Part shown: piece by piece, positions 1 through 64,000 of the stretch
Layout: every line of letters starts with the position of its first letter
Position numbering within the stretch: the stretch's first letter is position 1
Source: Hyphomicrobiaceae bacterium
GTDB taxonomy: Bacteria > Pseudomonadota > Alphaproteobacteria > Rhizobiales > Aestuariivirgaceae
Assembly: GCA_900298995.1 (NCBI GenBank)
Contig: OMIC01000008.1
Location: forward strand, 124,001 to 188,000
Reading direction: 5' to 3'
Length of the DNA stretch: 64,000 bases
Notes under the pieces: generated by a model
Databases searched by the model: none
What the model was told of the DNA's origin: nothing
Seen by the model: only the letters and a program-made list of their open reading frames with translations
Program-made: the position numbers and the translations under genes

Positions 1-1920
1 GTGGCGCTGTCCGATATCGGCATTGCCCAGCGCCTGCTGGCGCAGCCAGGCCGGATCTCGAGGCTCATTCTCGCGCCCGTGCAACTCTCGGGTTTGCCGC
101 CCCTCGCCACCATTGCGCCCGAACTTGTCATGCGCGCGCCTGCCACCGAGAGCGATCTCTCGCGCCTCACCGACAGCTTCCACCTCAACCTCACGGCTTT
201 CGGCTTCCTCGCCTTTGCGGTTGGCCTGTTCATCGTTCATGCGGCGATTGGCCTGGCTTTCGAGCAGCGCCGCCCGGTGCTGCGCACGCTGCGTGCCCTT
301 GGTCTGCCGCTGCGCGCCCTCGTGGCACTCAGCATCACCGAACTGCTTGTGCTCTCCCTGCTGGCGGGCGTGCTGGGCGTGGCGCTGGGCTATGGCGTTG
401 CGGCTGTGCTCCTTCCGGATGTGGCGGCAAGCCTCAGGGGGCTCTACGGTGCCGAGGTCGACGGGCAATTGTCGCTTCAGCCCTCGGTCTGGGCGCTTGG
501 ACTTGCCCTCGCCGTCGCAGGCACGCTCGCGTCTGCCGCCTCGCGGCTGTGGCGCATCGCTACCCTGCCGCTCCTGGCGCCCGCTCAACCGCGCGCCTGG
601 AGCCGCATGTCGGCCCAGGCCCTCGTGCTTCAGGCTGCGGCGGGAACGGGCCTGCTGGCAATCTCGGCGCTCGCCGTCATCATCGGACACGGCCTGGTCG
701 CCGGTTTCGTCTCGCTTGGCGCCATGCTGCTCGGCGCGGCGCTGCTGCTGCCTCTGGTCCTGTCGCTGGTGCTCGCCCTTGCGGGCCGGATGGGCAGGGG
801 AGTCGTCACGCAATGGTTCTGGGCGGATACACGCCAGCAACTGCCTGGCCTGTCGCTGGCGCTGATGGCCCTGCTTCTGGCGCTTGCGGCCAATGCGGGT
901 GTTGGTGCCATGGTCGGAAGCTTCCGGCTTACCTTCGTCGGCTGGCTTGACCAGCGGCTGGCCTCTGAACTCTATGTCACTGCCCGATCCGACGAGGAGT
1001 CTGACCTCATGCGCAGCTGGCTCGCCGCGCGCAGCGATGCAGTGCTGCCGATCTGGAGTGCGGAAGAAAAGATTCTTGGCGAGCCGGTGCAGGTCTATGG
1101 CCTCCGCGATCATGTCACCTATCGCGAGAACTGGCCGCTGCTCGCTGCTGCCCCCGATGTCTGGGACAGGCTCGAGGCAGGCACGGGCATTCTCGTCAAT
1201 GAGCAGATGGCGCGGCGGAAGCATCTGAGGCTGGGCGACGAGCTCACGCTGTCCGGAGGACGCAGCCAGACAATTGTCGGCATCTACTCCGACTATGGCA
1301 ACCCCAAGGCCCAGGCGATGATCGGCATTGATCTGCTGCTGGCGTTGCATCCCGATGTGAACCGTCAGCGCTTTGCCGTTCGCATCGCTCCGGACCGGGC
1401 CGCTGGGCTTGCGGCGCAGTTGCGCGATGCCTTCGCGCTTCCTGCGGACAACGTGATAGACCAGGCCAGCGTCAAGGCCTTTTCCCTGCGAATCTTCGAG
1501 CGCACATTCGCGGTCACCGCCGCCCTCAATGTGCTGACGCTGGGCGTTGCGGCACTGGCCATATTTGCCAGCCTTCTGACGCTTGCTGACATGCGATTGG
1601 CGCAGCTCGCGCCCGTCTGGGCCATGGGTCTCACCCTGCGGCGGCTTGCGCTGCTCGAGGTCCTGCGCAGTATGGCGCTTGCCAGCTTCACCATGCTGGC
1701 GGCCGTGCCGGTGGGCCTCGCCCTCGCGTGGCTGCTTCTGGCGGTTGTCAATGTCGAGGCCTTTGGCTGGCAGTTGCCCATGCATGTCTTCCCGCTGGAC
1801 TGGCTGAGGCTGGGGTCGCTCAGCCTCATCAGCGCAGCACTCGCGGCCGCACTGCCGGCCCTGCAGCTGGTGCGGCGTCAGCCGTCGGCTCTCGTCATGG
1901 TCTTTGCCAATGAACGTTAG
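1..1920 (+). CDS. FtsX/MacB-type ABC transporter permease, C-terminal part (5' truncated by window edge)
   Basis: Integral membrane permease of the MacB/FtsX class, probably working with an ATPase encoded upstream of the window. The visible 639 residues show hydrophobic helices at about 65-185 and 205-310, a soluble extracytoplasmic stretch at about 315-490 and four C-terminal helices at 505-630, the usual layout of the second half of a large two-FtsX-domain permease. The first codon here is GTG at base 1, but the sequence starts in the middle of what looks like a periplasmic domain, so the gene almost certainly begins before the window. The 3' end overlaps the start of the lipocalin-like gene. 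An ABC ATPase, large FtsX permease and AttH/CrtC-like protein is a known gene set in proteobacteria. The substrate is unknown; lipid or lipoprotein handling is a guess. Confidence 0.85.
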   Translation: MALSDIGIAQRLLAQPGRISRLILAPVQLSGLPPLATIAPELVMRAPATESDLSRLTDSFHLNLTAFGFLAFAVGLFIVHAAIGLAFEQRRPVLRTLRALGLPLRALVALSITELLVLSLLAGVLGVALGYGVAAVLLPDVAASLRGLYGAEVDGQLSLQPSVWALGLALAVAGTLASAASRLWRIATLPLLAPAQPRAWSRMSAQALVLQAAAGTGLLAISALAVIIGHGLVAGFVSLGAMLLGAALLLPLVLSLVLALAGRMGRGVVTQWFWADTRQQLPGLSLALMALLLALAANAGVGAMVGSFRLTFVGWLDQRLASELYVTARSDEESDLMRSWLAARSDAVLPIWSAEEKILGEPVQVYGLRDHVTYRENWPLLAAAPDVWDRLEAGTGILVNEQMARRKHLRLGDELTLSGGRSQTIVGIYSDYGNPKAQAMIGIDLLLALHPDVNRQRFAVRIAPDRAAGLAAQLRDAFALPADNVIDQASVKAFSLRIFERTFAVTAALNVLTLGVAALAIFASLLTLADMRLAQLAPVWAMGLTLRRLALLEVLRSMALASFTMLAAVPVGLALAWLLLAVVNVEAFGWQLPMHVFPLDWLRLGSLSLISAALAAALPALQLVRRQPSALVMVFANER

Positions 1921-2965
1921 ATGGGTCCTGCTGTTTCTGCTCGCCATAGCGGCGCCCGCGCTTGCCCAGGGCTTCGCGGGGCTCGGCACCTCGGCGGAGG
2001 GCTTTGCCATGCCGCAGAAGGCACATCCTCCGGTTTTCCCGGGCGATCATGGCGCTCATCCCGATTACCGCGTCGAGTGGTGGTATCTCACCGCCAATCT
2101 CACGGGTGAGGACGGCCGGGACTATGGCGCGCAATGGACGCTCTTCCGCTTTGCGCTCGCCCCGGGCACGGGCGAAAGCTGGCAGACGCCGCAGCTCTGG
2201 ATGGGCCACGCCGCCGTCACCACGCCGGATCAGCATGTCTCGGCGGAACGGCTGGCGCGGGGCGGCATCGGGCAGGCCGGCGTGGTCCTGACACCCTTTT
2301 CGGCGAACATCGATTCATGGCGCATGGACAGCCGGGCCGGGCCGGACTCGGATCCCATGTCGGCGCTTGACGTCTCGGCCGCAGGCGCTGGTTTTGCCTA
2401 TCGTCTGGGCCTCACCGCCACAGGGCCGCTCGTCCTCCACGGCGACAGGGGTTACTCCGTGAAGTCTGCGCAGGGCCAGGCCAGCTACTACTATTCCCAG
2501 CCCTTCTACGCGGTGAAGGGCACGCTCACGCTGGACGGACGTGACATCGCCGTGACCGGCCAAGCCTGGTTCGACCATGAATGGTCATCCCAGCCCCTCG
2601 GCGCGGATCAATCGGGATGGGACTGGTTCTCCTTCCATTTCGATACGGGCGAGAAACTGATGGGTTTTCGCCTCCGCGACGAGGGTGCGGGCTTCACCTC
2701 CGGAACCTGGATCGGCGCCGACGGACAGGTCGAACCGCTGCCGCCTGGTGCGCTAACCGCCGAGCCACTTGAGTGGGCCGAGGTCAGAGGCCGCACTGTG
2801 CCGATTCGCTGGAAGCTCTCGCTCCCCTTCAGGGGGCTCGATATCACCACCCGCGCCCTGAACGATGCCGCCTGGATGGATACCCAGGTCAGCTACTGGG
2901 AAGGGCCTGTCCGCATCGAGGGTTCGCATCCGGGTCGCGGCTATGTCGAGATGACGGGCTACTGA
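1910..2965 (+). CDS. AttH/CrtC-like lipocalin-domain protein (carotenoid 1,2-hydratase family)
   Basis: Secreted protein with a hydrophobic signal peptide (about residues 4-19, ending AAPALAQ), followed by two lipocalin-like beta-barrel halves of the CrtC/AttH type. Family landmarks are HPDYRVEWWYLTANL near residue 50 and FDHEWSSQPL near residue 225. I chose ATG 1910, which overlaps the permease stop (1918-1920) and implies translational coupling; a TTG two codons earlier is also possible. True CrtC hydrates carotenoids, but this operon context (downstream of an FtsX permease) is that of AttH-like proteins of unknown function, so I infer a role with the exporter rather than carotenoid synthesis. 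No crt genes are visible nearby. Confidence 0.8.
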   Translation: MNVRWVLLFLLAIAAPALAQGFAGLGTSAEGFAMPQKAHPPVFPGDHGAHPDYRVEWWYLTANLTGEDGRDYGAQWTLFRFALAPGTGESWQTPQLWMGHAAVTTPDQHVSAERLARGGIGQAGVVLTPFSANIDSWRMDSRAGPDSDPMSALDVSAAGAGFAYRLGLTATGPLVLHGDRGYSVKSAQGQASYYYSQPFYAVKGTLTLDGRDIAVTGQAWFDHEWSSQPLGADQSGWDWFSFHFDTGEKLMGFRLRDEGAGFTSGTWIGADGQVEPLPPGALTAEPLEWAEVRGRTVPIRWKLSLPFRGLDITTRALNDAAWMDTQVSYWEGPVRIEGSHPGRGYVEMTGY

Positions 2966-3023
2966 CGTGGCTCCGCAAAAGCCGTTTCGACTTTGGGCCG
3001 ACCTGCTCTAGTATCCGCAGGTT

Positions 3024-3752
3024 ATGGACCGGAAGACGATGAGCGAACCGCCCGCCAGCACAGATCAAGGCAAGTCAGGCCCAGTTTCAGCCCGCATCCG
3101 CGCGCGGCTTGAAGAGGCCCGCAAGCGCTATCATGCCAATGACAACATCTCGGCCTTCATCGAGCCGGGCGAGCTGGAATCCCTGCTCGAGGAAGTCGCC
3201 GGCAAGATGCAGGGCGTCCTCGAAAGCCTGGTCATCGACGTGCACCATGATCACAACACGCAGGACACCGCCCGCCGCGTCGCCAAGATGTATCTGAACG
3301 AGGTGTTCCGCGGCCGCTATGTCGCACAGCCGCCGGTTACCGAGTTTCCCAACGCCGAATATCTGAACGAGCTGATGATCGTCGGCCCGATCACCGTGCG
3401 CAGCGCCTGCAGCCACCATTTCTGCCCGATCATGGGGCGGCTGTGGATCGGCCTTCTGCCCAACGAGCATTCCAATCTCATCGGCCTGTCCAAATATGCC
3501 CGGCTTGCCGAATGGATCATGTCGCGGCCGCAGATCCAGGAGGAGGCGATCGCCCAGGTGGCCGATCTCCTCATGAACAAGGTTGCGCCCGACGGCCTCG
3601 CCGTCGTCATGGAGGCGGATCACTTCTGCATGCACTGGCGCGGCGTCAAGGACAGCGGCGCCAAGATGATCAACAGCGTGATGCGCGGGGCCTTCCTCAA
3701 GAACTCCACGCTGCGCCGCGAATTCCTATCCCTTGTCAATCTGAAGGACTGA
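3024..3752 (+). CDS. folE: GTP cyclohydrolase I
   Basis: Converts GTP to 7,8-dihydroneopterin triphosphate, the first step to folate and pterins. The T-fold domain covers about residues 40-240. The zinc site is recognisable as RSACSHHFCPIMGR (Cys and His in the usual C-x-x-H arrangement) with the distal HFCMHWRGVKD motif. The CSHHFCP form differs from the commoner CEHHLLPF. ATG 3024 gives 242 residues; ATG 3039, with GGAAG just upstream, would give 237 and is an equally good start. Nine bases separate it from the BLUF photoreceptor gene, so the two are probably co-transcribed. This may be a second FolE, since no other folate gene is nearby. Confidence 0.92.
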   Translation: MDRKTMSEPPASTDQGKSGPVSARIRARLEEARKRYHANDNISAFIEPGELESLLEEVAGKMQGVLESLVIDVHHDHNTQDTARRVAKMYLNEVFRGRYVAQPPVTEFPNAEYLNELMIVGPITVRSACSHHFCPIMGRLWIGLLPNEHSNLIGLSKYARLAEWIMSRPQIQEEAIAQVADLLMNKVAPDGLAVVMEADHFCMHWRGVKDSGAKMINSVMRGAFLKNSTLRREFLSLVNLKD

Positions 3753-3761
3753 GTTTCACGC

Positions 3762-4190
3762 ATGTTGGTCCGTTGTGTCTACGCCAGCCGCGCCGCCACC
3801 GATCTCTCGCCCGCCATGATCGAGGACATTCTGGAACGCTCGCGGGTCAACAACCCCGCACGGGGCATCACCGGCATCCTCTGCCACAGCGGTGACGTCT
3901 TCATCCAGGTTCTCGAAGGCGGCCGCGACGAGGTCTGCGAACTCTACAATTCCATCGTTCGCGACCAGCGCCACGCCAATGTGCGGCTCCTCGCCTTCGA
4001 GGAGATCCGTGAACGCAAGTTCTCGAACTGGACCATGGGGCATGTCGATCTCGCCCGCGTGAACCCCGGCCTTCTCCTCAAGTATCATGCGCGTGCGGTG
4101 CTCGATCCCTTCGTCATGTCGGGAATGGTCGTGACGGCACTGCTTGACGAACTGGTGGACACCGCGGCGGTTCACACGCGGCTGGGCTGA
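3762..4190 (+). CDS. BLUF-domain blue-light sensor (short, single domain)
   Basis: A 142-residue protein made of one BLUF (blue light using FAD) domain with a short C-terminal helical cap and no output domain. The photochemical residues are present: Tyr7 (VYAS), Asn30/31 (NNPARGITG), Gln49 (FIQVLEGG), and Trp90/Met92 (FSNWTMG). It should bind FAD non-covalently and signal by protein-protein interaction, as other short BLUF proteins (PixD/BlrB type) do. It follows folE by 9 bp, so light sensing and pterin synthesis may be coupled. It ends 3 bases before the convergent hydroxypyruvate-isomerase-like gene. Confidence 0.92.
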   Translation: MLVRCVYASRAATDLSPAMIEDILERSRVNNPARGITGILCHSGDVFIQVLEGGRDEVCELYNSIVRDQRHANVRLLAFEEIRERKFSNWTMGHVDLARVNPGLLLKYHARAVLDPFVMSGMVVTALLDELVDTAAVHTRLG

Positions 4191-4193
4191 GGC

Positions 4194-4961
4194 TCAGAGC
4201 CGCTCCATCCACGACAGGCCCGGCGCCGTACCCGCCGCCGGGCGATACTCGCAGCCCACAAATCCCCGATAGCCGATCCGGTCGAGATGCCGGAACACCG
4301 CGAAATCGTCGAGTTCGCCGCTGCCCGGTTCGTGGCGTCCGGGCACGGAAGCCGTCTGCACATGACCGATCACCGGCAGCAGCGCCTCGAGGCTGCGCAT
4401 CACGTCGCCATGCAGGATCTGCCGGTGATAGATGTCATACTGGAGCTTCAGGTTCGGCAGTCCGAGGCTCGCGATCAGCTCCGCCGCGAATTCGAAATCA
4501 TTGAGGAAATAGCCCGGCATGTCGCGCCCGTTGAGCGGCTCGATCAGGATGTCGATGCCGAGCGGGGCAACAAGCGCGCAGGCATGGCGGATCGCCCCCA
4601 CATAGGCCGCGCGCGCCTCATCGGACCCGCGCGCTGCCAGTCCGCTCATCAGATGCAGCCGCTTCACGCCGGTGGCCTGCGCATAGGGAAGAGCCGTCTC
4701 CAGCGCCGCGCGGAACTCCGCCGCGCGCCCGGGGATTGCGGCCAGCCCGCGCTCGCCTGCCTCCCAGTTGCCGGGCGGCAGGTTGAACAGCGCCAGCTCC
4801 AGCCGGCTGGCCTGCAGACGTTCGGCAATGGCGTCGGGCGCATGGGCATAGGGAAACAGGAATTCCACCGCCCGGAATCCATGGTCGGCAGCCGCGGCGA
4901 AGCGGTCCAGGAAGTCCCATTCGGTAAACATCATCGTCAGGTTGGCGGCGAAGCTTGGCAT
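4194..4961 (-). CDS. hyi: hydroxypyruvate isomerase-like TIM-barrel protein
   Basis: Xylose-isomerase-like TIM barrel of the Hyi/OtnI group (255 residues), which interconverts hydroxypyruvate and tartronate semialdehyde or acts on 2-oxo-tetronates. Typical features are the start MPSFAANLTMMFTEW, the metal-binding segment IEPLNGRDMPGYFL and the QYDIYHRQ motif. I chose ATG 4961 because GGAGG lies 6 bases upstream; a longer frame to 5006 has no ribosome-binding site. It is transcribed divergently from the beta-keto acid cleavage enzyme across 89 bp. No glyoxylate carboligase or tartronate semialdehyde reductase is seen here, so the substrate could differ. Confidence 0.82.
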   Translation of the reverse strand: MPSFAANLTMMFTEWDFLDRFAAAADHGFRAVEFLFPYAHAPDAIAERLQASRLELALFNLPPGNWEAGERGLAAIPGRAAEFRAALETALPYAQATGVKRLHLMSGLAARGSDEARAAYVGAIRHACALVAPLGIDILIEPLNGRDMPGYFLNDFEFAAELIASLGLPNLKLQYDIYHRQILHGDVMRSLEALLPVIGHVQTASVPGRHEPGSGELDDFAVFRHLDRIGYRGFVGCEYRPAAGTAPGLSWMERL

Positions 4962-5050
4962 GGCAGTCCTCCATATGCCTCGCATTTCGGCCCAGGGGAA
5001 GGGCATGGCCGGGTTCCCTCAGACCGGCTCTTGTTCTATGAACCGGGTCC

Positions 5051-5881
5051 ATGACCACGCCCTGCATCATCACGGTCGCGATCACCGGCTCCGTGCCCCG
5101 CAAGGAACATAACCCGGCGGTGCCCATCAGCATCGCCGAACAGGTGGAATCGACCCAGGCCGCCTTCGAGGCCGGGGCAGCACTCGCCCATGTGCATGTC
5201 CGCAGGGAGGACCAGACCCCCACCTCGGACCCCGAGCGGTTCGCCCGTCTGCTGGAAGGCCTGCGGCGTCACTGTCCGGGCATGATCGTGCAGTTTTCGA
5301 CCGGCGGCCGGTCCGGCAAGGGCGCCGAGCGCGGCGGCATGCTGCATCTGGGCTGTGACATGGCCTCCCTGTCCACGGGCTCCTGCAACTTTCCCAGCAT
5401 CATCTATGAGAACCCGCCGGAGCTGATTCGCGAACTGGCGCAGAAGATGCTCGCGTTCAGCGTCAAGCCCGAGATCGAGGTCTTCGATCTCTCCATGCTC
5501 TACCAGGCGCTGCGCCTCGCGGAGGAAGGGCTGCTGCGTCCGCCGCTGCATGTGCAGTTCGTCATGGGTATCAGGAACGCCATGCCCGCCATCCGCCAGG
5601 CCTTCGATTTCATGGTCGACGAGCTCACCCGCCTTGCCCCCGAGGCGACTTGGGTCGCCGCCGGCATCGGCCGCCATCAGCTGGAGGTGAACCGCTGGTG
5701 TCTTGAACGCGGCGGCCATTGCCGCACGGGGCTTGAGGACAACATCCGCTGGGATGAGTCCCGTCTTGCCGCGTCGAATGCCGAACTGGTCGGCCGCCTC
5801 GCCGGACTCTGCGCTCGCCATGGCCGTCACCCCGCAACCGCCGCCGAAGCCCGCGCCATTCTCGGCCTCGCACCCGTGTAA
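5051..5881 (+). CDS. beta-keto acid cleavage enzyme (BKACE, DUF849)
   Basis: Zinc-dependent TIM-barrel enzyme that condenses a 3-keto acid with acetyl-CoA and releases acetoacetate plus a new CoA ester (the Kce reaction of lysine fermentation is the model). The family start [20 protein letters not shown], zinc ligands His47 and His49 (HVHV) and Glu229 in LEDNIRWD are present. The length of 276 residues is normal for the family. BKACE substrates vary widely (3-keto-5-aminohexanoate, dehydrocarnitine and others) and cannot be read from sequence by eye. It is followed after 34 bp by the PEP-hydrolase-family gene on the same strand, a likely two-gene operon. Confidence 0.88.
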
Positions 5882-5915
5882 CTGCGGTCCAAGCGCCGCA
5901 AGGAAGGAAACACCC

Positions 5916-6749
5916 ATGCCCCGTTTCGAACGCAAGGCCCTGATGGAGAAGTTTCAGGACATGAAGCGCCGCCGCATTCCCATCGTGGGCGGCGGGGCGG
6001 GCACCGGCCTTTCCGCCAAATGCGAGGAGGAGGGCGGCATCGACCTCATCGTCATCTACAATTCCGGGCGTTACCGCATGGCGGGCCGTGGCTCGCTCTC
6101 CGGCATCCTCGCCTATGGCAACGCCAATGACATCGTGCTCGACATGGCGCGCGAAGTGCTGCCGGTGACGCGGCGTACGCCGGTGCTTGCAGGCGTCAAT
6201 GGCACCGACCCCTTCTGCATCTTCGACAAGTTCCTCGACGATCTGAAGGCGCTGGGCTTTTCAGGCGTGCAGAACTTCCCCACCGTCGGCCTGATCGACG
6301 GCATCCTGCGCGCAAATCTCGAGGAGACCGGGATGTCCTATGGCCTCGAGGTCGACATGATCCGGCTGGCCCGGTCGAAGGACATGCTGACCACGCCCTA
6401 TGTGTTCAACGCCGGCGAGGCCGAAGCCATGGCCCGGGCCGGAGCGGACATCATCGTCTGCCATCTGGGCCTCACCACCGGCGGCAGCATCGGCTCGAAG
6501 ACCGCGCTGAAGCTCGCCGACTGCCCGGCACTCGTGGATGAATGGGCCGAGGCCGCCCTGAGTGTCAACAGGGATGCGATCATCATCGTTCATGGCGGGC
6601 CCGTCTCGATGCCTGATGATGCCCAGTTCATTCTCCGCAACACGCGCAACTGCCACGGCTTCTATGGCGCCTCCTCCATGGAGCGCCTGCCGACCGAGGT
6701 CGCGCTGGTCGAGCAGACCCGCGCCTTCAAGTCCATCTCCTTCAGCTGA
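5916..6749 (+). CDS. phosphoenolpyruvate hydrolase-family TIM-barrel protein
   Basis: A 277-residue TIM-barrel protein of the PEP-hydrolase/signal-transduction family (PF09370 type). Landmarks are [17 protein letters not shown] near residue 20, the [14 protein letters not shown] loop and the C-terminal [12 protein letters not shown]. The start at 5916 follows AAGGAAGG; the open frame extends upstream to 5703 only because it runs inside the BKACE gene in another frame. Such proteins usually sit beside a Tm-1-like ATP-binding (UPF0261) gene, which is absent here; a BKACE gene occupies the upstream position instead. True enzymatic activity is poorly defined in the family. The last 8 bases overlap the convergent desaturase gene. 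Confidence 0.82.
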
Positions 6750-7662
6750 CCAGCTTCCGCAACCAGCTCATGTTGGGGTAGGCGATCGGCTCCTTGGCGC
6801 GGAACAGGAATCGCGAGAAGATCTCGCCATAGCCCTTCATCAGATAGCCGTTGTTGCGCGCGATCAGCGCCTCGCGCTCCGCACGATAGAAAGCCGGAAG
6901 CTTGTACCACGCGAGAGCTGGCCGCGCGTGGTGTGCGACATGCAGGTTGTTGTTGAGGAACAGCAGCGACCAGACGGGCGAGGCCTCGACGATGATCGTC
7001 CGGTGCTCCACCTTCTCGGCCGCCTGGTGTTCGCAGAACGAGCGTACCAGGGCGAGTGAGATGCCCGGATAGGCGATGAGCAGGTAGTACTGCCAGAACG
7101 GCATGCCGACGACAAAAACCACATACCACACCGTCACTGCCCCGGCGGGCACGAACCACGCCCACGCCTTGAGGGTCTCGCGGTTGCCCTGCGCGATGTC
7201 GCGGAACTCGGATGACCAGAACCGCACGATGCTGATTGCCGGGCCGATCAGCATCCGGCCGCCGAGTGTCTGGTTGATGTCGAACAGTACGCGTCTGATC
7301 CCGGTCACTCCGGCCCAATGCTCGGGCAGCAGGTAGTAGGACTCGGGGTCGAGCCGCGGGTCCGTCAGGTCGGCGTCATTGTGGTGCGTCAGGTGGGTGG
7401 CCTTGTAGCGCAGATAGGGCAGCCACAGCGTGGGCGTCACGAAAACCAGGGCCTCGTTGAGAAGCCGGTTGCCCGTTGGGTGGCCATGCAGCACTTCATG
7501 CTGGAGTGAGGAGTGGAGTGCGGCACAATAGGCACCGACAGGCAGGATCACCCACCACGGCAGGGCGGCATGGAACCACACCAGTCCGGCCAGCACGGCA
7601 TAGACGGCGGCGATGAGCGCCACCGTCGGCCATTCGATCTCGCGCGGTCGTCTGTCAGCCAT
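6742..7662 (-). CDS. membrane fatty acid desaturase/ketolase family protein
   Basis: Integral-membrane di-iron enzyme of the fatty acid desaturase superfamily, 306 residues. The three histidine boxes are visible: [12 protein letters not shown] (about 50-61), THLTHHND (about 90-97) and NNLHVAHH (about 235-242). Hydrophobic helices lie at about 12-45 and 155-200. The start at ATG 7662 ([11 protein letters not shown]) is preferred over the longer frame reaching 8070, which runs antisense to ilvD. It could introduce a double bond into an acyl chain or hydroxylate/ketolate another lipid; no redox partner is encoded nearby. It diverges from ilvD with a 139-bp gap and overlaps the PEP-hydrolase-family gene by 8 bp at its 3' end. 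Confidence 0.85.
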
Positions 7663-7801
7663 GTGCCGGACCTGCTTCCATGCTGCTTTGTAGCATGTCC
7701 TGCGGTCGCTGTTGAAGCCTGGGGCCGCCTCAGCCCAGCCTTGATTCCCGGGCTCCATTGGTGCAATCGGGGGTCTGTCCAAGCCCTGTCCCGAGGTCAT
7801 C

Positions 7802-9643
7802 ATGCCCCAATACCGCTCCCGCACCACAACCCATGGCCGCAACATGGCGGGCGCCCGCGGACTGTGGCGCGCCACCGGCATGAAGGACGAGGATTTCGGC
7901 AAGCCGATCATCGCAATCGCCAACTCCTTCACGCAATTCGTGCCGGGCCATGTCCACCTCAAGGATCTGGGCCAGCTCGTCGCGCGCGAGGTCGAGAAGG
8001 CAGGTGGCGTCGCCAAGGAATTCAACACCATCGCGGTGGACGACGGCATCGCCATGGGCCATGACGGCATGCTCTATTCGCTGCCCTCGCGCGAGATCAT
8101 CGCGGACTCGGTCGAATACATGGTCAACGCCCATTGTGCCGACGCCATGGTCTGCATCTCGAACTGCGACAAGATCACCCCCGGAATGCTGATGGCGGCG
8201 CTCCGTCTCAACATTCCCTGCGTCTTCGTCTCCGGCGGTCCGATGGAAGCCGGCAAGGTCGTACTCTCCGGCGTCACCCGCGCACTCGATCTCGTTGACG
8301 CCATGGTCGCCGCCGCCGACGACAAATATTCCGATGCCGAGGTTCAGGCCATCGAGCGTTCGGCCTGCCCCACCTGCGGCTCGTGCTCTGGCATGTTCAC
8401 GGCCAATTCCATGAACTGTCTCACCGAGGCGCTCGGCCTGTCGCTTCCGGGCAACGGCTCGGTGCTCGCCACCCATGCCGATCGCAAGCGACTCTTCGTC
8501 GAGGCGGGTCATCTCGTGGTCGATCTGGCGCGACGCTATTACGAGCAGGATGACGAGACCGCCCTGCCACGCAGCATTGCGGGCTTCGGTGCCTTCGAGA
8601 ACGCCATGACGCTCGACATCGCCATGGGCGGCTCCACCAACACGGTGCTCCATATTCTTGCCGCTGCCCATGAGGCCGGCCTCAACTTCACCATGAAGGA
8701 CATCGACCGCCTGTCGCGCCGCGTCCCCGTGCTCTCCAAGGTGGCTCCGGCCAAGTCGGATGTGCACATGGAGGATGTGCACCGCGCCGGCGGCATCATG
8801 GCCATTCTCGGTGAACTGGACCGTGGCGGTCTCATCAACCGCGACCTGCCCACCATCCACGCCCGCACGCTGGGCGAGGCGCTGGACCGCTGGGATATTG
8901 GCCGCACCAATTCCGAGGCCGTGCGCGAATTCTTCCGCGCCGCGCCGGGCGGCGTGCCGACCCAGGTGGCCTTCAGCCAGGCAAGCCGCTGGGATGACCT
9001 CGACCTTGACCGCAAGACCGGCGTCATCCGCGATGTCGAGAACCCCTTCTCGAAGGATGGCGGCCTCGCCGTTCTCTATGGCAACATCGCCGAGGACGGC
9101 TGCATCGTGAAGACGGCGGGTGTTGATGACTCCATTCTCAAGTTCACCGGCAAGGCGAAGGTCTTCGAGAGCCAGGATTCTGCCGTCCACGGAATATTGA
9201 ACCGTGGCGTCGAGGCGGGCGATGTCGTCGTCATCCGGTATGAAGGTCCGCGCGGCGGGCCGGGCATGCAGGAAATGCTCTATCCGACGAGCTACCTGAA
9301 GTCGAAGGGACTGGGCAAGGCCTGCGCGCTCATCACCGATGGCCGCTTCTCGGGCGGCACCTCGGGGCTCTCCATCGGCCATGTCTCGCCGGAGGCTGCG
9401 GAAGGCGGTCTCATCGCGCTGGTCGAGGAGGGCGATACGATCGAGATCGACATTCCCAACCGCTCGATCCGTCTCGTGGTATCCGACGAGGTGATCGCGC
9501 GCCGCCGCGCCGCCATGCTGGCCCGCGGCAACAAGGCGTGGAAGCCCACCGAGCAGCGCAAGCGCAAGATCACCACGGCGCTCAAGGCCTATGCCGCGCT
9601 CACCACCTCCGCTGCCACCGGCGCGGTTCGGGTGGTGGACTGA
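7802..9643 (+). CDS. ilvD: dihydroxy-acid dehydratase
   Basis: Iron-sulfur dehydratase of valine, leucine and isoleucine synthesis that converts 2,3-dihydroxy-isovalerate and -methylvalerate to 2-keto acids. It has 613 residues, close to the E. coli-type enzyme. It shows [20 protein letters not shown] at the N-terminus, the cluster cysteines in [10 protein letters not shown] and [17 protein letters not shown], and [20 protein letters not shown] near the C-terminus with the catalytic serine region. It is followed after 10 bp by carbonic anhydrase. The IlvD/Edd family also contains sugar-acid dehydratases, and the FGGY kinase two genes downstream leaves that open, but the length and motifs favour DHAD. 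Confidence 0.9.
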
Positions 9644-9653
9644 GGCGCTGGCG

Positions 9654-10298
9654 ATGTCACTGCCTGGAAAACTGCTCGAAGGCTATTCCAATTTCCGGTC
9701 CGGCCGCTACACCGCCGAGGCCGAGCGCTACCGCAGGCTCGGGGAGGGCGCGCAGAAGCCCCGCGTGATGATCATCGCCTGCTGCGATTCCCGTGCGGCG
9801 CCCGAGACCATATTCGACGCCGGGCCTGGCGAGATGTTCGTTGTGCGCAACGTCGCCAATCTGGTGCCGCCCTATACGCCGGATGGCGGCCACCACAGCA
9901 CCTCGGCGGCGCTCGAGTTCGCCGTCATGTCCCTCAAGGTCGAGCACATCGTCGTCATGGGCCATGGCCGTTGCGGCGGCATCCGGGCGGCGGTGCTCGA
10001 TTCATCTCCCCTCACGCACACCGACTTCATCGGCAGCTGGATGCGCGCCATCAAGGACGTGGCGCGCATCGTGCCGCGCGAGCAGGGCTGCGACGATGCC
10101 CTGCACGAGCGCCACATCGAACGCGCCTCGATCGAGCATTCACTGGCCAATCTCCGCACCTTCCCGTGGATCCGGATGAAGGAGAACCGGCGAGAGCTGT
10201 CGCTCCACGGTGTCTGGTTCGACATTTCGATGGGCGAGCTCCACGCCTATGACGAGGGCGAGGCGCTGTGGTCAGCTGTGGGAGGTGATGTGGCATGA
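9654..10298 (+). CDS. beta-class carbonic anhydrase
   Basis: Zinc enzyme interconverting CO2 and bicarbonate, 214 residues. The beta-class ligands are Cys43 with the Asp45-Arg47 dyad (CCDSR), and His104 and Cys107 (GHGRCGG). The start ATG 9654 lies 10 bases after the ilvD stop. The stop overlaps the next start by 4 bp (ATGA), so translation of the FGGY kinase is probably coupled. Its presence between an amino-acid dehydratase and a sugar kinase is unusual; bicarbonate supply to a carboxylase elsewhere is a plausible but unproved role. Confidence 0.9.
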   Translation: MSLPGKLLEGYSNFRSGRYTAEAERYRRLGEGAQKPRVMIIACCDSRAAPETIFDAGPGEMFVVRNVANLVPPYTPDGGHHSTSAALEFAVMSLKVEHIVVMGHGRCGGIRAAVLDSSPLTHTDFIGSWMRAIKDVARIVPREQGCDDALHERHIERASIEHSLANLRTFPWIRMKENRRELSLHGVWFDISMGELHAYDEGEALWSAVGGDVA

Positions 10299-11785
10299 GC
10301 TATGTGATTGGCGTCGATGGCGGAACCGAGTCGATCCGTGCATTCGTTTTTGATCTCGACGGCCGGCCGCTGGCCTCCGTCGCCACGCCCTACAAGACAG
10401 AGTTCCCGCAGCCCTCCTGGGCCGAGCAGAATCCGCAGGACTGGTGGTCCTGCATGGGTCAGTCCGTCAGGGGTGCTGTCGCCAGGGCCGGCGTGTCGCC
10501 GGCCGACATCATCGCGATGAGCGTCGATACCACCTGCTGCTCCGTGGTGGCGCTCGACGCGGCGGGTGAACCCCTGCGGCCCTGCATGATCTGGATGGAT
10601 GTGCGCTCATCCGCCGAGGCTGACGAGATTGCCGCCACCCGGGATCCCTTTCTGCGCGTCAATGGGGGCGGGGCAGGACCCGTCTCGGCCGAATGGATGA
10701 TCCCCAAGTCGCTTTGGATGATGCGTCATCAGCCCGAGATGTTCGCGCGCGCGGCGAAGGTCGGCGAGTATCAGGACTACATCAACTTCCGCCTCACGGG
10801 ACGCTGGGTGGGGTCGCTCGGCAATGCCGCAATCCGCTGGCATTATCAGACCCAGCACGGTGGCGTGCCGCGTTCGCTGCTGGCGGCGGTGGGTCTCTCC
10901 GAGCTTGCGGACAAGTGGCCCGACCCCATTCTGGCGCCCGGAAAACCCATCGGGCCGCTGACCGCAGAGGCGGCGACGCATCTGGGCCTGAACCCCGGCA
11001 TGCTCGTCGTGCAAGGTGGCTCTGACGCTTTCATCGGCGTGATCGGCCTTGGCGTCACCGAGCCCGGCGAGATGGCGCTCATCACCGGTTCCTCGCATCT
11101 TCACATCGGTGTTGCCGACCGCGTCGTCCACAAGCCCGGCGTCTGGGGCACCTACATGGATGGCGTCTATCCCGGAAAGCCCATCATCGAGGGCGGCCAG
11201 ACGTCGACGGGTTCGGTGATTGCCTGGTTCAAGCGCCATTTCGCCGAGCAGACCAGCTGGGAAACGCTCAATGCCGGCGCCGCCGCCATTCCGCCGGGCG
11301 CGGAGGGGCTTCTGGTTCTCGATCATTTCCAGGGCAACCGCACGCCCTATACGGATGCCCTCTCGCGCGGCGCCATCACCGGCCTGACCCTGAAGCACAC
11401 GCCTGCCCATGTCTTTCGCGGCATCATCGAGGGCATCTGCCTCGGCACGCGCCTCATCACCGACAGCTTCGGCGAGGCCTTTACCCCGAAGCGCATCGTG
11501 CTGGCGGGCGGGGCGTCCAATTCGCCGCTGTGGCTGCAGATCCATGCCGACACCATTGGCGCGCCCATCGAGCTGACGGAGGTTGCCGATGCTCCGGCGC
11601 TGGGCTGTGCCATCCTCGCTGCCCATGGCGCGGGCCGCTTCAAGACCATCGAGGAGGGCTGCCGGGCCATGGTGCGCTCGAAATCGGTGATCGAGCCCAA
11701 CCTCGCCAACACCCGCTTCTACGAGAACGAGATGCTGCCGCGCTACGCGAAGCTCTACGCCGCGCTGAAGGGCGTCCGGGGATAG
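10295..11785 (+). CDS. FGGY-family carbohydrate kinase (ribulokinase/xylulokinase-like)
   Basis: Sugar kinase of the ASKHA fold, 496 residues. The N-terminal phosphate-binding motif is IGVDGGTESIRAFVFD (residues 4-19). The second domain carries GGSDAFIGVIGLG near 240 and the adenosine-binding LAGGASNSPLWLQIHAD near 405. It should phosphorylate a ketopentose or related polyol; substrate choice cannot be decided by eye. No isomerase, epimerase or sugar ABC transporter lies next to it, so the pathway partner is elsewhere. It is translationally coupled to the carbonic anhydrase gene and faces the VOC gene convergently across 92 bp. Confidence 0.88.
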   Translation: MSYVIGVDGGTESIRAFVFDLDGRPLASVATPYKTEFPQPSWAEQNPQDWWSCMGQSVRGAVARAGVSPADIIAMSVDTTCCSVVALDAAGEPLRPCMIWMDVRSSAEADEIAATRDPFLRVNGGGAGPVSAEWMIPKSLWMMRHQPEMFARAAKVGEYQDYINFRLTGRWVGSLGNAAIRWHYQTQHGGVPRSLLAAVGLSELADKWPDPILAPGKPIGPLTAEAATHLGLNPGMLVVQGGSDAFIGVIGLGVTEPGEMALITGSSHLHIGVADRVVHKPGVWGTYMDGVYPGKPIIEGGQTSTGSVIAWFKRHFAEQTSWETLNAGAAAIPPGAEGLLVLDHFQGNRTPYTDALSRGAITGLTLKHTPAHVFRGIIEGICLGTRLITDSFGEAFTPKRIVLAGGASNSPLWLQIHADTIGAPIELTEVADAPALGCAILAAHGAGRFKTIEEGCRAMVRSKSVIEPNLANTRFYENEMLPRYAKLYAALKGVRG

Positions 11786-11859
11786 GACATATTCACGATG
11801 TCAATCAGCCGCCTCCGGAGAGGGTAAGGCCCTTATGACAGATCATAGGAATAAAGTCA

Positions 11860-11879
11860 AGAAGGAAAACAATCCTTCT
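11860..11879. terminator. possible bidirectional terminator hairpin between convergent genes
   Basis: AGAAGGA and TCCTTCT form a 7-bp stem with a 6-base AAACAA loop. It sits between the convergent FGGY-kinase and VOC genes and overlaps the VOC stop codon. On the plus strand it is followed a few bases later by CTTTTT. The stem is AT-rich and short, so termination strength is doubtful. Confidence 0.35.
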
Positions 11880-12798
11880 AGAGCTTTTTCAGTCCGGCCT
11901 CGATCTCGGCGCGGCGTGCCTCGAGGAAGGGCGGAAGCGACAGGGTGGTGCCGAGCCTGTCCATCGGCTCGTCGGTTGCAAAGCCTGGTGCGTCGGTGGC
12001 CAGCTCGAACAGCACGCCGTTGGGCTCGCGGAAATAGAGGCTCTTGAACCAGAACCGGTCGACCGGTCCTGAATTTGGCACCCGCATGGTCTTCAGCCGT
12101 GCAGCCCAGGCGTCGTATTCGGCATACGGGATGTTGAAGGCCACGTGATGCACGCCGCCGGCCCCCTGCTGGGCGGGTGGCAGCCCGGGATCGACCGTGA
12201 CATGCAGTTCGCCCACCGCGCCGGCCTGTTCCATGCGATAGACAAGCGTGTCCCCGAACCGTCCGGCCGCGGTCATGTTCATCAGCTTCGTGAGAACGAT
12301 GTCGGTGGGACCCGGGTCGGCGACGCTCATGGTGATCGGACCCAGCCCCCGGATCTGGTGTTCGGCGGGCACCGGGCTCTGGTCCCAGGGATGGGCTGCG
12401 CCGCTGCCGTCGGCGACCAGTGCCAGCCGCTGGCCTTCAGGGTCCTCGAACGCCAGTGTCGGGCGTCCGGCTTCCTCGATGATCTTCTCATGCCTGACGC
12501 CGAGATCCGCGAACCGCGTCCGCCACCATGCAAGAGCAGCTTCGCCCGCAACGCGCAGGCCCGTCCGCGTCACCGAATGGCTACCGCGCCGCTCACGTCC
12601 GACAGGCCAGTCGAAGAAGGTGATGTCGGTGCCGGGGGAGCCCGCGCCGTCGGCGTAGAACAGGTGGTAGGCCGAGGTGTCGTCCTGGTTCACCGTCTTC
12701 TTGACGAGGCGGAGACCGAGCGCCTGTGTGTAGAATTTGTGGTTGCCCGGCGCGTCGGCGGTCACGGCGGTCAGGTGATGAAAGCCTTTGAGATACAT
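11878..12798 (-). CDS. VOC-superfamily ring-cleaving dioxygenase (MhqO-like)
   Basis: A 306-residue protein with two vicinal-oxygen-chelate modules, related to hydroquinone-type ring-cleaving dioxygenases and glyoxalases. Metal-binding positions are visible in GFHHLTAVTAD (His near 8), GGVHHVAFNIP (second module) and the C-terminal ELATDAPGF glutamate. Start ATG 12798 gives MYLKGFHHLT; the longer frame runs into the MoaD-like gene. It is the last gene of the molybdenum hydroxylase operon, 13 bp after the MoaD-like gene. That places an oxygenase-type ring-opening step after a hydroxylase step, consistent with (but not proof of) degradation of an aromatic or N-heterocyclic compound. Confidence 0.82.
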   Translation of the reverse strand: MYLKGFHHLTAVTADAPGNHKFYTQALGLRLVKKTVNQDDTSAYHLFYADGAGSPGTDITFFDWPVGRERRGSHSVTRTGLRVAGEAALAWWRTRFADLGVRHEKIIEEAGRPTLAFEDPEGQRLALVADGSGAAHPWDQSPVPAEHQIRGLGPITMSVADPGPTDIVLTKLMNMTAAGRFGDTLVYRMEQAGAVGELHVTVDPGLPPAQQGAGGVHHVAFNIPYAEYDAWAARLKTMRVPNSGPVDRFWFKSLYFREPNGVLFELATDAPGFATDEPMDRLGTTLSLPPFLEARRAEIEAGLKKL

Positions 12799-12811
12799 GG
12801 TGTTTCCCGGT

Positions 12812-13057
12812 TCAGCCGCCCTGGATGCGCGGCAGGAGATAGATTTCGGCGCCGTCGGGAAGCATGGTTTCCCAGCTGTCGCGATAGATGCGCCCGTCAA
12901 TGGACACCGCCACGCCGCGCGCAAGGTGCGGCGTCATGCCGGGATATGCATCCTCGAGCTTGCGGAAGAGCTCGCGGATGGTCTTTGCCTCAACCTGAAC
13001 GACGGACGCTCCGCCCGCTGCCGGACGGAGCGCCCCCCAGAGGTGAATGTCGGCCAA
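12812..13057 (-). CDS. MoaD/ThiS-like sulfur-carrier protein next to a molybdenum hydroxylase
   Basis: An 81-residue ubiquitin-fold protein ending in the diagnostic Gly-Gly (LLPRIQGG), which in MoaD/ThiS becomes a C-terminal thiocarboxylate. I place the start at TTG 13057, one base after the stop of the large hydroxylase subunit, because AGAAGG sits 6 bases upstream and no ATG or GTG in frame fits; annotators may miss it. It starts ADIHLWGALRP and contains DGRIYRD and LPDGAEIYLLP. Its position in the hydroxylase operon suggests sulfur transfer for maturation of that enzyme's cofactor or a dedicated MPT-synthase role. No MoaE is adjacent, so the partner must be elsewhere. Confidence 0.72.
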   Translation of the reverse strand: MADIHLWGALRPAAGGASVVQVEAKTIRELFRKLEDAYPGMTPHLARGVAVSIDGRIYRDSWETMLPDGAEIYLLPRIQGG

Positions 13058-13058
13058 A

Positions 13059-15332
13059 TCAGGCCTTCTTGGTCTTCTTCGCAGCTTCGAGCGCCTTGAG
13101 CACGCGCGGCGGCGACATCGGCACATGGGTCATGCGCACGCCGAAGGCGTTCGAAACGGCGTTGGCGATGGCGGCGATCGGCGGCACGATCGAGGTTTCA
13201 CCCACGCCGCGCACGCCATAGGGGTGGTTGGGGTTGGGGATCTCGAGGATCTGCGTGTCGATCATCGGAAGGTCAGAGCACACCGGAATGCGGTAGTCGA
13301 GGAAGCCCGGGTTCTGGAGCCGCCCGTCCTTGCCGTAGATGTACTCTTCGTTCAGCGCCCAGCCGATGCCCTGCGCGGCGCCACCCTGATACTGGCCCTC
13401 GACATAGGTCGGATGGACCGCCTTGCCGGCATCCTGGATGACGGTGTAGCGCACCACGCGGGAGCGGCCGGTTTCGGGATCAACCTCGACGTCACAGATG
13501 TGCGTCGCAAACGACACGCCTGCGCCATCCGCCACGATCTCGGCATGGCCCGCCACCGGGCCGCCGGTGTTGCCGGCCGCCGCGGCGATCTCCTTGAGGG
13601 AGAGCGGCGCGAGGTTGCCGTACTTCGAGCCCACGGCCTTGGCGTGGCCGTTCTCCCAGGCCACGTCGGACACGGGGATTTCCCACATCTTGGCGGCGCG
13701 TTCCTTCAGCACCTCGATGGTGTTGCGGGCGGCGAAGATGCCCGCCATCGACGAGGAGAAGGTGCCGCGGCTGCCATCGGTCATGTCATTGTGACCGAGC
13801 GCGCCGGTGTCGGCGACGGTGCACTTCACCTGATCATAGGGAATGCCCAGTTCCTCCGCCACGCAGAGCGCGAGGGAGGCGCGCGAGCCACCGACGTCGA
13901 CGGTGCCGACGGTGAGCGTCACGGTGCCGTCGGGCCCCACATTCACGTCGGTGCAGGTCTGGCCTCCGAAGTTGAACCAGAAGCCGCAGGCATAGCCGCG
14001 TCCCTGGTTCTTGCCGAGCGGCGCCTTCATGTGCGGATGCTTGCGCGCCGCCTCCAGCGTCGGGCCGATGCCGATGGGTCCGTAGACCGGGCCATAGGAC
14101 GACCTGGTGCCCTGCTTGGCGGCATTCTGGATGCGCACCTCGAGCGGATCCTTGCCGATCCTCTTGGCGAGTTCGTCGATGACGCTCTCGACCGCAAAGG
14201 CCGCCATCGGTGCCGACGGGGCGCGATAGGCGGCTGATTTCGGGCGGTTGACCAGCACTTCATAGCCGCGGGTCTTGACGTTCTTGAGGTCGTAGCAGGC
14301 AAAAGACGTCATCGCCCCGAGCTCGCCCCACATCGAGAGATAGGGACCCGAGGCATAGCGGAGTTCCGCCTTGCCGGCGGTGATGGTGCCATCCTTCCTG
14401 ATGCCGATCTTGACGTCGATCGAGGTGGCGCTGGTCGGGCCGGACGCGCGGAACACCTCCTCGCGTGTCATGACGATCTTGACCGGGCGGTTGGCCTTGC
14501 GCGACAGCGCGAGCGCCACCGGTTCCATCCACACATGCGTCTTGCCGCCGAAGCCGCCGCCGATCTCGGAGGAGGTGACGCGCAGCTTCGAGACATCCAT
14601 GCCCAGCAGCATGGCGCAATGGTTGCGGTAGACGAAATGGCCCTGGGTGCAGACCCAGAGCTCGCCCGTGCCATCCGGGCTGACGCTCGCCACGCAGGCA
14701 TGCGGCTCGATGTAGCCCTGATGGGTCTGCTCAGTCTTGAAGTTCCGCTCGATGACAATGTCAGCCTCGGCAAAACCCTTTTCGACGTCGCCATGGCCGA
14801 ACTCGGTGATCTTGGCCACGTTGGAGGGGTTCTTGGGCTTGCTCTCGCCGCCCTCGGTGAAGCATTTCTCGTGCAGGAGCGGCGCCTTGGGCTTCACGGC
14901 CTCATCGACGTCGGTGACATGCGGAAGCACCTGGTAATCGACCTTGATGAGCTTCAGCGCCTGCTTGGCGGTCGCCATGTCCACGGCTGCGACGGCGGCC
15001 ACGGCGTGACCGTCGTAGAAGACCTTGGTGCGGGCCATGCAATTGTCGAGGATGTCGAACATGCCCTGGTCGCCATTGGTCAGATCCGGAAGATCCGCCG
15101 CCGTCAGAACGGCCTTGACCCCGGCGAGCTTCTCGGCCTTCGAGATGTCGATCCGCTTGATCTTGGCATGAGCGTGGGGCGAGCGCAGGATCAACCCCAC
15201 GAGATGCCCCGGCATGTTGTGGTCGGCGCCATATTTGGCGCGGCCGGTGACCTTGTCGATGCCGTCGGGGCGCAACGGCCTTGTTCCGACGGACTTGAAG
15301 GACTTGGCGTGATAGGAGGCGTCAAGCGGCAT
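13059..15332 (-). CDS. molybdenum hydroxylase large subunit (xanthine dehydrogenase/CoxL family)
   Basis: Molybdopterin-binding catalytic subunit, 757 residues. The N-terminal aldehyde-oxidase/xanthine-dehydrogenase a/b hammerhead domain covers about residues 20-130 (DKVTGRAKYGADH), then come the Mo-binding domains. Motifs are GGGFGGKTHVWMEP, AYRAPSAPMAAFAVES and the catalytic glutamate in GVGETSIVPP near the C-terminus. The AYRAPSAP loop is neither the AYRCSFR of form I CO dehydrogenase nor AYRGAGR of form II, and looks closer to hydroxybenzoyl-CoA-reductase or heterocycle-hydroxylase relatives. Operon order is FAD subunit, 2Fe-2S subunit, this gene, MoaD-like, VOC. Substrate unknown; not CO, on this loop. 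Confidence 0.88.
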   Translation of the reverse strand: MPLDASYHAKSFKSVGTRPLRPDGIDKVTGRAKYGADHNMPGHLVGLILRSPHAHAKIKRIDISKAEKLAGVKAVLTAADLPDLTNGDQGMFDILDNCMARTKVFYDGHAVAAVAAVDMATAKQALKLIKVDYQVLPHVTDVDEAVKPKAPLLHEKCFTEGGESKPKNPSNVAKITEFGHGDVEKGFAEADIVIERNFKTEQTHQGYIEPHACVASVSPDGTGELWVCTQGHFVYRNHCAMLLGMDVSKLRVTSSEIGGGFGGKTHVWMEPVALALSRKANRPVKIVMTREEVFRASGPTSATSIDVKIGIRKDGTITAGKAELRYASGPYLSMWGELGAMTSFACYDLKNVKTRGYEVLVNRPKSAAYRAPSAPMAAFAVESVIDELAKRIGKDPLEVRIQNAAKQGTRSSYGPVYGPIGIGPTLEAARKHPHMKAPLGKNQGRGYACGFWFNFGGQTCTDVNVGPDGTVTLTVGTVDVGGSRASLALCVAEELGIPYDQVKCTVADTGALGHNDMTDGSRGTFSSSMAGIFAARNTIEVLKERAAKMWEIPVSDVAWENGHAKAVGSKYGNLAPLSLKEIAAAAGNTGGPVAGHAEIVADGAGVSFATHICDVEVDPETGRSRVVRYTVIQDAGKAVHPTYVEGQYQGGAAQGIGWALNEEYIYGKDGRLQNPGFLDYRIPVCSDLPMIDTQILEIPNPNHPYGVRGVGETSIVPPIAAIANAVSNAFGVRMTHVPMSPPRVLKALEAAKKTKKA

Positions 15333-15335
15333 GGG

Positions 15336-15809
15336 TCAGGCTCCTCTCATAACTTTGGCGGCGTCCTGGACGGCGCGCACGATCTTGTCATAGCCGGTGC
15401 AGCGGCAGAGATTGCCAGCCAGACCGAAACGGATTTCTTCCTCGGACGGGTCCGGGTTCTTTTCCAGAAGGGCCTTGGCGGCCATCAGGAAGCCCGGGGT
15501 GCACACGCCGCACTGCAGCGCCGCGTGCTCGATGAACTTGGTCTGGAGCGGATGCAACTCGGCACCATGCGCCATTCCCTCGACGGTTTCGACCTTGCGG
15601 CCTTCCGCCTCGATGCCGAGCACCAGGCAGGAGCAGACGAGCCGGCCGTCGAGGATGACGCTGCACGACCCGCAGTCACCGGTACCGCAGCCTTCCTTGA
15701 CGCCGGTCAGCGCCAGGCGGTTGCGAAGCACGTCGAGAAGCGTCTCGTTCGGCTCGCAGGCGAACTCGGCGTGATCGCCGTTGACGGTGGTGGAAACGAG
15801 AACGGCCAT
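15336..15809 (-). CDS. molybdenum hydroxylase 2Fe-2S subunit (CoxS-like)
   Basis: Small electron-transfer subunit, 157 residues, with two [2Fe-2S] clusters. The plant-ferredoxin-like N-terminal cluster is GCGTGDCGSCSV plus a later Cys (LVCSC). The C-terminal helical cluster is CGVCTPG and CRCTGY. I chose ATG 15809 because GGAGG is 9 bases upstream; the in-frame GTG at 15815 would sit only 3 bases from it. It begins 2 bases after the FAD-subunit stop and ends 3 bases before the large subunit, so the three are clearly one operon. Confidence 0.92.
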   Translation of the reverse strand: MAVLVSTTVNGDHAEFACEPNETLLDVLRNRLALTGVKEGCGTGDCGSCSVILDGRLVCSCLVLGIEAEGRKVETVEGMAHGAELHPLQTKFIEHAALQCGVCTPGFLMAAKALLEKNPDPSEEEIRFGLAGNLCRCTGYDKIVRAVQDAAKVMRGA

Positions 15810-15811
15810 TA

Positions 15812-16672
15812 TCACTTACCTCCTGCGCGCTGATAGGCGATCTTCGCGGCGCGCTGTGCCAGCACGGCGGCAACCTTGGTGCGGAACTCGATCGTTCCGC
15901 GCTTGTCATCGATGGGGCGGCAGGCGGCGGATGCTGCCGCGCCCAGCTTGTCGAGCGCCGCCGCGTCGAGCTTGGTGCCGATGATGGCCCTGGCGGCCGC
16001 GGCGACCAGCAGAACGGTGGGAGCCACGGCGCCCAGCGACACGCGGGCGTCGGTGATGACGCCCTTGGCGTCGAGGCTGAGGTTCACGGCGGCGCTGACC
16101 ACCGCGATGTCCATTTCGGAGCGCGGGATGAAGCGCAGATAGGCATCGCCCGAGCGAGGCTTGCGTGCCGGAAGCACCAGCGACTCGACCAGTTCGCCCT
16201 TCTTGAGCGAGGTCTTGCCGGGACCGATCGGCACCTGCTCGACCGGCACGGCGCGCTTGCCCTTGGGACCCTGGATCACGGCCTTGGCGCCGGCCGCCAC
16301 AAGGGCTGGAACGCTGTCGGCGGCAGGCGAGGCATTGCACAGATTGCCCGACATGGTGCAGCGGCCCTGCACCTGCTTGGACCCGATCAGGTTGGCAGCC
16401 TCGACGACGCCCGGCCAGGCCTTGAGGAGCGCCTTGTTCTCGCCCAGTTCGGCGCAGGGCACGGCCGCGCCGATGGTGAAGCCGGAGGCCGTCTTCTTCA
16501 CTTCGCGCATCGCCTTGATGCGCTTGATGTCGACGACGAGATCGGGCTCGATGAAGCCGCCCTTCATGCGCACGAGAAGGTCCGAGCCCCCCGCGAGCAC
16601 ATAGGCGCTGCCCTTTGCCTTGGCGAGCAGACTGACTGCTGCCTTGGTGGTTTCTGGTGCTGCGTATTGCAT
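15812..16672 (-). CDS. molybdenum hydroxylase FAD-binding subunit (CoxM-like)
   Basis: Medium flavoprotein subunit, 286 residues, passing electrons from the iron-sulfur subunit to the acceptor. The FAD-binding loops are AGGSDLLVRMKGG (about 27-39) and TMSGNLCNASPAADSVPAL (about 105-123), followed by the CO-dehydrogenase flavoprotein C-terminal domain. There is no extra 4Fe-4S insertion of the kind in 4-hydroxybenzoyl-CoA reductase. ATG 16672 follows AGGTGAG. First gene of the five-gene minus-strand operon; 157 bp separate it from the divergent kinase gene, and a promoter should lie there. Confidence 0.9.
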   Translation of the reverse strand: MQYAAPETTKAAVSLLAKAKGSAYVLAGGSDLLVRMKGGFIEPDLVVDIKRIKAMREVKKTASGFTIGAAVPCAELGENKALLKAWPGVVEAANLIGSKQVQGRCTMSGNLCNASPAADSVPALVAAGAKAVIQGPKGKRAVPVEQVPIGPGKTSLKKGELVESLVLPARKPRSGDAYLRFIPRSEMDIAVVSAAVNLSLDAKGVITDARVSLGAVAPTVLLVAAAARAIIGTKLDAAALDKLGAAASAACRPIDDKRGTIEFRTKVAAVLAQRAAKIAYQRAGGK

Positions 16673-16829
16673 GTGTCTCACCTGGTTGGATTGTCGAGGC
16701 GCATTGTGGTCCGGCATGGGGTCAAGGTCAACCGCCGCGAAGGGTTTTCCGCCCTGCCGTTGACGGGTGAACGGCGGCGGTGGATTGTCGCGGGGGTTAG
16801 GGGTGGATCTGGAACGGGGCAGGCGGGCC

Positions 16830-17738
16830 ATGGTGGCGGACGAGACGGGGAGCGGCGCGGCGGCGGCCGAGGCAAGGGTCCGGGCCTTGCGGTTGTGGCA
16901 GGGAGCCGTCCGCATCGAGCCCCTGAAGGGCGGCGTCAGCAATGCCAGCTTCCGGGTCACCGATTCGCGGGGCAGCTATGTGGCGCGCGTGGGGGGTGAC
17001 TACTCCTTCCACCAGGTGTCCCGCGCCCGGGAGGCGGTTGCCTCGCGCGCCGCCTTCGAGGCCGGGCTCTCGCCGGAACTCGTCCATGCGGGCGATGGCG
17101 TCATGGTGCTGCGCCACATCGAGGCCCGCACCTATGCCGAGGCGGATGTGCGCGCCAATGCAGGGGCTTGCGTGGACATCCTGCGCCGCTGCCATCACGA
17201 CATGGGGCGTCGAATCGACGGACAGGGGGCCATCTTCTGGGTGTTCCAGATCCTGCGCGACTATGCCCGCACCCTCGATCGCCACGCGCACCGCAACGCC
17301 GCGGAGATTGCCGGCTGGATGCCCGCCGTCGACGCCCTGGAGGCGGCGCAGATCCCCCTCCCAATCGTTTTCGGGCACCATGACATCCTGCCCACCAATT
17401 TCATGGACGACGGCCGCCGGTTGTGGCTCATCGACTGGGAATATGGCGCCTTCGGAACCGCCATGTTCGACCTGGCCTCGATTGCGGCCAACAATTCCTT
17501 CGATGACGCGGGCGAGCGTCTCATTCTGGAAACCTATCTCGACAGGACGCCCACCGCAGCGGAGTGGCGGGCCTTTCACGCCATGAAGGCCGCGAGCGCA
17601 CTGCGCGAGGCGGTGTGGGGCATGATCTCGGAACTCTTCCTGGCGGCACCCGGCGTCGATTATGTGGCCTATGCCCAGGAATACATGGGGCGTTTCGAGA
17701 ACGTGCATCGCGCCTACCGCGAAACCTATGGAGACTGA
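16830..17738 (+). CDS. choline/aminoglycoside kinase-like phosphotransferase
   Basis: Small-molecule kinase of the APH/choline kinase superfamily, 302 residues. The N-lobe glycine-rich stretch GGVSNASFRV lies near residue 35. The catalytic Brenner motif is HHDILPTNF and the metal-binding aspartate is in LIDWEYGAFGTAMFDLA. I chose ATG 16830; the frame opens further upstream at 16767 without a good site. It ends 4 bases before kynU, so it belongs to the kynurenine gene set. The physiological substrate is unknown; phosphorylation of an amino alcohol or a sugar is the family norm. Confidence 0.82.
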   Translation: MVADETGSGAAAAEARVRALRLWQGAVRIEPLKGGVSNASFRVTDSRGSYVARVGGDYSFHQVSRAREAVASRAAFEAGLSPELVHAGDGVMVLRHIEARTYAEADVRANAGACVDILRRCHHDMGRRIDGQGAIFWVFQILRDYARTLDRHAHRNAAEIAGWMPAVDALEAAQIPLPIVFGHHDILPTNFMDDGRRLWLIDWEYGAFGTAMFDLASIAANNSFDDAGERLILETYLDRTPTAAEWRAFHAMKAASALREAVWGMISELFLAAPGVDYVAYAQEYMGRFENVHRAYRETYGD

Positions 17739-17742
17739 GCCC

Positions 17743-18975
17743 ATGACCCGCGAGGATTGTGAGGCGCTCGACCGCGCGGATCCGCTGGCCCGCAAGCGCG
17801 ACGCCTTCGTCATCCCCGAGGGGCTGGTCTATCTTGACGGCAACTCCCTCGGCATGATGCCCCGCCACGTGCCTGAGCGGCTTGCCGAGGTGGCCGAGCG
17901 GCAATGGGGCCGCGACCTGGTCTCGTCCTGGAACCTGCATGGCTGGGTTGACATGCCACGCCGGGTGGGCGATCGCCTTGCGCGCCTCATCGGCGCGCCG
18001 AGTGGCAGCGTGATCGCGGGCGACACGATTTCCGTCAACCTGTTCAAGCTGCTGGGCGCGGCCGCGAAGATCAGTCCGGGGCGCCGTGTGATCCTGTCGG
18101 ACAGCGGCAACTTCCCCTCCGACCTCTATGTGGCGCAGGGGTTCCGCGACCTCCTCGACGATGGCTATGTCCTCAAGGTCGTGGCGCCCGAAGAGGTTGC
18201 CGACGCGATAGACGAGACCGTACTGGTGAGCCTGCTCACCGAAGTCGACTATCGGACTGCGCGCCGTCACGACATGGCGGCGGTGACGGCGGTGGCCCAT
18301 GCGAAAGGCGCGCTCACCATGTGGGACCTTGCCCATTCCGCAGGCGCGATACCGGTCGACCTCGCGGGCGCGGGCGCCGATTTCGCGGTCGGGTGCAGCT
18401 ATAAATATCTCAATGGAGGACCGGGTGCCCCGGCATTCCTCTATGTCCGGCCCGATCTGCAGAACCAGGTGCAGCCGCCGCTCGCGGGATGGTTCGGGCA
18501 TGAGAGCCCCTTTGCCTTTGATCTCACCTACCGCCCGGCACCGGGGATCATCCGCAACCAGTGCGGCACGCAACCCATTCTCGCGCTTGCCGCGCTCGAT
18601 GCGGCCCTGGATGTGTGGGACGACGTTGATCTGGAGACCCTGCGCGCCAAGTCCGTGGCGCTGTGCGGGACCTTCATCGACCTCGTGGAGCAGCGCTGCG
18701 GCAGGTTCGGCGTGAGCCTTGCGGGCCCGCGCGAGATGGCGCGGCGCGGCTCGCATGTTTCGCTCCATCATCCCGAGGGCTACGCCGTGATGCAGGCGCT
18801 GATCGCCTCGGGCGTGGTGGGCGATTTCCGTGCGCCCGACATGATGCGCTTCGGGTTCACGCCCCTCTACACACGCTTCACCGATGTGTGGGACGCGGTT
18901 GAGGCGCTGACCCGCATTCTGGACACGCGTCGCTGGGACCAGCCGCAGTTCCGCAACAGGAAGGCCGTCACATGA
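17743..18975 (+). CDS. kynU: kynureninase
   Basis: PLP enzyme that cleaves L-kynurenine to anthranilate and alanine, 410 residues. Family landmarks are YLDGNSLGMMP near residue 30, VSSWNLHGW near 60, the PLP-lysine region GCSYKYLNGGPGAPAF near 220 and GWFGHESPFAFD near 255. ATG 17743 is preferred; an upstream ATG at 17728 overlaps the kinase gene. The stop overlaps kynB by 4 bp (ATGA). The pair supports tryptophan degradation through the anthranilate branch; tryptophan 2,3-dioxygenase (kynA) is not in this window. Confidence 0.95.
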   Translation: MTREDCEALDRADPLARKRDAFVIPEGLVYLDGNSLGMMPRHVPERLAEVAERQWGRDLVSSWNLHGWVDMPRRVGDRLARLIGAPSGSVIAGDTISVNLFKLLGAAAKISPGRRVILSDSGNFPSDLYVAQGFRDLLDDGYVLKVVAPEEVADAIDETVLVSLLTEVDYRTARRHDMAAVTAVAHAKGALTMWDLAHSAGAIPVDLAGAGADFAVGCSYKYLNGGPGAPAFLYVRPDLQNQVQPPLAGWFGHESPFAFDLTYRPAPGIIRNQCGTQPILALAALDAALDVWDDVDLETLRAKSVALCGTFIDLVEQRCGRFGVSLAGPREMARRGSHVSLHHPEGYAVMQALIASGVVGDFRAPDMMRFGFTPLYTRFTDVWDAVEALTRILDTRRWDQPQFRNRKAVT

Positions 18976-19589
18976 TCATCGATATCTCGCAGCCCCTGGC
19001 ACCGGGCATGGCGGTGTTCCCCGGCGATGCAGCCTATGCCGAAGACTGGACCTTCCGCATCGGCCCCAAATGCCCGGTGAATGTCGGGCGGGTGTCCCTC
19101 TCGGTCCATTGTGGCACCCATGCCGATGCGCCGCTGCACTATGATCCGGACGGGGCCTCTCCCGCCGCGTTGCCGCTTGCGCCCTATCTCGGCCCCTGCC
19201 GGGTGATCGATGCGCGGGGACCGGGTCCGCTGTGTCAGCCGGAGGAGATCGTGTCCGCGCTGGAGGGGGCGCCGCCGCGCATCCTGCTGCGGCTGCTGGC
19301 CGCGGACACGCCGGGCAGATGGCCCGCCGGATTTCGCGCGCTTTCTCCCGCAACGATCACACTGCTGGCGGCGCGCGGCGTGATGCTGGTGGGGATTGAT
19401 GCGCCCTCGGTCGATCCCGAGACGTCGAAGGCGCTCGAGTCCCATCAGGCCTGCCGCCGTGCCGACATGCGCATTCTCGAGAATCTCATGCTCGGGCATG
19501 TGGAGCCGGGTGATTACGAGCTGATTGCCCTGCCGCTCAAATTCGCCAATCTCGATGCCGCGCCGGTGCGCGCCGTGCTGCGGCGTTGA
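18972..19589 (+). CDS. kynB: kynurenine formamidase
   Basis: Metal-dependent cyclase-family hydrolase, 205 residues, converting N-formylkynurenine to kynurenine and formate. The metal site HCGTHADAPLHYD is visible near residue 50, and IDISQPLAPGMAVFPGD at the N-terminus is typical of bacterial KynB. It overlaps kynU by 4 bp, indicating translational coupling. Note the gene order kynU-kynB with a kinase in front, and the absence of kynA. It ends 33 bp before the convergent hyuB gene. Confidence 0.93.
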   Translation: MIIDISQPLAPGMAVFPGDAAYAEDWTFRIGPKCPVNVGRVSLSVHCGTHADAPLHYDPDGASPAALPLAPYLGPCRVIDARGPGPLCQPEEIVSALEGAPPRILLRLLAADTPGRWPAGFRALSPATITLLAARGVMLVGIDAPSVDPETSKALESHQACRRADMRILENLMLGHVEPGDYELIALPLKFANLDAAPVRAVLRR

Positions 19590-19603
19590 ATTGAAGCGCT
19601 GTC

Positions 19604-19617
19604 CGCCCGCGCGGGCG
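19604..19617. terminator. GC palindrome in convergent gap (possible terminator)
   Basis: CGCCCGCGCGGGCG is a perfect 14-bp palindrome lying between the ends of kynB and hyuB. It could form a short hairpin in either transcript, but there is no T-tract on either side, so intrinsic termination is uncertain. Confidence 0.35.
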
Positions 19618-19622
19618 CTGCA

Positions 19623-21293
19623 TCAGCCGTCGTAGCCGTAGTCGCGCCGCGCCGCGCCGGTCGTCACCACCCCGGCCGCGATGTCCTGTTCCAGCAGCGT
19701 TCTGTCGCGCTTGTCGGGTGGGCCGAAGCCGCCGCCGCCGGGAAGTTCCAGCACCAGGCTGTCGCCCGGCGCGATGATGTGGATGCCCTTGTCGGGAAGG
19801 CTCGCGCCCGAGCCCTTTCGCGCCGCACCCGTGCAGCCGGCAAGGCCGCCTTCGCGGCCCTGTGCGGGATTGTGGATGCGGTCGAAGGTGGCTGCCGAAA
19901 TGGCGAAGGGGGCCGCCTCGCGGTTGGCGATCTCGATGACCTGCGAAAGCCCGCCGCGCCACCGGCCTGCGCCGCCCGAATCCGCCAGATAATGCTTGCG
20001 CCTGAAATAGAGCGGGCACTGGGTCTCGGTGACTTCGATCGGGATCGTGCCCACGCCCGAGGGGAAGGCGGTGGTGGCCAGACCATCCTTGCCGGGGCGG
20101 CCGCCGATGCCGCCGAGCCCCATGTTGATGACCGCGAAGGGCTTGGCTTTCGCGGTCTCCGCCGGCGGAACCCGTCCGTGGGCTGAATAAAGGGACAGGA
20201 TCCAGATGGGTCCGGCGCTCTCTGCCTGAACGGTTCCCGGCAGCGCCTGGGCAAGGCAGCCGAACACGCTGTCGGCCAGCATCTGGCCGATGACATGGCG
20301 GGCCGTCACGGGCGAGGGCCGGATGGGATCGACGATGGTGCCGGGTTCGGTGACGAGATCAAAGCAGGAGAGCGAGCCGATGTTGTTGGGCACATGCGGC
20401 GCGATCACCGCCTTGAGACCGAACACCGCATAGGCGTGGGTGTAGGTGCGGGGGCTGTTGATGCCGAACAGCGAGGCGGGCGACGAGCCGGAGAAATCCA
20501 CCGTCACCTTGTCCTTCCGGATGGTGAGCCTGGACTTGAGCGTGAGTTCGCGCTCATAGCCGTCGAGCGGCATTTCGTAGGACCATTCACCCTCGGGGAG
20601 CGCCCTGATTGCGGCGCGCGCGCCTGCCTCCGACTGTTTCAGGATATGGGCCGCGAGCCTGTCCAGCGAGGCGAGCCGGAACTCCTTCATCATCTCGACG
20701 AGGCGGCGTGCACCCGTGTCGTTGGCGCTGATCAGGGAGAGGATGTCGCCCTTCACTTCCACGGGGCTTCTCGAATTGGCGAGGATCACCGAGAGGAGCT
20801 CTTCGTTCAGCCTGCCCTGCTTGCGGATCATCAGGTGCGGGATGAGGGTTCCTTCCTCGAAGGACGAGTTGGCCTTGGCCGTCATGCCCACGCCGCCCAC
20901 GTCGATGACGTGGCAGGTGGAGGCGAAGAAGGCGACCAGCCTCCGCCCCAGGAAAACCGGGGTCATCATCACATAGTCGAACAGGTGCCCGGTGCCGAGC
21001 CAGGGATCGTTGGTGATGAAGACATCGCCCGGCTTCATGGTGGATTGCGGAAAGCGCTTGAAGAAATGCGCGACCGCGGTGGCCATGGTGTTGACGTGCC
21101 CCGGCGTGCCGGTCATCGCCTGGGCGATCATGTTGCCCTTCGTGTCATACACGCCGGCCGAGAGATCGCCTGCTTCGCGGGTGATGGTGCCGAAGGCGGT
21201 GCGCAAAAGCGACTGCGCCTGTTCCTCGACGACCGCGATCAGACGGTTCCACATGACCTGCGTGCGGATGGCGTCGAGGGCCTGCCGGCTCAT
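19623..21293 (-). CDS. hydantoinase B/oxoprolinase family protein
   Basis: B subunit (556 residues) of an ATP-dependent hydantoinase/5-oxoprolinase/acetone carboxylase-like enzyme. Typical segments are NRLIAVVEEQAQSLLRTAFG at the start, GDVFITNDPWLGTGHLFDYVMMTPVF near residue 90 and SGGAGRWRGGLSQVIE near 440. The start overlaps the hyuA stop by 4 bp. It works with the A subunit just upstream to open a cyclic amide or related ring at the cost of ATP. The exact substrate is not readable from sequence. Confidence 0.88.
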   Translation of the reverse strand: MSRQALDAIRTQVMWNRLIAVVEEQAQSLLRTAFGTITREAGDLSAGVYDTKGNMIAQAMTGTPGHVNTMATAVAHFFKRFPQSTMKPGDVFITNDPWLGTGHLFDYVMMTPVFLGRRLVAFFASTCHVIDVGGVGMTAKANSSFEEGTLIPHLMIRKQGRLNEELLSVILANSRSPVEVKGDILSLISANDTGARRLVEMMKEFRLASLDRLAAHILKQSEAGARAAIRALPEGEWSYEMPLDGYERELTLKSRLTIRKDKVTVDFSGSSPASLFGINSPRTYTHAYAVFGLKAVIAPHVPNNIGSLSCFDLVTEPGTIVDPIRPSPVTARHVIGQMLADSVFGCLAQALPGTVQAESAGPIWILSLYSAHGRVPPAETAKAKPFAVINMGLGGIGGRPGKDGLATTAFPSGVGTIPIEVTETQCPLYFRRKHYLADSGGAGRWRGGLSQVIEIANREAAPFAISAATFDRIHNPAQGREGGLAGCTGAARKGSGASLPDKGIHIIAPGDSLVLELPGGGGFGPPDKRDRTLLEQDIAAGVVTTGAARRDYGYDG

Positions 21294-23368
21294 GACTTGC
21301 GCTCCAGAACGATGTAGCCCAGCGAATTGACCGACGCGCGGAAATTGGCGCCGACGATGGTGGAGGTCTCGTCCTCGGCGATGATGGCGGGACCCTTGAT
21401 GGCGCTGCCCGGCTTCATGTCGAAGCGCCAGTAGACCGGGACCTCGAGCCGGCGGCCGAGGGCCGGATCATAGACGAGGCGGCGGCTGCGCGGCCTGGGG
21501 GCGGCCTGCCGGGCCGCGCGCGCCGCACGCTTCGGCTTCGACGCCGGGGCAGAGACGGTGACGGACCAGGTGATGGCCTCGGCCTCCTGGTTCGGGATGC
21601 GCAGGCCATAGACCTGCTCGTAGAGACGCTCGAACTCGGCCTTGAGCCGCGCGCCATCGGCTGCCGCGAGCTTGCGCAGCGGCACGCTCACCCGGATCTC
21701 GTGGCCCTGGCCGGTGTAGCGGCAATCGGCGATGATCTGGATCCGAGGCTTCACCCGGCCGAGCGCCGGGGCGACGACGGCGCGCGCATCGGCGGTCATC
21801 GCGGCCAGCAGCGTGTTGACGCGGGTGGCATCGAAGCGTTCGAGGGCGACGACGGCGCTCCGGGTGATCTCATAGGCGACAGGCGCCCGCAGGAAGCCTA
21901 TGGCCGAGCCCACACCCGCACCCCTCGGCACGATGATGGTCGAGACGCCGATCTTCTCGGCCAGCCGGCAGGCATGCAGCGGGGCGCCGCCGCCGAATGC
22001 GATCATGGTGCAGGCGGCGATGTCGTGTCCGCGTTCGATGGCATGAACGCGCGCGGCGTTCGCCATGTTCTCCTCGACGATCTCGGTGACGCCGGCGGCG
22101 GGCCAGAAGTCACGCAGGCCAAGAGGCTCGCCGATGGTTTTCCTGAGCGCGGCGCGGGCGGCGGCCTCGTCGAGCGCAATCTTGCCGCCGGCGAAATAGG
22201 CGGGGTCGATCTTGCCCAGTGCCAGATTGGCGTCGGTGACGGCGGGTTCGACGCCGCCGCGGCCATAGCAGACGGGCCCCGGCATTGACCCGGCGCTGTC
22301 CGGCCCCACGGTTATGCGCCTGAGCTTGTCGACGCGCGCGATCGAGCCGCCGCCCGCTCCGATCTCCACCATTTCGATGACCGGAATGCGCACCGGAATC
22401 CCGGAGCCCTTCATGTCGCGGTAGGCGCGTGCGATCTCGAACTTGCGGGCGCGCTCAGGTTCGCCATCGTTGAGCAGGCAGATCTTGGCCGTCGTGCCGC
22501 CCATGTCGAAGGAGAGCACATGGGCAAGCGCGCATTCCGCCGCGATCTGGGAGGCCAGGATGGCGCCGCCCGCCGGACCGGACTCGACGAGCCGGATCGG
22601 AAAGCGCGCCGCCGTCTCGAGCGTGGTGAGCCCGCCGCCCGACATCATCAGGAACAGGGGCGCGGTGAGCTTCATCGCCTTGAGCCGGTCGCGCAGGCGA
22701 TAGAGATAGCTCGCCATGAGGGGTCGCACATAGGCATTGGCGATGGTGGTGGAGAAGCGCTCGTATTCGCGGATCTCGGGCGCCACCTCGCTCGAGATGC
22801 ACACCGTCACGTCCTTTGGCAGATGGCGCAGAAGCAGTTCGCGCACCCGCGTCTCGTGACGGTCATGGGCATAGGCATGGAGGAAGCCCACGGCGACCGC
22901 CGTCGCTCCGGAGGCGACGATGTTCAGCGCCAGGGGCTCGACCGCGCGTTCATCGAGCGGCGTGAGGATGTCGCCATCGGCCGACAGGCGTTCGCTGAGC
23001 TCGAAGCGCAGCCTACGCGGCACCAGCGGCGCCGGGCGATCGATCATCAGGTCGTAATGGTCGAAGCGCTTCTCGTAGCCCTGCTCGATGATGTCGCGGA
23101 AGCCCGCGGTGGTGATGAAGGCGGTCCTCGCCCCCTTGCGCTCGATCAGCGCATTGGTGGCCAGCGTGGTGCCGTGGATGAACACGGCAATGTCCTCGGG
23201 CCTCAGTCCGGACTCTGCGAGAACGACCCCGATGCCCTCGATGACGCCCAGTTCCGGCGCGTGGGTGGTGGTCAGCACCTTGCCGCTCCAGCGCCTCGCG
23301 CCATCCTCCAGCACGATGTCGGTGAAGGTGCCGCCGATATCAGCGGCCAGTCTCGCCTGTCTTGCCAT
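21290..23368 (-). CDS. hydantoinase A/oxoprolinase family protein
   Basis: A subunit (692 residues) of an ATP-dependent hydantoinase/oxoprolinase. The ASKHA-type nucleotide-binding start is AADIGGTFTDIVLEDG and a second phosphate motif is HVLSFDMGGTTAKICL near residue 290. GAGGGSIARVD and AFGGGAPLHACRLAE are further family landmarks. I chose ATG 23368 (MARQARLAADIGG); an ATG at 23404 would add 12 residues not seen in relatives. First gene of the hyuA-hyuB pair, divergent from the LacI-type regulator with a candidate operator between them. Confidence 0.88.
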   Translation of the reverse strand: MARQARLAADIGGTFTDIVLEDGARRWSGKVLTTTHAPELGVIEGIGVVLAESGLRPEDIAVFIHGTTLATNALIERKGARTAFITTAGFRDIIEQGYEKRFDHYDLMIDRPAPLVPRRLRFELSERLSADGDILTPLDERAVEPLALNIVASGATAVAVGFLHAYAHDRHETRVRELLLRHLPKDVTVCISSEVAPEIREYERFSTTIANAYVRPLMASYLYRLRDRLKAMKLTAPLFLMMSGGGLTTLETAARFPIRLVESGPAGGAILASQIAAECALAHVLSFDMGGTTAKICLLNDGEPERARKFEIARAYRDMKGSGIPVRIPVIEMVEIGAGGGSIARVDKLRRITVGPDSAGSMPGPVCYGRGGVEPAVTDANLALGKIDPAYFAGGKIALDEAAARAALRKTIGEPLGLRDFWPAAGVTEIVEENMANAARVHAIERGHDIAACTMIAFGGGAPLHACRLAEKIGVSTIIVPRGAGVGSAIGFLRAPVAYEITRSAVVALERFDATRVNTLLAAMTADARAVVAPALGRVKPRIQIIADCRYTGQGHEIRVSVPLRKLAAADGARLKAEFERLYEQVYGLRIPNQEAEAITWSVTVSAPASKPKRAARAARQAAPRPRSRRLVYDPALGRRLEVPVYWRFDMKPGSAIKGPAIIAEDETSTIVGANFRASVNSLGYIVLERKS

Positions 23369-23390
23369 GGCGCTCTGGTTAGGCCCGCCG

Positions 23391-23402
23391 GAAAGGGCTT
23401 TC
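23391..23402. promoter_or_regulatory. candidate LacI-family operator
   Basis: GAAAGGGCTTTC is a dyad (GAAAG/CTTTC arms) resembling the centre of LacI/GalR-family operators. It lies in the 101-bp gap between divergent hyuA and the LacI-type regulator gene, 23 bases upstream of the hyuA start. No binding data; judged by shape and place only. Confidence 0.4.
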
Positions 23403-23469
23403 AAGGGCCATGCAGGGCGGCTGGCGGGCTTGGTTGCGGAATTGCCGCCGGCGCTTTATCAAGCCGCCC

Positions 23470-24495
23470 ATGGCGAAAGTGACCATCCAGGACGTGGCCC
23501 GCGTGGCGGGGGTGAGCGTGGCGACCGTCGACCGGGTGCTGAACCGTCGGCCCGGCGTGCGCGGCGTGACGGTCAGCAAGGTCGAAACGGCGATCCGCGA
23601 CCTGAACTACCAGCCCGACCGCATCGCCGCCAGGCTGGCGCGCTCGCGCGAATACCGCTTCTGCTTCGTGCTGCCCGACCGGGCGGGTGATTTCTGGGAG
23701 CGCATCAACGAGGAAGTGCGCCTGATGGCCGAGCGCATGGCCGGCGAGCGCGTGGCGATCACGGTGAAGCGCGTCGACGTCTTCGACGGCGAGCGCCTTG
23801 CGGCGCTGCTCGACTCGATCGGCGAGGTGCATGACGGCGTGGCGGTCGTGGCTCTGGATCATCCGGCGGTGCGCGAAGCCATCAACGCGCTGTCCTGGCG
23901 CGGTGTCACGGTGGTGACGCTGGTCTCGGACGTGCCGGGCTCCAAGCGCGTGCATTATGCCGGGATAGACAATTCCTCGGCCGGACGGACGGCCGCCAGC
24001 CTCATGGGCCGCTTCCTGCGCGGGCTGTCGGGCAAGGTGGGCCTGATCGCGGGCTCGCTGGCGCTGCGCGACCACATCGAGCGCCAGTTCGGCTTCGAGC
24101 AGGTACTGGCGCATGAATATCCCAATCTCAAGGTGCTGCCGGTGCGTGAATCCCGCGACGACTGGCGAAAGCTTGAGGAGATGACGGGCCAGCTTCTCGC
24201 CGAACACGAGGATCTGCTCGGCATCTACAACGTGGGCGGCGGCACGCGCGGCATCGTCTCGGCGCTCGAACAGGCAGGGCGTGCGCGCGACGTGGTGCTG
24301 CTCGGCCATGACCTGAGCGATTCCAACCGCAAGGCGCTGATCCGCGGCACCATCGATGCAGTCATCAACCAGGACCCCGGCCATGAGGTTCGCAGCGCCA
24401 TTCGCGTGCTCATCGCCAAGGCCGACAACGTTCCGCTGATCGAATCGCAGGAGCGGATCCGGATCGACATCTTTTTGAGGGACAATCTACCCTAG
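23470..24495 (+). CDS. LacI-family transcriptional regulator
   Basis: DNA-binding regulator with a LacI helix-turn-helix (TIQDVARVAGVSVATVDRVLN, about residues 5-25) and a periplasmic-binding-protein-like effector domain (about 60-341), 341 residues. The hinge LNYQPDRIAARLAR is typical. I start at ATG 23470 (MAKVTIQDVA) instead of the upstream 23410 frame. The variant VDRVLNRRP and the effector domain resemble the sugar-binding CcpA/GntR-like subgroup. Divergent to hyuA/hyuB, so it probably controls them and possibly itself. Confidence 0.9.
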   Translation: MAKVTIQDVARVAGVSVATVDRVLNRRPGVRGVTVSKVETAIRDLNYQPDRIAARLARSREYRFCFVLPDRAGDFWERINEEVRLMAERMAGERVAITVKRVDVFDGERLAALLDSIGEVHDGVAVVALDHPAVREAINALSWRGVTVVTLVSDVPGSKRVHYAGIDNSSAGRTAASLMGRFLRGLSGKVGLIAGSLALRDHIERQFGFEQVLAHEYPNLKVLPVRESRDDWRKLEEMTGQLLAEHEDLLGIYNVGGGTRGIVSALEQAGRARDVVLLGHDLSDSNRKALIRGTIDAVINQDPGHEVRSAIRVLIAKADNVPLIESQERIRIDIFLRDNLP

Positions 24496-24851
24496 TGTTG
24501 TCGGGTCCTTCTCCGGAGGTGTAGGAAGGCCAAAACGCAAAGGCCTAGACCGATGCCGACCATGCCTGGCATGGCCAGCGTCATAGCAGCCATGATTGAC
24601 AGCTCGGTCGCGAATTGGCCGAAACCGCAAGGCGCCGTCTCTCCGTTCCAGCCGCCGCAATTGCCTTCGAATTGAAGAAGCCAGATGAGCGCCAAGAGGC
24701 AATATCCAGCCGCCAGTGGCGCCAACAGGGCTAGCGTGTGTGACCGCCATATTGGGCGCTTTGGCGAGGGATTCTTCGCCGAAAGCCAGACCATCACAGA
24801 TGGGGCCAGGACCAGCAGGCCCATGATGAGGAAAGCGACCAGTACAAGCAT
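24492..24851 (-). CDS. small membrane protein of unknown function
   Basis: A 119-residue protein with an N-terminal hydrophobic helix (about 1-25), a second at about 38-60 and a third at about 85-110, ending in a basic tail. A short extracytoplasmic loop carries two cysteines (NCGGWNGETAPCGFG) that could form a disulfide. A strong AGGAGG lies 9 bases before ATG, so I consider it real. It overlaps the LacI-type gene by 4 bp at the 3' end and follows the Gfo/Idh gene by 13 bp. I do not recognise the family. Confidence 0.65.
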   Translation of the reverse strand: MLVLVAFLIMGLLVLAPSVMVWLSAKNPSPKRPIWRSHTLALLAPLAAGYCLLALIWLLQFEGNCGGWNGETAPCGFGQFATELSIMAAMTLAMPGMVGIGLGLCVLAFLHLRRRTRQH

Positions 24852-24864
24852 GAGTCTCAGCCTC

Positions 24865-25869
24865 CTATAATGAATAGAATGCGGGGCACTTCTCCTGCGG
24901 GATGGCGATGGCGCCCGTGGCAGTCAGTGCCCGCACCCCGGCATCGGCCGCGACCGTGACGAGATAGCCGTCCCAGGCGGACGCGCCGGCCGGGACACCT
25001 GTCGAGATCGACTTGATCCACGCCTGGTTCTGGATGCGATAGGCGGCGGCAAAGCGCGGACGCCAGTCCGGGGCGAGGCTGGTGGATGTCACGCCATCAT
25101 GCCGGACGGCGGTGTTGAGCGCGGGACCGAAGGCGATGCAGCCGGTCTCGCACACCAGTTCGCCACGCACGTCATAGCCATATTGGGCGTTGAGGAAGAG
25201 CTCGACATCGACGAGCTGGCCGGCGCTGGTTTCGAAGACAGCGAGGAGCGGATCGTGAAAACGCGCCAGCGCGGATTTGCGCGGCCGCAGCACCTGAACG
25301 CGGGTCAGTTCGGCGGACAGCACGAAGCGGGTGATGTCGATCTCGTGGCCGCAGGAGCTGAAGATGGAGGCGGCCTCATCGAAATGCGGGGCGGCGGTGG
25401 CGTTGCGGTGAACGCAGTGGAAGGCGAGCGCCGCGCCGAAGCGGCCGCTTTCGAGCTGCTGCTTCACCTCGATATAGCCGGGATCGAAGCGGCGCATGAA
25501 ACCGAGCTGGACGAGCCGCTTGCCTGCCGAAAGCTCGGCCTCGATCACACGGAGGCCCTCGGCGGCGGTGGGTGCGAGGGGTTTTTCGCAGAGCACGGGC
25601 TTTCCGGCCTTGATGCAGGCGATGGTGTAGTCGGCGTGGGTGGCGTCGGGCGAGGCGATCAGCACCGCGCCAACTTCCGGATCGGCGATGAGGGCATAGG
25701 GATCAGCCATGACGCGACCCGCGCCGGTTTCATCGGCCACGGCTTTCGCCCGTGTGGCATCGGCGTCGGAAATGGCGGCAAGGTGGGCGCCCGCCACCGA
25801 TCCTGCGATAATGCGGGCATGGTCGGCTCCCATGATGCCCGCGCCGATGATGCCGACTCCGATGCTCAT
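24865..25869 (-). CDS. Gfo/Idh/MocA-family oxidoreductase (inositol dehydrogenase-like)
   Basis: NAD(P)-dependent sugar/polyol dehydrogenase, 334 residues. The Rossmann motif is GVGIIGAGIMGADHARII at the N-terminus and the catalytic EKPLAP motif (Lys) is near residue 95. The C-terminal domain has SCGHEIDITRF near 185 with the conserved Asp/His. Start ATG 25869 has GGGAGG upstream; the longer ATG 25881 is possible. It lies downstream of the D-threonine-aldolase-like gene on the same strand with 145 bp between. Substrate could be inositol or another polyol. Confidence 0.87.
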   Translation of the reverse strand: MSIGVGIIGAGIMGADHARIIAGSVAGAHLAAISDADATRAKAVADETGAGRVMADPYALIADPEVGAVLIASPDATHADYTIACIKAGKPVLCEKPLAPTAAEGLRVIEAELSAGKRLVQLGFMRRFDPGYIEVKQQLESGRFGAALAFHCVHRNATAAPHFDEAASIFSSCGHEIDITRFVLSAELTRVQVLRPRKSALARFHDPLLAVFETSAGQLVDVELFLNAQYGYDVRGELVCETGCIAFGPALNTAVRHDGVTSTSLAPDWRPRFAAAYRIQNQAWIKSISTGVPAGASAWDGYLVTVAADAGVRALTATGAIAIPQEKCPAFYSL

Positions 25870-26014
25870 GATGCCTCCCATGCAAATCCTGCTGACGATG
25901 CTAGCCGAAGTCGCGTGACCCGGGAACCGGCTTGTTGCGCGGGCCAGCGGCGCCGCCTGTTACCATCGCCGCACTGGCCGCCGAGCCAGTCATCCGCGCT
26001 GGCTGAGGCCCGCC

Positions 26015-27112
26015 TTACTGCACCGTGCCACGGGCATCGACCCGCACGGCGCCAAGAACCGCGTCGCCGCGCGTGAACACCACCTTGTCGAAGAGATTGG
26101 TGACCGGGCAGACGTGATTGGGTGTGATGCGCACCAGGTCGCCAACCCTTGGCTTGTCGTTGAGCCTGGAGATGTCGAGAAAGCCGTGTTCCTCCGACAT
26201 GGCGTAGACCTTCGCGCCGGAGAGGGCGCGCACCTCGCCATAGCCCTCGAGCCCCAGAAGATCACTGGTCAGCGCCTTTGAACCGGCATCGATCATCGCG
26301 CGGTCTCCGGTCGGAACGCTCACGACCGTCGCGAGCACCGCTAGCGCGCAGTCCTGCGCGGCGGCGGAACCTGCGGCGACCTGCATCCGGTCATTGTAGA
26401 TATAGGTTCCGGCCCGGTATTCGCTGACATGCGCGAGGCCCTCATCCGACCACATGTCCGGGGTACCGCCGGTCGATATGGCAGGCGAGGCAAGACCTGT
26501 CCGTTCAAGACCTGCTCGCGCAGCGTCGAGAAACGCGGCCATGTGGCCGCGCGCGCCATTCTTCGGAAGGGTCATCAGGCCCCCGAACGTCAGCCCCGGT
26601 GTCCGGTCAATCGCCTGGGCCAGCGCGATGGCGGCCTCCGGGCTCTGCACGCCGTTGCGGGCCGCCCCCGTGTCGCATTCGACCAGAACCGCGATGTCGC
26701 GCCCGGATTGGGCCGCGGCATGGGAGAGGCCTTCGAGCACGGCCTCATTGTCGGCCACGACCTTGATGGCCGTGGTGCGGGCCAGGGCCGCAAGCCGGTC
26801 CAGTTTGTGAGCACCGACCACGTTGAAGGTGAGCAGCATGTCGGAGATTCCTGCTGCCGCCATGACTTCGGCCTCGCCGAGTTTCTGCACCGTGATGCCG
26901 CCGGCCCCCAGCGCGAGCTGGGCCCTGGCAAGGCCCGCGAGCTTGTGGGTCTTGATGTGCGGGCGATTGGCAAAGCCCGCCTTGTCGCAGCGCGCTTGCC
27001 AGCGCCCGAGATTGCGCGAGACCACATCGATGTCGATCACCGGTACGGGGGTTTCGAGATCTTCGAGCCGCTGGCCCACGGATTCGAGGTCGAGAAAGGT
27101 CTCCAGATTCAT
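26015..27112 (-). CDS. D-threonine aldolase/D-serine dehydratase-family PLP enzyme
   Basis: Fold-type III (alanine-racemase-like) PLP enzyme, 365 residues. The PLP lysine is in RPHIKTHK (Lys54). The C-terminal metal-binding histidine and cysteine (EEHGFLD and NHVCP) mark the metal-dependent D-threonine aldolase / DSD1 group. Other landmarks are VECDTGAARNGV and STGGTPDMW. It could cleave D-3-hydroxy amino acids to glycine plus an aldehyde or dehydrate D-serine; the two cannot be told apart by eye. Divergent from the disrupted TerC-family gene by 133 bp. Confidence 0.86.
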   Translation of the reverse strand: MNLETFLDLESVGQRLEDLETPVPVIDIDVVSRNLGRWQARCDKAGFANRPHIKTHKLAGLARAQLALGAGGITVQKLGEAEVMAAAGISDMLLTFNVVGAHKLDRLAALARTTAIKVVADNEAVLEGLSHAAAQSGRDIAVLVECDTGAARNGVQSPEAAIALAQAIDRTPGLTFGGLMTLPKNGARGHMAAFLDAARAGLERTGLASPAISTGGTPDMWSDEGLAHVSEYRAGTYIYNDRMQVAAGSAAAQDCALAVLATVVSVPTGDRAMIDAGSKALTSDLLGLEGYGEVRALSGAKVYAMSEEHGFLDISRLNDKPRVGDLVRITPNHVCPVTNLFDKVVFTRGDAVLGAVRVDARGTVQ

Positions 27113-27709
27113 CTGAGCGGCTCCGTGTTTCTGGCCAGTCTAGCATCATCCCGCCCCCCAGGTGAATGACCCGGCTGCCGGAAGGACCCTCTTGCACTGG
27201 GGCCGGGGTTGGTGCTGAAAGCCGCCAGGTGGGGGACCAAGCGTGATGGATTTCGTGCAATCTCTGATGACGGGCGATGCGCTGTGGGCGCTGGGGCAGG
27301 TCATCATGATCGATCTCGTTCTGGCGGGTGACAATGCGGTCGTGATCGGACTGGCGGCCTCCGGGCTGCCGAAGGCTCAGCGCAACAAGGCAATCCTTGT
27401 CGGCATTCTGGCCGCCACGCTCTTGCGCATCGTGTTCGCGGCGATCGCGACCCAGCTGCTCCAGCTGCTCGGGCTCATCCTGATCGGCGGAATTCTGCTG
27501 CTCTGGGTATGCTGGAAGATGTGGCGCGAACTGCGCGACAGCCGCCACCAGGAGGAGGGCGCCGAGGCCGTCACCGGCGAGGACCTGAATGCCGATGGCA
27601 CCATTGGCGCGCCGCCCGGCCGCAAGAGCTTTGCCCAGGCTGCCTGGCAGATCGTCATCGCGGACGTCTCGATGTCGCTGGACAATGTGCTGGCGGTGGC
27701 AGGGGCTGC

Positions 27710-27717
27710 CCGCGAGC
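27710..27717 (+). repeat. left inverted repeat of the 49-bp inversion
   Basis: CCGCGAGC, the reverse complement of GCTCGCGG at the right end. Eight perfect bases; a further matching base lies beyond one mismatch on the outside. This is short for a site-specific recombinase target. Confidence 0.8.
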
Positions 27718-27766
27718 CCCATCAGCGCCACTGACAGCCCCAGCCCGATCACCAGCACGGCGGGGT
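27718..27766. other. inverted 49-bp segment inside the TerC/YjbE-family gene
   Basis: The segment lies exactly between the 8-bp inverted repeats at 27710-27717 and 27767-27774. Its reverse complement joins in frame on both sides (…GAG C|AC CCC… and …ATG GG|G CTC…). In the present orientation it introduces a TGA stop 15 bases in. The bases just inside the repeats (CCC on the left, GGGGT on the right) can extend a hairpin, which could favour template switching or strand exchange. Confidence 0.85.
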
Positions 27767-27774
27767 GCTCGCGG
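27767..27774 (-). repeat. right inverted repeat of the 49-bp inversion
   Basis: GCTCGCGG, the reverse complement of the left arm. Both arms are part of the TerC-family coding sequence: the left falls in the codons for A-R-E(H) and the right in L-A. Confidence 0.8.
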
Positions 27775-27938
27775 CCTCGCTGATTGCAAAACTGCTGCAG
27801 AAACATCGCTGGATCGCCTATGTCGGGCTGGCCATCATTCTCTATGTCGCGCTGGAGATGATCTATCGCGGTTTTCTTGAAGTCTTTCCCAATGTAACGT
27901 GACCGGCGGAACCGGTTTTTCATTCAGAGCGCAGGGCC

Positions 27939-29264
27939 ATGACAATCAGCTTTCACGATCTCTCGAAGATGACGCGCGTCGAGCGCGACCGCCTGCTGCG
28001 CCGCACCGAGGCTGATCTCTCGGCCTTCGAGGACAAGGTGAGGCCGATCATCGAGGCGGTGCGCGTCGAGGGCGACGAGGCCCTGGCGCGGTTTGCCCGT
28101 GACCTTGACAAGGCCCCCGTGCAGGCGGCCGCCATTGCCGCCACGGCGGCGGATTTCGAACGTGCCGAAAAGACGCTTGATCCCAGGGTTCGCGAGGCGT
28201 TGGCCTTCATGGCGGTGTCGATCCGCAAGTTCCACGAAGACCAGAAGCCCGAGGAAATGTGGTTTCACGAGATCCAGCCCGGCGTGTTCGCCGGCGACCG
28301 GACGACGGCCATTCCCTCGGTTGCCTGCTATATTCCGCGCGGCAAGGGCGCCTTCCCGTCTTCCGTGCTGATGCAATCAATCCCTGCCAAGGTGGCTGGC
28401 GTGCGTGATATCGCCATCATCACGCCGCCCGGGCCTGATGGAAACATCGACGATGCCACGCTGGTGGCCGCGGGCATGGCGGGTGTGTCGAAAGTTTTCA
28501 AGGCAGGCGGCGCACAGGGTATCGCGGCGGTGGCGCATGGCACCCAGACGGTGCCGAAATGCAGCAAGGTGGTGGGGCCGGGAAGCCCGTGGGTGGGAGC
28601 GGCGAAGCGGCTTCTCTCGCATCTCATCGATGTCGGAACCCCCGCCGGGCCCAGCGAGCTCATCGTGCTGGCCGACGAGACGGCCGATGGCCGGCTTGCC
28701 GGCCTCGATCTCATCATCGAGTCTGAACACGGGCCCGACTCTTCCGCCTTTCTCGTGACCTGGAGCCGCAAGGTGGCAGAGGATGCGATGCAGGCCATTC
28801 CTGAGTTCTGGGCGCAGATGGGCGCGCAGCGTTCCGGCTTCTCGAAAACGGTTCTGGGCGGCGCCATGGGCGGCATCGTGCTGGCGCGCGACGAGGCCGA
28901 GGCCATTGCCTTCTGCAACGACTATGCGCCGGAGCATCTCGGCGTTCATTCCGACGAGCCGTTCCAGTATCTGGGCCGTCTCGAACATGCGGGCGAAATC
29001 CTGCTCGGCCGCCACACGCCGCCGACGCTCGGCAATTTCACCATCGGCGTCAACCATGTGCTGCCGACAAGCGGCTGGGCGAAGACCGGTTCCCCGCTCA
29101 CCGTGCATAACTTCATGAAGCGCACCTCGGTGGCCTATGTCACGGCGAAGGGCTACCCGGAACTCGCCCGCCACGCCGAGGTAATCGCCACCTATGAGGG
29201 CTTCGACGGCCATGCCAATGCGGTGTCCGAAACCCGGAACCGGCTGTTGAGGACCAATCGATGA
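27939..29264 (+). CDS. histidinol dehydrogenase-like enzyme (non-canonical zinc site)
   Basis: HisD-family NAD-dependent dehydrogenase, 441 residues. It has the catalytic Glu-His pair in YAPEHLGV and the CYIPRGKGAFPSSVLM loop. In E. coli HisD zinc is bound by Gln259, His262, Asp360 and His419. Here the matching positions read Glu (IIESEH), His, Asn (GNFTIGVNHVLP) and His (DGHANAV), so Gln became Glu and Asp became Asn. No other his genes are near; the next gene is a TPP enzyme overlapping by 4 bp. I infer a paralog acting on another amino- or hydroxy-compound, for instance like the sulfopropanediol dehydrogenase HpsN, not histidine synthesis. Confidence 0.83.
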   Translation: MTISFHDLSKMTRVERDRLLRRTEADLSAFEDKVRPIIEAVRVEGDEALARFARDLDKAPVQAAAIAATAADFERAEKTLDPRVREALAFMAVSIRKFHEDQKPEEMWFHEIQPGVFAGDRTTAIPSVACYIPRGKGAFPSSVLMQSIPAKVAGVRDIAIITPPGPDGNIDDATLVAAGMAGVSKVFKAGGAQGIAAVAHGTQTVPKCSKVVGPGSPWVGAAKRLLSHLIDVGTPAGPSELIVLADETADGRLAGLDLIIESEHGPDSSAFLVTWSRKVAEDAMQAIPEFWAQMGAQRSGFSKTVLGGAMGGIVLARDEAEAIAFCNDYAPEHLGVHSDEPFQYLGRLEHAGEILLGRHTPPTLGNFTIGVNHVLPTSGWAKTGSPLTVHNFMKRTSVAYVTAKGYPELARHAEVIATYEGFDGHANAVSETRNRLLRTNR

Positions 29265-30928
29265 GCAGCCGCACCGGCGGCCGGATTCTTGTCGATCAGC
29301 TCAGGGCGCATGGAGTCCGCCAGGTGTTCTGCGTGCCGGGCGAAAGCTATCTCGCGGTGCTGGACGCCCTTCATGAATCGGGGATTGGCACCATTGTCTG
29401 CCGTCAGGAGGGCGGGGCGGCCTATATGGCCGAAGCGGCCGGCAAGATGACGGGCCAGCCCGGCATCGTGATGGTGACGCGCGGGCCGGGTGCGACCAAT
29501 GCCTCCGGCGGAATCCATGTGGCGGCGCAGGATTCCACGCCGCTCATCATGTTCGTGGGCCAGGTGGCGCGCGACATGAGGGACCGCGAGGCCTTTCAGG
29601 AGCTCGATTACAGGGCCGTGTTCGGTTCCATTGCCAAGTGGGTTGTCGAGATCGACCGCGCCGAGCGCATTCCTGAACTCGTCAGCCGCGCCTTCCACGT
29701 GGCCTGCCAGGGCAGGCCCGGACCGGTGGTCGTGGCCCTGCCCGAGGACATGCTGACCGAGACCGCCGTCTGCGCCGACGCGCCGTGTTTTTCACCTGTG
29801 GTGACACGGCCCGGCGCGGACGACATGGAGGCGCTCCGCCGCCGCCTGCTGGCCGCGGCACGGCCCATCGTCATCGCCGGCGGATCGGGCTGGACCGCCC
29901 GGGGCGTGGACGACCTCATGCGGTTCGCCGAGAATTTCGCGCTGCCCGTGGCCGTGAGCTTCCGCCGCCAGATGCTGTTTCCGGCCGATCACCCGAACTT
30001 CGCGGGCGATATCGGCATCGGTCCCAATCCCCGACTGCTCGAACGCGTCAGGGCAGCCGACCTCGTGCTCCTTGCCGGTGGCCGCCTCTCGGAGATGCCC
30101 GCGCAGGGCTATGCGCTGCTCGATGTTCCGGGCGATGGCGGGCGTCTCATCCATGTTCATCCGGGTGCGGAGGAACTGAACAAGACCTACCGCGCCGGGC
30201 TTGGCATTCTGGCAACGCCCCATGCCTTCGCCGCCGCCGCCGCCGCCTTGCCGCGCCCCGATGCCGTGCCTTGGGCTGGCGCGGCAGCCTCGGCGCATGC
30301 CGATTACCTCGACTGGAGCAACCCCGCGAAGATCACGACGCCGGGCGCGCTGCAGATGGCGGGGGTGATGGCTCATCTCCGGGAGGCGATGCCCGCCGAC
30401 ACGATCTGTTGCAATGGCGCGGGCAACTACGCCACATGGTTGAATCGCTTCTGGCCGTACCGCAGCTTTGCCTCGCAGCTCGCGCCGACCTCGGGCACCA
30501 TGGGCTATGGCGTTCCGGCCGCGGTTGCCGCGAAGCTTCTGGCGCCGGAGCGCGAGGTCATCGCCTTCGCGGGCGACGGCTGCTTCCTGATGAACGGCCA
30601 GGAGTTCGCCACCGCGATCCAGCATGATCTGCCGATCATCGTGGTGGTGGTGGACAATGGCATGTATGGCACCATCCGCATGCATCAGGAGCGGGAGTAC
30701 CCCGGCCGCGTCTCCGGCACGGCGCTCGTCAATCCGGATTTCGCCGCCCTGGCACGTTCCTATGGCGGTCATGGCGAGACGGTGCGGGAAACCGCCGAAT
30801 TCGCCCCGGCCCTGGCGCGGACCCGCGCGAGCGGCAAGCCCGCCATCATCCACTGCCTGATTGACCCCGAGGCGATCACGCCCGCCCGCAGCCTGAGCGA
30901 CATCCGCCGGGCGGCGCTTGCCAAATAG
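29261..30928 (+). CDS. thiamine pyrophosphate enzyme, acetolactate synthase-like
   Basis: ThDP-dependent enzyme of the acetolactate synthase/POX family, 555 residues, with the N-terminal Pyr domain (catalytic Glu in CRQEGGAAYMAEAAG), the central domain (about 195-330) and the C-terminal PP domain (GDGCFLMNGQE…VDNGMYGTIR, the Mg/ThDP motif). It starts with a 4-bp overlap on the HisD-like gene, so the two enzymes likely act in sequence. No regulatory small subunit (IlvH) follows, which speaks against a role in branched-chain amino acid synthesis. The reaction is unknown; decarboxylation or carboligation of a 2-keto acid is expected. Confidence 0.86.
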   Translation: MSSRTGGRILVDQLRAHGVRQVFCVPGESYLAVLDALHESGIGTIVCRQEGGAAYMAEAAGKMTGQPGIVMVTRGPGATNASGGIHVAAQDSTPLIMFVGQVARDMRDREAFQELDYRAVFGSIAKWVVEIDRAERIPELVSRAFHVACQGRPGPVVVALPEDMLTETAVCADAPCFSPVVTRPGADDMEALRRRLLAAARPIVIAGGSGWTARGVDDLMRFAENFALPVAVSFRRQMLFPADHPNFAGDIGIGPNPRLLERVRAADLVLLAGGRLSEMPAQGYALLDVPGDGGRLIHVHPGAEELNKTYRAGLGILATPHAFAAAAAALPRPDAVPWAGAAASAHADYLDWSNPAKITTPGALQMAGVMAHLREAMPADTICCNGAGNYATWLNRFWPYRSFASQLAPTSGTMGYGVPAAVAAKLLAPEREVIAFAGDGCFLMNGQEFATAIQHDLPIIVVVVDNGMYGTIRMHQEREYPGRVSGTALVNPDFAALARSYGGHGETVRETAEFAPALARTRASGKPAIIHCLIDPEAITPARSLSDIRRAALAK

Positions 30929-30970
30929 CACGGCTTGACGGCGGCCCCCTCCCTCCGCTCAAATGGTTTC

Positions 30971-31753
30971 ATGACCATCGCCACGCGAACCGCCACCTTG
31001 CCGATTGCCGCCCATGCCGTCTGTGCGGCCGCCGGCGTGCGCGACGGCCTGCGCGCCGCGCAGTTCTATGTCCGGGATCTGGCCAATGCCGACCGCTTCG
31101 GCAAGGATGAGCCGCAGCGCGTGCCGTTCCTGTCGCGGGCCGTGGCGCAGGGCGCGCGGCTTGCCGACCGGCTGATGAGCTGTGGCGCCAATCTTTCGAT
31201 CGCCCTGTTCATGCCAAGCTGGCGGACCCTGCCTTCGCCGTTCACACCGGGCCTCCTGCAGGAGGTGGCACGTGGCATCCGCGAGGAGAGCCTGATCCAC
31301 AATCCGGCCTTCAATGCCTATTTCTTCCGCTCGGCCATTCACATCGCGGGCCGCTATTCGGCACCGCCCTGGCTCATTCTCGAGCACCGCGTGGACGCCG
31401 CGCGCCGCGCGCTGGCTGCGCGCGCCGAGGATCCTGCCTCGGGCAGCGAGATGATGGCGCGGATCCTGATCGCACTCGCCGAGCAGGGCCCCGTGGCGCG
31501 CATCGGCCCGGTCTCGGGCCGCAACCGGTTCTTCGCGCAGGTCGAGCCCAATGTTGCAGTCTATGCCATCGCCTGTGTGGCGCTGATGCTTGCCGAGGAT
31601 GGCAAGCCCGCCGCTGCCATGGGCGAGGATGAATTCTTCTCCGTCACCGGGGCGCTCATCGGACCCCGGCTTCCGGCCATTGCCGCGCTCATCGGACAGA
31701 GGGACGAGGCTGGCCTGGCGCGGGAACTCGCCGACATCCAATCCATGTATTGA
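30971..31753 (+). CDS. uncharacterised protein in the HisD-like/TPP operon
   Basis: A 260-residue protein I do not recognise. It is largely helical, rich in Ala/Leu/Arg, without a signal peptide or clear membrane segments. Conserved-looking stretches are IREESLIHNPAFNAYFFRSAIHI (its first 20 residues lie near 98-117) and SGRNRFFAQVEPN near 185. ATG 30971 gives MTIATRTATLP; the frame opens earlier at a TTG (30935). It lies 42 bp after the TPP enzyme and 32 bp before dusA, so it probably belongs to the same transcript. Codon use matches its neighbours. Confidence 0.6.
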   Translation: MTIATRTATLPIAAHAVCAAAGVRDGLRAAQFYVRDLANADRFGKDEPQRVPFLSRAVAQGARLADRLMSCGANLSIALFMPSWRTLPSPFTPGLLQEVARGIREESLIHNPAFNAYFFRSAIHIAGRYSAPPWLILEHRVDAARRALAARAEDPASGSEMMARILIALAEQGPVARIGPVSGRNRFFAQVEPNVAVYAIACVALMLAEDGKPAAAMGEDEFFSVTGALIGPRLPAIAALIGQRDEAGLARELADIQSMY

Positions 31754-31785
31754 GAAGTCCGGTTCGCGGAGCTAGAGGACGGGCC

Positions 31786-32787
31786 ATGAGCTTCTCGCCC
31801 TGGCGGTTCTGCATTGCGCCCATGATGGATTGGACGGACCGGCATTGCCGCGTGTTCCACCGTCAGCTTTCGTCCCGTGCGCTGCTGTACACCGAGATGG
31901 TGACGGCGGCGGCAATCCGTCATGGCGATCGTGACAGGCTTCTGGGTTTTGACGCCGCCGAGCATCCCGTGGCGCTGCAGATCGGCGGAAGTGACCCCGC
32001 GCTCCTCGCCGAGGCGGCAAGATGGGGCGAGGCGTTCGGCTACTGCGAAATCAACCTCAATGTGGGCTGCCCGTCCGACCGGGTGCAGACCGGGCGTTTC
32101 GGCGCCTGCCTCATGGCCGAGCCGGAGCTGGTGCGCGACTGCCTTGCCGCCATGCGCGCCGCCGTGAGCGTGCCGGTCACCGTCAAGTGCCGCATCGGCA
32201 TCGATGCGCAGGACGAGGAAGAGGATTTCTCCCGCTTCGTCGAAACAGTGCGCCAGTCTGGCGTCTCCCCCTTCATCGTCCATGCCCGCAAGGCCTGGCT
32301 CCAGGGCTTGTCGCCCCGCGAGAACCGCGAGATACCGCCGCTCAACCACGAACGGGTCTACCGGCTCAAGCAGCGCCAGCCCGACCTCACCGTGGTGATC
32401 AATGGCGGCATCACCTCGCTTGACGACGCCTGTCGCCATCTCGACCATGTCGATGGCGTCATGCTGGGCCGCGCGGCCTATCAGACGCCGTGGCTTCTCC
32501 ATGACGTGGACAACCGGCTGTTTGGTGCCAGGGCGTCGACGCGGTGTCCGCTCGATGTCGTGATCGGGATGAAACCCTATGTCGCGGGGCAGCTCGCACG
32601 CGGCGTTCCGCTGCATGCCATCACCCGTCACATGCTGGGCCTGTTCCATGGCCAGCCTGGCGGCAGGCTGTGGCGGCGCGTGCTCTCGGAGGAGGGGGTG
32701 AGACCGGGCGCGGGACTCGAGGTACTCGATCGAGCCCTGGCCGAGGTTGCCGCGCGGATCGGAACGGCGAAGATCGCCGCCGAATAG
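31786..32787 (+). CDS. dusA: tRNA dihydrouridine synthase A
   Basis: FMN-dependent enzyme reducing uridines in the tRNA D-loop, 333 residues. The TIM barrel begins FCIAPMMDWTDRHCR. The catalytic cysteine is in NVGCPSDRVQTGRFGACLM. VKCRIGID, VHARKAWLQGLSP (phosphate-binding) and GVMLGRAAYQTPW are DusA-type motifs. ATG 31786 is used; the frame opens 12 codons earlier without support. Ends 2 bases before the convergent DUF1289 gene. Confidence 0.93.
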   Translation: MSFSPWRFCIAPMMDWTDRHCRVFHRQLSSRALLYTEMVTAAAIRHGDRDRLLGFDAAEHPVALQIGGSDPALLAEAARWGEAFGYCEINLNVGCPSDRVQTGRFGACLMAEPELVRDCLAAMRAAVSVPVTVKCRIGIDAQDEEEDFSRFVETVRQSGVSPFIVHARKAWLQGLSPRENREIPPLNHERVYRLKQRQPDLTVVINGGITSLDDACRHLDHVDGVMLGRAAYQTPWLLHDVDNRLFGARASTRCPLDVVIGMKPYVAGQLARGVPLHAITRHMLGLFHGQPGGRLWRRVLSEEGVRPGAGLEVLDRALAEVAARIGTAKIAAE

Positions 32788-32789
32788 GA

Positions 32790-33023
32790 TCAGGTCCTGA
32801 GGCGCCCGGCCCGGCCGCCGCGCCGCGCCCGCAGGCGGGTGAGATTGGCCACGCGCACCGGAAGATCCGCCATGACCAGCCGGCGTTCGTCGGGCGTCAT
32901 GCCGAGCCAGCCGCCGATCTCGCCGCGCGTGCGCCCGCAGCCGATACAGAAGCCGGAGTCCGGGTCAACGACACAGATCTTGACGCAGGGCGTCTCGATG
33001 GGGGGCAGGTTCATCGCATTCAT
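32790..33023 (-). CDS. DUF1289 small cysteine-rich protein
   Basis: A 77-residue protein with the DUF1289 signature: [21 protein letters not shown] followed by [14 protein letters not shown]. The four cysteines probably bind an iron-sulfur cluster or zinc. Start ATG 33023 has GGTGGG upstream; other ATGs at 33014, 33035 and 33050 are possible. The C-terminus is basic ([14 protein letters not shown]). Function unknown; the family is widespread in proteobacteria. Confidence 0.78.
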
Positions 33024-33110
33024 GATTCCCACCATAATGATCCCTGCCACCGCGCCGTGGCAAGAAGCGCCGCTCAGCCGTCTGAAAACGCCCAGAGCAA
33101 GATGCGTCCT

Positions 33111-33150
33111 GAAAGAAAAAGGGCGGTTTCCGGGTTTGAACCGACTGCCC
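33111..33150 (-). terminator. rho-independent terminator of the retropepsin-like gene
   Basis: On the minus strand, GGGC-AGT-CGGTT pairs with AACCGCCC across a loop (one 3-base bulge) and is followed by TTTTTCTTTC. It begins 15 bases after the stop of the aspartic-protease gene. Placement and T-tract fit an intrinsic terminator. Confidence 0.6.
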
Positions 33151-33164
33151 GACCCCGGACTGCT

Positions 33165-33605
33165 CTAGTCGCGCAGATAGAGCACGCCGTCCTCGACCGC
33201 GAAGCTGCGCAGGCGCGACAGGAAGCTCATGCCCAGCAGCGAGCCGCGCATGGCGCCCTGCGGAAGTACCATGGCGGGGACGTCCTCGACGCGCACGCCG
33301 TCGATCTCGACGCGCCGGATGACGACGCGTGCGGCCTGCACCACGCCATTGGCGGTGGCGACCGGAGCGTTGAAGTCGAGGCTTGCGGGTCGCAGTCCTG
33401 CCGCGTCGGCATCCTCGTAGCTGAGCGCCACGGTGGTGGCGCCGGTATCGACCATGACCTGCACCGGGTTGCCATTGATGTCTGCCTTCGCAACGAAATG
33501 TCCTCCGGCCACCGCCCGCAGTTCCGTCATGGCCGCATGCAAGGGCCCGTACGCGGCAAGAAGACCAAGGCAAAGGGCAGCGGCGAAAGACGGGATCCGG
33601 GGCAA
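33165..33605 (-). CDS. periplasmic retropepsin-like aspartic protease (TIGR02281 type)
   Basis: A 146-residue single-domain clan AA protease. An N-terminal hydrophobic stretch (about residues 7-24) is a signal peptide or membrane anchor. The catalytic motif MVDTGATTVALS has Asp53. LLGMSFLSRLRSF near 125 is the conserved second part of the retropepsin fold. Such proteins act as homodimers. It is followed by a good terminator and preceded by 40 bp to cobS on the same strand. Confidence 0.85.
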   Translation of the reverse strand: MPRIPSFAAALCLGLLAAYGPLHAAMTELRAVAGGHFVAKADINGNPVQVMVDTGATTVALSYEDADAAGLRPASLDFNAPVATANGVVQAARVVIRRVEIDGVRVEDVPAMVLPQGAMRGSLLGMSFLSRLRSFAVEDGVLYLRD

Positions 33606-33645
33606 GGTTCAAATCTCCTGTGGAGATTGCAGTATGACCTGCCCG

Positions 33646-34464
33646 TCAATGGAAGGAAAGGGCACCGGCGAAGACCGCCAGCATGGCGGTTTCGGCCATG
33701 ACCTGACCGGCTCCACAGACATCGCCGGTCTGACCGCCGATCTTGCGCATGGCCAGCGCCCGCAGGGAGGCCAGCGCCAGAAGGGCTGCGATCAGTCCAA
33801 GCACGGCTGCTTCCCATGACAGGATGGACCAGGCCCCGAGACCGGCGGCAAGGCTGCCAATCGCAATCGCCAGCAGCGCCGTGCGGCGGCTGGGCTGTCC
33901 GGCGAGGGTCGCCAGCCCGTCGCTGCGCGCCGGACGAGTGGAGGAGAGAAGGTCGACCATCAGGGACCGTGAAAAGGCAGCAGCCCCTGCCACCAGCACC
34001 AGGACGGCATACGCCGGCAGGCTGAGCAGGGACGCGAGCAGGGCCGCCCGGGCGGGAATGACGATGACCAGGGCCAGCGTGCCATAGGCGCCGATGCGGC
34101 TGTCCCGCATGATTGCCAGCCGGTCGTCCCGCGTCGAACCGCCGCCGAAGCCGTCGGCGACATCGGCGAGACCGTCCTCATGGAAGGCGCCGGTGAGCAG
34201 CAGCCCGAAACCGATGGCGAGCAAGCCGCAGAACAGTTCGGGAAGCCGCAACTCATGCGCCAGAAGCAGTGCTCCCGCCATCAGACCGCCGACGATCAGC
34301 CCGACCACCGGGAACATGGCCATGGAATCGCGCAGGCGCGGCGGATCTACCGTGCGGATGAAGGGCACGGGCAGCCGCGTCAGGAAGCGCAGGGCGACCA
34401 GGAAGGCGGCGAAAGGCCGGAACCGTCCCCGGTGTACGCTGCGAGGCTCAAACCCGTCGCTCAT
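33646..34464 (-). CDS. cobS: adenosylcobinamide-GDP ribazoletransferase (cobalamin synthase)
   Basis: Membrane enzyme of the last steps of vitamin B12 synthesis, joining adenosylcobinamide-GDP with alpha-ribazole. It has 272 residues, many hydrophobic helices, and the signature FHEDGLADVADGFGGGSTRDDRLAIMRDSRIGAYG near 120-155 (only its first part is quoted by family guides). ATG 34464 is preferred over the longer frame from 34533, which overlaps the divergent cobT. It shares a 62-bp divergent promoter region with cobT. No cobalamin riboswitch is visible there. Confidence 0.93.
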   Translation of the reverse strand: MSDGFEPRSVHRGRFRPFAAFLVALRFLTRLPVPFIRTVDPPRLRDSMAMFPVVGLIVGGLMAGALLLAHELRLPELFCGLLAIGFGLLLTGAFHEDGLADVADGFGGGSTRDDRLAIMRDSRIGAYGTLALVIVIPARAALLASLLSLPAYAVLVLVAGAAAFSRSLMVDLLSSTRPARSDGLATLAGQPSRRTALLAIAIGSLAAGLGAWSILSWEAAVLGLIAALLALASLRALAMRKIGGQTGDVCGAGQVMAETAMLAVFAGALSFH

Positions 34465-34526
34465 GATGTGTGCTAAACCCCGGCCCTGTGGTGAATGGAA
34501 CAGGAAAATAGGGGTCTTCCTCCAAA

Positions 34527-35552
34527 ATGACAAATGCCGCCTCGGGCTTGCCCTTCGATGACATCCGCAACCTGTTGAAGGACCTCCCCGCCGCCGATGC
34601 CGATGCGGCCGGGGCCTGCCGCGCGCGGGATGCGCAACTGACCAAGCCGCCCGGCGCGCTGGGCCGGCTCGAGGAGCTTGCCGCCTGGTTGTGTGCCTGG
34701 CAGGGCCGGCATCCGCCGAAGGCCGAGCGGGTCGTGGTGGCGGTGTTCGCCGGAAATCATGGCGTCGTGGATCAGGGCGTGACCGCCTATCCCCAGGAAG
34801 TCCCCCGCCAGATGGTGGCGAACTTCCAGACGGACGGCGCGGCGGTCAACCAGATCTGCAAGACGTTCGGTCTCGGTCTCAAGGTCTTTGAACTGGCACT
34901 CGAGAAGCCGACCCGCGACATCACGCGCGCGGCCGCGCTCGAGGAAGCCGAATGCGCCGCGACAATGGCCTATGGCATGGAAGCCACCGAGGGCTGCGAC
35001 ATCCTCTGCATCGGCGAAATGGGAATTGGCAACACGACCATCGCGGCGGCATTGGCGCTTGCGTTGTTCGGCGGCACGGCGGAGGACTGGGTGGGGCCCG
35101 GCACGGGCGTTGACGGTGAAGGGCTGAAGCGCAAGGCCGATGCGGTGTCCAGGGCGGTGGCGTTGCACCGTGCGCATCTCGCGGATCCCCTCGAAGTGCT
35201 GCGGCGGCTTGGCGGGCGTGAACTTGCCGCGATGGCGGGCGCGGTGCTGGCGGCGCGCCTGCAGCGCATTCCGGTGATCATCGATGGCTATGTGGCAACC
35301 GCCGCTGCGGCAGTGCTCTGGGCGCTGCGCCCGGATGCACTTGCGCATTGCGTGGCGGGGCATCTTTCGGCTGAACCCGCGCATCGCCGCCTGCTCGAAA
35401 AGCTGGGCCTGCGTCCGGTGCTCGATCTCGGGATGCGGCTTGGCGAGGGCTCGGGCGCGGCCATGGCGGCGGGTATCGTCAAGGCGGCCGCCGATCTCCA
35501 TACCGGCATGGCGACCTTCGAATCGGCAGGCGTTGCCAACAAGTCCGGATGA
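34527..35552 (+). CDS. cobT: nicotinate-nucleotide--dimethylbenzimidazole phosphoribosyltransferase
   Basis: Makes alpha-ribazole phosphate for the lower ligand of B12, 341 residues. Landmarks are LTKPPGALGRLEELA near 35, FAGNHGVVDQGVTAYPQEV near 75, CIGEMGIGNTTIAAAL near 160, and the C-terminal catalytic-glutamate region LGMRLGEGSGAAMA. Divergent from cobS; together they complete the nucleotide-loop steps. The frame is full length with no anomaly. Confidence 0.95.
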   Translation: MTNAASGLPFDDIRNLLKDLPAADADAAGACRARDAQLTKPPGALGRLEELAAWLCAWQGRHPPKAERVVVAVFAGNHGVVDQGVTAYPQEVPRQMVANFQTDGAAVNQICKTFGLGLKVFELALEKPTRDITRAAALEEAECAATMAYGMEATEGCDILCIGEMGIGNTTIAAALALALFGGTAEDWVGPGTGVDGEGLKRKADAVSRAVALHRAHLADPLEVLRRLGGRELAAMAGAVLAARLQRIPVIIDGYVATAAAAVLWALRPDALAHCVAGHLSAEPAHRRLLEKLGLRPVLDLGMRLGEGSGAAMAAGIVKAAADLHTGMATFESAGVANKSG

Positions 35553-35621
35553 GCCGCGAAGCTGGCTTGCCCGCTGCGAACTGGATGACTACATAGCGGT
35601 TTTTCAAGGGGTTCCACTCTC

Positions 35622-36734
35622 ATGGCGACTGTTACCGCAGATGATGTTCGCGCTGTTCTGAAGCGCATTGCCGCGCCCGATGGGCGCGGCAATGTGGTCT
35701 CGGCGGGGCTGGTCTCCGACATTGCCATCCAGGGCGGAACCGTGATGTTCGCGCTCACGGCCGCGCCGCAGCACATGCGCGCCATGGAGATGCTGCGCGG
35801 GGCGGTGGAAAAGGCCGTGCTCGGCATTCCCGGCGTGGACAAGGCGATGGTGGCGCTCACCGCCGAACGTCCGGCAGCCGGCCCGGCCCAGGCCCAGCCC
35901 GGTGACAATCCCCGTGGCGGCGCGGTTCCGGGAATCCGCCATCTCATCGCGGTGGCCTCCGGCAAGGGCGGGGTGGGAAAGTCGACCACTGCCGTCAATC
36001 TCGCGCTTGGGCTTCAGTCCCTTGGGCTGCGCGTGGCCGTGCTCGATGCCGATGTCTACGGACCGTCGGTGCCGAAGCTCATGGGCCTCAGCGGCAAGCC
36101 GGAGGCCTCGGACGCGGCGGGCAAGAAGATGAAGCCGATGCGCCGGCATGGCGTGGACGTGATGTCGATCGGCTTCCTCGTACCCGAGGACACGCCGATG
36201 ATCTGGCGCGGCCCGATGGTGATGTCGGCGCTCACGCAGTTGCTGCGCGAGACCGAATGGAGCCCCGCCGATGTCATGGTCATCGACATGCCGCCGGGGA
36301 CCGGCGACGTGCAACTCACCCTCGCCCAGCAGACGCCGCTCTCCGGCGCGGTCATCGTCTCGACGCCCCAGGATCTGGCGCTGATCGATGCCCGCAAGGG
36401 CCTCGCGATGTTCCGGAAGGTCAATGTGCCGGTCATCGGCATCATCGAGAACATGAGCTACTTCATGTGCGACGCCTGCGGTGCGCGCCACGAGATCTTC
36501 GGGCATGGCGGGGCGAGGGCGGAGGCCGAGCGGATCGGCGTGCCGTTCCTCGGCGAGGTGCCGCTGGACAAGGACCTGAGGATGCGCTCGGATGCGGGCG
36601 AACCGGTGGTTGCCAGCATGCCTGACAGCCAGCACAGTGCCATTTACCGTGACGTGGCCCGTCAGGTCTGGGCGGCGCTCGCGGGCGGGGGGCTTGCCCG
36701 CCCGGCCCCCCGGATTGTCGTGGACAATGCGTAG
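35622..36734 (+). CDS. mrp: Mrp/NBP35-family iron-sulfur carrier ATPase
   Basis: ATP-binding scaffold for iron-sulfur cluster delivery, 370 residues. An N-terminal MIP18/DUF59 domain covers about 1-85. The P-loop is VASGKGGVGKSTTAVNLA near 110, the Walker B-like segment VMVIDMPPGTGDVQL near 220, and the metal-binding CDACG pair (Cys-x-x-Cys) near 285. Full length and typical for alphaproteobacteria. It lies 69 bp after cobT on the same strand but is probably separately expressed. Confidence 0.92.
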   Translation: MATVTADDVRAVLKRIAAPDGRGNVVSAGLVSDIAIQGGTVMFALTAAPQHMRAMEMLRGAVEKAVLGIPGVDKAMVALTAERPAAGPAQAQPGDNPRGGAVPGIRHLIAVASGKGGVGKSTTAVNLALGLQSLGLRVAVLDADVYGPSVPKLMGLSGKPEASDAAGKKMKPMRRHGVDVMSIGFLVPEDTPMIWRGPMVMSALTQLLRETEWSPADVMVIDMPPGTGDVQLTLAQQTPLSGAVIVSTPQDLALIDARKGLAMFRKVNVPVIGIIENMSYFMCDACGARHEIFGHGGARAEAERIGVPFLGEVPLDKDLRMRSDAGEPVVASMPDSQHSAIYRDVARQVWAALAGGGLARPAPRIVVDNA

Positions 36735-36837
36735 CCTGACGGCTTACCAATTGTTATAACTGGATATTGACGGGCGGCTGTGGCCGCGAAACGAAGACAA
36801 GGGGAGGCGGCGGCGCAAGCCGTTGCGGGAGGGTGGA

Positions 36838-37467
36838 ATGGCAAAATTGATGTGGATCGCGGGCATCCTGTTTGCCGCCGCAGGCTTGGCCCTCGGCGTC
36901 ATCGTGCTGTTGCCCACCGCTCCGGTGGGTGGCCTGACGCTCGATGCGGCAGCCGTGCTTCTGGTTGGCGGCGTGCTGGCGATCGGACTGGGCAGCGTTA
37001 TCGACGCCCTGCACCACGGCGCCGGCGCTGGCGTGAGCCGCCCCGCGGACGCCGTCCCGCCGCCGGCCGTCATCCCGGAATTCGACCCGCGCGCGGCCAA
37101 GGCCGAGGTGGCCGCTGCCGTTCCGGCTCCGCTGGCCGAGGAGGTCTCGGCGCCCACCCGCGAGACGATCAGGGCGCTGGACGATGCCCGCAAGGATATC
37201 GAGCGGGCCTTCGAACCCACCGCGCCGACTCCTGAGGCCGAGGCACCCGCGGCGGCGGCAGACACCGAGGCCGAGGAGCAGGCCGTGGTCGAACCGCCGG
37301 CGGAAGGCCAGCTCTATGTCATCGACGAGCGCATCATCCGCGAGCGCCCGGCCCGCATCCTGTCCGATGGCACGGTCGAGGCCGAAACCGGGGATGGCTG
37401 GATGCGTTTCGAAAATCTCGAGCATCTCGACGAGTATCTCGACGCGATGGAAGAGCAGAAGGCCTGA
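36838..37467 (+). CDS. hypothetical membrane-anchored protein with acidic Ala/Pro/Glu-rich region
   Basis: A 209-residue protein with two N-terminal hydrophobic helices (about 4-26 and 35-60), then a low-complexity Ala/Pro/Glu-rich segment (about 65-160) and a conserved-looking C-terminus (LYVIDERIIRERPARILSDG near 160-180, then ETGDGWMRFENLEHLDEYLD). GGGAGGG precedes ATG 36838. I do not know the family. The C-terminal module is probably cytoplasmic. An AT-rich patch at about 36747-36770 upstream, including GTTATAAC, may hold its promoter. Confidence 0.7.
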   Translation: MAKLMWIAGILFAAAGLALGVIVLLPTAPVGGLTLDAAAVLLVGGVLAIGLGSVIDALHHGAGAGVSRPADAVPPPAVIPEFDPRAAKAEVAAAVPAPLAEEVSAPTRETIRALDDARKDIERAFEPTAPTPEAEAPAAAADTEAEEQAVVEPPAEGQLYVIDERIIRERPARILSDGTVEAETGDGWMRFENLEHLDEYLDAMEEQKA

Positions 37468-37480
37468 GGAGAGCCCGGGC

Positions 37481-38488
37481 TCAGCGCACGTCGAGCACGC
37501 TGGTGCGGGCCTTGCGCACCACTTCGGTCGCCGTGGAGCCCCGCATCAGCCGCTGGACGCGGGACCGGCCCTCGTCGGTCACCACGATCACCCTGTAGAG
37601 CGATCCGATCTCGACGATCTCCTCGGCGGCACGCCCGACCGCGACGCGGGTTTCCGCGACTTCGATCTTCATGGCCTTGAGCAGCGCACGGGCGTTGGCG
37701 ACGGCTTCCTCGGCAGCGGGCCGGCCGGCTTCGCTGTCGGCGGCAGAGAACAGCGTCACCGGTTCGCCCGCCACATGCGCGAGAACGGCGGCGCGGCGTA
37801 CCGCCTGCATCGAGCGCGACGAGCCGTCGGTGCAGATGAAGAAGCCCTTCCGCGCCAGGCTGTCGCGCGCCACCAGCACCGAGCAGGGTGCCATGGTGGT
37901 CACCGTCTGCACGATGCCTGACCGGAAAAAGGCCATGATCTCGCCCGACCAGCGCGAAGGCTCGCCCATGATGATGAGGTTGTAGGGGCCAAGCTCATAT
38001 TGGTCGAGAATGCCGTTGGCGACATCGGGCGCGGTCTTGAGCTTCAGCACCACGGACCGGCCTTCGGGGCTGCGGAACTCCAGCTTGTTGTCGCCCACGG
38101 AATCGCCCCAGGCTTCGCTGCGTTCGGCCTCGCGGGGCCAACCCGCCACATCGAGACCCTCCTGCCCCAACACCTCGAGTGCGCGCTTGAGATAGCGCAC
38201 GCCCGGCAGGTCGATGCCGGCCTCGAGCATGTTCTCGCGCGCCAGCCGGACCTGGAGGCCGCCCGACTGCAGGCCGCTATCGATCGGCCGTACGAACAGC
38301 ACGATCAGATCACAGGAATCCTGTACCGCGAAGCGCGCCGCGAAACGCACGGTGACAAGTGACTCCTCCGTATCGTCGATGCAGGCGAGCACCCGGAAAC
38401 GGCTGCGTCGCTGCGCACGCAGCGTCTGCAGCGTCTTCTGGACGGCGGCTTCCTGCCGGTCGGAGAGAATGGAGCGACTGAACAGCAT
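37481..38488 (-). CDS. tandem universal stress protein (UspA family)
   Basis: A 335-residue protein with two Usp-like domains (about 30-200 and 215-335). The first begins FRVLACIDDTEESL and the second GFFICTDGSSRSMQA. The C-terminal domain has VVTDEGRSRVQRLMRGSTATEVVRKA, a G-2x-G-9x-G(S/T)-like nucleotide loop variant. It is the second gene of a pair with the SLC13 transporter (10 bp apart, same strand), suggesting that transport and stress or energy state are linked. Confidence 0.85.
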   Translation of the reverse strand: MLFSRSILSDRQEAAVQKTLQTLRAQRRSRFRVLACIDDTEESLVTVRFAARFAVQDSCDLIVLFVRPIDSGLQSGGLQVRLARENMLEAGIDLPGVRYLKRALEVLGQEGLDVAGWPREAERSEAWGDSVGDNKLEFRSPEGRSVVLKLKTAPDVANGILDQYELGPYNLIIMGEPSRWSGEIMAFFRSGIVQTVTTMAPCSVLVARDSLARKGFFICTDGSSRSMQAVRRAAVLAHVAGEPVTLFSAADSEAGRPAAEEAVANARALLKAMKIEVAETRVAVGRAAEEIVEIGSLYRVIVVTDEGRSRVQRLMRGSTATEVVRKARTSVLDVR

Positions 38489-38498
38489 CGGTTTCGTT

Positions 38499-40049
38499 CT
38501 AGGGCTGAAGCAGGGGCCAGTACAGCACCGATATGGCGATCAGCACCACGAAGGAGAGCGCCATCATGCGGATGCCGATCTTGAAGAAGTCGGTGCCCCT
38601 GAGGAAACCCGAGGCATAGATGATGGTGAAGGCCGGCTGTGCTGCCGGAGTGAGATAGCCGAAGGCGGAGGAAATGGCGGTGATGAAGCCGGCGCTGATG
38701 GGGTCCTGTCCGGCCTCGACCGCCGTCTTGAGAACGACGGGCGCGAGCACCGCCACGGCCGCACCCGCCGTCATGGTGTTGGACATGCCAATGGTGAGCA
38801 GCGAGATCACCGTGTTGAAGCCGAACGTGCCGGTGGCACCGATGTGCTGCATGCCCGCGAAGACGCTTGCCGCCACCCATTGTGCTCCACCCGTCGCCTT
38901 CATCTCGACGCCCAGAGAGATCGCCGCGGCATAGAGAAGGACCACCCCCCAGTTGACGCCGGAGTTGATGTCTTCCCAGCGTACGAGGCCAAGGACAAGA
39001 AAGGCAGCCACGCCGGATAGGGCGATGATGCCGAGCCCCAGCTTGCCCGACAGCGTGACCCAGCCCACAATGGTGAGCGCGAAGATCAGGATGGTAAGCC
39101 ACTCGTTGGCCCGCATCGGGCCCTGAAGCGACACCTGGGTGCGCAGCCGCGCCACGGCGCGAGACATGTCCGTCACTTCCGGACGGAAGGTGAGCACGAG
39201 CAGCAGCGTCACCACCGGGAGCCGGATCAGGAACATGGGGAAGGCGTAAAGCATCCAGGTCACGTAATCCATCAGGAAGCGGCGCGTGTCCGGATCGGCC
39301 GGGTTGAAGAAGAAGTCCTTCCAGTAGCTGATGATGATGGCATTGCGCGCGCCACCCGATGGCGTTGCAACGCCGGCGATGGAACAGCCATAGGAAATCG
39401 AGAACAGCAGCACCGCCGCCAGATTGTGCACCTTGCGTGGATCGTTCGAGGTCAGCGTGATGAGGGTGATGCCGACAGGTAGCATCATGGCGGCCACCGT
39501 GTGCTCGCCGATGAAGGCGGCGATGGCGCCGCAGGCCACCGTGATGCCGAAGCTGATCGCGTAGACATTGGTGCCTGTCACGCGCACGATCCACCAGGCG
39601 ATGCGCTTGTCGAGGCGCTGGCGCACGATGGCCACTGCCAGCATCAGCGAACCCATGATGAACAGCACGGAATCGGTCATCAGGCTCTGCGCGACGCGGG
39701 TGGGATCAACCCTCAGCAGCACCACCTGGCCGATGATGATGAGCAGCGGCACGGTGGGCAGCGGAATCGCCTCGGTGATGAACAGCATGGTGGCCATCAG
39801 CGACATGACCAGCACGATCTGCCCCTCGTGGCTGAGCCCCGCGGGGGCGGGCGCGGCAATGAGCGCGAAGCCGACGACCATCGTGATGAAGAACCACCGG
39901 CGCTTCCACAGGAAGGCGAGATCGATATCGCCCATGAAGGCGAGGAACCGCTGGTAGCCCTGGCGGCGCATGCGCTGCAGGCCGGTCATCGGCTCATGCG
40001 CCTGCAGGCTGTCACGGGCGAGCTGGAATGGGCTGGAGGGTTTGCTCAT
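38499..40049 (-). CDS. SLC13/DASS-family anion transporter
   Basis: Sodium-dependent dicarboxylate or sulfate transporter, 516 residues, about 11-12 hydrophobic helices after a 45-residue cytoplasmic N-terminus. Family motifs are FITEAIPLPTVPLLII (about 90-105), GEHTVAAMMLPVG near 175 and the second SNT-like motif IGMSNTMTAGAAVAVLAP near 420. Typical length for DASS proteins. Substrate (succinate, malate, citrate or sulfate) cannot be set by eye. The UspA gene follows 10 bp downstream. Confidence 0.88.
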   Translation of the reverse strand: MSKPSSPFQLARDSLQAHEPMTGLQRMRRQGYQRFLAFMGDIDLAFLWKRRWFFITMVVGFALIAAPAPAGLSHEGQIVLVMSLMATMLFITEAIPLPTVPLLIIIGQVVLLRVDPTRVAQSLMTDSVLFIMGSLMLAVAIVRQRLDKRIAWWIVRVTGTNVYAISFGITVACGAIAAFIGEHTVAAMMLPVGITLITLTSNDPRKVHNLAAVLLFSISYGCSIAGVATPSGGARNAIIISYWKDFFFNPADPDTRRFLMDYVTWMLYAFPMFLIRLPVVTLLLVLTFRPEVTDMSRAVARLRTQVSLQGPMRANEWLTILIFALTIVGWVTLSGKLGLGIIALSGVAAFLVLGLVRWEDINSGVNWGVVLLYAAAISLGVEMKATGGAQWVAASVFAGMQHIGATGTFGFNTVISLLTIGMSNTMTAGAAVAVLAPVVLKTAVEAGQDPISAGFITAISSAFGYLTPAAQPAFTIIYASGFLRGTDFFKIGIRMMALSFVVLIAISVLYWPLLQP

Positions 40050-40126
40050 GCCGTGGCCCTTGCCGCCCGGCCCGCCGCCGTGACATTGTGCCAGTCGTGA
40101 ATGCGACCAGGCGAACCGGTGACAGG

Positions 40127-41518
40127 ATGACAGACGCAGCTTCCGTTCTTGCCGAGATTGACCGGCGCCTTCCGGACTGCCTCGAGCGGCTTCTCGACCT
40201 GCTGCGCATTCCGAGTGTCGGCACCGATCCCGCCCATGACGCGGACTGCCAGCGCGCGGCTGAATGGATGGTGAGAGAACTCTCCGCCATGGGGTTCAAG
40301 GCCGGCCTGCGCAAGACGACGGGTCAGCCGCTGGTAGTGGGCCGTTATGATCCGCCGGGAGCGGCACGGCGGCCGCATGTTCTGTTCTATGGTCATTATG
40401 ACGTTCAGCCCGCCGATCCGCTGGACTTGTGGACCTCTCCCCCGTTCGCGCCACAGATCCGGAAGGGCAAGGCCGGCAGGAAAGCCATCTTTGCGCGCGG
40501 GGCTTCCGACGACAAGGGCCAATTGATGACCTTTCTCGAAGCCAGCCGTGCCTGGCTCGGGGTGCATGGATCTCTGCCCTTCCGGCTCACCGTGCTGATC
40601 GAGGGCGACGAAGAGGGGGATTCGAGCCATCTCGACCGCTTCCTGAAGCTCAATGCCCGCGAATTCGCGGCCGATTCCGTCTTCATCTGCGATACGGGCA
40701 TGTGGGATGATGCGACACCGGCCATCGTCACGAGACTTCGCGGCTGCATCGGCGTGGACGTGACGGTGACCGGCCCGCGCGTCGATCTGCATTCAGGCTA
40801 TTACGGTGGTCCCGTGCAGAATCCCATCAAGGTCCTGAGCCGCGTACTGGCGGCACTCCATGACAGGCGCGGGCGCGTCACCATCCCCGGTTTCTACGAC
40901 GGCGTGAAGCCGATCCCGCCCGCCCTGCGAAAGGCCTGGCGCAGTCTGCGCTTCCCCGAAAAGTCATTCCTGGCGGATGTGGGGCTCTCGGTTCCGGCAG
41001 GCGAAAAGGGCTACTCGGTTCTGGAACAGATATGGGCGCGTCCCACCGCCGAGGTGAACGGCATGTCCGGCGGCTACCAGGGGCCGGGCAGCAAGACGGT
41101 GCTGCCCGCCGAGGCCACCGCCAAGCTCACCTTCCGGCTCGTCGAGGGCCAGGATCCGCGCAAGATCCGGCGCGGCCTCCGGCAATTCGTGCGCGCGCAC
41201 CTGCCGCAGGACTGCAAGGCTCGCTTTCTCGACAGCGGCGGCGACTCGGTGGGGATCGCGGTGAGCGATGACACGCCATGGGTGCGGGCCGCGAAGCAGG
41301 CCCTCACGGATGAGTTTGGACGCGCGCCGGTGATGGTGGGCGCGGGCTATTCGATCCCCGTGGTCGAGTCCTTCAAGACCCATCTCGGACTCGACAGCCT
41401 GCTCGTCGGCTTCGCCGGAAACAATAACGGCGAGCATTCGCCCAACGAGAAATACGACCTCGACAGCTTCCGGCACGGAACCCGCGCCTGGGCCCGCATC
41501 ATCGCGCAATTTGCCTGA
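40127..41518 (+). CDS. M20-family metallo-dipeptidase, copy 1
   Basis: Zinc peptidase of the carnosinase/M20 dipeptidase group, 463 residues. Zn-binding motifs are FYGHYDVQPADP (His/Asp), ASDDKGQLMTF, EGDEEGDSS (Glu pair) and CDTGMWDDATPA; the lid domain contains LHSGYYGGPVQNP. ATG 40127 follows ACAGG; the longer frame back to 40028 lacks a site. The next gene, 5 bp downstream, is a clear paralog of similar length, so the pair arose by tandem duplication. Substrates are likely dipeptides or N-acyl amino acids. Confidence 0.88.
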   Translation: MTDAASVLAEIDRRLPDCLERLLDLLRIPSVGTDPAHDADCQRAAEWMVRELSAMGFKAGLRKTTGQPLVVGRYDPPGAARRPHVLFYGHYDVQPADPLDLWTSPPFAPQIRKGKAGRKAIFARGASDDKGQLMTFLEASRAWLGVHGSLPFRLTVLIEGDEEGDSSHLDRFLKLNAREFAADSVFICDTGMWDDATPAIVTRLRGCIGVDVTVTGPRVDLHSGYYGGPVQNPIKVLSRVLAALHDRRGRVTIPGFYDGVKPIPPALRKAWRSLRFPEKSFLADVGLSVPAGEKGYSVLEQIWARPTAEVNGMSGGYQGPGSKTVLPAEATAKLTFRLVEGQDPRKIRRGLRQFVRAHLPQDCKARFLDSGGDSVGIAVSDDTPWVRAAKQALTDEFGRAPVMVGAGYSIPVVESFKTHLGLDSLLVGFAGNNNGEHSPNEKYDLDSFRHGTRAWARIIAQFA

Positions 41519-41523
41519 GAGAG

Positions 41524-42924
41524 ATGACCATGACCGAACTCGATGCCGTTCTTGCAGCCGCCGCAAAGGACTTTGACAACAGCCTGGAACGCCTGTTCCG
41601 GCTGGTGCGGATCCCATCCGTCTCGACAGACCCCGCGCACGCCGCCGATTGCGACAGGGCCGCGCAGGCCGTCGTCGATGATCTGAATGCAATGGGCTTC
41701 ATGGCGCAGGCGCGCAAGACCAAGGGCCGACCGATGGTCGTGGCGCACTACACGCCGGCGAAGATCAGGCCCGGCACGCCGCATCTTCTGTTCTACGGAC
41801 ACTATGACGTGCAGCCCGCCGATCCGCTTGCCCTCTGGAAGACGCCGCCCTTCGAACCCGTCATCCGGACCGAGAAGGGCGTTGCGCGCATCCATGGCCG
41901 TGGTGCCGCCGATGACAAGGGTCAGTTCATGACCTTCGTCGAAGCCGCGCGCGCCTGGATCCGCGCCACCGGATCGCTGCCCGTCAAGGCGACCTTTCTC
42001 ATCGAGGGCGAGGAGGAATCCGGTTCGCCGTCGCTGGTGCCGTTTCTCAAGGCTCATGCCAGGGAATTGTCCTGCGACGCGGCCTTTGTCTGTGACACCA
42101 ACATGTGGGACCGCCGTACACCTGCAATCACAACCCGGCTGCGCGGCCTCGTCCACGAGGAAATCACCATCACGGGTCCGCGGATCGATCTGCACTCAGG
42201 AGTCTATGGCGGACCGGCGATGAATCCGATCCGTGTGCTGAGCAAGGTCATCGCGGCCATGCATGACAAGACCGGGCGAGTGACCATACCCGGCTTCTAC
42301 GAGGGCGTGGCCGAGCTGCCCAGGGCGACCAGGAAACAATGGCAGTCGCTCGATTTCTCGGAGTTGCGCTTCCTGAAGGAGGTGGGTCTCAGGCATCCGG
42401 CGGGCGAGAAGGGCAAGAGCGTGCTGGAGCAGGTGTGGTCGCGGCCGACGGCGGAGGTCAACGGCATCTGGGGCGGCTACATCGGCGCTGGCACCAAGAC
42501 CGTGCTGCCATCGCAGGCGCACGCCAAGTTCACCTTCCGGCTGGTGGGCAGGCAGAACCCCGACAAGGTGCTCAAGGCCTTCCAGACATTCGTGAAGGGG
42601 CTGATCCCGAGGGACTGCAAGGTGACCTTCTCGGGAACGGGCGGGGGCAGCCCGGCAACCGAGATTGCCGAGGACAATCCGTTCATCGCGAAATCCGCCA
42701 AGGCGCTGAAGGACGAGTTCCGGCGCGATGCGGTGCTGATGGGATGCGGCGGATCGATACCGATCTGCCGTTTCTTCAAGGACATTCTGGGCATGGACAG
42801 CATTCTCGTGGGCTTCGGCCTCAATGACGACGCCATCCACAGCCCCAATGAGAAATATGATGTCGAGAGCTACCGGCGCGGCATCCGGAGCTGGGTGCGG
42901 ATCATGGGTGAGATGGGCGCATGA
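41524..42924 (+). CDS. M20-family metallo-dipeptidase, copy 2
   Basis: Paralog of the preceding gene, 466 residues. The same zinc motifs appear: FYGHYDVQPADP, AADDKGQFMTF, EGEEESGSPS, CDTNMWDRRTPA and LHSGVYGGPAMNP. The copies differ through most of the lid and at the metal-adjacent acidic loop (EGDEEGDSS in copy 1, EGEEESGSPS here), suggesting different substrate ranges. GAGAG lies before ATG 41524. The stop overlaps the SnoaL-like gene by 4 bp. Confidence 0.88.
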   Translation: MTMTELDAVLAAAAKDFDNSLERLFRLVRIPSVSTDPAHAADCDRAAQAVVDDLNAMGFMAQARKTKGRPMVVAHYTPAKIRPGTPHLLFYGHYDVQPADPLALWKTPPFEPVIRTEKGVARIHGRGAADDKGQFMTFVEAARAWIRATGSLPVKATFLIEGEEESGSPSLVPFLKAHARELSCDAAFVCDTNMWDRRTPAITTRLRGLVHEEITITGPRIDLHSGVYGGPAMNPIRVLSKVIAAMHDKTGRVTIPGFYEGVAELPRATRKQWQSLDFSELRFLKEVGLRHPAGEKGKSVLEQVWSRPTAEVNGIWGGYIGAGTKTVLPSQAHAKFTFRLVGRQNPDKVLKAFQTFVKGLIPRDCKVTFSGTGGGSPATEIAEDNPFIAKSAKALKDEFRRDAVLMGCGGSIPICRFFKDILGMDSILVGFGLNDDAIHSPNEKYDVESYRRGIRSWVRIMGEMGA

Positions 42925-43280
42925 GCCTCGATCCTGTGGAGCAGTTACGGCGCTACCATGCCGCGCTGAACCGCTATGAGGAGGCGGTGGTGACGCCGAT
43001 GTTCGCGCGCGAGGCCGTCTATGTATCGCCCGGGGTCAATGGCCGGCTCGTGGGTCGCGAGGCCATCATCGCGGCCTTCAACGCCTATTTCGCCGAACAC
43101 CCCGATCAGATCGCCACAGATGACAGCATCGCGGCCGTCGATCCGCGCACTGTGCAGGCCAGCTGGCGACTTGAGGCAACGGCGAGATCATCCGGCGCGC
43201 AGGTGCGCAGGCGCGGAACCGAGACCGTGACGTTCGATGCGGCGGGGCTCATCATCCGGGTCGAGGTCCAGGACGCATGA
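42921..43280 (+). CDS. SnoaL-like (NTF2-fold) protein
   Basis: A 119-residue single-domain protein of the SnoaL/NTF2 fold: YHAALNRYEEAVVTPMFAREAVYVSPG at the start, then GREAIIAAFNAYFAEHP and a C-terminal strand with TFDAAGLIIRVEV. Such proteins can be enzymes or ligand binders; no catalytic residue is certain. It overlaps both neighbours by 4 bp (ATGA at each end), so it is translated with the dipeptidase and the channel gene. Confidence 0.75.
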   Translation: MSLDPVEQLRRYHAALNRYEEAVVTPMFAREAVYVSPGVNGRLVGREAIIAAFNAYFAEHPDQIATDDSIAAVDPRTVQASWRLEATARSSGAQVRRRGTETVTFDAAGLIIRVEVQDA

Positions 43281-43687
43281 TCGCGCATCTGGCGCTCGGA
43301 TCCCTGCTGATCGTCATCAATGTCGCGATCCAGGCCGAGATGTTCGGCGCTTTCAACAAGCGTCTGGAGCAGATCACGGTGTTTCTGCGCCGCCGGTTCC
43401 GGCGGTTTGCCAACACTGCGACGCTGATCGTGGGCGTGCTGTTCGTGCTGATGGTGATAACCGTGCAGATCTGGATCTGGGCTATCTCCTTCATGCTCAC
43501 AGGTGCCGTTGCCGGGCTCGAACCTGCCCTCTACTTCACCACCGTTTCCTTCACGACACTGGGGTTCGGCGACATCACGCTCGATCCCGACTGGCGGCTG
43601 CTTTCCGGCATCACCGCGGCCAACGGCTTCCTGAGCTTTGGCTGGTCGACCGCCTATATGGTGGAACTGGTCCGGCGCACGGCCTAG
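43277..43687 (+). CDS. two-helix potassium-channel-like protein
   Basis: A 136-residue ion-channel (Ion_trans_2) protein. An N-terminal helix (about 5-20) is followed by two main helices (about 50-75 and 110-130) flanking the pore loop. The selectivity filter reads TTLGFGD (residues about 92-98), a variant of TVGYGD. Between helices 1 and 2 is a basic stretch (RRRFRRF). There is no RCK or cyclic-nucleotide domain, so it is a minimal channel subunit, or one with an unknown partner. It overlaps the convergent flavoprotein gene by 4 bp at its 3' end. Confidence 0.78.
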   Translation: MIAHLALGSLLIVINVAIQAEMFGAFNKRLEQITVFLRRRFRRFANTATLIVGVLFVLMVITVQIWIWAISFMLTGAVAGLEPALYFTTVSFTTLGFGDITLDPDWRLLSGITAANGFLSFGWSTAYMVELVRRTA

Positions 43688-44328
43688 CCGAATTTGAAGT
43701 CCGTCACATGGGCGGGAGGCCTCAGGCCCGGCAAGAGGTGCGGATCATCGACAGGCTCCAGCACCTGCTGACGGACCGGTATGACCCCGGCCCAGATCGG
43801 CAGGGCATGGTCTGCCTCATCGTCTCCGGGCGGTCCGGTGCGGACCTTCGCGGACGCCTCGTCAAGCGCCAGGGACAGCACCGTCGTGGCCTTGAGTTCC
43901 TGCGTTGTCATCTGCCGCAGCATCTCCCAGCGGCCGGGCCAGAGGCCGTTGGTGAAGGTCCGCAGCCGCGCCTCCTTTTCCGCGATGTCCGTCACCTTCC
44001 GGGCCGTGCCGAAGACCATCACCGAACGGTAGTTGCAGCTGTGGTTGAAGGCTGAGCGCGCCATCACGAAGCCGTCGATGATCGAGACGGTCATGCAGAC
44101 CTCCGCATCCTCACAGGCCTCCAGCATGCGGCTGGCCGAGGAGCCGTGCCAGTAGATGTGGCTGCCCTCGCGCCACTGCAGGGTCGGAGTGACATAGGGT
44201 GTGCCGTTGAACACATACCCGACATTGCAGATCGGCGTGGCGTCGAGAATGCCATGAACGGTATCGGCGTCGTAATGTGCGCGCTTGCCGAGGCGCTTGA
44301 CGCGGGTGCGTGGGGTTGGGGCATCCAT
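43684..44328 (-). CDS. PNPOx-like FMN-binding split-barrel protein
   Basis: A 214-residue flavin-nucleotide-binding protein of the pyridoxamine-phosphate-oxidase-like superfamily (Pyridox_ox_2 type). It has KRAHYDADTVHGILDATPIC at the N-terminus, IYWHGSSASRML near 58-69 and the FNHSCNYRSVMVFGTA flavin-site segment near 95. Similar proteins are often divergent to MocR/PdxR regulators, exactly as here (44329-44399 between them). The likely role is in B6 or flavin-dependent redox; true PNPOx activity is not certain. Confidence 0.83.
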   Translation of the reverse strand: MDAPTPRTRVKRLGKRAHYDADTVHGILDATPICNVGYVFNGTPYVTPTLQWREGSHIYWHGSSASRMLEACEDAEVCMTVSIIDGFVMARSAFNHSCNYRSVMVFGTARKVTDIAEKEARLRTFTNGLWPGRWEMLRQMTTQELKATTVLSLALDEASAKVRTGPPGDDEADHALPIWAGVIPVRQQVLEPVDDPHLLPGLRPPAHVTDFKFG

Positions 44329-44367
44329 GTTCGCTTCTCCGGTTGTCTGCCCTGATTGCCCGGTTTA

Positions 44368-44387
44368 TGGTCTGGATAAAAGAGCCA
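44368..44387. promoter_or_regulatory. candidate MocR operator between divergent genes
   Basis: TGGTCT and AGAGCCA form an imperfect inverted repeat around an AT-rich centre (GGATAAA). It lies in the divergent gap, just upstream of the preferred MocR start. Spacing and place fit a MocR/PdxR-type site, but the match is weak and unverified. Confidence 0.3.
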
Positions 44388-44399
44388 ATCATTGACAAG

Positions 44400-45827
44400 A
44401 TGATCAGTCCACTTTTCCGCGCGGCGGCCAGCGAGATCGGCATCGACCGCGACGACCGCACCCCGATCCAGCAGCAGATTGCGCGTCAGATCCGGGCTCT
44501 GGTGCTGTCGGGGCGGCTCACCCCGCAGACCCGCCTGCCTTCGACGCGGGCGCTGGCGGAGGAACTCGCCGTGGCCCGGGTCACCGTGGTGGAGGCCTAT
44601 GGGCAATTGTTGAGCGAGGGCTATCTCGTTGCCCGTGCGGGCTCCGGCACGCGTGTCGCGGCAGAACTCCCCGAGTCGCTTCTGGCCGCGCCGCGGCCGG
44701 GCAAGGCGGCGGCGCCGACACAGCAGTACCGGCCGCACGCACCGGCGCGGCCCTTCCGGCACGGTCTCGTCGACTGGGCGAACTTTCCGCATGAGGACTG
44801 GGGACGGCTTCTCGGCCGCTTCTGGCGCAATCCGCCCCTGGCGCTGCTTGAGCACAATGACCCCTTCGGCTGGCCCGCGCTGCGCAAGGCCGTCGCGCGC
44901 CACCTCTTCGAATGGCGGGGCATCCGCTGTCTGCCGGAGCAGGTCATCATCACAGCCGGCGGAGCTGATTCCTTCGATCTGATCAGCCGGGCCGTCCTGC
45001 GGCCGGGCGACAAGGTCTGGTTCGAGGATCCCTGCTATCCGGCAGCACGACGCATCTTCGCGCAGGGTGGCGTCGATGCCGTTCCGGTGCCGGTCGATGG
45101 CGGTGGCCTCATCGTGTCGCAGGCGATCGCGCAGGCGCCCATCGCGCGCGCCGCCTTCGTGAGGCCCTCGCGGCACTATCCAACCGGCGTGACCATGCCG
45201 CTCGCGCGCCGCCTTGAACTGCTCGAGTGGGCGGCACAGGCGGATGCCATCGTGATCGAGGATGACTATGACAGCGAGTACCGCTATGTCGGCAAGCCGC
45301 TGCCCGCGCTGATGAGCCTCGACTCGCGCGCCCGGGTGATCTACTGCGGAACCTTCTCGAAGGTGTTCTCTCCCATCGTGCGGCTTGGTTACAACGTCAT
45401 CCCTCCCGACCTGGTGGCGCGCGTCCGCGCCGAACGGGGCGCCATTGGCGCGCCGGCCTCGCTGCTGGCCCAGCCCGCCCTTGCCGAATTCATGGCGTCG
45501 GGCGCCTTTGCAAGCCACATCCGCCGCATGCGTCGGATCTATGCGGCGCGGCGGCGTACGTTGATCGAGGCCCTCAAGCCGGGTGACGGCCGCCTCTATC
45601 ACGTCGATGCCGCGCCCGCCGGGCTGCAGCTGCTGCTCCGCCTGCCGCGCGGCGCGAGTGACGAGAAGGCGGTGGCGAGGCTGGCGGGTGCCGGTGTCGA
45701 GGCGCTGTCCCTGTCCAGCCATTATGCCGGACGCAACCGCCGCCAGGGCCTGCTCGTGGGCTTTGCCGGCTTCAGCGAGGCCGAACTCCAGAGAGCTGCA
45801 GGAAAACTGATCGAGGTTCTGTCATGA
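44400..45827 (+). CDS. MocR/PdxR-family regulator (GntR HTH plus aminotransferase domain)
   Basis: Transcription regulator with a GntR winged helix (PIQQQIARQIRALVLSGRL and LPSTRALAEELAVARVTVVE, about residues 20-85) fused to a fold-type I aminotransferase domain (about 110-475). The PLP lysine is in YCGTFSKVFSP. PLP-contact motifs are DPFGWPALRKAVARHLFEWRG and IEDDYDSEYRY. ATG 44400 keeps the candidate operator upstream; ATG 44367 would give 11 more residues. It probably regulates the divergent flavoprotein gene, perhaps in response to PLP. It overlaps the AbgB-like gene by 4 bp, so that gene may be part of the same response. Confidence 0.87.
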   Translation: MISPLFRAAASEIGIDRDDRTPIQQQIARQIRALVLSGRLTPQTRLPSTRALAEELAVARVTVVEAYGQLLSEGYLVARAGSGTRVAAELPESLLAAPRPGKAAAPTQQYRPHAPARPFRHGLVDWANFPHEDWGRLLGRFWRNPPLALLEHNDPFGWPALRKAVARHLFEWRGIRCLPEQVIITAGGADSFDLISRAVLRPGDKVWFEDPCYPAARRIFAQGGVDAVPVPVDGGGLIVSQAIAQAPIARAAFVRPSRHYPTGVTMPLARRLELLEWAAQADAIVIEDDYDSEYRYVGKPLPALMSLDSRARVIYCGTFSKVFSPIVRLGYNVIPPDLVARVRAERGAIGAPASLLAQPALAEFMASGAFASHIRRMRRIYAARRRTLIEALKPGDGRLYHVDAAPAGLQLLLRLPRGASDEKAVARLAGAGVEALSLSSHYAGRNRRQGLLVGFAGFSEAELQRAAGKLIEVLS

Positions 45828-47428
45828 CGGATGCTGCACGCGCCACGGCCTTTGGATGGGTGGAGGAAACGCGGCCGGAGTGGTCGGCGTGGAATTCGCA
45901 CATCTGGCATCTGGCCGAGACGGCCTGGCGCGAGTACCGCTCCGCCCAGTGGTACGTCGCGCGGCTGAGGGCCGAGGGCTTCACGGTGGAAGAGGGCTCG
46001 GGCGGCATGCCCACCGCTTTTGCCGCCAGCTGGTCGAATGGCCCGGGCCCTGCCATCATGGCCTATGCCGAGTATGACGCTGTGCCAGGCAACTGCCAGG
46101 CCGCCGTGCCATGGCGGCAGCCGCGCGCCGGCCTGTCGCGTTTCGCGGGCGGGCACACGGACCCGCACTCGGCGCTTGGCATGGGCGCGCTGGTCGGCGC
46201 GCTTGCCGCGAAGAGGGCCATGGAGCGCCACGGCATCACCGGCACGATCCGCTTCATGGGCGAGCCGGCGGAGAAGGTGAGGGGCTCGAAACCCGTTCAT
46301 GCGGCGCGCGGCTATTATGACGGGCTCGATGCGATCCTCTCCTTCCATCCCTTCTACATGCTGCCGCTGTGCAACACGGTGCGCTGGGACACCCATTGCG
46401 GGCCCTACTATGCAGCGGTCTACGAGTTCCTGTGCGAACGACCGGAGTCGTGGCTGGCGGGTGCCGTGACCGATCAGGCGGGCGCGCCCATTCCCGCCGC
46501 CCATACGGCGGCCCGCGCGCCTGGCGCCAATGATGCGGTGGTGGCGATGTACACGCTCTCGAAGATGATGCGCGATCACATGCTGCCCCACACCGGAACC
46601 TGGACGCTGAACGAGACCATCCTTGCCAGCGGTCAGGCCACGGCCGGCAATCTCGCGGCGCAGATGGCGCAGATTATGTTCGCCGCCCGCGCGCCGGACG
46701 TGGCGATGCTGAAGAAGATCTATGCCGTGCTGGACCGCAATGCGGAGGCTGCGGCAGCGGCCGCGCACTGCACGGTGCGCCGCCACTGGGTGTCGAAGTC
46801 GAAGCCCGGCCTTGCCAACCACGCCATGGCCGACATCACCTTCCGCAACCTCGAACGGGCCGGAGCGCCGCATTATGATGCCGAGGCCGTGCGGGTGGCA
46901 CGCGCGCTGCAGGCGGAACTGGGGCTTGCGCCCATGGAAAATCCCTTTGCCGACGAGCTTGGCGAACTCGTACCTCCCCGGGAGGCAGAGCGGCGGCTGC
47001 GCCGCGACCTGCCCTCCTGGCAGACGCACTACACCTCGGACGACTACACCGACATGACCTGGCATGCCCCCACCGCGCGCTTCTATGTCGGCCGGGCGGT
47101 GCTGAAGGGTCCGCCGGGCTTTGCCTATCCCGAATGGGCGCTCAACGCCCTGGGCGGCATTCCCGCGACGATTGATCCGACGGTCGAGACGGCGGCCAAG
47201 ACGGTCGCCGGCACGGTTCTCGACCTGCTGACGGACCACGAGGGGCTGGCGCGCGCCCAGCAAGAATTCCGCATGCGCCGGGAGCAGTCGGAAGACCCGC
47301 ATCCATGGTGCGATTACGATCCGCCCATCGACTTTCCATGGCCCGAATACGTCGAAACGCCGCGCGGACGGGAATGGTGGATTCCCGCCACCGCCGCCGA
47401 CCGCGCTCTCGAACGGCCCTCACCCTGA
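45824..47428 (+). CDS. M20-family amidohydrolase (AbgB-like)
   Basis: A 534-residue metal-dependent hydrolase related to the p-aminobenzoyl-glutamate hydrolase subunit AbgB. Landmarks are HIWHLAETAWREYRSAQWY at the start, AYAEYDAVPGNCQAAVP near 85-100, GGHTDPHSALGMGALVGALA, GEPAEKVRGSKPVHAARGYYD and the C-terminal HYTSDDYTDMTWHAPTARF. AbgB-type enzymes normally pair with AbgA; no AbgA is seen here, but two other M20 enzymes lie 3 kb upstream. Coupled by a 4-bp overlap to the MocR gene. Confidence 0.85.
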   Translation: MTDAARATAFGWVEETRPEWSAWNSHIWHLAETAWREYRSAQWYVARLRAEGFTVEEGSGGMPTAFAASWSNGPGPAIMAYAEYDAVPGNCQAAVPWRQPRAGLSRFAGGHTDPHSALGMGALVGALAAKRAMERHGITGTIRFMGEPAEKVRGSKPVHAARGYYDGLDAILSFHPFYMLPLCNTVRWDTHCGPYYAAVYEFLCERPESWLAGAVTDQAGAPIPAAHTAARAPGANDAVVAMYTLSKMMRDHMLPHTGTWTLNETILASGQATAGNLAAQMAQIMFAARAPDVAMLKKIYAVLDRNAEAAAAAAHCTVRRHWVSKSKPGLANHAMADITFRNLERAGAPHYDAEAVRVARALQAELGLAPMENPFADELGELVPPREAERRLRRDLPSWQTHYTSDDYTDMTWHAPTARFYVGRAVLKGPPGFAYPEWALNALGGIPATIDPTVETAAKTVAGTVLDLLTDHEGLARAQQEFRMRREQSEDPHPWCDYDPPIDFPWPEYVETPRGREWWIPATAADRALERPSP

Positions 47429-47445
47429 CCTCGAAGGAGATCTTC

Positions 47446-47943
47446 ATGCCCCGCGCGTTCCGTGGACTGTCCGCCGCCCTGCTTCTGGTTCTGAGCCTGC
47501 TGCTTCCCGCGGCGGGCGAGGCCCGGGCCTCCGGCATCATGATCATGGAGGCCTTCGCCCGCGCCTCGGCCACGCCGACGGCCAGATCGGGCGCGGCCTA
47601 TGTGAGCCTGATGAACCACGGCGATGCCGACCGCCTCACCGGCGCCTCGAGTCCCGTGGCCGCGCATGCCGAGATCCACAGGACCGACATGGTGGATGGT
47701 GTCATGAAGATGCAGCCCGCGGGGGCTCTCGAGATACCGGCGCATGGCATGCTCGAGATGAAGCCCGGCGGCTATCACATCATGCTGATGGGCCTTGCCG
47801 GCCCGCTCCGCGAGGGCGATCGGATCGAACTGACCCTCACCTTCGAGAAGGCCGGAAACGTGAAGATCGACGTGCCGGTCGGAGCTGTCGCCGCCGGCAG
47901 TCACGATCACGGCGCTGCGTCCTCGGGCGAGTCCGGGGGCTGA
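47446..47943 (+). CDS. periplasmic copper chaperone PCu(A)C
   Basis: A 165-residue copper-binding protein with a signal peptide (about residues 5-30, ending ARAS) and the PCu(A)C Met/His motif: HRTDMVDGVMKMQP followed by GYHIMLMGL. It delivers Cu(I) to cytochrome oxidase Cu(A) in other bacteria. The C-terminus has GSHDHG, an extra His-containing tail. AAGGAG lies before ATG 47446. The last 37 bases overlap the convergent ICMT-like gene. Confidence 0.88.
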   Translation: MPRAFRGLSAALLLVLSLLLPAAGEARASGIMIMEAFARASATPTARSGAAYVSLMNHGDADRLTGASSPVAAHAEIHRTDMVDGVMKMQPAGALEIPAHGMLEMKPGGYHIMLMGLAGPLREGDRIELTLTFEKAGNVKIDVPVGAVAAGSHDHGAASSGESGG

Positions 47944-48446
47944 GCCTCGTCGCGCAGCGGCTTCAGGGCCTCGTCTTCCGCCCGGATGCGCCACCACAGG
48001 ACGGCGAGATTGACGAGGCCGAAGATCACCGCATACCACCACAGGCCGAAGGCCACCGGCAGGATGAAGATCTCGCCCGCGACCACCAGGTAGTTGGGGT
48101 GGCGGATGTATTTGTAGGGACCCTCGCTCACCAGCGTCTCGCCGGGCACCACGATGATGCGGGTTGTCCAGCGGCTGCCCAGCGCGGCAATCACCCAGCC
48201 CCGCCCCGCCTCGAGCACCAGATAGGCGAAGATCCATGGCGTCGAGACCTCGGGCACGCGTGTCACCACGAGATACCAGAGGCCGGCCAGCCAGATGGCG
48301 TGCAGCGCCACGATGACGGGATAGTGGTTGGACCCCAGTTCGACGCCGCCGCGGTCGAGGAGCCTGGCGGTGTTGCGCCGGGCGATGCGGAGTTCGACCA
48401 GCCTTTGCAGCGTGACGAGTGCAAGGATCGTGATGTTGAGCCACAT
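47907..48446 (-). CDS. isoprenylcysteine carboxyl methyltransferase-family protein (alkylpyrone methyltransferase-like)
   Basis: Membrane methyltransferase, 179 residues, with about five hydrophobic helices and the family motif EGPYKYIRHPNYLVVAGE near 110-127, where SAM binds. It begins 8 bases after the type III PKS stop on the same strand. In Bacillus the homologous pair BpsA-BpsB (PKS and YpbQ-type methyltransferase) makes alkylpyrone methyl ethers, and I infer the same here. Convergent overlap with the copper chaperone gene. Confidence 0.85.
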   Translation of the reverse strand: MWLNITILALVTLQRLVELRIARRNTARLLDRGGVELGSNHYPVIVALHAIWLAGLWYLVVTRVPEVSTPWIFAYLVLEAGRGWVIAALGSRWTTRIIVVPGETLVSEGPYKYIRHPNYLVVAGEIFILPVAFGLWWYAVIFGLVNLAVLWWRIRAEDEALKPLRDEAQPPDSPEDAAP

Positions 48447-48454
48447 GGTGAACC

Positions 48455-49492
48455 TCAGTGCAGCATGGTGATGAAACTGGCGGTGAACCCCGGTCCCAGC
48501 GCCGAGAGGAAGCGCCGGCCTGCGCGCGGGCTCGCCAGTTCCCGCGCCAGGACGAACAGCACCGTGGGGGCTGACATATTGCCGAAATCCCTCAGGATCT
48601 CGCGCTCACTCCCGAGCCGTCCCTCCGCCAGTCCGAAAGCCTGTTCGAGCGCATGGATCACCTTGGCTCCCCCAGGGTGAAAGCAATGGCTGTCGATGCC
48701 GGCGAGACCGAGACCGTGACGCTCCAGGAACAGATCGGCTGCCGGGCGCAGATCGGTGGTGGCGAGATCGGGAATGGAGCGCGAGAAGATGGCGCCAAAG
48801 CCCTCGGCATCCATGCGCCAGCCCATCACATCGGTTGTGCCGGGCCAGGTGTGCTCGCCCGCGTGCTCGATGACCCCCAGCACACGGCCTGCCGTCGAGA
48901 GAACGGCGGCCGCGGCCCCGTCGCCGAACAGCGCGGTGGCGATGATGTTGGATTTCGTCAACTCGTCTGCGCGGAAAGCCAGGGTGCAGAGCTCGATCAC
49001 CACCAGCAGTACCCTCGAACCCGGGCTGGACCGCGCCAGCCGCGCGGCGAGCGACAGTCCGGACGCACCCCCGGCGCAGCCCAGCCCGAACACCGGCACA
49101 CGCTGCACATCGGGCCGGAAGCCCATGTCGCTCAGCATGCGCGCCTCGATCGAGGGTGTTGCAACCCCGGTTGAGGACACCATGACGATGCTGTCGATGT
49201 CGGCGGCCCCGAGGCCCGCCTGATCCAGAGCCCGCTCCGTCACCTCCGCAAACAGGGCTGCGGCGCCCTCGAGGAAGGCGGTGCTGCGCTCGGGCCAGCC
49301 CTGCGGCTGACGGAACCACGCATAGGGCTTGATCGAGAAGCGCCGCTGAATGCCGGAATTGCCGAACACCGGCAGAAGGCGGTCGAAGTCCTGGTGCCGG
49401 CCGCCGAAGATGTCGCGGGCCTCACGGATCACGTCCTCGGTGCGCAATTCGAACGGCGGCACGGCCGTGGCGAGGCTCAGGATTCCCGACAT
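48455..49492 (-). CDS. type III polyketide synthase (alkylpyrone/alkylresorcinol-type)
   Basis: Chalcone-synthase-like homodimeric enzyme, 345 residues. The catalytic triad is visible: Cys139 in FGLGCAGGASG, His272 in CFHPGGAKV and Asn305 in GNMSAPT. It condenses a fatty acyl starter with malonyl-CoA to an alkylpyrone or alkylresorcinol. The ICMT-like methyltransferase follows, matching the BpsA-BpsB arrangement. Resulting lipids could be membrane phenolic or pyrone lipids. 81 bp to the divergent TauE gene. Confidence 0.9.
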   Translation of the reverse strand: MSGILSLATAVPPFELRTEDVIREARDIFGGRHQDFDRLLPVFGNSGIQRRFSIKPYAWFRQPQGWPERSTAFLEGAAALFAEVTERALDQAGLGAADIDSIVMVSSTGVATPSIEARMLSDMGFRPDVQRVPVFGLGCAGGASGLSLAARLARSSPGSRVLLVVIELCTLAFRADELTKSNIIATALFGDGAAAAVLSTAGRVLGVIEHAGEHTWPGTTDVMGWRMDAEGFGAIFSRSIPDLATTDLRPAADLFLERHGLGLAGIDSHCFHPGGAKVIHALEQAFGLAEGRLGSEREILRDFGNMSAPTVLFVLARELASPRAGRRFLSALGPGFTASFITMLH

Positions 49493-49573
49493 TCCGCATA
49501 TCTCCCCTGCACGCCGTCGCTTGCAGCCATTGCCTCAAGGCAGCATAAGGCATCAGTTTACGCGAGATCCGTC

Positions 49574-50335
49574 TTGGACATCACTGAAATCTTTCTGCTC
49601 TTTGCCGGCGGCCTGCTGGCGGGCTTCATCAATGTGATGGCGGGGGGTGCCGGCTTCATGACCTTTCCGCTCCTGCTCGCGGCCGGGATGACGGAGATCG
49701 AGGCCAACGCCTCCAACTTCGTCGCTGTGCTGCCCGCCAATGTGGTGGGCAGTGTCGTCTATCGCGGCCAGCTCGCCTCGGTTCGGCGGCATCTCGGATT
49801 GCGGCTTTGTCTTGCTGCGGCAGGTGGCGTGCTGGGATCATGGATCCTCATCAGCACCGGGCAGGCGGCCTTCGAGCGGGTCATTCCCTGGCTCCTCAGC
49901 TTTGCGACCCTGTCCTTCGCCCTCGGCCCCTGGATCAAGCTGAAGCTCGAACGTGACTTTGCCTTCGATGGCACGCGCTGGCTGTGGCTGTCTTTCGTGC
50001 TGGAGTTCGCCGTCTATGTCTATGGCGGTTACTTTGGCCTCGGCATGGGCATCGTGATGTTCGCGATCTATTCGGTGTTTTCGCACATGACGATCCATCA
50101 GGCCAATGCCATCCGCAATGTCACGATCACGCTCATGACGGTCATCTCGATCGCGATCTTCGCGAAGGCCGGCGTCATCCGCTGGATCCCCTCGCTGGTC
50201 ATGATGTCCGGCGCCATGATCGGTGGCTATTTCACCGCGCGCATCGCCATGCGTGTGCCGCACACCTATGTCCGGCGCGGCATTCTGGTCTGGGCCGTGT
50301 GCCTCACGGGGCTGGCGTTCTGGCGCTATCACTGA
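49574..50335 (+). CDS. TauE/SafE-family membrane exporter
   Basis: Sulfite/organic anion exporter family, 253 residues, about eight hydrophobic helices in two repeats. The start is uncertain: no ATG lies at the expected place, and the TTG at 49574 (MDITEIFLLFAGGLLAGF) fits the family N-terminus best; an upstream ATG at 49394 would overlap the PKS gene. GGYFGLGMGIVMFAIYS near 150 is the second-repeat motif. Its 3' end overlaps the convergent EamA gene by 32 bp. Substrate unknown. Confidence 0.8.
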   Translation: MDITEIFLLFAGGLLAGFINVMAGGAGFMTFPLLLAAGMTEIEANASNFVAVLPANVVGSVVYRGQLASVRRHLGLRLCLAAAGGVLGSWILISTGQAAFERVIPWLLSFATLSFALGPWIKLKLERDFAFDGTRWLWLSFVLEFAVYVYGGYFGLGMGIVMFAIYSVFSHMTIHQANAIRNVTITLMTVISIAIFAKAGVIRWIPSLVMMSGAMIGGYFTARIAMRVPHTYVRRGILVWAVCLTGLAFWRYH

Positions 50336-51212
50336 GCATGCGTGCGCGCAGTGCCTCGCGCCGCGCCGCATAGAGGCCGCAGGCCACGATCAGCGCCATG
50401 CCGCAGATGGCGATCCAGTCGGGATATTCGCCGAACACCAGAATCCCCGACAGGATGGAGAAGATCATCACCGAATAGCGAAATGGCGCCGTGGCCGTCA
50501 CTTCACCGGCACGGAGGGTCGCCACCATCAGCAGATAGCCGCTCGACAGGAAGCAGGCCGCAAGCGCCAGCAGACCGACCTGCCAGGCTTCCGGCCATTG
50601 CACGCCCTGTACAAGCGCCAGCCCCGCGCCGCCCAGCATGACGAACGAGGCATTGGCCAGCGCCACCACGAAGATCGGGATGCGGGCCGGAATGGTCTTG
50701 GTGAGCAGGTCGCGCACCGCCACGAAGAACACGATGAGCAGGGCGAGGAACTCATAGAGATTGAAGCTGGTGACTGACGGCTTGACGATCAGCAGCACGC
50801 CGATGAAGCCACCGGCGATGGCGGCCATGCGCCGCCAGCCCACCTCTTCGCCGAGAAAGGCGGCCGAGAGCAGGGCGACAGCCAGCGGCACCGCCTGCAT
50901 CACCGAGGTCAGGTTGGCGATCTGCATGTGCATCAGCGCGGTCACGAAGGCAATGGTGGCTACGACATCGCAGCCGCTGCGCAGCAGCACGCTCGCCTGC
51001 CTGATCCGGGGAAGTTCGTGCAGCACGCCCTGCGAGAGGCAGATGGCGGTGAGAAGACCAACCGCCATCAGTCCGCGCAGCGCAATCAGTTCACCCACGG
51101 GCAGGCTCTGCCCGACGAGCTTCACGATCGTGTCGTTGCAGACGAATGAGCCCATGGCCAGCACCATGAGAAGGCCGGCACGAAGGGCTGTGTTCTGCGG
51201 CAATGACAGCAT
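50304..51212 (-). CDS. EamA/DMT-family transporter
   Basis: Ten-helix drug/metabolite transporter, 302 residues. Two EamA repeats lie at about 10-145 and 155-290; the motif SVMQAVPLAVALLSAAFLGEEVGWRR near 105 is characteristic. It sits 20 bp upstream of moaA on the same strand in transcription order after it, so it may be read from the moaA transcript. Substrate unknown; possibly metabolite efflux. Confidence 0.85.
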   Translation of the reverse strand: MLSLPQNTALRAGLLMVLAMGSFVCNDTIVKLVGQSLPVGELIALRGLMAVGLLTAICLSQGVLHELPRIRQASVLLRSGCDVVATIAFVTALMHMQIANLTSVMQAVPLAVALLSAAFLGEEVGWRRMAAIAGGFIGVLLIVKPSVTSFNLYEFLALLIVFFVAVRDLLTKTIPARIPIFVVALANASFVMLGGAGLALVQGVQWPEAWQVGLLALAACFLSSGYLLMVATLRAGEVTATAPFRYSVMIFSILSGILVFGEYPDWIAICGMALIVACGLYAARREALRARMLSDSARTPAP

Positions 51213-51232
51213 GGGCGGCGCTGCCGGGCGGC

Positions 51233-52240
51233 TCAGCCGCCCGTGACGCTCATGTGGCGCGCGACAGCGGGCTTGTTGTGCCGACGGTCGATCACGAAAT
51301 CATGCCCCTTGGGCTTGCGCGAAATCGCCTCGTCGATGGCGGCGTGCAGGAGACCATCGGCCTCCGAGGCGCGCAACGGGGCGCGGAGGTCGGCTGCGTC
51401 TTCCTGGCCGAGGCACATGTACAGGGTTCCGGTGCAGGTGAGCCGCACGCGGTTGCAGCTTTCGCAGAAATTGTGGCTCATCGGCGTGATGAAGCCGAGC
51501 CGCCCGCCCGTTTCCCGCACGCGGGCATAGCGCGCGGGACCTCCGGTCTTGTAGGCAATGTCTTCGAGGGTAAAGCGGTCCATCAGGCTCGCGCGCAGAA
51601 CCGACAAAGGCAGATACTGATCCGTGCGGTCGCCGTCGATGTCGCCCAGGGGCATGGTCTCGATCAGTGTCAGGTCCATGCCCTCGCCATGGGCCCAGCG
51701 GATCATCTCGGGGATCTCCGCGTCATTCACACCCTTGAGGGCTACGGCATTGATCTTGATTGCAAGTCCGGCGGCCTGGGCGGCACGGATACCCTCCCGG
51801 ACCTTCGCGAGTTCGCCCCAGCGGGTGATCTGGTGGAATTTCGCCTCGTCGAGCGTGTCCACCGAGATGTTGATGCGGCGCACGCCGTGAGCAGCGAGTT
51901 CGCCGGCATATTTCGCGAGCTGCGAGCCGTTGGTTGTGAGAGTCAGTTCCTCGAGCGCGCCGGTCTTCAGATGGCGGCCGAGGCTTTCGATCAGGGTCAT
52001 GATGCCCTTGCGCACCAGCGGCTCGCCGCCGGTCAGCCTGATCTTGCGCACGCCGCGCGTTATGAAGGCAGAGCAGACGCGGTCCAGCTCCTCAAGCGAC
52101 AGGAGGTCCTTCTTGGGCAGGAAGGTCATGTCTTCCGCCATGCAATAGACGCAGCGGAAATCGCAGCGGTCGGTCACCGACACGCGCAGATAGGTCACAT
52201 GCCGTCCGAAGGGGTCGATGAGTGCTGGGTCTGCCGTCAT
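51233..52240 (-). CDS. moaA: GTP 3',8-cyclase, molybdenum cofactor biosynthesis protein A
   Basis: Radical SAM enzyme that starts molybdopterin synthesis, 335 residues. The SAM cluster is CDFRCVYC (Cys26, 30, 33), the C-terminal 4Fe-4S cluster [11 protein letters not shown] plus a later Cys, and the protein ends in the obligatory Gly-Gly (SVTGG). RLTGGEPL and ISVDTLD are normal. ATG 52240 is preferred; 52276 would extend it by 12 residues. It serves the molybdenum hydroxylase encoded at 13-17 kb among others; the other moa genes are not in the window. Confidence 0.94.
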
Positions 52241-52272
52241 GGCGTTATATCTGATCATAGATATCGAAAAGG

Positions 52273-53493
52273 TCAACCGGTCGCTTGGCCGCGGGTCAGT
52301 TCACGGGTGCCGGGCAGGAACATGGCCAGCAGCCCGATGGCCGGCAGGAACGAGCACAGGTGATAGACGAAGTCGATGGAGGTGTGGTCGGCGATGATTC
52401 CGAGGCCCGCCGCCCCGGTGGCGCCGATACCGAAGGCGAGGCCGAAGAACAGGCCCGAAATCAGTCCGACCCGGCCCGGCATCAGTTCCTGGGCATAGAC
52501 CAGCATGGCCGAGAAGGCCGAGGCCAGAATGAAGCCGATGGGAACGGACAGCACGACCGTCCAGACATGGTTGGCATAGGGCAGCAACAGGGTGAATGGC
52601 AGCGCGCCCAGCACCGAGAACCAGATCACCGCCTTGCGCCCGATCCGGTCGCCGATCGGGCCTCCGAGCAATGTTCCGGCTGCGAAGGCCGCGAGATAGA
52701 CGAACAGGTCGATCTGGGCCTCCTCCGCCGACAGTCCGAAGGTGTCGATCAGATAGAAGGTGTAGAAGCTGCTCATGCTCGTCGTGTAGATGAATTTCGA
52801 GAACATCAGGCACAGCAGGATCACGAGCGAGAGGGCGACGGTCCGGCGCGGCAATGTATAGGCGGGGGCAGCGGCTCGCCGCTTGCCGCTGGTGAGCGAC
52901 AGGTGATGGGCATACCAGTTCGCTGCATAGGCGAGAATGACGGCGGACAGGACAGCGATGGTCGCGAACCAGCTGATGCTGGCCTGACCGTGTGGAATCA
53001 CGATGAAGGCCGCCAGCAGGGGGCCGATCGCGGTACCGATGTTGCCGCCGAGCTGGAATAGCGACTGCGCGAAGCCGAAGTGTCCGCCGGAGGACAGCCT
53101 TGCAAGCCTCGAGGCCTCGGGATGGAAGATCGACGATCCAAGGCCGATGAGCGCAGCGCCGGTGAGGATCATCGCGTAGCTTCCGGCCAGTCCGAGAATG
53201 ACCAGTCCGATCATGGTCAGGACCGGTGCCATGGGCAGCGAGAAGGGCAGGGGCCGCCGGTCCGTCATCAGCCCGACAAGCGGTTGCAGCACCGACGCGG
53301 TGGCCTGGAACGCCAAGGTGATGAAGCCCACCTGGGCGAAACTCAGCTGGTGCAGGTCGCGCAGCATCGGATAGATCGACAGGAGCAGCGCCTGCAGCGT
53401 GTCGTTGAAGAGATGTCCCGCCGTGACCGCGAAGAGCACTGCAAAGGCTGCGCCCTCGGCGCGGACACTGGCATAGGGATGGGCGGTGGCCAT
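52273..53493 (-). CDS. MFS transporter, fosmidomycin-resistance (Fsr) type
   Basis: Twelve-helix major facilitator, 406 residues. Family landmarks are [19 protein letters not shown] near 26-44 and the motif [14 protein letters not shown] near 117. [10 protein letters not shown] is the internal MFS loop motif. It probably exports a small phosphonate-like or other drug. It lies 32 bp before moaA on the same strand and 82 bp after the LysR gene end. Confidence 0.87.
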
Positions 53494-53575
53494 GTCCGGA
53501 GAATAGGTCAGGAAGCCTCAAACCGCCTATGCCGGTCCGGAACACAAGCCATGTCCAAACCGGGGATGGCGCGGT

Positions 53576-54460
53576 CTATTTTATCCGGGCCGCCGCCAGC
53601 AACCACTCCTTGAAGGTGTCTATCGCCTCGGAACGGCGTCCGCCGCCCGGCTCGATGATGCAGTAGGCGTAGTCCTGCTTGATGGCGATGTCGAAGAGCT
53701 GCACCAGCCGTCCGCTGGCGAGGTCGTCGGCGATCAGGCTCTTGGGGCAGAGGGCGATGCCCTGTCCGGCCAGGGCTGCGGCGCGCAGGAGGTTGAAGTC
53801 CTGGAAAATCGGTCCGGGCGAGGGTCCGGCATGTTTCAGTCCGGCGTGACGCATCCAGTTCTGCCAGTCGAGCCGGTCGGTGTCATGGAGCAGCGGCTTG
53901 CCGAGAATGGCCTGCGGCTGGTCGAACGGCCCTTCCCGTTCGAGATAGATGGGGTTGCAGATCGGAACGGTGCTGCCGGGTAGAAGCCGGGTGCTGCGGC
54001 AGCCCTCCCACTCCCCCACGCCCCAAAGCACCGCGATGTCGATCTCCTCGAAGTCGAGCTTCTGGCCGGCGAAGGCATAGACCACCTTCACGGAGACATG
54101 GGCGTAGTCCTGGAAGAACTGCGACAGGCGGGGGATCAGCCAGATCGTCGCGAAGGACGGGAGCGCCGCGATGGTCAGTGCCGGGCCGGCATCGGACTGC
54201 TGCAGTCGGCGGCAGGCCGCCGCCATGATGTCGAACGCCTCGGCCAGCGAGCGGGCGGGGGCCTGCGCCTTGGCCGTGGGCATGGTCTGGCGGCCCAGCC
54301 GGTCGAACAGGCTGATGCCGAACCATTCCTCCAGCTGGCGCACCTGATGGCTGACGGCGGACTGGGTGACGTTCAGTTCCTCCGCTGCGCGCGAGAAGCT
54401 GCCCGACCGGGCGGCGGCCTCGAAGCAGCGCAGGGCATTGAGAGAGGGCAGGCGGGTCAC
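53576..54460 (-). CDS. LysR-type regulator (GcvA-like), probable creatinase regulator
   Basis: A 294-residue LysR regulator with an N-terminal winged helix (LNALRCFEAAARSGSFSRAAEELNVTQSAVSHQVRQLE, about residues 6-42) and a GcvA-type effector domain. I start at GTG 54460 because GGAG lies 8 bases upstream; the ATG at 54487 lies inside the palindrome that looks like its operator. Divergent from creatinase with 112 bp between the starts. Confidence 0.85.
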   Translation of the reverse strand: MTRLPSLNALRCFEAAARSGSFSRAAEELNVTQSAVSHQVRQLEEWFGISLFDRLGRQTMPTAKAQAPARSLAEAFDIMAAACRRLQQSDAGPALTIAALPSFATIWLIPRLSQFFQDYAHVSVKVVYAFAGQKLDFEEIDIAVLWGVGEWEGCRSTRLLPGSTVPICNPIYLEREGPFDQPQAILGKPLLHDTDRLDWQNWMRHAGLKHAGPSPGPIFQDFNLLRAAALAGQGIALCPKSLIADDLASGRLVQLFDIAIKQDYAYCIIEPGGGRRSEAIDTFKEWLLAAARIK

Positions 54461-54471
54461 CGGCGGCGCTC

Positions 54472-54488
54472 CATGAGAATTTCTCATG
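54472..54488. promoter_or_regulatory. perfect dyad between LysR gene and creatinase, likely LysR binding site
   Basis: CATGAGAA-T-TTCTCATG, a perfect 8-1-8 inverted repeat containing the T-N11-A core of LysR sites. Its centre (54480) is about 65 bases before the expected transcription start of the creatinase promoter, the usual LysR recognition-site position. Confidence 0.7.
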
Positions 54489-54509
54489 CAGTATGTGAGG
54501 GATCGTCCT

Positions 54510-54539
54510 TTGACACAAGCCCCTGTCCGGGGAACTTAT
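54510..54539 (+). promoter_or_regulatory. predicted promoter of creatinase
   Basis: A perfect -35 TTGACA at 54510-54515, then a 17-18 base spacer and a weak -10 (AACTTA/ACTTAT, 54533-54539). The weak -10 suits an activator-dependent promoter. It lies 34 bases before the creatinase start codon. Confidence 0.5.
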
Positions 54540-54572
54540 CGCTTCGTCCACCTCATCACGGAGAGATTGCCC

Positions 54573-55874
54573 ATGGCCCGCCTGGAACGTCCCGCGCTTG
54601 TTGATTACCGCAACAATGGCAAGAAGCCGAAACCTACATTTTCAGCTTCCGAAATGAAGCGCCGCCAGGATGCGATCCGCGGCTGGATGTCGAAGGCCAA
54701 GGTTGATGCCTGTGTCTTCACCAGCTACCACAACATCAACTACCTCTCCGATTTTCTCTACTGCTACTTCGGCCGCAAGTATGGTCTCGTGATCACCCAC
54801 GACAAGGCAACCTCGGTGACGGCCGCCATTGACGGCGGCCAGCCGGCACGCCGCACCTTCGGCGACAACGTGACCTACACCGACTGGTCGAAGGAGAACT
54901 ACTTCGTGGCGCTGCGTGGCCTGCTCAAGGGCGCCAAGCGCGTGGGCATCGAGTTCGATCATGTGAATCTCGACTTCCGGGCGCAGCTGGCGGATGCCTT
55001 CCCCGGCGTCGAGTTTGTTGATGCCGCTGCCCCCTCGATGCGCCTGCGCATGATCAAGAGCGCGGAAGAAATCAAGCATATCAGCAAGATGACCCGTATT
55101 GCCGATCTCGGGGGCGCGGCGGTGGTGGAAGCCACGGCGGTCGGCGTCCCCGAGCACGAGGTGGCGCTGCACTCGACACAGGCCATGGTGCGCGAGATTG
55201 CCCGCGTGTGGCCCGACGGCGAGCTGCTCGACACCTGGACATGGTTCCAGTCGGGCGTGAACACCGACGGCGCGCACAATCCCGTCACCTCGCGCAAGAT
55301 CCGGCGCGGCGACATCCTGAGCCTCAACTGCTTCCCGATGGTGGCCGGCTATTATGTGGCGCTCGAGCGCACGCTGTTCGCCGAAACGGCCTCGAAGGAG
55401 CACATCCGCCTCTGGGAGATCAACTGCCACGTCCACGACGAAGGCAAGAAGCTTCTGGTTCCGGGCAACAAGTGCTCCGACGTCGCCAAGGCGCTGAACG
55501 AGATCTACGCCAGTCATGACCTCCTGAAATACCGCACATTCGGCTACGGCCACTCCTTCGGCGTGCTTTGCCACTACTACGGCCGCGAGGGCGGGCTCGA
55601 GCTGCGCGAGGATTGCGACACCGTGCTCCAGCCCGGGATGGTCGTCTCGATGGAGCCGATGATCATGATCCCCGAAGGCCAGAAGGGCGCCGGCGGCTAT
55701 CGCGAGCATGACATTCTGGTCATCACCGAGAAGGGCAACCGCAACATCACGGGCTTCCCCTATGGTCCCGAGCATCTGATCGTGAAGGCTGGCGGTGGCG
55801 CCGCCCGCAAGAAGCCGACGGCCAGAAAACCTGCGCGCAAGGCTGCGCGCAAGACGGCCCGCAAGACGCGCTGA
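54573..55874 (+). CDS. creatinase (creatine amidinohydrolase) with basic C-terminal tail
   Basis: Pita-bread-fold enzyme hydrolysing creatine to sarcosine and urea, 433 residues. Agreement with Pseudomonas creatinase is strong along the length: FTSYHNINYLSDFLYCYFGR, IDGGQPARRT, the catalytic His235 in NTDGAHNPVT, LNCFPMVAGYY and FGYGHSFGVL. The M24 metal ligands are lost, as in true creatinases. Unlike the ~403-residue family norm, it carries a tail from about residue 407 made of ARK/KPA/ART-like repeats, lysine- and arginine-rich, resembling histone H1 tails. GGAGAG lies before ATG 54573. No sarcosine oxidase or urease is in the window. Confidence 0.92.
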   Translation: MARLERPALVDYRNNGKKPKPTFSASEMKRRQDAIRGWMSKAKVDACVFTSYHNINYLSDFLYCYFGRKYGLVITHDKATSVTAAIDGGQPARRTFGDNVTYTDWSKENYFVALRGLLKGAKRVGIEFDHVNLDFRAQLADAFPGVEFVDAAAPSMRLRMIKSAEEIKHISKMTRIADLGGAAVVEATAVGVPEHEVALHSTQAMVREIARVWPDGELLDTWTWFQSGVNTDGAHNPVTSRKIRRGDILSLNCFPMVAGYYVALERTLFAETASKEHIRLWEINCHVHDEGKKLLVPGNKCSDVAKALNEIYASHDLLKYRTFGYGHSFGVLCHYYGREGGLELREDCDTVLQPGMVVSMEPMIMIPEGQKGAGGYREHDILVITEKGNRNITGFPYGPEHLIVKAGGGAARKKPTARKPARKAARKTARKTR

Positions 55875-55928
55875 GACGGCATCCGCCGGGCGCCGGGCCG
55901 ACAGGTTCGGGCCGCGTGCAGGGGGGAC

Positions 55929-55956
55929 TTGCATCCTCAGGCGCGCGGCCTATGAT
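55929..55956 (+). promoter_or_regulatory. predicted promoter upstream of the orphan ABC ATPase
   Basis: TTGCAT (55929-55934) and TATGAT (55951-55956) are separated by 16 bases, a fair sigma-70-like match in the 126-bp gap after creatinase. Confidence 0.4.
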
Positions 55957-56000
55957 CTTTTTTCAAGCAGCCAGGGTCAACAGGGTCGGGGAAGCAGAGG

Positions 56001-57113
56001 ATGGCGACGGAGGTTCCGGCAGGCGAGGCGATGGTGCGCTTCGTCAATGTTCAGAAGAGCTACGACGGCGAGACCCTCGTCGTGAAGAATCTCAATCTGG
56101 ACATCGCCAAGGGTGAGTTCCTGACCATGCTGGGCCCGTCGGGCTCAGGCAAGACGACCACGCTCATGATGCTGGCGGGCTTCGAACCCGCCACGCACGG
56201 CGAGATCTTTCTCAAGAACCAGCCGATCAACAACGTGCCGCCGCACAAGCGCGGGATTGGCATGGTGTTCCAGAACTACGCGCTGTTCCCGCACATGACC
56301 ATCAATGAGAATCTCGCCTTTCCGCTGCAGGTGCGCAATGTGCCAAAGGCCGAGATCGAGGATCGCGTAGCCAAGGTTCTGAAGATGGTCGAGCTGCCGC
56401 AGATGGGCAGTCGCCGGCCCGGCCAGCTATCAGGTGGCCAGCAGCAGCGCATTGCGGTGGCGCTCGCGCTGGTCTTCGAGCCGGATCTCGTGCTGATGGA
56501 TGAGCCGCTGGGCGCTCTGGACAAGCAGCTGCGCGAGCAGATGCAATACGAGATCAAGCATATTCACGAGCGGCTCGGCGTGACCGTCGTCTATGTCACG
56601 CATGACCAGTCGGAAGCTCTCACCATGTCGAACCGCATCGCGGTGTTCAATGACGGCGTGGTGCAGCAGCTGTCGACGCCTGCCGATCTCTATGAGCGGC
56701 CCGTCAATTCCTTCGTCGCGCAGTTCATCGGCGAGAACAACAAGCTCAAGGGCACTGTGGCCGAGATCGGCGCTGACAATCTTGCGTCCGTGAAGCTCGA
56801 AACCGGCGAAGTCGTCAAGGCGCTGGCCATTGGCGCACGCGAGAAGGGCGGCCGTACGCTGCTGTCCGTCCGGCCCGAGCGCGTGGAAATCAATCCAACG
56901 GCTGCCGATGTCGTCCTTCACGGACGCATCGCGGAACTGATCTATCTCGGCGACCATATCCGCGCCCGGCTCGAAGTGGCCGGCCACGACAACTTCATCG
57001 TCAAGGTGCCCAACAAGGGCGCGACCAGCGATGTGGCCCAGGGGCGCGAAGTACGTGTCGGCTGGAAGGCCGCCGATTGCCGCGCGCTCGACTTCGCCGA
57101 GTTCCGTCACTGA
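56001..57113 (+). CDS. orphan ABC transporter ATPase (PotA/UgpC type)
   Basis: Import-type ATPase, 370 residues. Walker A GPSGSGKTT near 45, signature LSGGQQQR near 140, Walker B LVLMDEPLGAL and H-loop VTHDQ are present. A TOBE domain covers about 285-365. The residues after the signature read IAVALALVFEP where most relatives have an arginine (ALARAL), a small departure in an otherwise standard domain. No permease or binding protein is adjacent, so it must serve one elsewhere. Likely substrate class: polyamine, iron or sugar. Confidence 0.88.
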   Translation: MATEVPAGEAMVRFVNVQKSYDGETLVVKNLNLDIAKGEFLTMLGPSGSGKTTTLMMLAGFEPATHGEIFLKNQPINNVPPHKRGIGMVFQNYALFPHMTINENLAFPLQVRNVPKAEIEDRVAKVLKMVELPQMGSRRPGQLSGGQQQRIAVALALVFEPDLVLMDEPLGALDKQLREQMQYEIKHIHERLGVTVVYVTHDQSEALTMSNRIAVFNDGVVQQLSTPADLYERPVNSFVAQFIGENNKLKGTVAEIGADNLASVKLETGEVVKALAIGAREKGGRTLLSVRPERVEINPTAADVVLHGRIAELIYLGDHIRARLEVAGHDNFIVKVPNKGATSDVAQGREVRVGWKAADCRALDFAEFRH

Positions 57114-57122
57114 GGTGAGCCC

Positions 57123-57839
57123 ATGATAGCCAGCCGCGGGTTGAGGCCTCTCGCGCGCTGGCTTGCCACCCTGACGTTGTGCGGCGTCCTGCTGTGGCCC
57201 CTGCCGGCGGGTCAGGCTCAGGATCACGAAGTCGACCTTGCGCTGGTGCTCGCCATCGACTGCTCCTTCAGCGTCGACTCGCGTGAGTTTGCCTTGCAGA
57301 TGCAGGGGATCAGCCGTGCCTTCATGAATGAGGAGGTGAAGGCCGCGATCGCGCAGGGCACGCGTCGGCGCATCGCGGTGGCAGCGGTTCTGTGGTCGGA
57401 TGACCGCAATCAGATCACCGCCATACCCTGGACCGTGATTTCCAGCGGCGCGGATGCCGATTGGCTGGGGCTGGCGCTCATGGCGACAAGGCGCAGCCTT
57501 TCGGAGGGTGGCACCTCGATCTCAGCAGCGCTCGGCTATTCGGCCGCGCTTCTGTACCGGGCGCCGTCAGCCGAGCGCCGGGTCATCGACGTCTCTGCCG
57601 ATGGGCGCAACAACAGCGGTCCAGCCGTGGCGCCGGTCCGCGACCTTCTGGTGGCCCAGGGAGTCACCATCAACGGGCTGGTCATTCTCAACGAGTGGCC
57701 GACGCTCGACAGCTATTTCGAGGCCAACGTGGCCGGCGGGCCCGATCATTTCGTCATCCCAGCCCCGGACTATGACGCCTATGGCGAGGCGATCCTGCGC
57801 AAGCTGCTGCGCGAGATCAGTGGGCCTCAGATCATGTGA
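57123..57839 (+). CDS. DUF1194 secreted VWA-like protein
   Basis: A 238-residue protein with a signal peptide (about residues 8-32, ending GQAQ) and a von Willebrand A-like domain: DLALVLAIDCSFSVDSREF, with the DxSxS metal-site motif (DCSFS) near 47, and VIDVSADGRNN near 155 with the second Asp. DUF1194 proteins are periplasmic and of unknown function. It lies 9 bp after the ABC ATPase and shares its strand; a link between them is not obvious. Confidence 0.83.
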   Translation: MIASRGLRPLARWLATLTLCGVLLWPLPAGQAQDHEVDLALVLAIDCSFSVDSREFALQMQGISRAFMNEEVKAAIAQGTRRRIAVAAVLWSDDRNQITAIPWTVISSGADADWLGLALMATRRSLSEGGTSISAALGYSAALLYRAPSAERRVIDVSADGRNNSGPAVAPVRDLLVAQGVTINGLVILNEWPTLDSYFEANVAGGPDHFVIPAPDYDAYGEAILRKLLREISGPQIM

Positions 57840-57884
57840 ACGGCACTGTTCCAATCGAGCCAGATGTTGCTATGACATGTTTCC

Positions 57885-58505
57885 GTGAATGATGAACTCC
57901 ATGATACTGCGCGCTGGCTGATCGGCGCCGTGGCCCGTGGCCTGAACCAGAGGCCGAGCGAAGGTGTGAGCGAGGTGCTGGCGCGGCTGGACTCGCAGGA
58001 TCTGAGCGCGGATGTCTTCCGGGAACCTGAACCGAGACTGCTTCCAGTGCTCCGCCATCTGCCACACTGCATCGGCGAGGCCATGCTCGTTGATCCCGAT
58101 CTTGCCGCCGCCCTGGCCGCCATCGAGGAGGCCTTGCAGTGGCGTCAGTCCGCCTCCTACACCGATGCGCTGCTGGGTGAGGGTTTCACACAGAATTATG
58201 GCTGGGCCGAGATCATCGGACCCAACGGTTTCTATCCCGGCGATGATTTTCTCCTCGGGGTTCTCATGCTGGGCCCCGGACGGCATTACCGCGATCACTA
58301 TCATCCGGCGCCGGAGCTCTATTGGCCGCTGACCTCCGCCAGCCTGTGGAGCCGCGACAGCGGGCCTTTCGTTGAATGGCCGCAGGGCGGAACCATCTGG
58401 CATCCGCCGATGACCCTTCATGCCACCCGCACCGGGGAAATGCCGCTGCTCGCTCTGTGGAGCTGGACGCGCGACACCGCGACGCCCGCGAAGCTCCTCG
58501 CATGA
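57885..58505 (+). CDS. DMSP lyase-family cupin protein
   Basis: A 206-residue protein with a C-terminal cupin resembling DddQ/DddL-type dimethylsulfoniopropionate lyases. The metal motif is HYHPAPELYWPL with His138, His140, Glu144 and Tyr146, and a later His in WHPPMTLHATRTGE (near 179). It starts at GTG 57885, with a weak ribosome site. It overlaps the alpha/beta hydrolase by 4 bp. Many members of this family do not cleave DMSP, so the activity is a guess; related compounds (betaines, other sulfonium or carboxylates) are possible. Confidence 0.7.
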   Translation: MNDELHDTARWLIGAVARGLNQRPSEGVSEVLARLDSQDLSADVFREPEPRLLPVLRHLPHCIGEAMLVDPDLAAALAAIEEALQWRQSASYTDALLGEGFTQNYGWAEIIGPNGFYPGDDFLLGVLMLGPGRHYRDHYHPAPELYWPLTSASLWSRDSGPFVEWPQGGTIWHPPMTLHATRTGEMPLLALWSWTRDTATPAKLLA

Positions 58506-59335
58506 TGAGTGCGCTGCGGCTGATCCTTGTCGCGGTGGTGGTGGCCTATCTGACCATCGTGCTGTTCATGTATGTGCAGCAGCGCAGCCTGCAATATCTT
58601 CCGGCCCGTGCCGGGATACCACCCGGCGACGTGGGGCTCGACGGAGTCGTGGAGGAGCGCCTGGTGACGGCGGATGGCGAAACCATCGTGCTGTGGTCCG
58701 CCATGGCCCGCCGCGGCCAGCCCACAATCCTGTTCTTTCATGGCAATGCCGGCGAGTTGGCGGACCGCGCTCATCGCATGGCCTATTATCGTGAGCAGGG
58801 CTTTGGCGCAGTGTTTGTCTCCTACCGGGGCTTCGGCGCAAGTACGGGAACGCCCACCGAGCAGGGCCTCCTCGCCGATGCGACTGCCGCCTATGACAGC
58901 CTGATTGCGCGCGGCATTCCGGCGCATGAAATCGCGCTGGTGGGCGAGTCACTGGGAACGGGTGTTGCCGTCCAGCTTGCCGCAAGCCGCCCCGTGGCGG
59001 CGGTGGCGCTCGAGGCGCCCTTCACGGCAGCCGTGGACGTTGGCGCTGGGCGTTACTGGTGGCTTCCGGTGCGTCTTCTCATGAAGGACCAGTTCCGCTC
59101 GCGCGATCACATCGCCTCGGTGAGAGTCCCGCTTCTCATCCAGCACGGTGATCAGGACCGCATTGTTCCGGTGGCGCAGGGACACGACCTCTTTGCGATG
59201 GCCAATGATCCGAAGCAACTGGTCATCATCGACGGGGCTGGCCACGACATCATTTCAGATGCAGGGGTGTGGGAGCGGGAGGTTGGATTTTTCCGGAGGG
59301 TGATGCACGTCCCTCAGGACGTGCCCCCCGGATAA
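58502..59335 (+). CDS. membrane-anchored alpha/beta hydrolase
   Basis: A 277-residue serine hydrolase of the ABHD13/BEM46-like group. An N-terminal helix (about 3-22) anchors it. The nucleophile is in VGESLGTG (Ser near 145); the oxyanion segment is FFHGNAGEL near 80; the acid Asp is in QHGDQDRIVP near 220 and the His in GAGHDII near 245. Translationally coupled to the cupin gene. Confidence 0.83.
   Translation: MMSALRLILVAVVVAYLTIVLFMYVQQRSLQYLPARAGIPPGDVGLDGVVEERLVTADGETIVLWSAMARRGQPTILFFHGNAGELADRAHRMAYYREQGFGAVFVSYRGFGASTGTPTEQGLLADATAAYDSLIARGIPAHEIALVGESLGTGVAVQLAASRPVAAVALEAPFTAAVDVGAGRYWWLPVRLLMKDQFRSRDHIASVRVPLLIQHGDQDRIVPVAQGHDLFAMANDPKQLVIIDGAGHDIISDAGVWEREVGFFRRVMHVPQDVPPG
59305..59324. 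other. perfect hairpin at the 3' end of the hydrolase gene
   Basis: GCACGTCC and GGACGTGC form an 8-bp stem with a CTCA loop inside the last codons of the hydrolase. It faces the convergent small secreted-protein gene. No T-tract follows, so its role (attenuation, RNA stability or none) is unclear. Confidence 0.35.
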
Positions 59336-59345
59336 GGCTGGCAGG

Positions 59346-59702
59346 TCAGAAGTTGTTAGGGTTGCCCTTGACAATCGTGCCTGTGCCGTCGTCCTTGCCG
59401 TCCTTGACCCAGGTCACCTGATCGCCGTCGATCTTGACCTGCCAGCACGCCTCCGGATCGGTGCCATATTGGAAGCACATGGTATCCGCATTGACGCGCC
59501 ACTTTCCGGAATAGTCCTTGCCCTTGATCACTCCATCCGCACCGTAGAACTCGGTGTAGGCGCCAGAAGCGATCATGCTACCCTGAACGGTATTGCCGGA
59601 TATGGCCGCCGAGATCTGGTCGCCTGTGGCCATTCCGCCAGCCAACGCGGACCCAGTCAGGGCAAAAACTGACGTTACGGCAGCAATCATAAGTCTATTC
59701 AT
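59346..59702 (-). CDS. small secreted protein of unknown function
   Basis: A 118-residue protein with a signal peptide (about 4-21, ending GSALAG) and a mature beta-rich domain (FYGADGVIKGKDYSGKWRVN near 52, MCFQYGTDPEACW with two cysteines near 75-86). AGGAGG lies upstream of ATG 59702. The two cysteines could form a disulfide in the periplasm. It resembles small DUF995-like periplasmic proteins, but I am not certain of the family. Confidence 0.65.
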   Translation of the reverse strand: MNRLMIAAVTSVFALTGSALAGGMATGDQISAAISGNTVQGSMIASGAYTEFYGADGVIKGKDYSGKWRVNADTMCFQYGTDPEACWQVKIDGDQVTWVKDGKDDGTGTIVKGNPNNF

Positions 59703-59755
59703 GGAACATCCTCCTGCTTTGCTCGGTTACGCCTGAGCAGGCCGCGAAGATCAGG

Positions 59756-60832
59756 TCAGGCTGTGATTGCCCTGATTTCTTTGAGGACGGCTACTGTTTC
59801 GGATGGCGAGAGAGCGCCCATGCGCATGTCGACCCGCCAGGACTTGCCTCCCTCGACAACTGCATAGAGCCCTTTCTTCTTCTCGGCGGTATAGCCTTCG
59901 ACCTCGGATGTGCAGGGAAAGGCAATGCCGATCGCGTCCTGATCCGGGGTGCGGCAGATCCAGCGGCAGCACTGGCCGCACTGGTCCGGGCGATATCGCA
60001 TGTAGTCACTTGCGCCGCCGGGGTGCTTCATCAGCGCATGGGCAAAGCCATCCTTGTCGGCCCGCATGTCGATCATCATGGCCACTTCCGGGTCAAAGGC
60101 GAGATCGGGGCGCAGCACGTGGTGGATGGCAGGGTTGACCCCGAGCTCCTCGAGGAACTCGCGATAGCCGGGCTTGGGCGTGATATGCGCGGGGATCGAC
60201 TTGCGCACCCGCACGGCCTGCGGCGTGTAGGGTGCGGAATAGATGAGTTCGCCATTGTCCACGGGACGGAAATTGGCGTGGGCGAGATACATGAGATCCA
60301 TCGGCGTCTTCTTCAGATTGTCCACCTGCAGCGACACGTCGAGCAAGGAGGAGTCCGCCTGAATCACGTAGCGGGATGTGGCGAGGTAGTGGTAGGAGAA
60401 CGCCACGGTGTGCTCATAGGTGCCGATGACCGCACAGGTCTGCCGCGCCTCGTCCAGCTCGACAAAGCCCTTCTGGAACGGAGCAAGCGGAAGCTCGCCA
60501 TGCAGAGGGTGCCGATCCGTGGGGCCGGGCGCGCCGATCGCCGTGGCGCCGCAGTGAATGAAGAAGGCGCCATAGGTTTCAAGATAGGCGCGGGTGGGTA
60601 CAGGTTGCGTGAACATCGACTTCATGGTCAGGTCGCGGCCATCGAACATGCAGGACCAGATCTGGTGTCCTACGAAGGGCAGCACGACGATCTCGCCGCG
60701 GCGGCTCTTCACCCGGAGTGCGGCAATGCCGCTGTCATAGCGAAATGCCGAGACGTGGAACCCCGCTCCCTCGGCGATGCAGCGCTCCTTGTCGCCGAAC
60801 TGGACGGATTGCAGGTCGAGTCTGATCGTCAT
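59756..60832 (-). CDS. DUF4432/aldose-1-epimerase-like protein
   Basis: A 358-residue beta-rich protein with galactose-mutarotase-like features: PFVGHQIWSCMFDGRDLTMKS near 52, the HGELPLAPF histidine motif near 110, and a C-terminal ETVAVLKEI. It matches the DUF4432 group (YihR-like sugar-binding or epimerase). A Cys-rich stretch QCGQCCRWICR near 285 is unusual. It follows the amidase by 48 bp on the same strand. Confidence 0.65.
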   Translation of the reverse strand: MTIRLDLQSVQFGDKERCIAEGAGFHVSAFRYDSGIAALRVKSRRGEIVVLPFVGHQIWSCMFDGRDLTMKSMFTQPVPTRAYLETYGAFFIHCGATAIGAPGPTDRHPLHGELPLAPFQKGFVELDEARQTCAVIGTYEHTVAFSYHYLATSRYVIQADSSLLDVSLQVDNLKKTPMDLMYLAHANFRPVDNGELIYSAPYTPQAVRVRKSIPAHITPKPGYREFLEELGVNPAIHHVLRPDLAFDPEVAMMIDMRADKDGFAHALMKHPGGASDYMRYRPDQCGQCCRWICRTPDQDAIGIAFPCTSEVEGYTAEKKKGLYAVVEGGKSWRVDMRMGALSPSETVAVLKEIRAITA

Positions 60833-60880
60833 GGTCTGTTCCTCAGCGATGGGGCGTTGGTGTCATTGGATGTGGGGTGA

Positions 60881-62338
60881 TCAGTAGCCGGGAGGCGGGA
60901 TGAAGCCGCCATATTCCTTCTCCAGAAGCTCCGCAAAACGGATCGAGGTGAAATCGCCGTATTGACGCGCGATGATCTGCACGCCCGCCGGAAGCCCGTC
61001 CGGCGTCAGGCCCATCGGTGCGACGGTGGACGGCAGATAGAAGCAGCCGGAATAGCCCGCCCAGAACAGCTGGTCGGTGGTGGCGACGCGCTTGCCGTTG
61101 ACCGAGATCTTGCGCTCATGCCGCTCGCCCTGATGATCATGCGGGAAGGCCGCCGAGGCGGCCGGCGGGCAGATCATCACGTCCCAATCGTCGAAGAACT
61201 GGTCCCAGAGAAGCCGCATCTGGTGGCGGCGCTCGTTGAATTTGAGCCAGTCCCGATGCGAGAGCACATAGGCGCGCAGCATCTTGGTGAGATAGCTGTC
61301 GTCGCGCGGATCCGCGGCGGCGACCTTCGCGCAATTGACGGAAAACTCTGCATCCGACTGGCGGCGGCTGGTGGCTGAGCGCAACAGCGCGATATAGACA
61401 TCCATGGCTTCCTTCGTCGAGAAGGCGGGCCTTGCTGTGGTGGACAGCTTCTTCACGCGCTTGCCGAGAAACTGGGTAAGCCAGCCAAGGAGATCCTGAA
61501 CCGGGAGGTCCACTTCGGACTGCGCATCCGTCATCATCACGGCAACGCGGAACTCGCTGAGGGATTTCTGCGCGGCAGAAGGAAGTGCAAGACGGAAACC
61601 ACGCGCCTCCGGACCAACGGGCCCGGCAAGAATTCGCATCATCGTGGCAAGGTCGCGGGCCGAGCGGGCAAGAGGTCCGGCAACCGTGATGTCGCCTGGT
61701 TGGACCATGCCGGGCAGGAGATGTCCCTTGTAGGGGACAACGCCATAGGTGGGCTTGTGGCCATAAACGCCGCAATAATGGGCCGGATTGCGGATCGATG
61801 CGCCGATGTCGGACCCGATCTCCAGTGCCGTCATGCCGGTGGCCAGCGCTGCTGCCGAACCACCCGATGAGCCTCCCGGCGCGCGCGACAGGTCCCAGGG
61901 GTTGTTGGTGGTGCCATAGATGGCGTTGTAGCTCTGCCAGTCGGCCAGCATGAGCGGTACGTTGGTCTTGCCATAGATGACGGCGCCGGCACCCGTCAGC
62001 CGACTGATCGCCTCGGCATCGGTTGAGGCGATATTGTCACGGAAGCGTGGCTCGCCCCAGGTGGATGGCGTTCCGGCCCAGTCGAAACTCTCCTTTGCGG
62101 TCATCGGCACGCCGTCGAAGGGGCCCCTGGGTGTCCCGGCCCTGAGCCGCCGGTCCGCTGCGGCAGCTGCCTTGCGCGCGCGTGCGATATCGCTCACCAC
62201 AATTGCGTTGATGGCGCCATTGTGCCGCTCATGCTGGGCAAGGCAGACGTTCAGAAGCTCCACCGCCCCGACCTTGCGGGCGCGCAGGAGCCGGCCCAGT
62301 TCAGTGGCGGAACGAAAATGCAGTGCAAGACCCGGCAT
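60881..62338 (-). CDS. amidase signature-family enzyme
   Basis: Serine amidase, 485 residues. The Ser-cisSer-Lys triad is visible: Lys82 in PMTAKESFDW, the cis-Ser in APGGSSGGSAAALATG near 157 and the nucleophile Ser181 in GSDIGASIRNPA. It hydrolyses amides such as aliphatic, aryl or acyl amino-acid amides. The ORF is complete, from ATG 62338. Confidence 0.87.
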   Translation of the reverse strand: MPGLALHFRSATELGRLLRARKVGAVELLNVCLAQHERHNGAINAIVVSDIARARKAAAAADRRLRAGTPRGPFDGVPMTAKESFDWAGTPSTWGEPRFRDNIASTDAEAISRLTGAGAVIYGKTNVPLMLADWQSYNAIYGTTNNPWDLSRAPGGSSGGSAAALATGMTALEIGSDIGASIRNPAHYCGVYGHKPTYGVVPYKGHLLPGMVQPGDITVAGPLARSARDLATMMRILAGPVGPEARGFRLALPSAAQKSLSEFRVAVMMTDAQSEVDLPVQDLLGWLTQFLGKRVKKLSTTARPAFSTKEAMDVYIALLRSATSRRQSDAEFSVNCAKVAAADPRDDSYLTKMLRAYVLSHRDWLKFNERRHQMRLLWDQFFDDWDVMICPPAASAAFPHDHQGERHERKISVNGKRVATTDQLFWAGYSGCFYLPSTVAPMGLTPDGLPAGVQIIARQYGDFTSIRFAELLEKEYGGFIPPPGY

Positions 62339-62433
62339 CGGATACCCCCTATCCTGTGGGCCAGACTAAACCTGCATGCCAGAACTGCAAAGCCCCTGCT
62401 GACGGGCTGTTCCCCAGCGTATAGACAGTTGCC

Positions 62434-63354
62434 ATGGACCGCCGCAGCCTCATCATCGGTTATCTGCTTGTTGCCGTGGGCTCAGCGCTGTTTTCCTCCA
62501 AGGCGATCTTCGCGAAGCTCGCCTATCTCGAGCGCCATGACGCGCTGCTCATCCTGGCCTGGCGCATGCTGTTTGCGTTGCCCCTGTTTCTGGCTGTCGG
62601 CGTCTTCGAGATCCTCCGCCGCAGGCGGCATGGACGGCCCATGCCCCGGCGTGCAGCCTTTCTGTGGGCCATCGGGATTGGACTTGTCGGCTACTATCTT
62701 GCCATGATCCTCGATTTCAGCGGGCTGCTCTATGTCACAGCACAGTTGGAGCGGCTGGCGTTGTTCACTTACCCGATCTTTCTCATCTTCATCGGGGCGG
62801 CGCTGTTCGGCATGCGGCTGACAGCCTCGTCCGTCATCGCGGCCCTCATCACCTATCTGGGGCTGGCCACGGTGTTTGTGTCGGACTTCGCCATCGGCGG
62901 TTCCAATGTCCTTCTGGGAACGGCGCTGGTGCTCGGCTCGGCAGTTGCCTTCGCCATCTATCAATTGGTCGCCAAGCGCTATATCGGTGAAATGGGCGTT
63001 GCGCTGTTTACATCCGTGGCGCTCTCCGCCGCCTCGGTTACAACCCTGCTTCATGTCTATCTGGTGCGCGGCCACATCGATACGTCAATGTCGGCGCATT
63101 ACTTCCTGCTGGCGGCAGGGATCGGGATTCTGGCCACGGTGATCCCATCCTATTTCGTCAATGCCGGAATGGCCCGTATCGGCGCTGCTTCGACCGCCAT
63201 CATCTCCAATGTCTCGCCGTTGCTGACCATCTATTTCGCAGTGCTGCTGCTGGGAGAGGATTTCACCTTTGCCCATGCCGTGGGCACGGCGCTCGTGGTG
63301 GGTGGTGTCGGCTATCACACCTGGCGTGAATTGAAGAGACCAGCGGCAGTCTAG
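62434..63354 (+). CDS. EamA/DMT-family transporter
   Basis: Ten-helix drug/metabolite transporter, 306 residues, with two EamA repeats (about 8-145 and 155-298). The second repeat has TAIISNVSPLLTIYFAVLLLGEDF near 252. It lies 95 bp downstream of the divergent amidase start and 49 bp before the Rieske gene, with which it may be co-transcribed. Confidence 0.85.
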   Translation: MDRRSLIIGYLLVAVGSALFSSKAIFAKLAYLERHDALLILAWRMLFALPLFLAVGVFEILRRRRHGRPMPRRAAFLWAIGIGLVGYYLAMILDFSGLLYVTAQLERLALFTYPIFLIFIGAALFGMRLTASSVIAALITYLGLATVFVSDFAIGGSNVLLGTALVLGSAVAFAIYQLVAKRYIGEMGVALFTSVALSAASVTTLLHVYLVRGHIDTSMSAHYFLLAAGIGILATVIPSYFVNAGMARIGAASTAIISNVSPLLTIYFAVLLLGEDFTFAHAVGTALVVGGVGYHTWRELKRPAAV

Positions 63355-63403
63355 GGCTCGCATCCCTTCACATTCGTCATGTTTTCTGATTTCCTGCCTT
63401 CGC

Positions 63404-64000
63404 ATGACCGTCCATCCCTTGTCTCCCCGACTCGATCACTGCCCGGCCAGCCTGCCGCGCGGGGCCTATCTCGATCTGGACTGGTTCACGCGCGAAATGG
63501 GCGCGGTGTTTGCCGCCGAGTGGGTTTGCGCCGGGCGATTTGCCGATTTCCCGCGCGGCATGCTGCGCCGGGTGCAGCTTGGCTCCGCTTCTGTTCTGGT
63601 GAGCCACGGTGAAGCCGGGCTTTCTGCTTTTCACAATGTTTGTCGACACCGCGGTGCAGAGCTCTGTGCGCTGGACCGTCCGGTGGGCAAGCTCATCACC
63701 TGTCCCTATCATGCCTGGTCCTACCGGGCAGCCGATGGCGTACTTGTCGCCACGGGGCCGGCACAGCCCACGGAAGACTTCGACCGGACGGACCATGGCC
63801 TGTTGCCACTGGCGCTGCAGGTCTGGCAGGGCTTTGTCTTCCTCAACGCGAGCGCCGCACCGCGCCCGCTTGCCGCTGATGTACCGCTGTCGACGCTGGA
63901 CAATTGGCCCATCGCAGACCTCACAACCGGTCACCGCTGGGAAAAGGAACTTGCTTGCAACTGGAAGGTGTTCTGGGAGAATTATTCCGAGTGCCTGCAT
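63404..64000 (+). CDS. Rieske aromatic ring-hydroxylating oxygenase alpha subunit, N-terminal part (runs off window)
   Basis: N-terminal 199 residues of a Rieske non-heme iron oxygenase; the gene continues beyond the right edge. The [2Fe-2S] ligands are Cys80/His82 in FHNVCRHRGAEL and Cys100/His103 in TCPYHAWSY. NWKVFWENYSECLH near the window end is the start of the catalytic domain with the bridging acid and first His. The sequence resembles glycine-betaine/stachydrine-type monooxygenases (GbcA) more than toluene-type dioxygenases. The start ATG 63404 has no strong ribosome site. Confidence 0.85.
   Translation, partial: MTVHPLSPRLDHCPASLPRGAYLDLDWFTREMGAVFAAEWVCAGRFADFPRGMLRRVQLGSASVLVSHGEAGLSAFHNVCRHRGAELCALDRPVGKLITCPYHAWSYRAADGVLVATGPAQPTEDFDRTDHGLLPLALQVWQGFVFLNASAAPRPLAADVPLSTLDNWPIADLTTGHRWEKELACNWKVFWENYSECLH

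Follow-up and report, generated by a model that had tools for sequence, protein, structure and literature searches.

The window analyzed here, a stretch of 64,000 nucleotides, comes from a 58-contig draft assembly with a total of 2,987,378 bases and a completeness of 99.36%, and carries on its + strand an interrupted TerC gene of the YjbE type (27243..27902; PF03741 / TIGR03717). The gene is taken to start with the GTG at 27243, the ATG at 27246 being a possible alternative, and its original stop codon is found at 27900-27902. As given, the reading frame covers only 27243..27734 (+) and encodes 163 residues, ending in a premature TGA (27732..27734, +), so that the C-terminal part of the protein is missing. 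Both DN-containing stretches (GDNAVVIG and SLDNVLAV, read by eye) remain in this frame. A profile search matched the region 27243-27902 to PF03741 (TerC), and the truncated frame reaches 166.9 bits with TIGR03717 (cut-off 134.8), which places it in the YjbE subfamily and confirms the family that a preliminary description of this DNA had named (TerC/YjbE). The TIGR03717 match in the window is, however, broken in two, and model positions 125-140, which correspond to the helix discussed below, are absent between the pieces. Among named organisms, Aestuariivirga sp. MAGs carry the most similar genes, with 84-85% identity in the best segment, in a comparison from which the window’s own genome was possibly omitted.

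On one side of the TerC gene lies a divergently oriented D-serine-dehydratase-type gene and on the other side a gene of the histidinol-dehydrogenase type, the latter separated from it by only 36 bp (27903-27938) in the window. In the relative G045 (L139:16311-18246), TerC and the histidinol-dehydrogenase-type gene are separated by two further genes, one with a SIS domain and one with a polysaccharide-deacetylase fold. A spacing of approx. 1.9-2.4 kb at five further loci (L034, L035, L036, L041, L147) suggests the same two genes there, and the spacing is approx. 1.05 kb at L145. For the polysaccharide-deacetylase-fold gene, a match with 90% identity is located on another contig (C55) of the window’s genome. 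For the SIS gene the match in this genome is only 26% identical and, therefore, this gene was either lost or not assembled.

The premature stop is the product of an inversion. A segment of 49 bp (27718..27766) is present in reversed orientation, i.e., its reverse complement (- strand) encodes the expected helix HPAVLVIGLGLSVALMG. The segment is enclosed by an inverted repeat with the left arm CCGCGAGC (27710..27717, +) and the right arm GCTCGCGG (27767..27774, +). The arms are exact 8-bp reverse complements at a distance of 49 bp (11 bp if one mismatch is allowed) and abut both breakpoints exactly. Flipping back either the segment alone (27718-27766) or the segment including its arms (27710-27774) has the same outcome, a protein of 219 residues ending at the TGA 27900-27902 with HPAVLVIGLGLSVALMG restored. 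The 3′ end of the gene (27767..27902, +), beginning with LAASLIAKLLQKH, is in frame and open up to this natural stop. Hence, the inversion of 49 bp between exact 8-bp arms inside the coding sequence, its unchanged length and the repair of the frame by reverse-complementing 27718-27766 were all correctly recognized in the preliminary description. Only the extent of the truncation had been underestimated there, as the frame ends at codon 164 instead of codon 220 and the stop, consequently, comes 56 codons early rather than 15.

Among 63,935 positions of the window, 8-bp inverted repeats spaced by exactly 49 bp were counted three times, the present one among them; the fit of the arms to the breakpoints is, therefore, not accidental. 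Inverted repeats of this kind are common as such, with 133 maximal pairs of at least 8 bp and spacers of 20-100 bp in the window. The site does not form an unusually stable hairpin (z = −0.14 for the single-strand fold), and no Rfam element was detected in the region 26500-28500 at E-values up to 1.

The preliminary description had pointed to the TerC genes of relatives as a means of deciding which orientation is ancestral. For this comparison, 116 distinct homologous loci were collected, with identical aligned DNA merged, and 110 of them were scored after leaving aside six partial ones; paralogs of one genome may both count in this number. At all 110 scored loci the homologs carry the uninverted form: the re-flipped protein aligns without gaps across residues 153-184, and no premature stop is present in the aligned part (the single stop counted, at L010, is a natural end). 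The DNA gives the same picture. Among 140 loci scanned, 120 have a forward match of at least 150 bp to the gene, and in 50 of the 140 (41 distinct aligned sequences) the segment matches the opposite strand, nested within the forward match. Opposite-strand matches of the segment were also obtained in 10 of the 36 other genomes of the genus. Together with the split TIGR03717 match, the matches on both the DNA and the protein level indicate that, judged by its homologs, the window’s orientation is the derived one. Among the compared genomes, with one genome per species, the inversion was found only in this one.

The same homologs were used to examine the arms. A perfect 8-bp repeat is present at none of the 110 scored loci, where 1-6 of the eight positions pair, most often four. 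When codons for the same residues were drawn according to the local codon usage, all eight positions paired in 0.44% of the draws. Compared to the window, the closest relatives usually differ by one base in the left arm and by one to three bases in the right arm. The absence of the perfect repeat from the homologs and its rarity among the codon draws suggest that it arose in this lineage, either through synonymous drift or through homogenization of the arms during the event itself. The latter would agree with passages in two reports in which template switching is described to homogenize arms (PMC8604942; PMC8755829).

The preliminary description had left three options open, namely a reversible intragenic inverton, a microinversion by template switching, and an artifact. 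In the first case, the 49-bp segment would flip to and fro, expression of TerC would phase-vary and the window would show the off state. Intragenic invertons are a described phenomenon; Chanin et al. reportedly found in 2024 that such elements consist of a segment within a gene, flanked by inverted repeats, and that its flip alters the reading frame. The present locus resembles them in having a repeat-flanked segment inside a gene, with exact arms at the breakpoints and a frame which is fully restored by the flip, and an off gene without clear decay (see below) would be expected as well. It differs from them in its 8-bp arms, in the lack of a conserved repeat and in that no candidate invertase was found among the three families searched. 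A lasting switch is expected, though not strictly required, to be maintained in relatives, yet none of the scored homologs has the perfect repeat, and a conserved inverton was set aside for this reason. Further, the exact arms (8 bp, or 11 bp with a mismatch) fall below the 10-40 nt given for invertons in a section of PMC11892184. Looping by a recombinase is argued to be physically impossible for segments <33 bp, considering a persistence length of about 145 bp, in part of PMC8755829, and 49 bp is not far above this limit.

Recombinases were searched in the entire genome using three protein families. No matches were obtained for PF00239 (serine recombinase) and PF01548 (IS110/Piv-type). Four proteins match PF00589 (tyrosine recombinase), all encoded on contigs other than the window’s; from their domain layout, two look Xer-like and two look integrase-like with arm-binding domains. 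A dedicated invertase was set aside, since none was found via these three families, but an enzyme of another kind, or one of the four PF00589 proteins, is still conceivable. A literature search on intragenic invertons or inversions returned no matching papers. To our knowledge, the invertible segment would be far smaller than those of known invertons. Taking the missing repeat, the missing invertase and the very short span together, the proposal that the gene is “switched off” by an inverton gained no positive support, and we consider this option very improbable. A contingency switch could also work without any recombinase if template switching at the perfect 8-bp repeat flipped the segment both ways at an elevated rate, which would create a subpopulation without the YjbE transporter; we regard such a scenario as even harder to credit. 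A reversible segment of this size would make a remarkably small switch, but nothing here points that way.

Instead, the option we favor, with a probability of roughly 0.7, is a recent, real and non-programmed microinversion in the YjbE-type TerC gene, caused by a template switch at a repeat that was there by chance. In the course of replication or repair, the short inverted repeat CCGCGAGC/GCTCGCGG would have allowed the nascent strand to pair, the 49-bp spacer would have been copied off the opposite strand, and a switch back would have followed. This would leave the spacer reversed in place without any change in length, and the resulting protein, ending after 163 of 219 residues, would most likely correspond to a null allele. 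Similar events have been described in eukaryotes. Microinversions between human and chimpanzee, as presented in parts of PMC8755829, likewise cause no length change. They sit between inverted repeats, perfect or nearly so, which reach with their inner edges exactly to the segment ends. Their arms comprise 3-75 nt, about half of them 4-8 nt, according to the same parts of that study. However, the primate segments measure 17-33 nt there, whereas the present one has 49 bp (65 bp including the arms), is bacterial and truncates a gene. In yeast, template-switch events described in a portion of PMC8604942 also invert the spacer between the arms inside coding sequences, with homogenization of the arms being possible. 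In contrast to our case, with a 49-bp spacer, 8-bp arms and truncation, the yeast spacers given there are only 2-5 bp long, the arms exceed 9 bp and amino acids are replaced. Both comparisons match the present case imperfectly.

The same microinversion could also stem from breakage within the segment and subsequent microhomology-mediated break-induced replication, as opposed to a template switch at a fork. This mechanism is proposed for primate microinversions, notably those with short or imperfect arms, in passages of PMC8755829. It would be compatible with a spacer of this length and with a fold of ordinary stability, and fits equally well. On the other hand, nothing here sets it apart, and perfect 8-bp arms suit template switching too; we see it as a variant of the template-switch explanation and give it very little weight.

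The window and its flanks were screened for forward matches that enclose a short match on the opposite strand. The present event was the only one in the 56,022 window bases that could be aligned, and there was none in the aligned parts of the flanks, which amount to up to 63,079 of 153,894 bases, overlaps included. To assess the sensitivity of the scan, flips were planted in the window; recovered were 53/187 at 30 bp, 127/181 (70%) at 49 bp, 149/185 at 65 bp, 166/183 at 100 bp and 169/178 at 150 bp. Consequently, the negative result for further flips is of moderate strength at 49 bp and weak at 30 bp. A bad library containing many flips was set aside, as the scan gave a single event. The window’s contig showed an uneven match to the compared stretches of related genomes (G000:C8:1-100000): its first 60 kb are almost without matches of at least 150 bp, 60-100 kb are partly matched and the contig is well covered from 100 kb onward. 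This may reflect lineage-specific content or synteny outside the compared stretches.

The remaining option is an artifact of library preparation, amplification or assembly. In this case the gene would be intact in the cells, and the flip would stem from a chimeric molecule or a bad consensus. The genome is a draft in 58 contigs, one strand-displacement amplification is reported in part of PMC9484634 to yield chimeric DNA as a by-product, and an intact gene would be expected considering its little decay and its retention across the genus, which are described below. However, the 65-bp event would fit into ordinary short reads, and the consensus should track the majority of the reads. Further, no other flip was detected in the aligned parts of the window and its flanks (recovery 127/181 at 49 bp), despite many equally good inverted repeats in the window. 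Overall, we consider an artifact unlikely, and the microinversion is probably present in the cells.

Next to its mechanism, the age of the microinversion was assessed from traces of decay in the re-flipped gene. Twelve relatives were hand-picked among the close matches, and the first ten were used for mean distances; private changes were scored only where all other sequences agree. No private amino acid change was found at sites at which the 12 relatives all agree, and no frame break is present before, in or after the segment. Before the segment, the mean distances at codon positions 1/2/3 are 0.161/0.078/0.432 between window and relatives and 0.157/0.081/0.373 among the relatives. The corresponding values are 0.102/0.102/0.434 vs. 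0.118/0.060/0.388 within the segment (17 codons) and 0.135/0.087/0.498 vs. 0.115/0.066/0.355 after it. Hence, there is an excess at the third position on both sides of the break, and a small excess at the second position in and after the segment, based on few codons. We read the slightly raised distances as a somewhat faster lineage, with slight decay as the alternative. An old pseudogene was set aside, as the re-flipped gene has no clear decay.

The YjbE subfamily is found above the cut-off in 33 of 37 genomes of the genus, including the window’s genome. Among the four genomes below it, G012 (79% complete) has distant matches only, the matches in G042 and G050 are apparently cut short, and the match in G009 is split. 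The latter genome is 66% complete, and its YjbE match (G009:C255:3084-3664) consists of two abutting pieces covering model positions 1-72 and 72-175, which suggests a frameshift in that assembly. Since clear decay is missing and the gene is retained this widely, the break in the YjbE-type gene would be either recent or not fixed. For the same reasons, selection on the gene probably lasted until shortly before the flip.

The product of the current frame comprises the first 157 residues and a few encoded by the flipped segment, while helix 158-174 and everything beyond are missing. TerC proteins have seven membrane segments, as stated in a passage of PMC10550928. With model positions 125-140 lost and a stop at codon 164, the set of membrane segments in the truncated product is predicted to be incomplete, which makes a null allele likely. 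A null allele is somewhat unexpected, because YjbE is near-universal in the genus and the genome is 99% complete. A second YjbE copy above the cut-off was not found in the genome. Two other TerC-family proteins are encoded, one of the Alx type above its cut-off and one below all three subfamily cut-offs, and these two may partly cover for the lost YjbE.

The locus represents a clean bacterial case of an intragenic microinversion flanked by inverted repeats, whose direction is fixed by the relatives. Annotation could mistake such an event for ordinary frame-breaking divergence. For the organism itself, the inversion would mean the loss of a metal-transport protein which its genus nearly always keeps.
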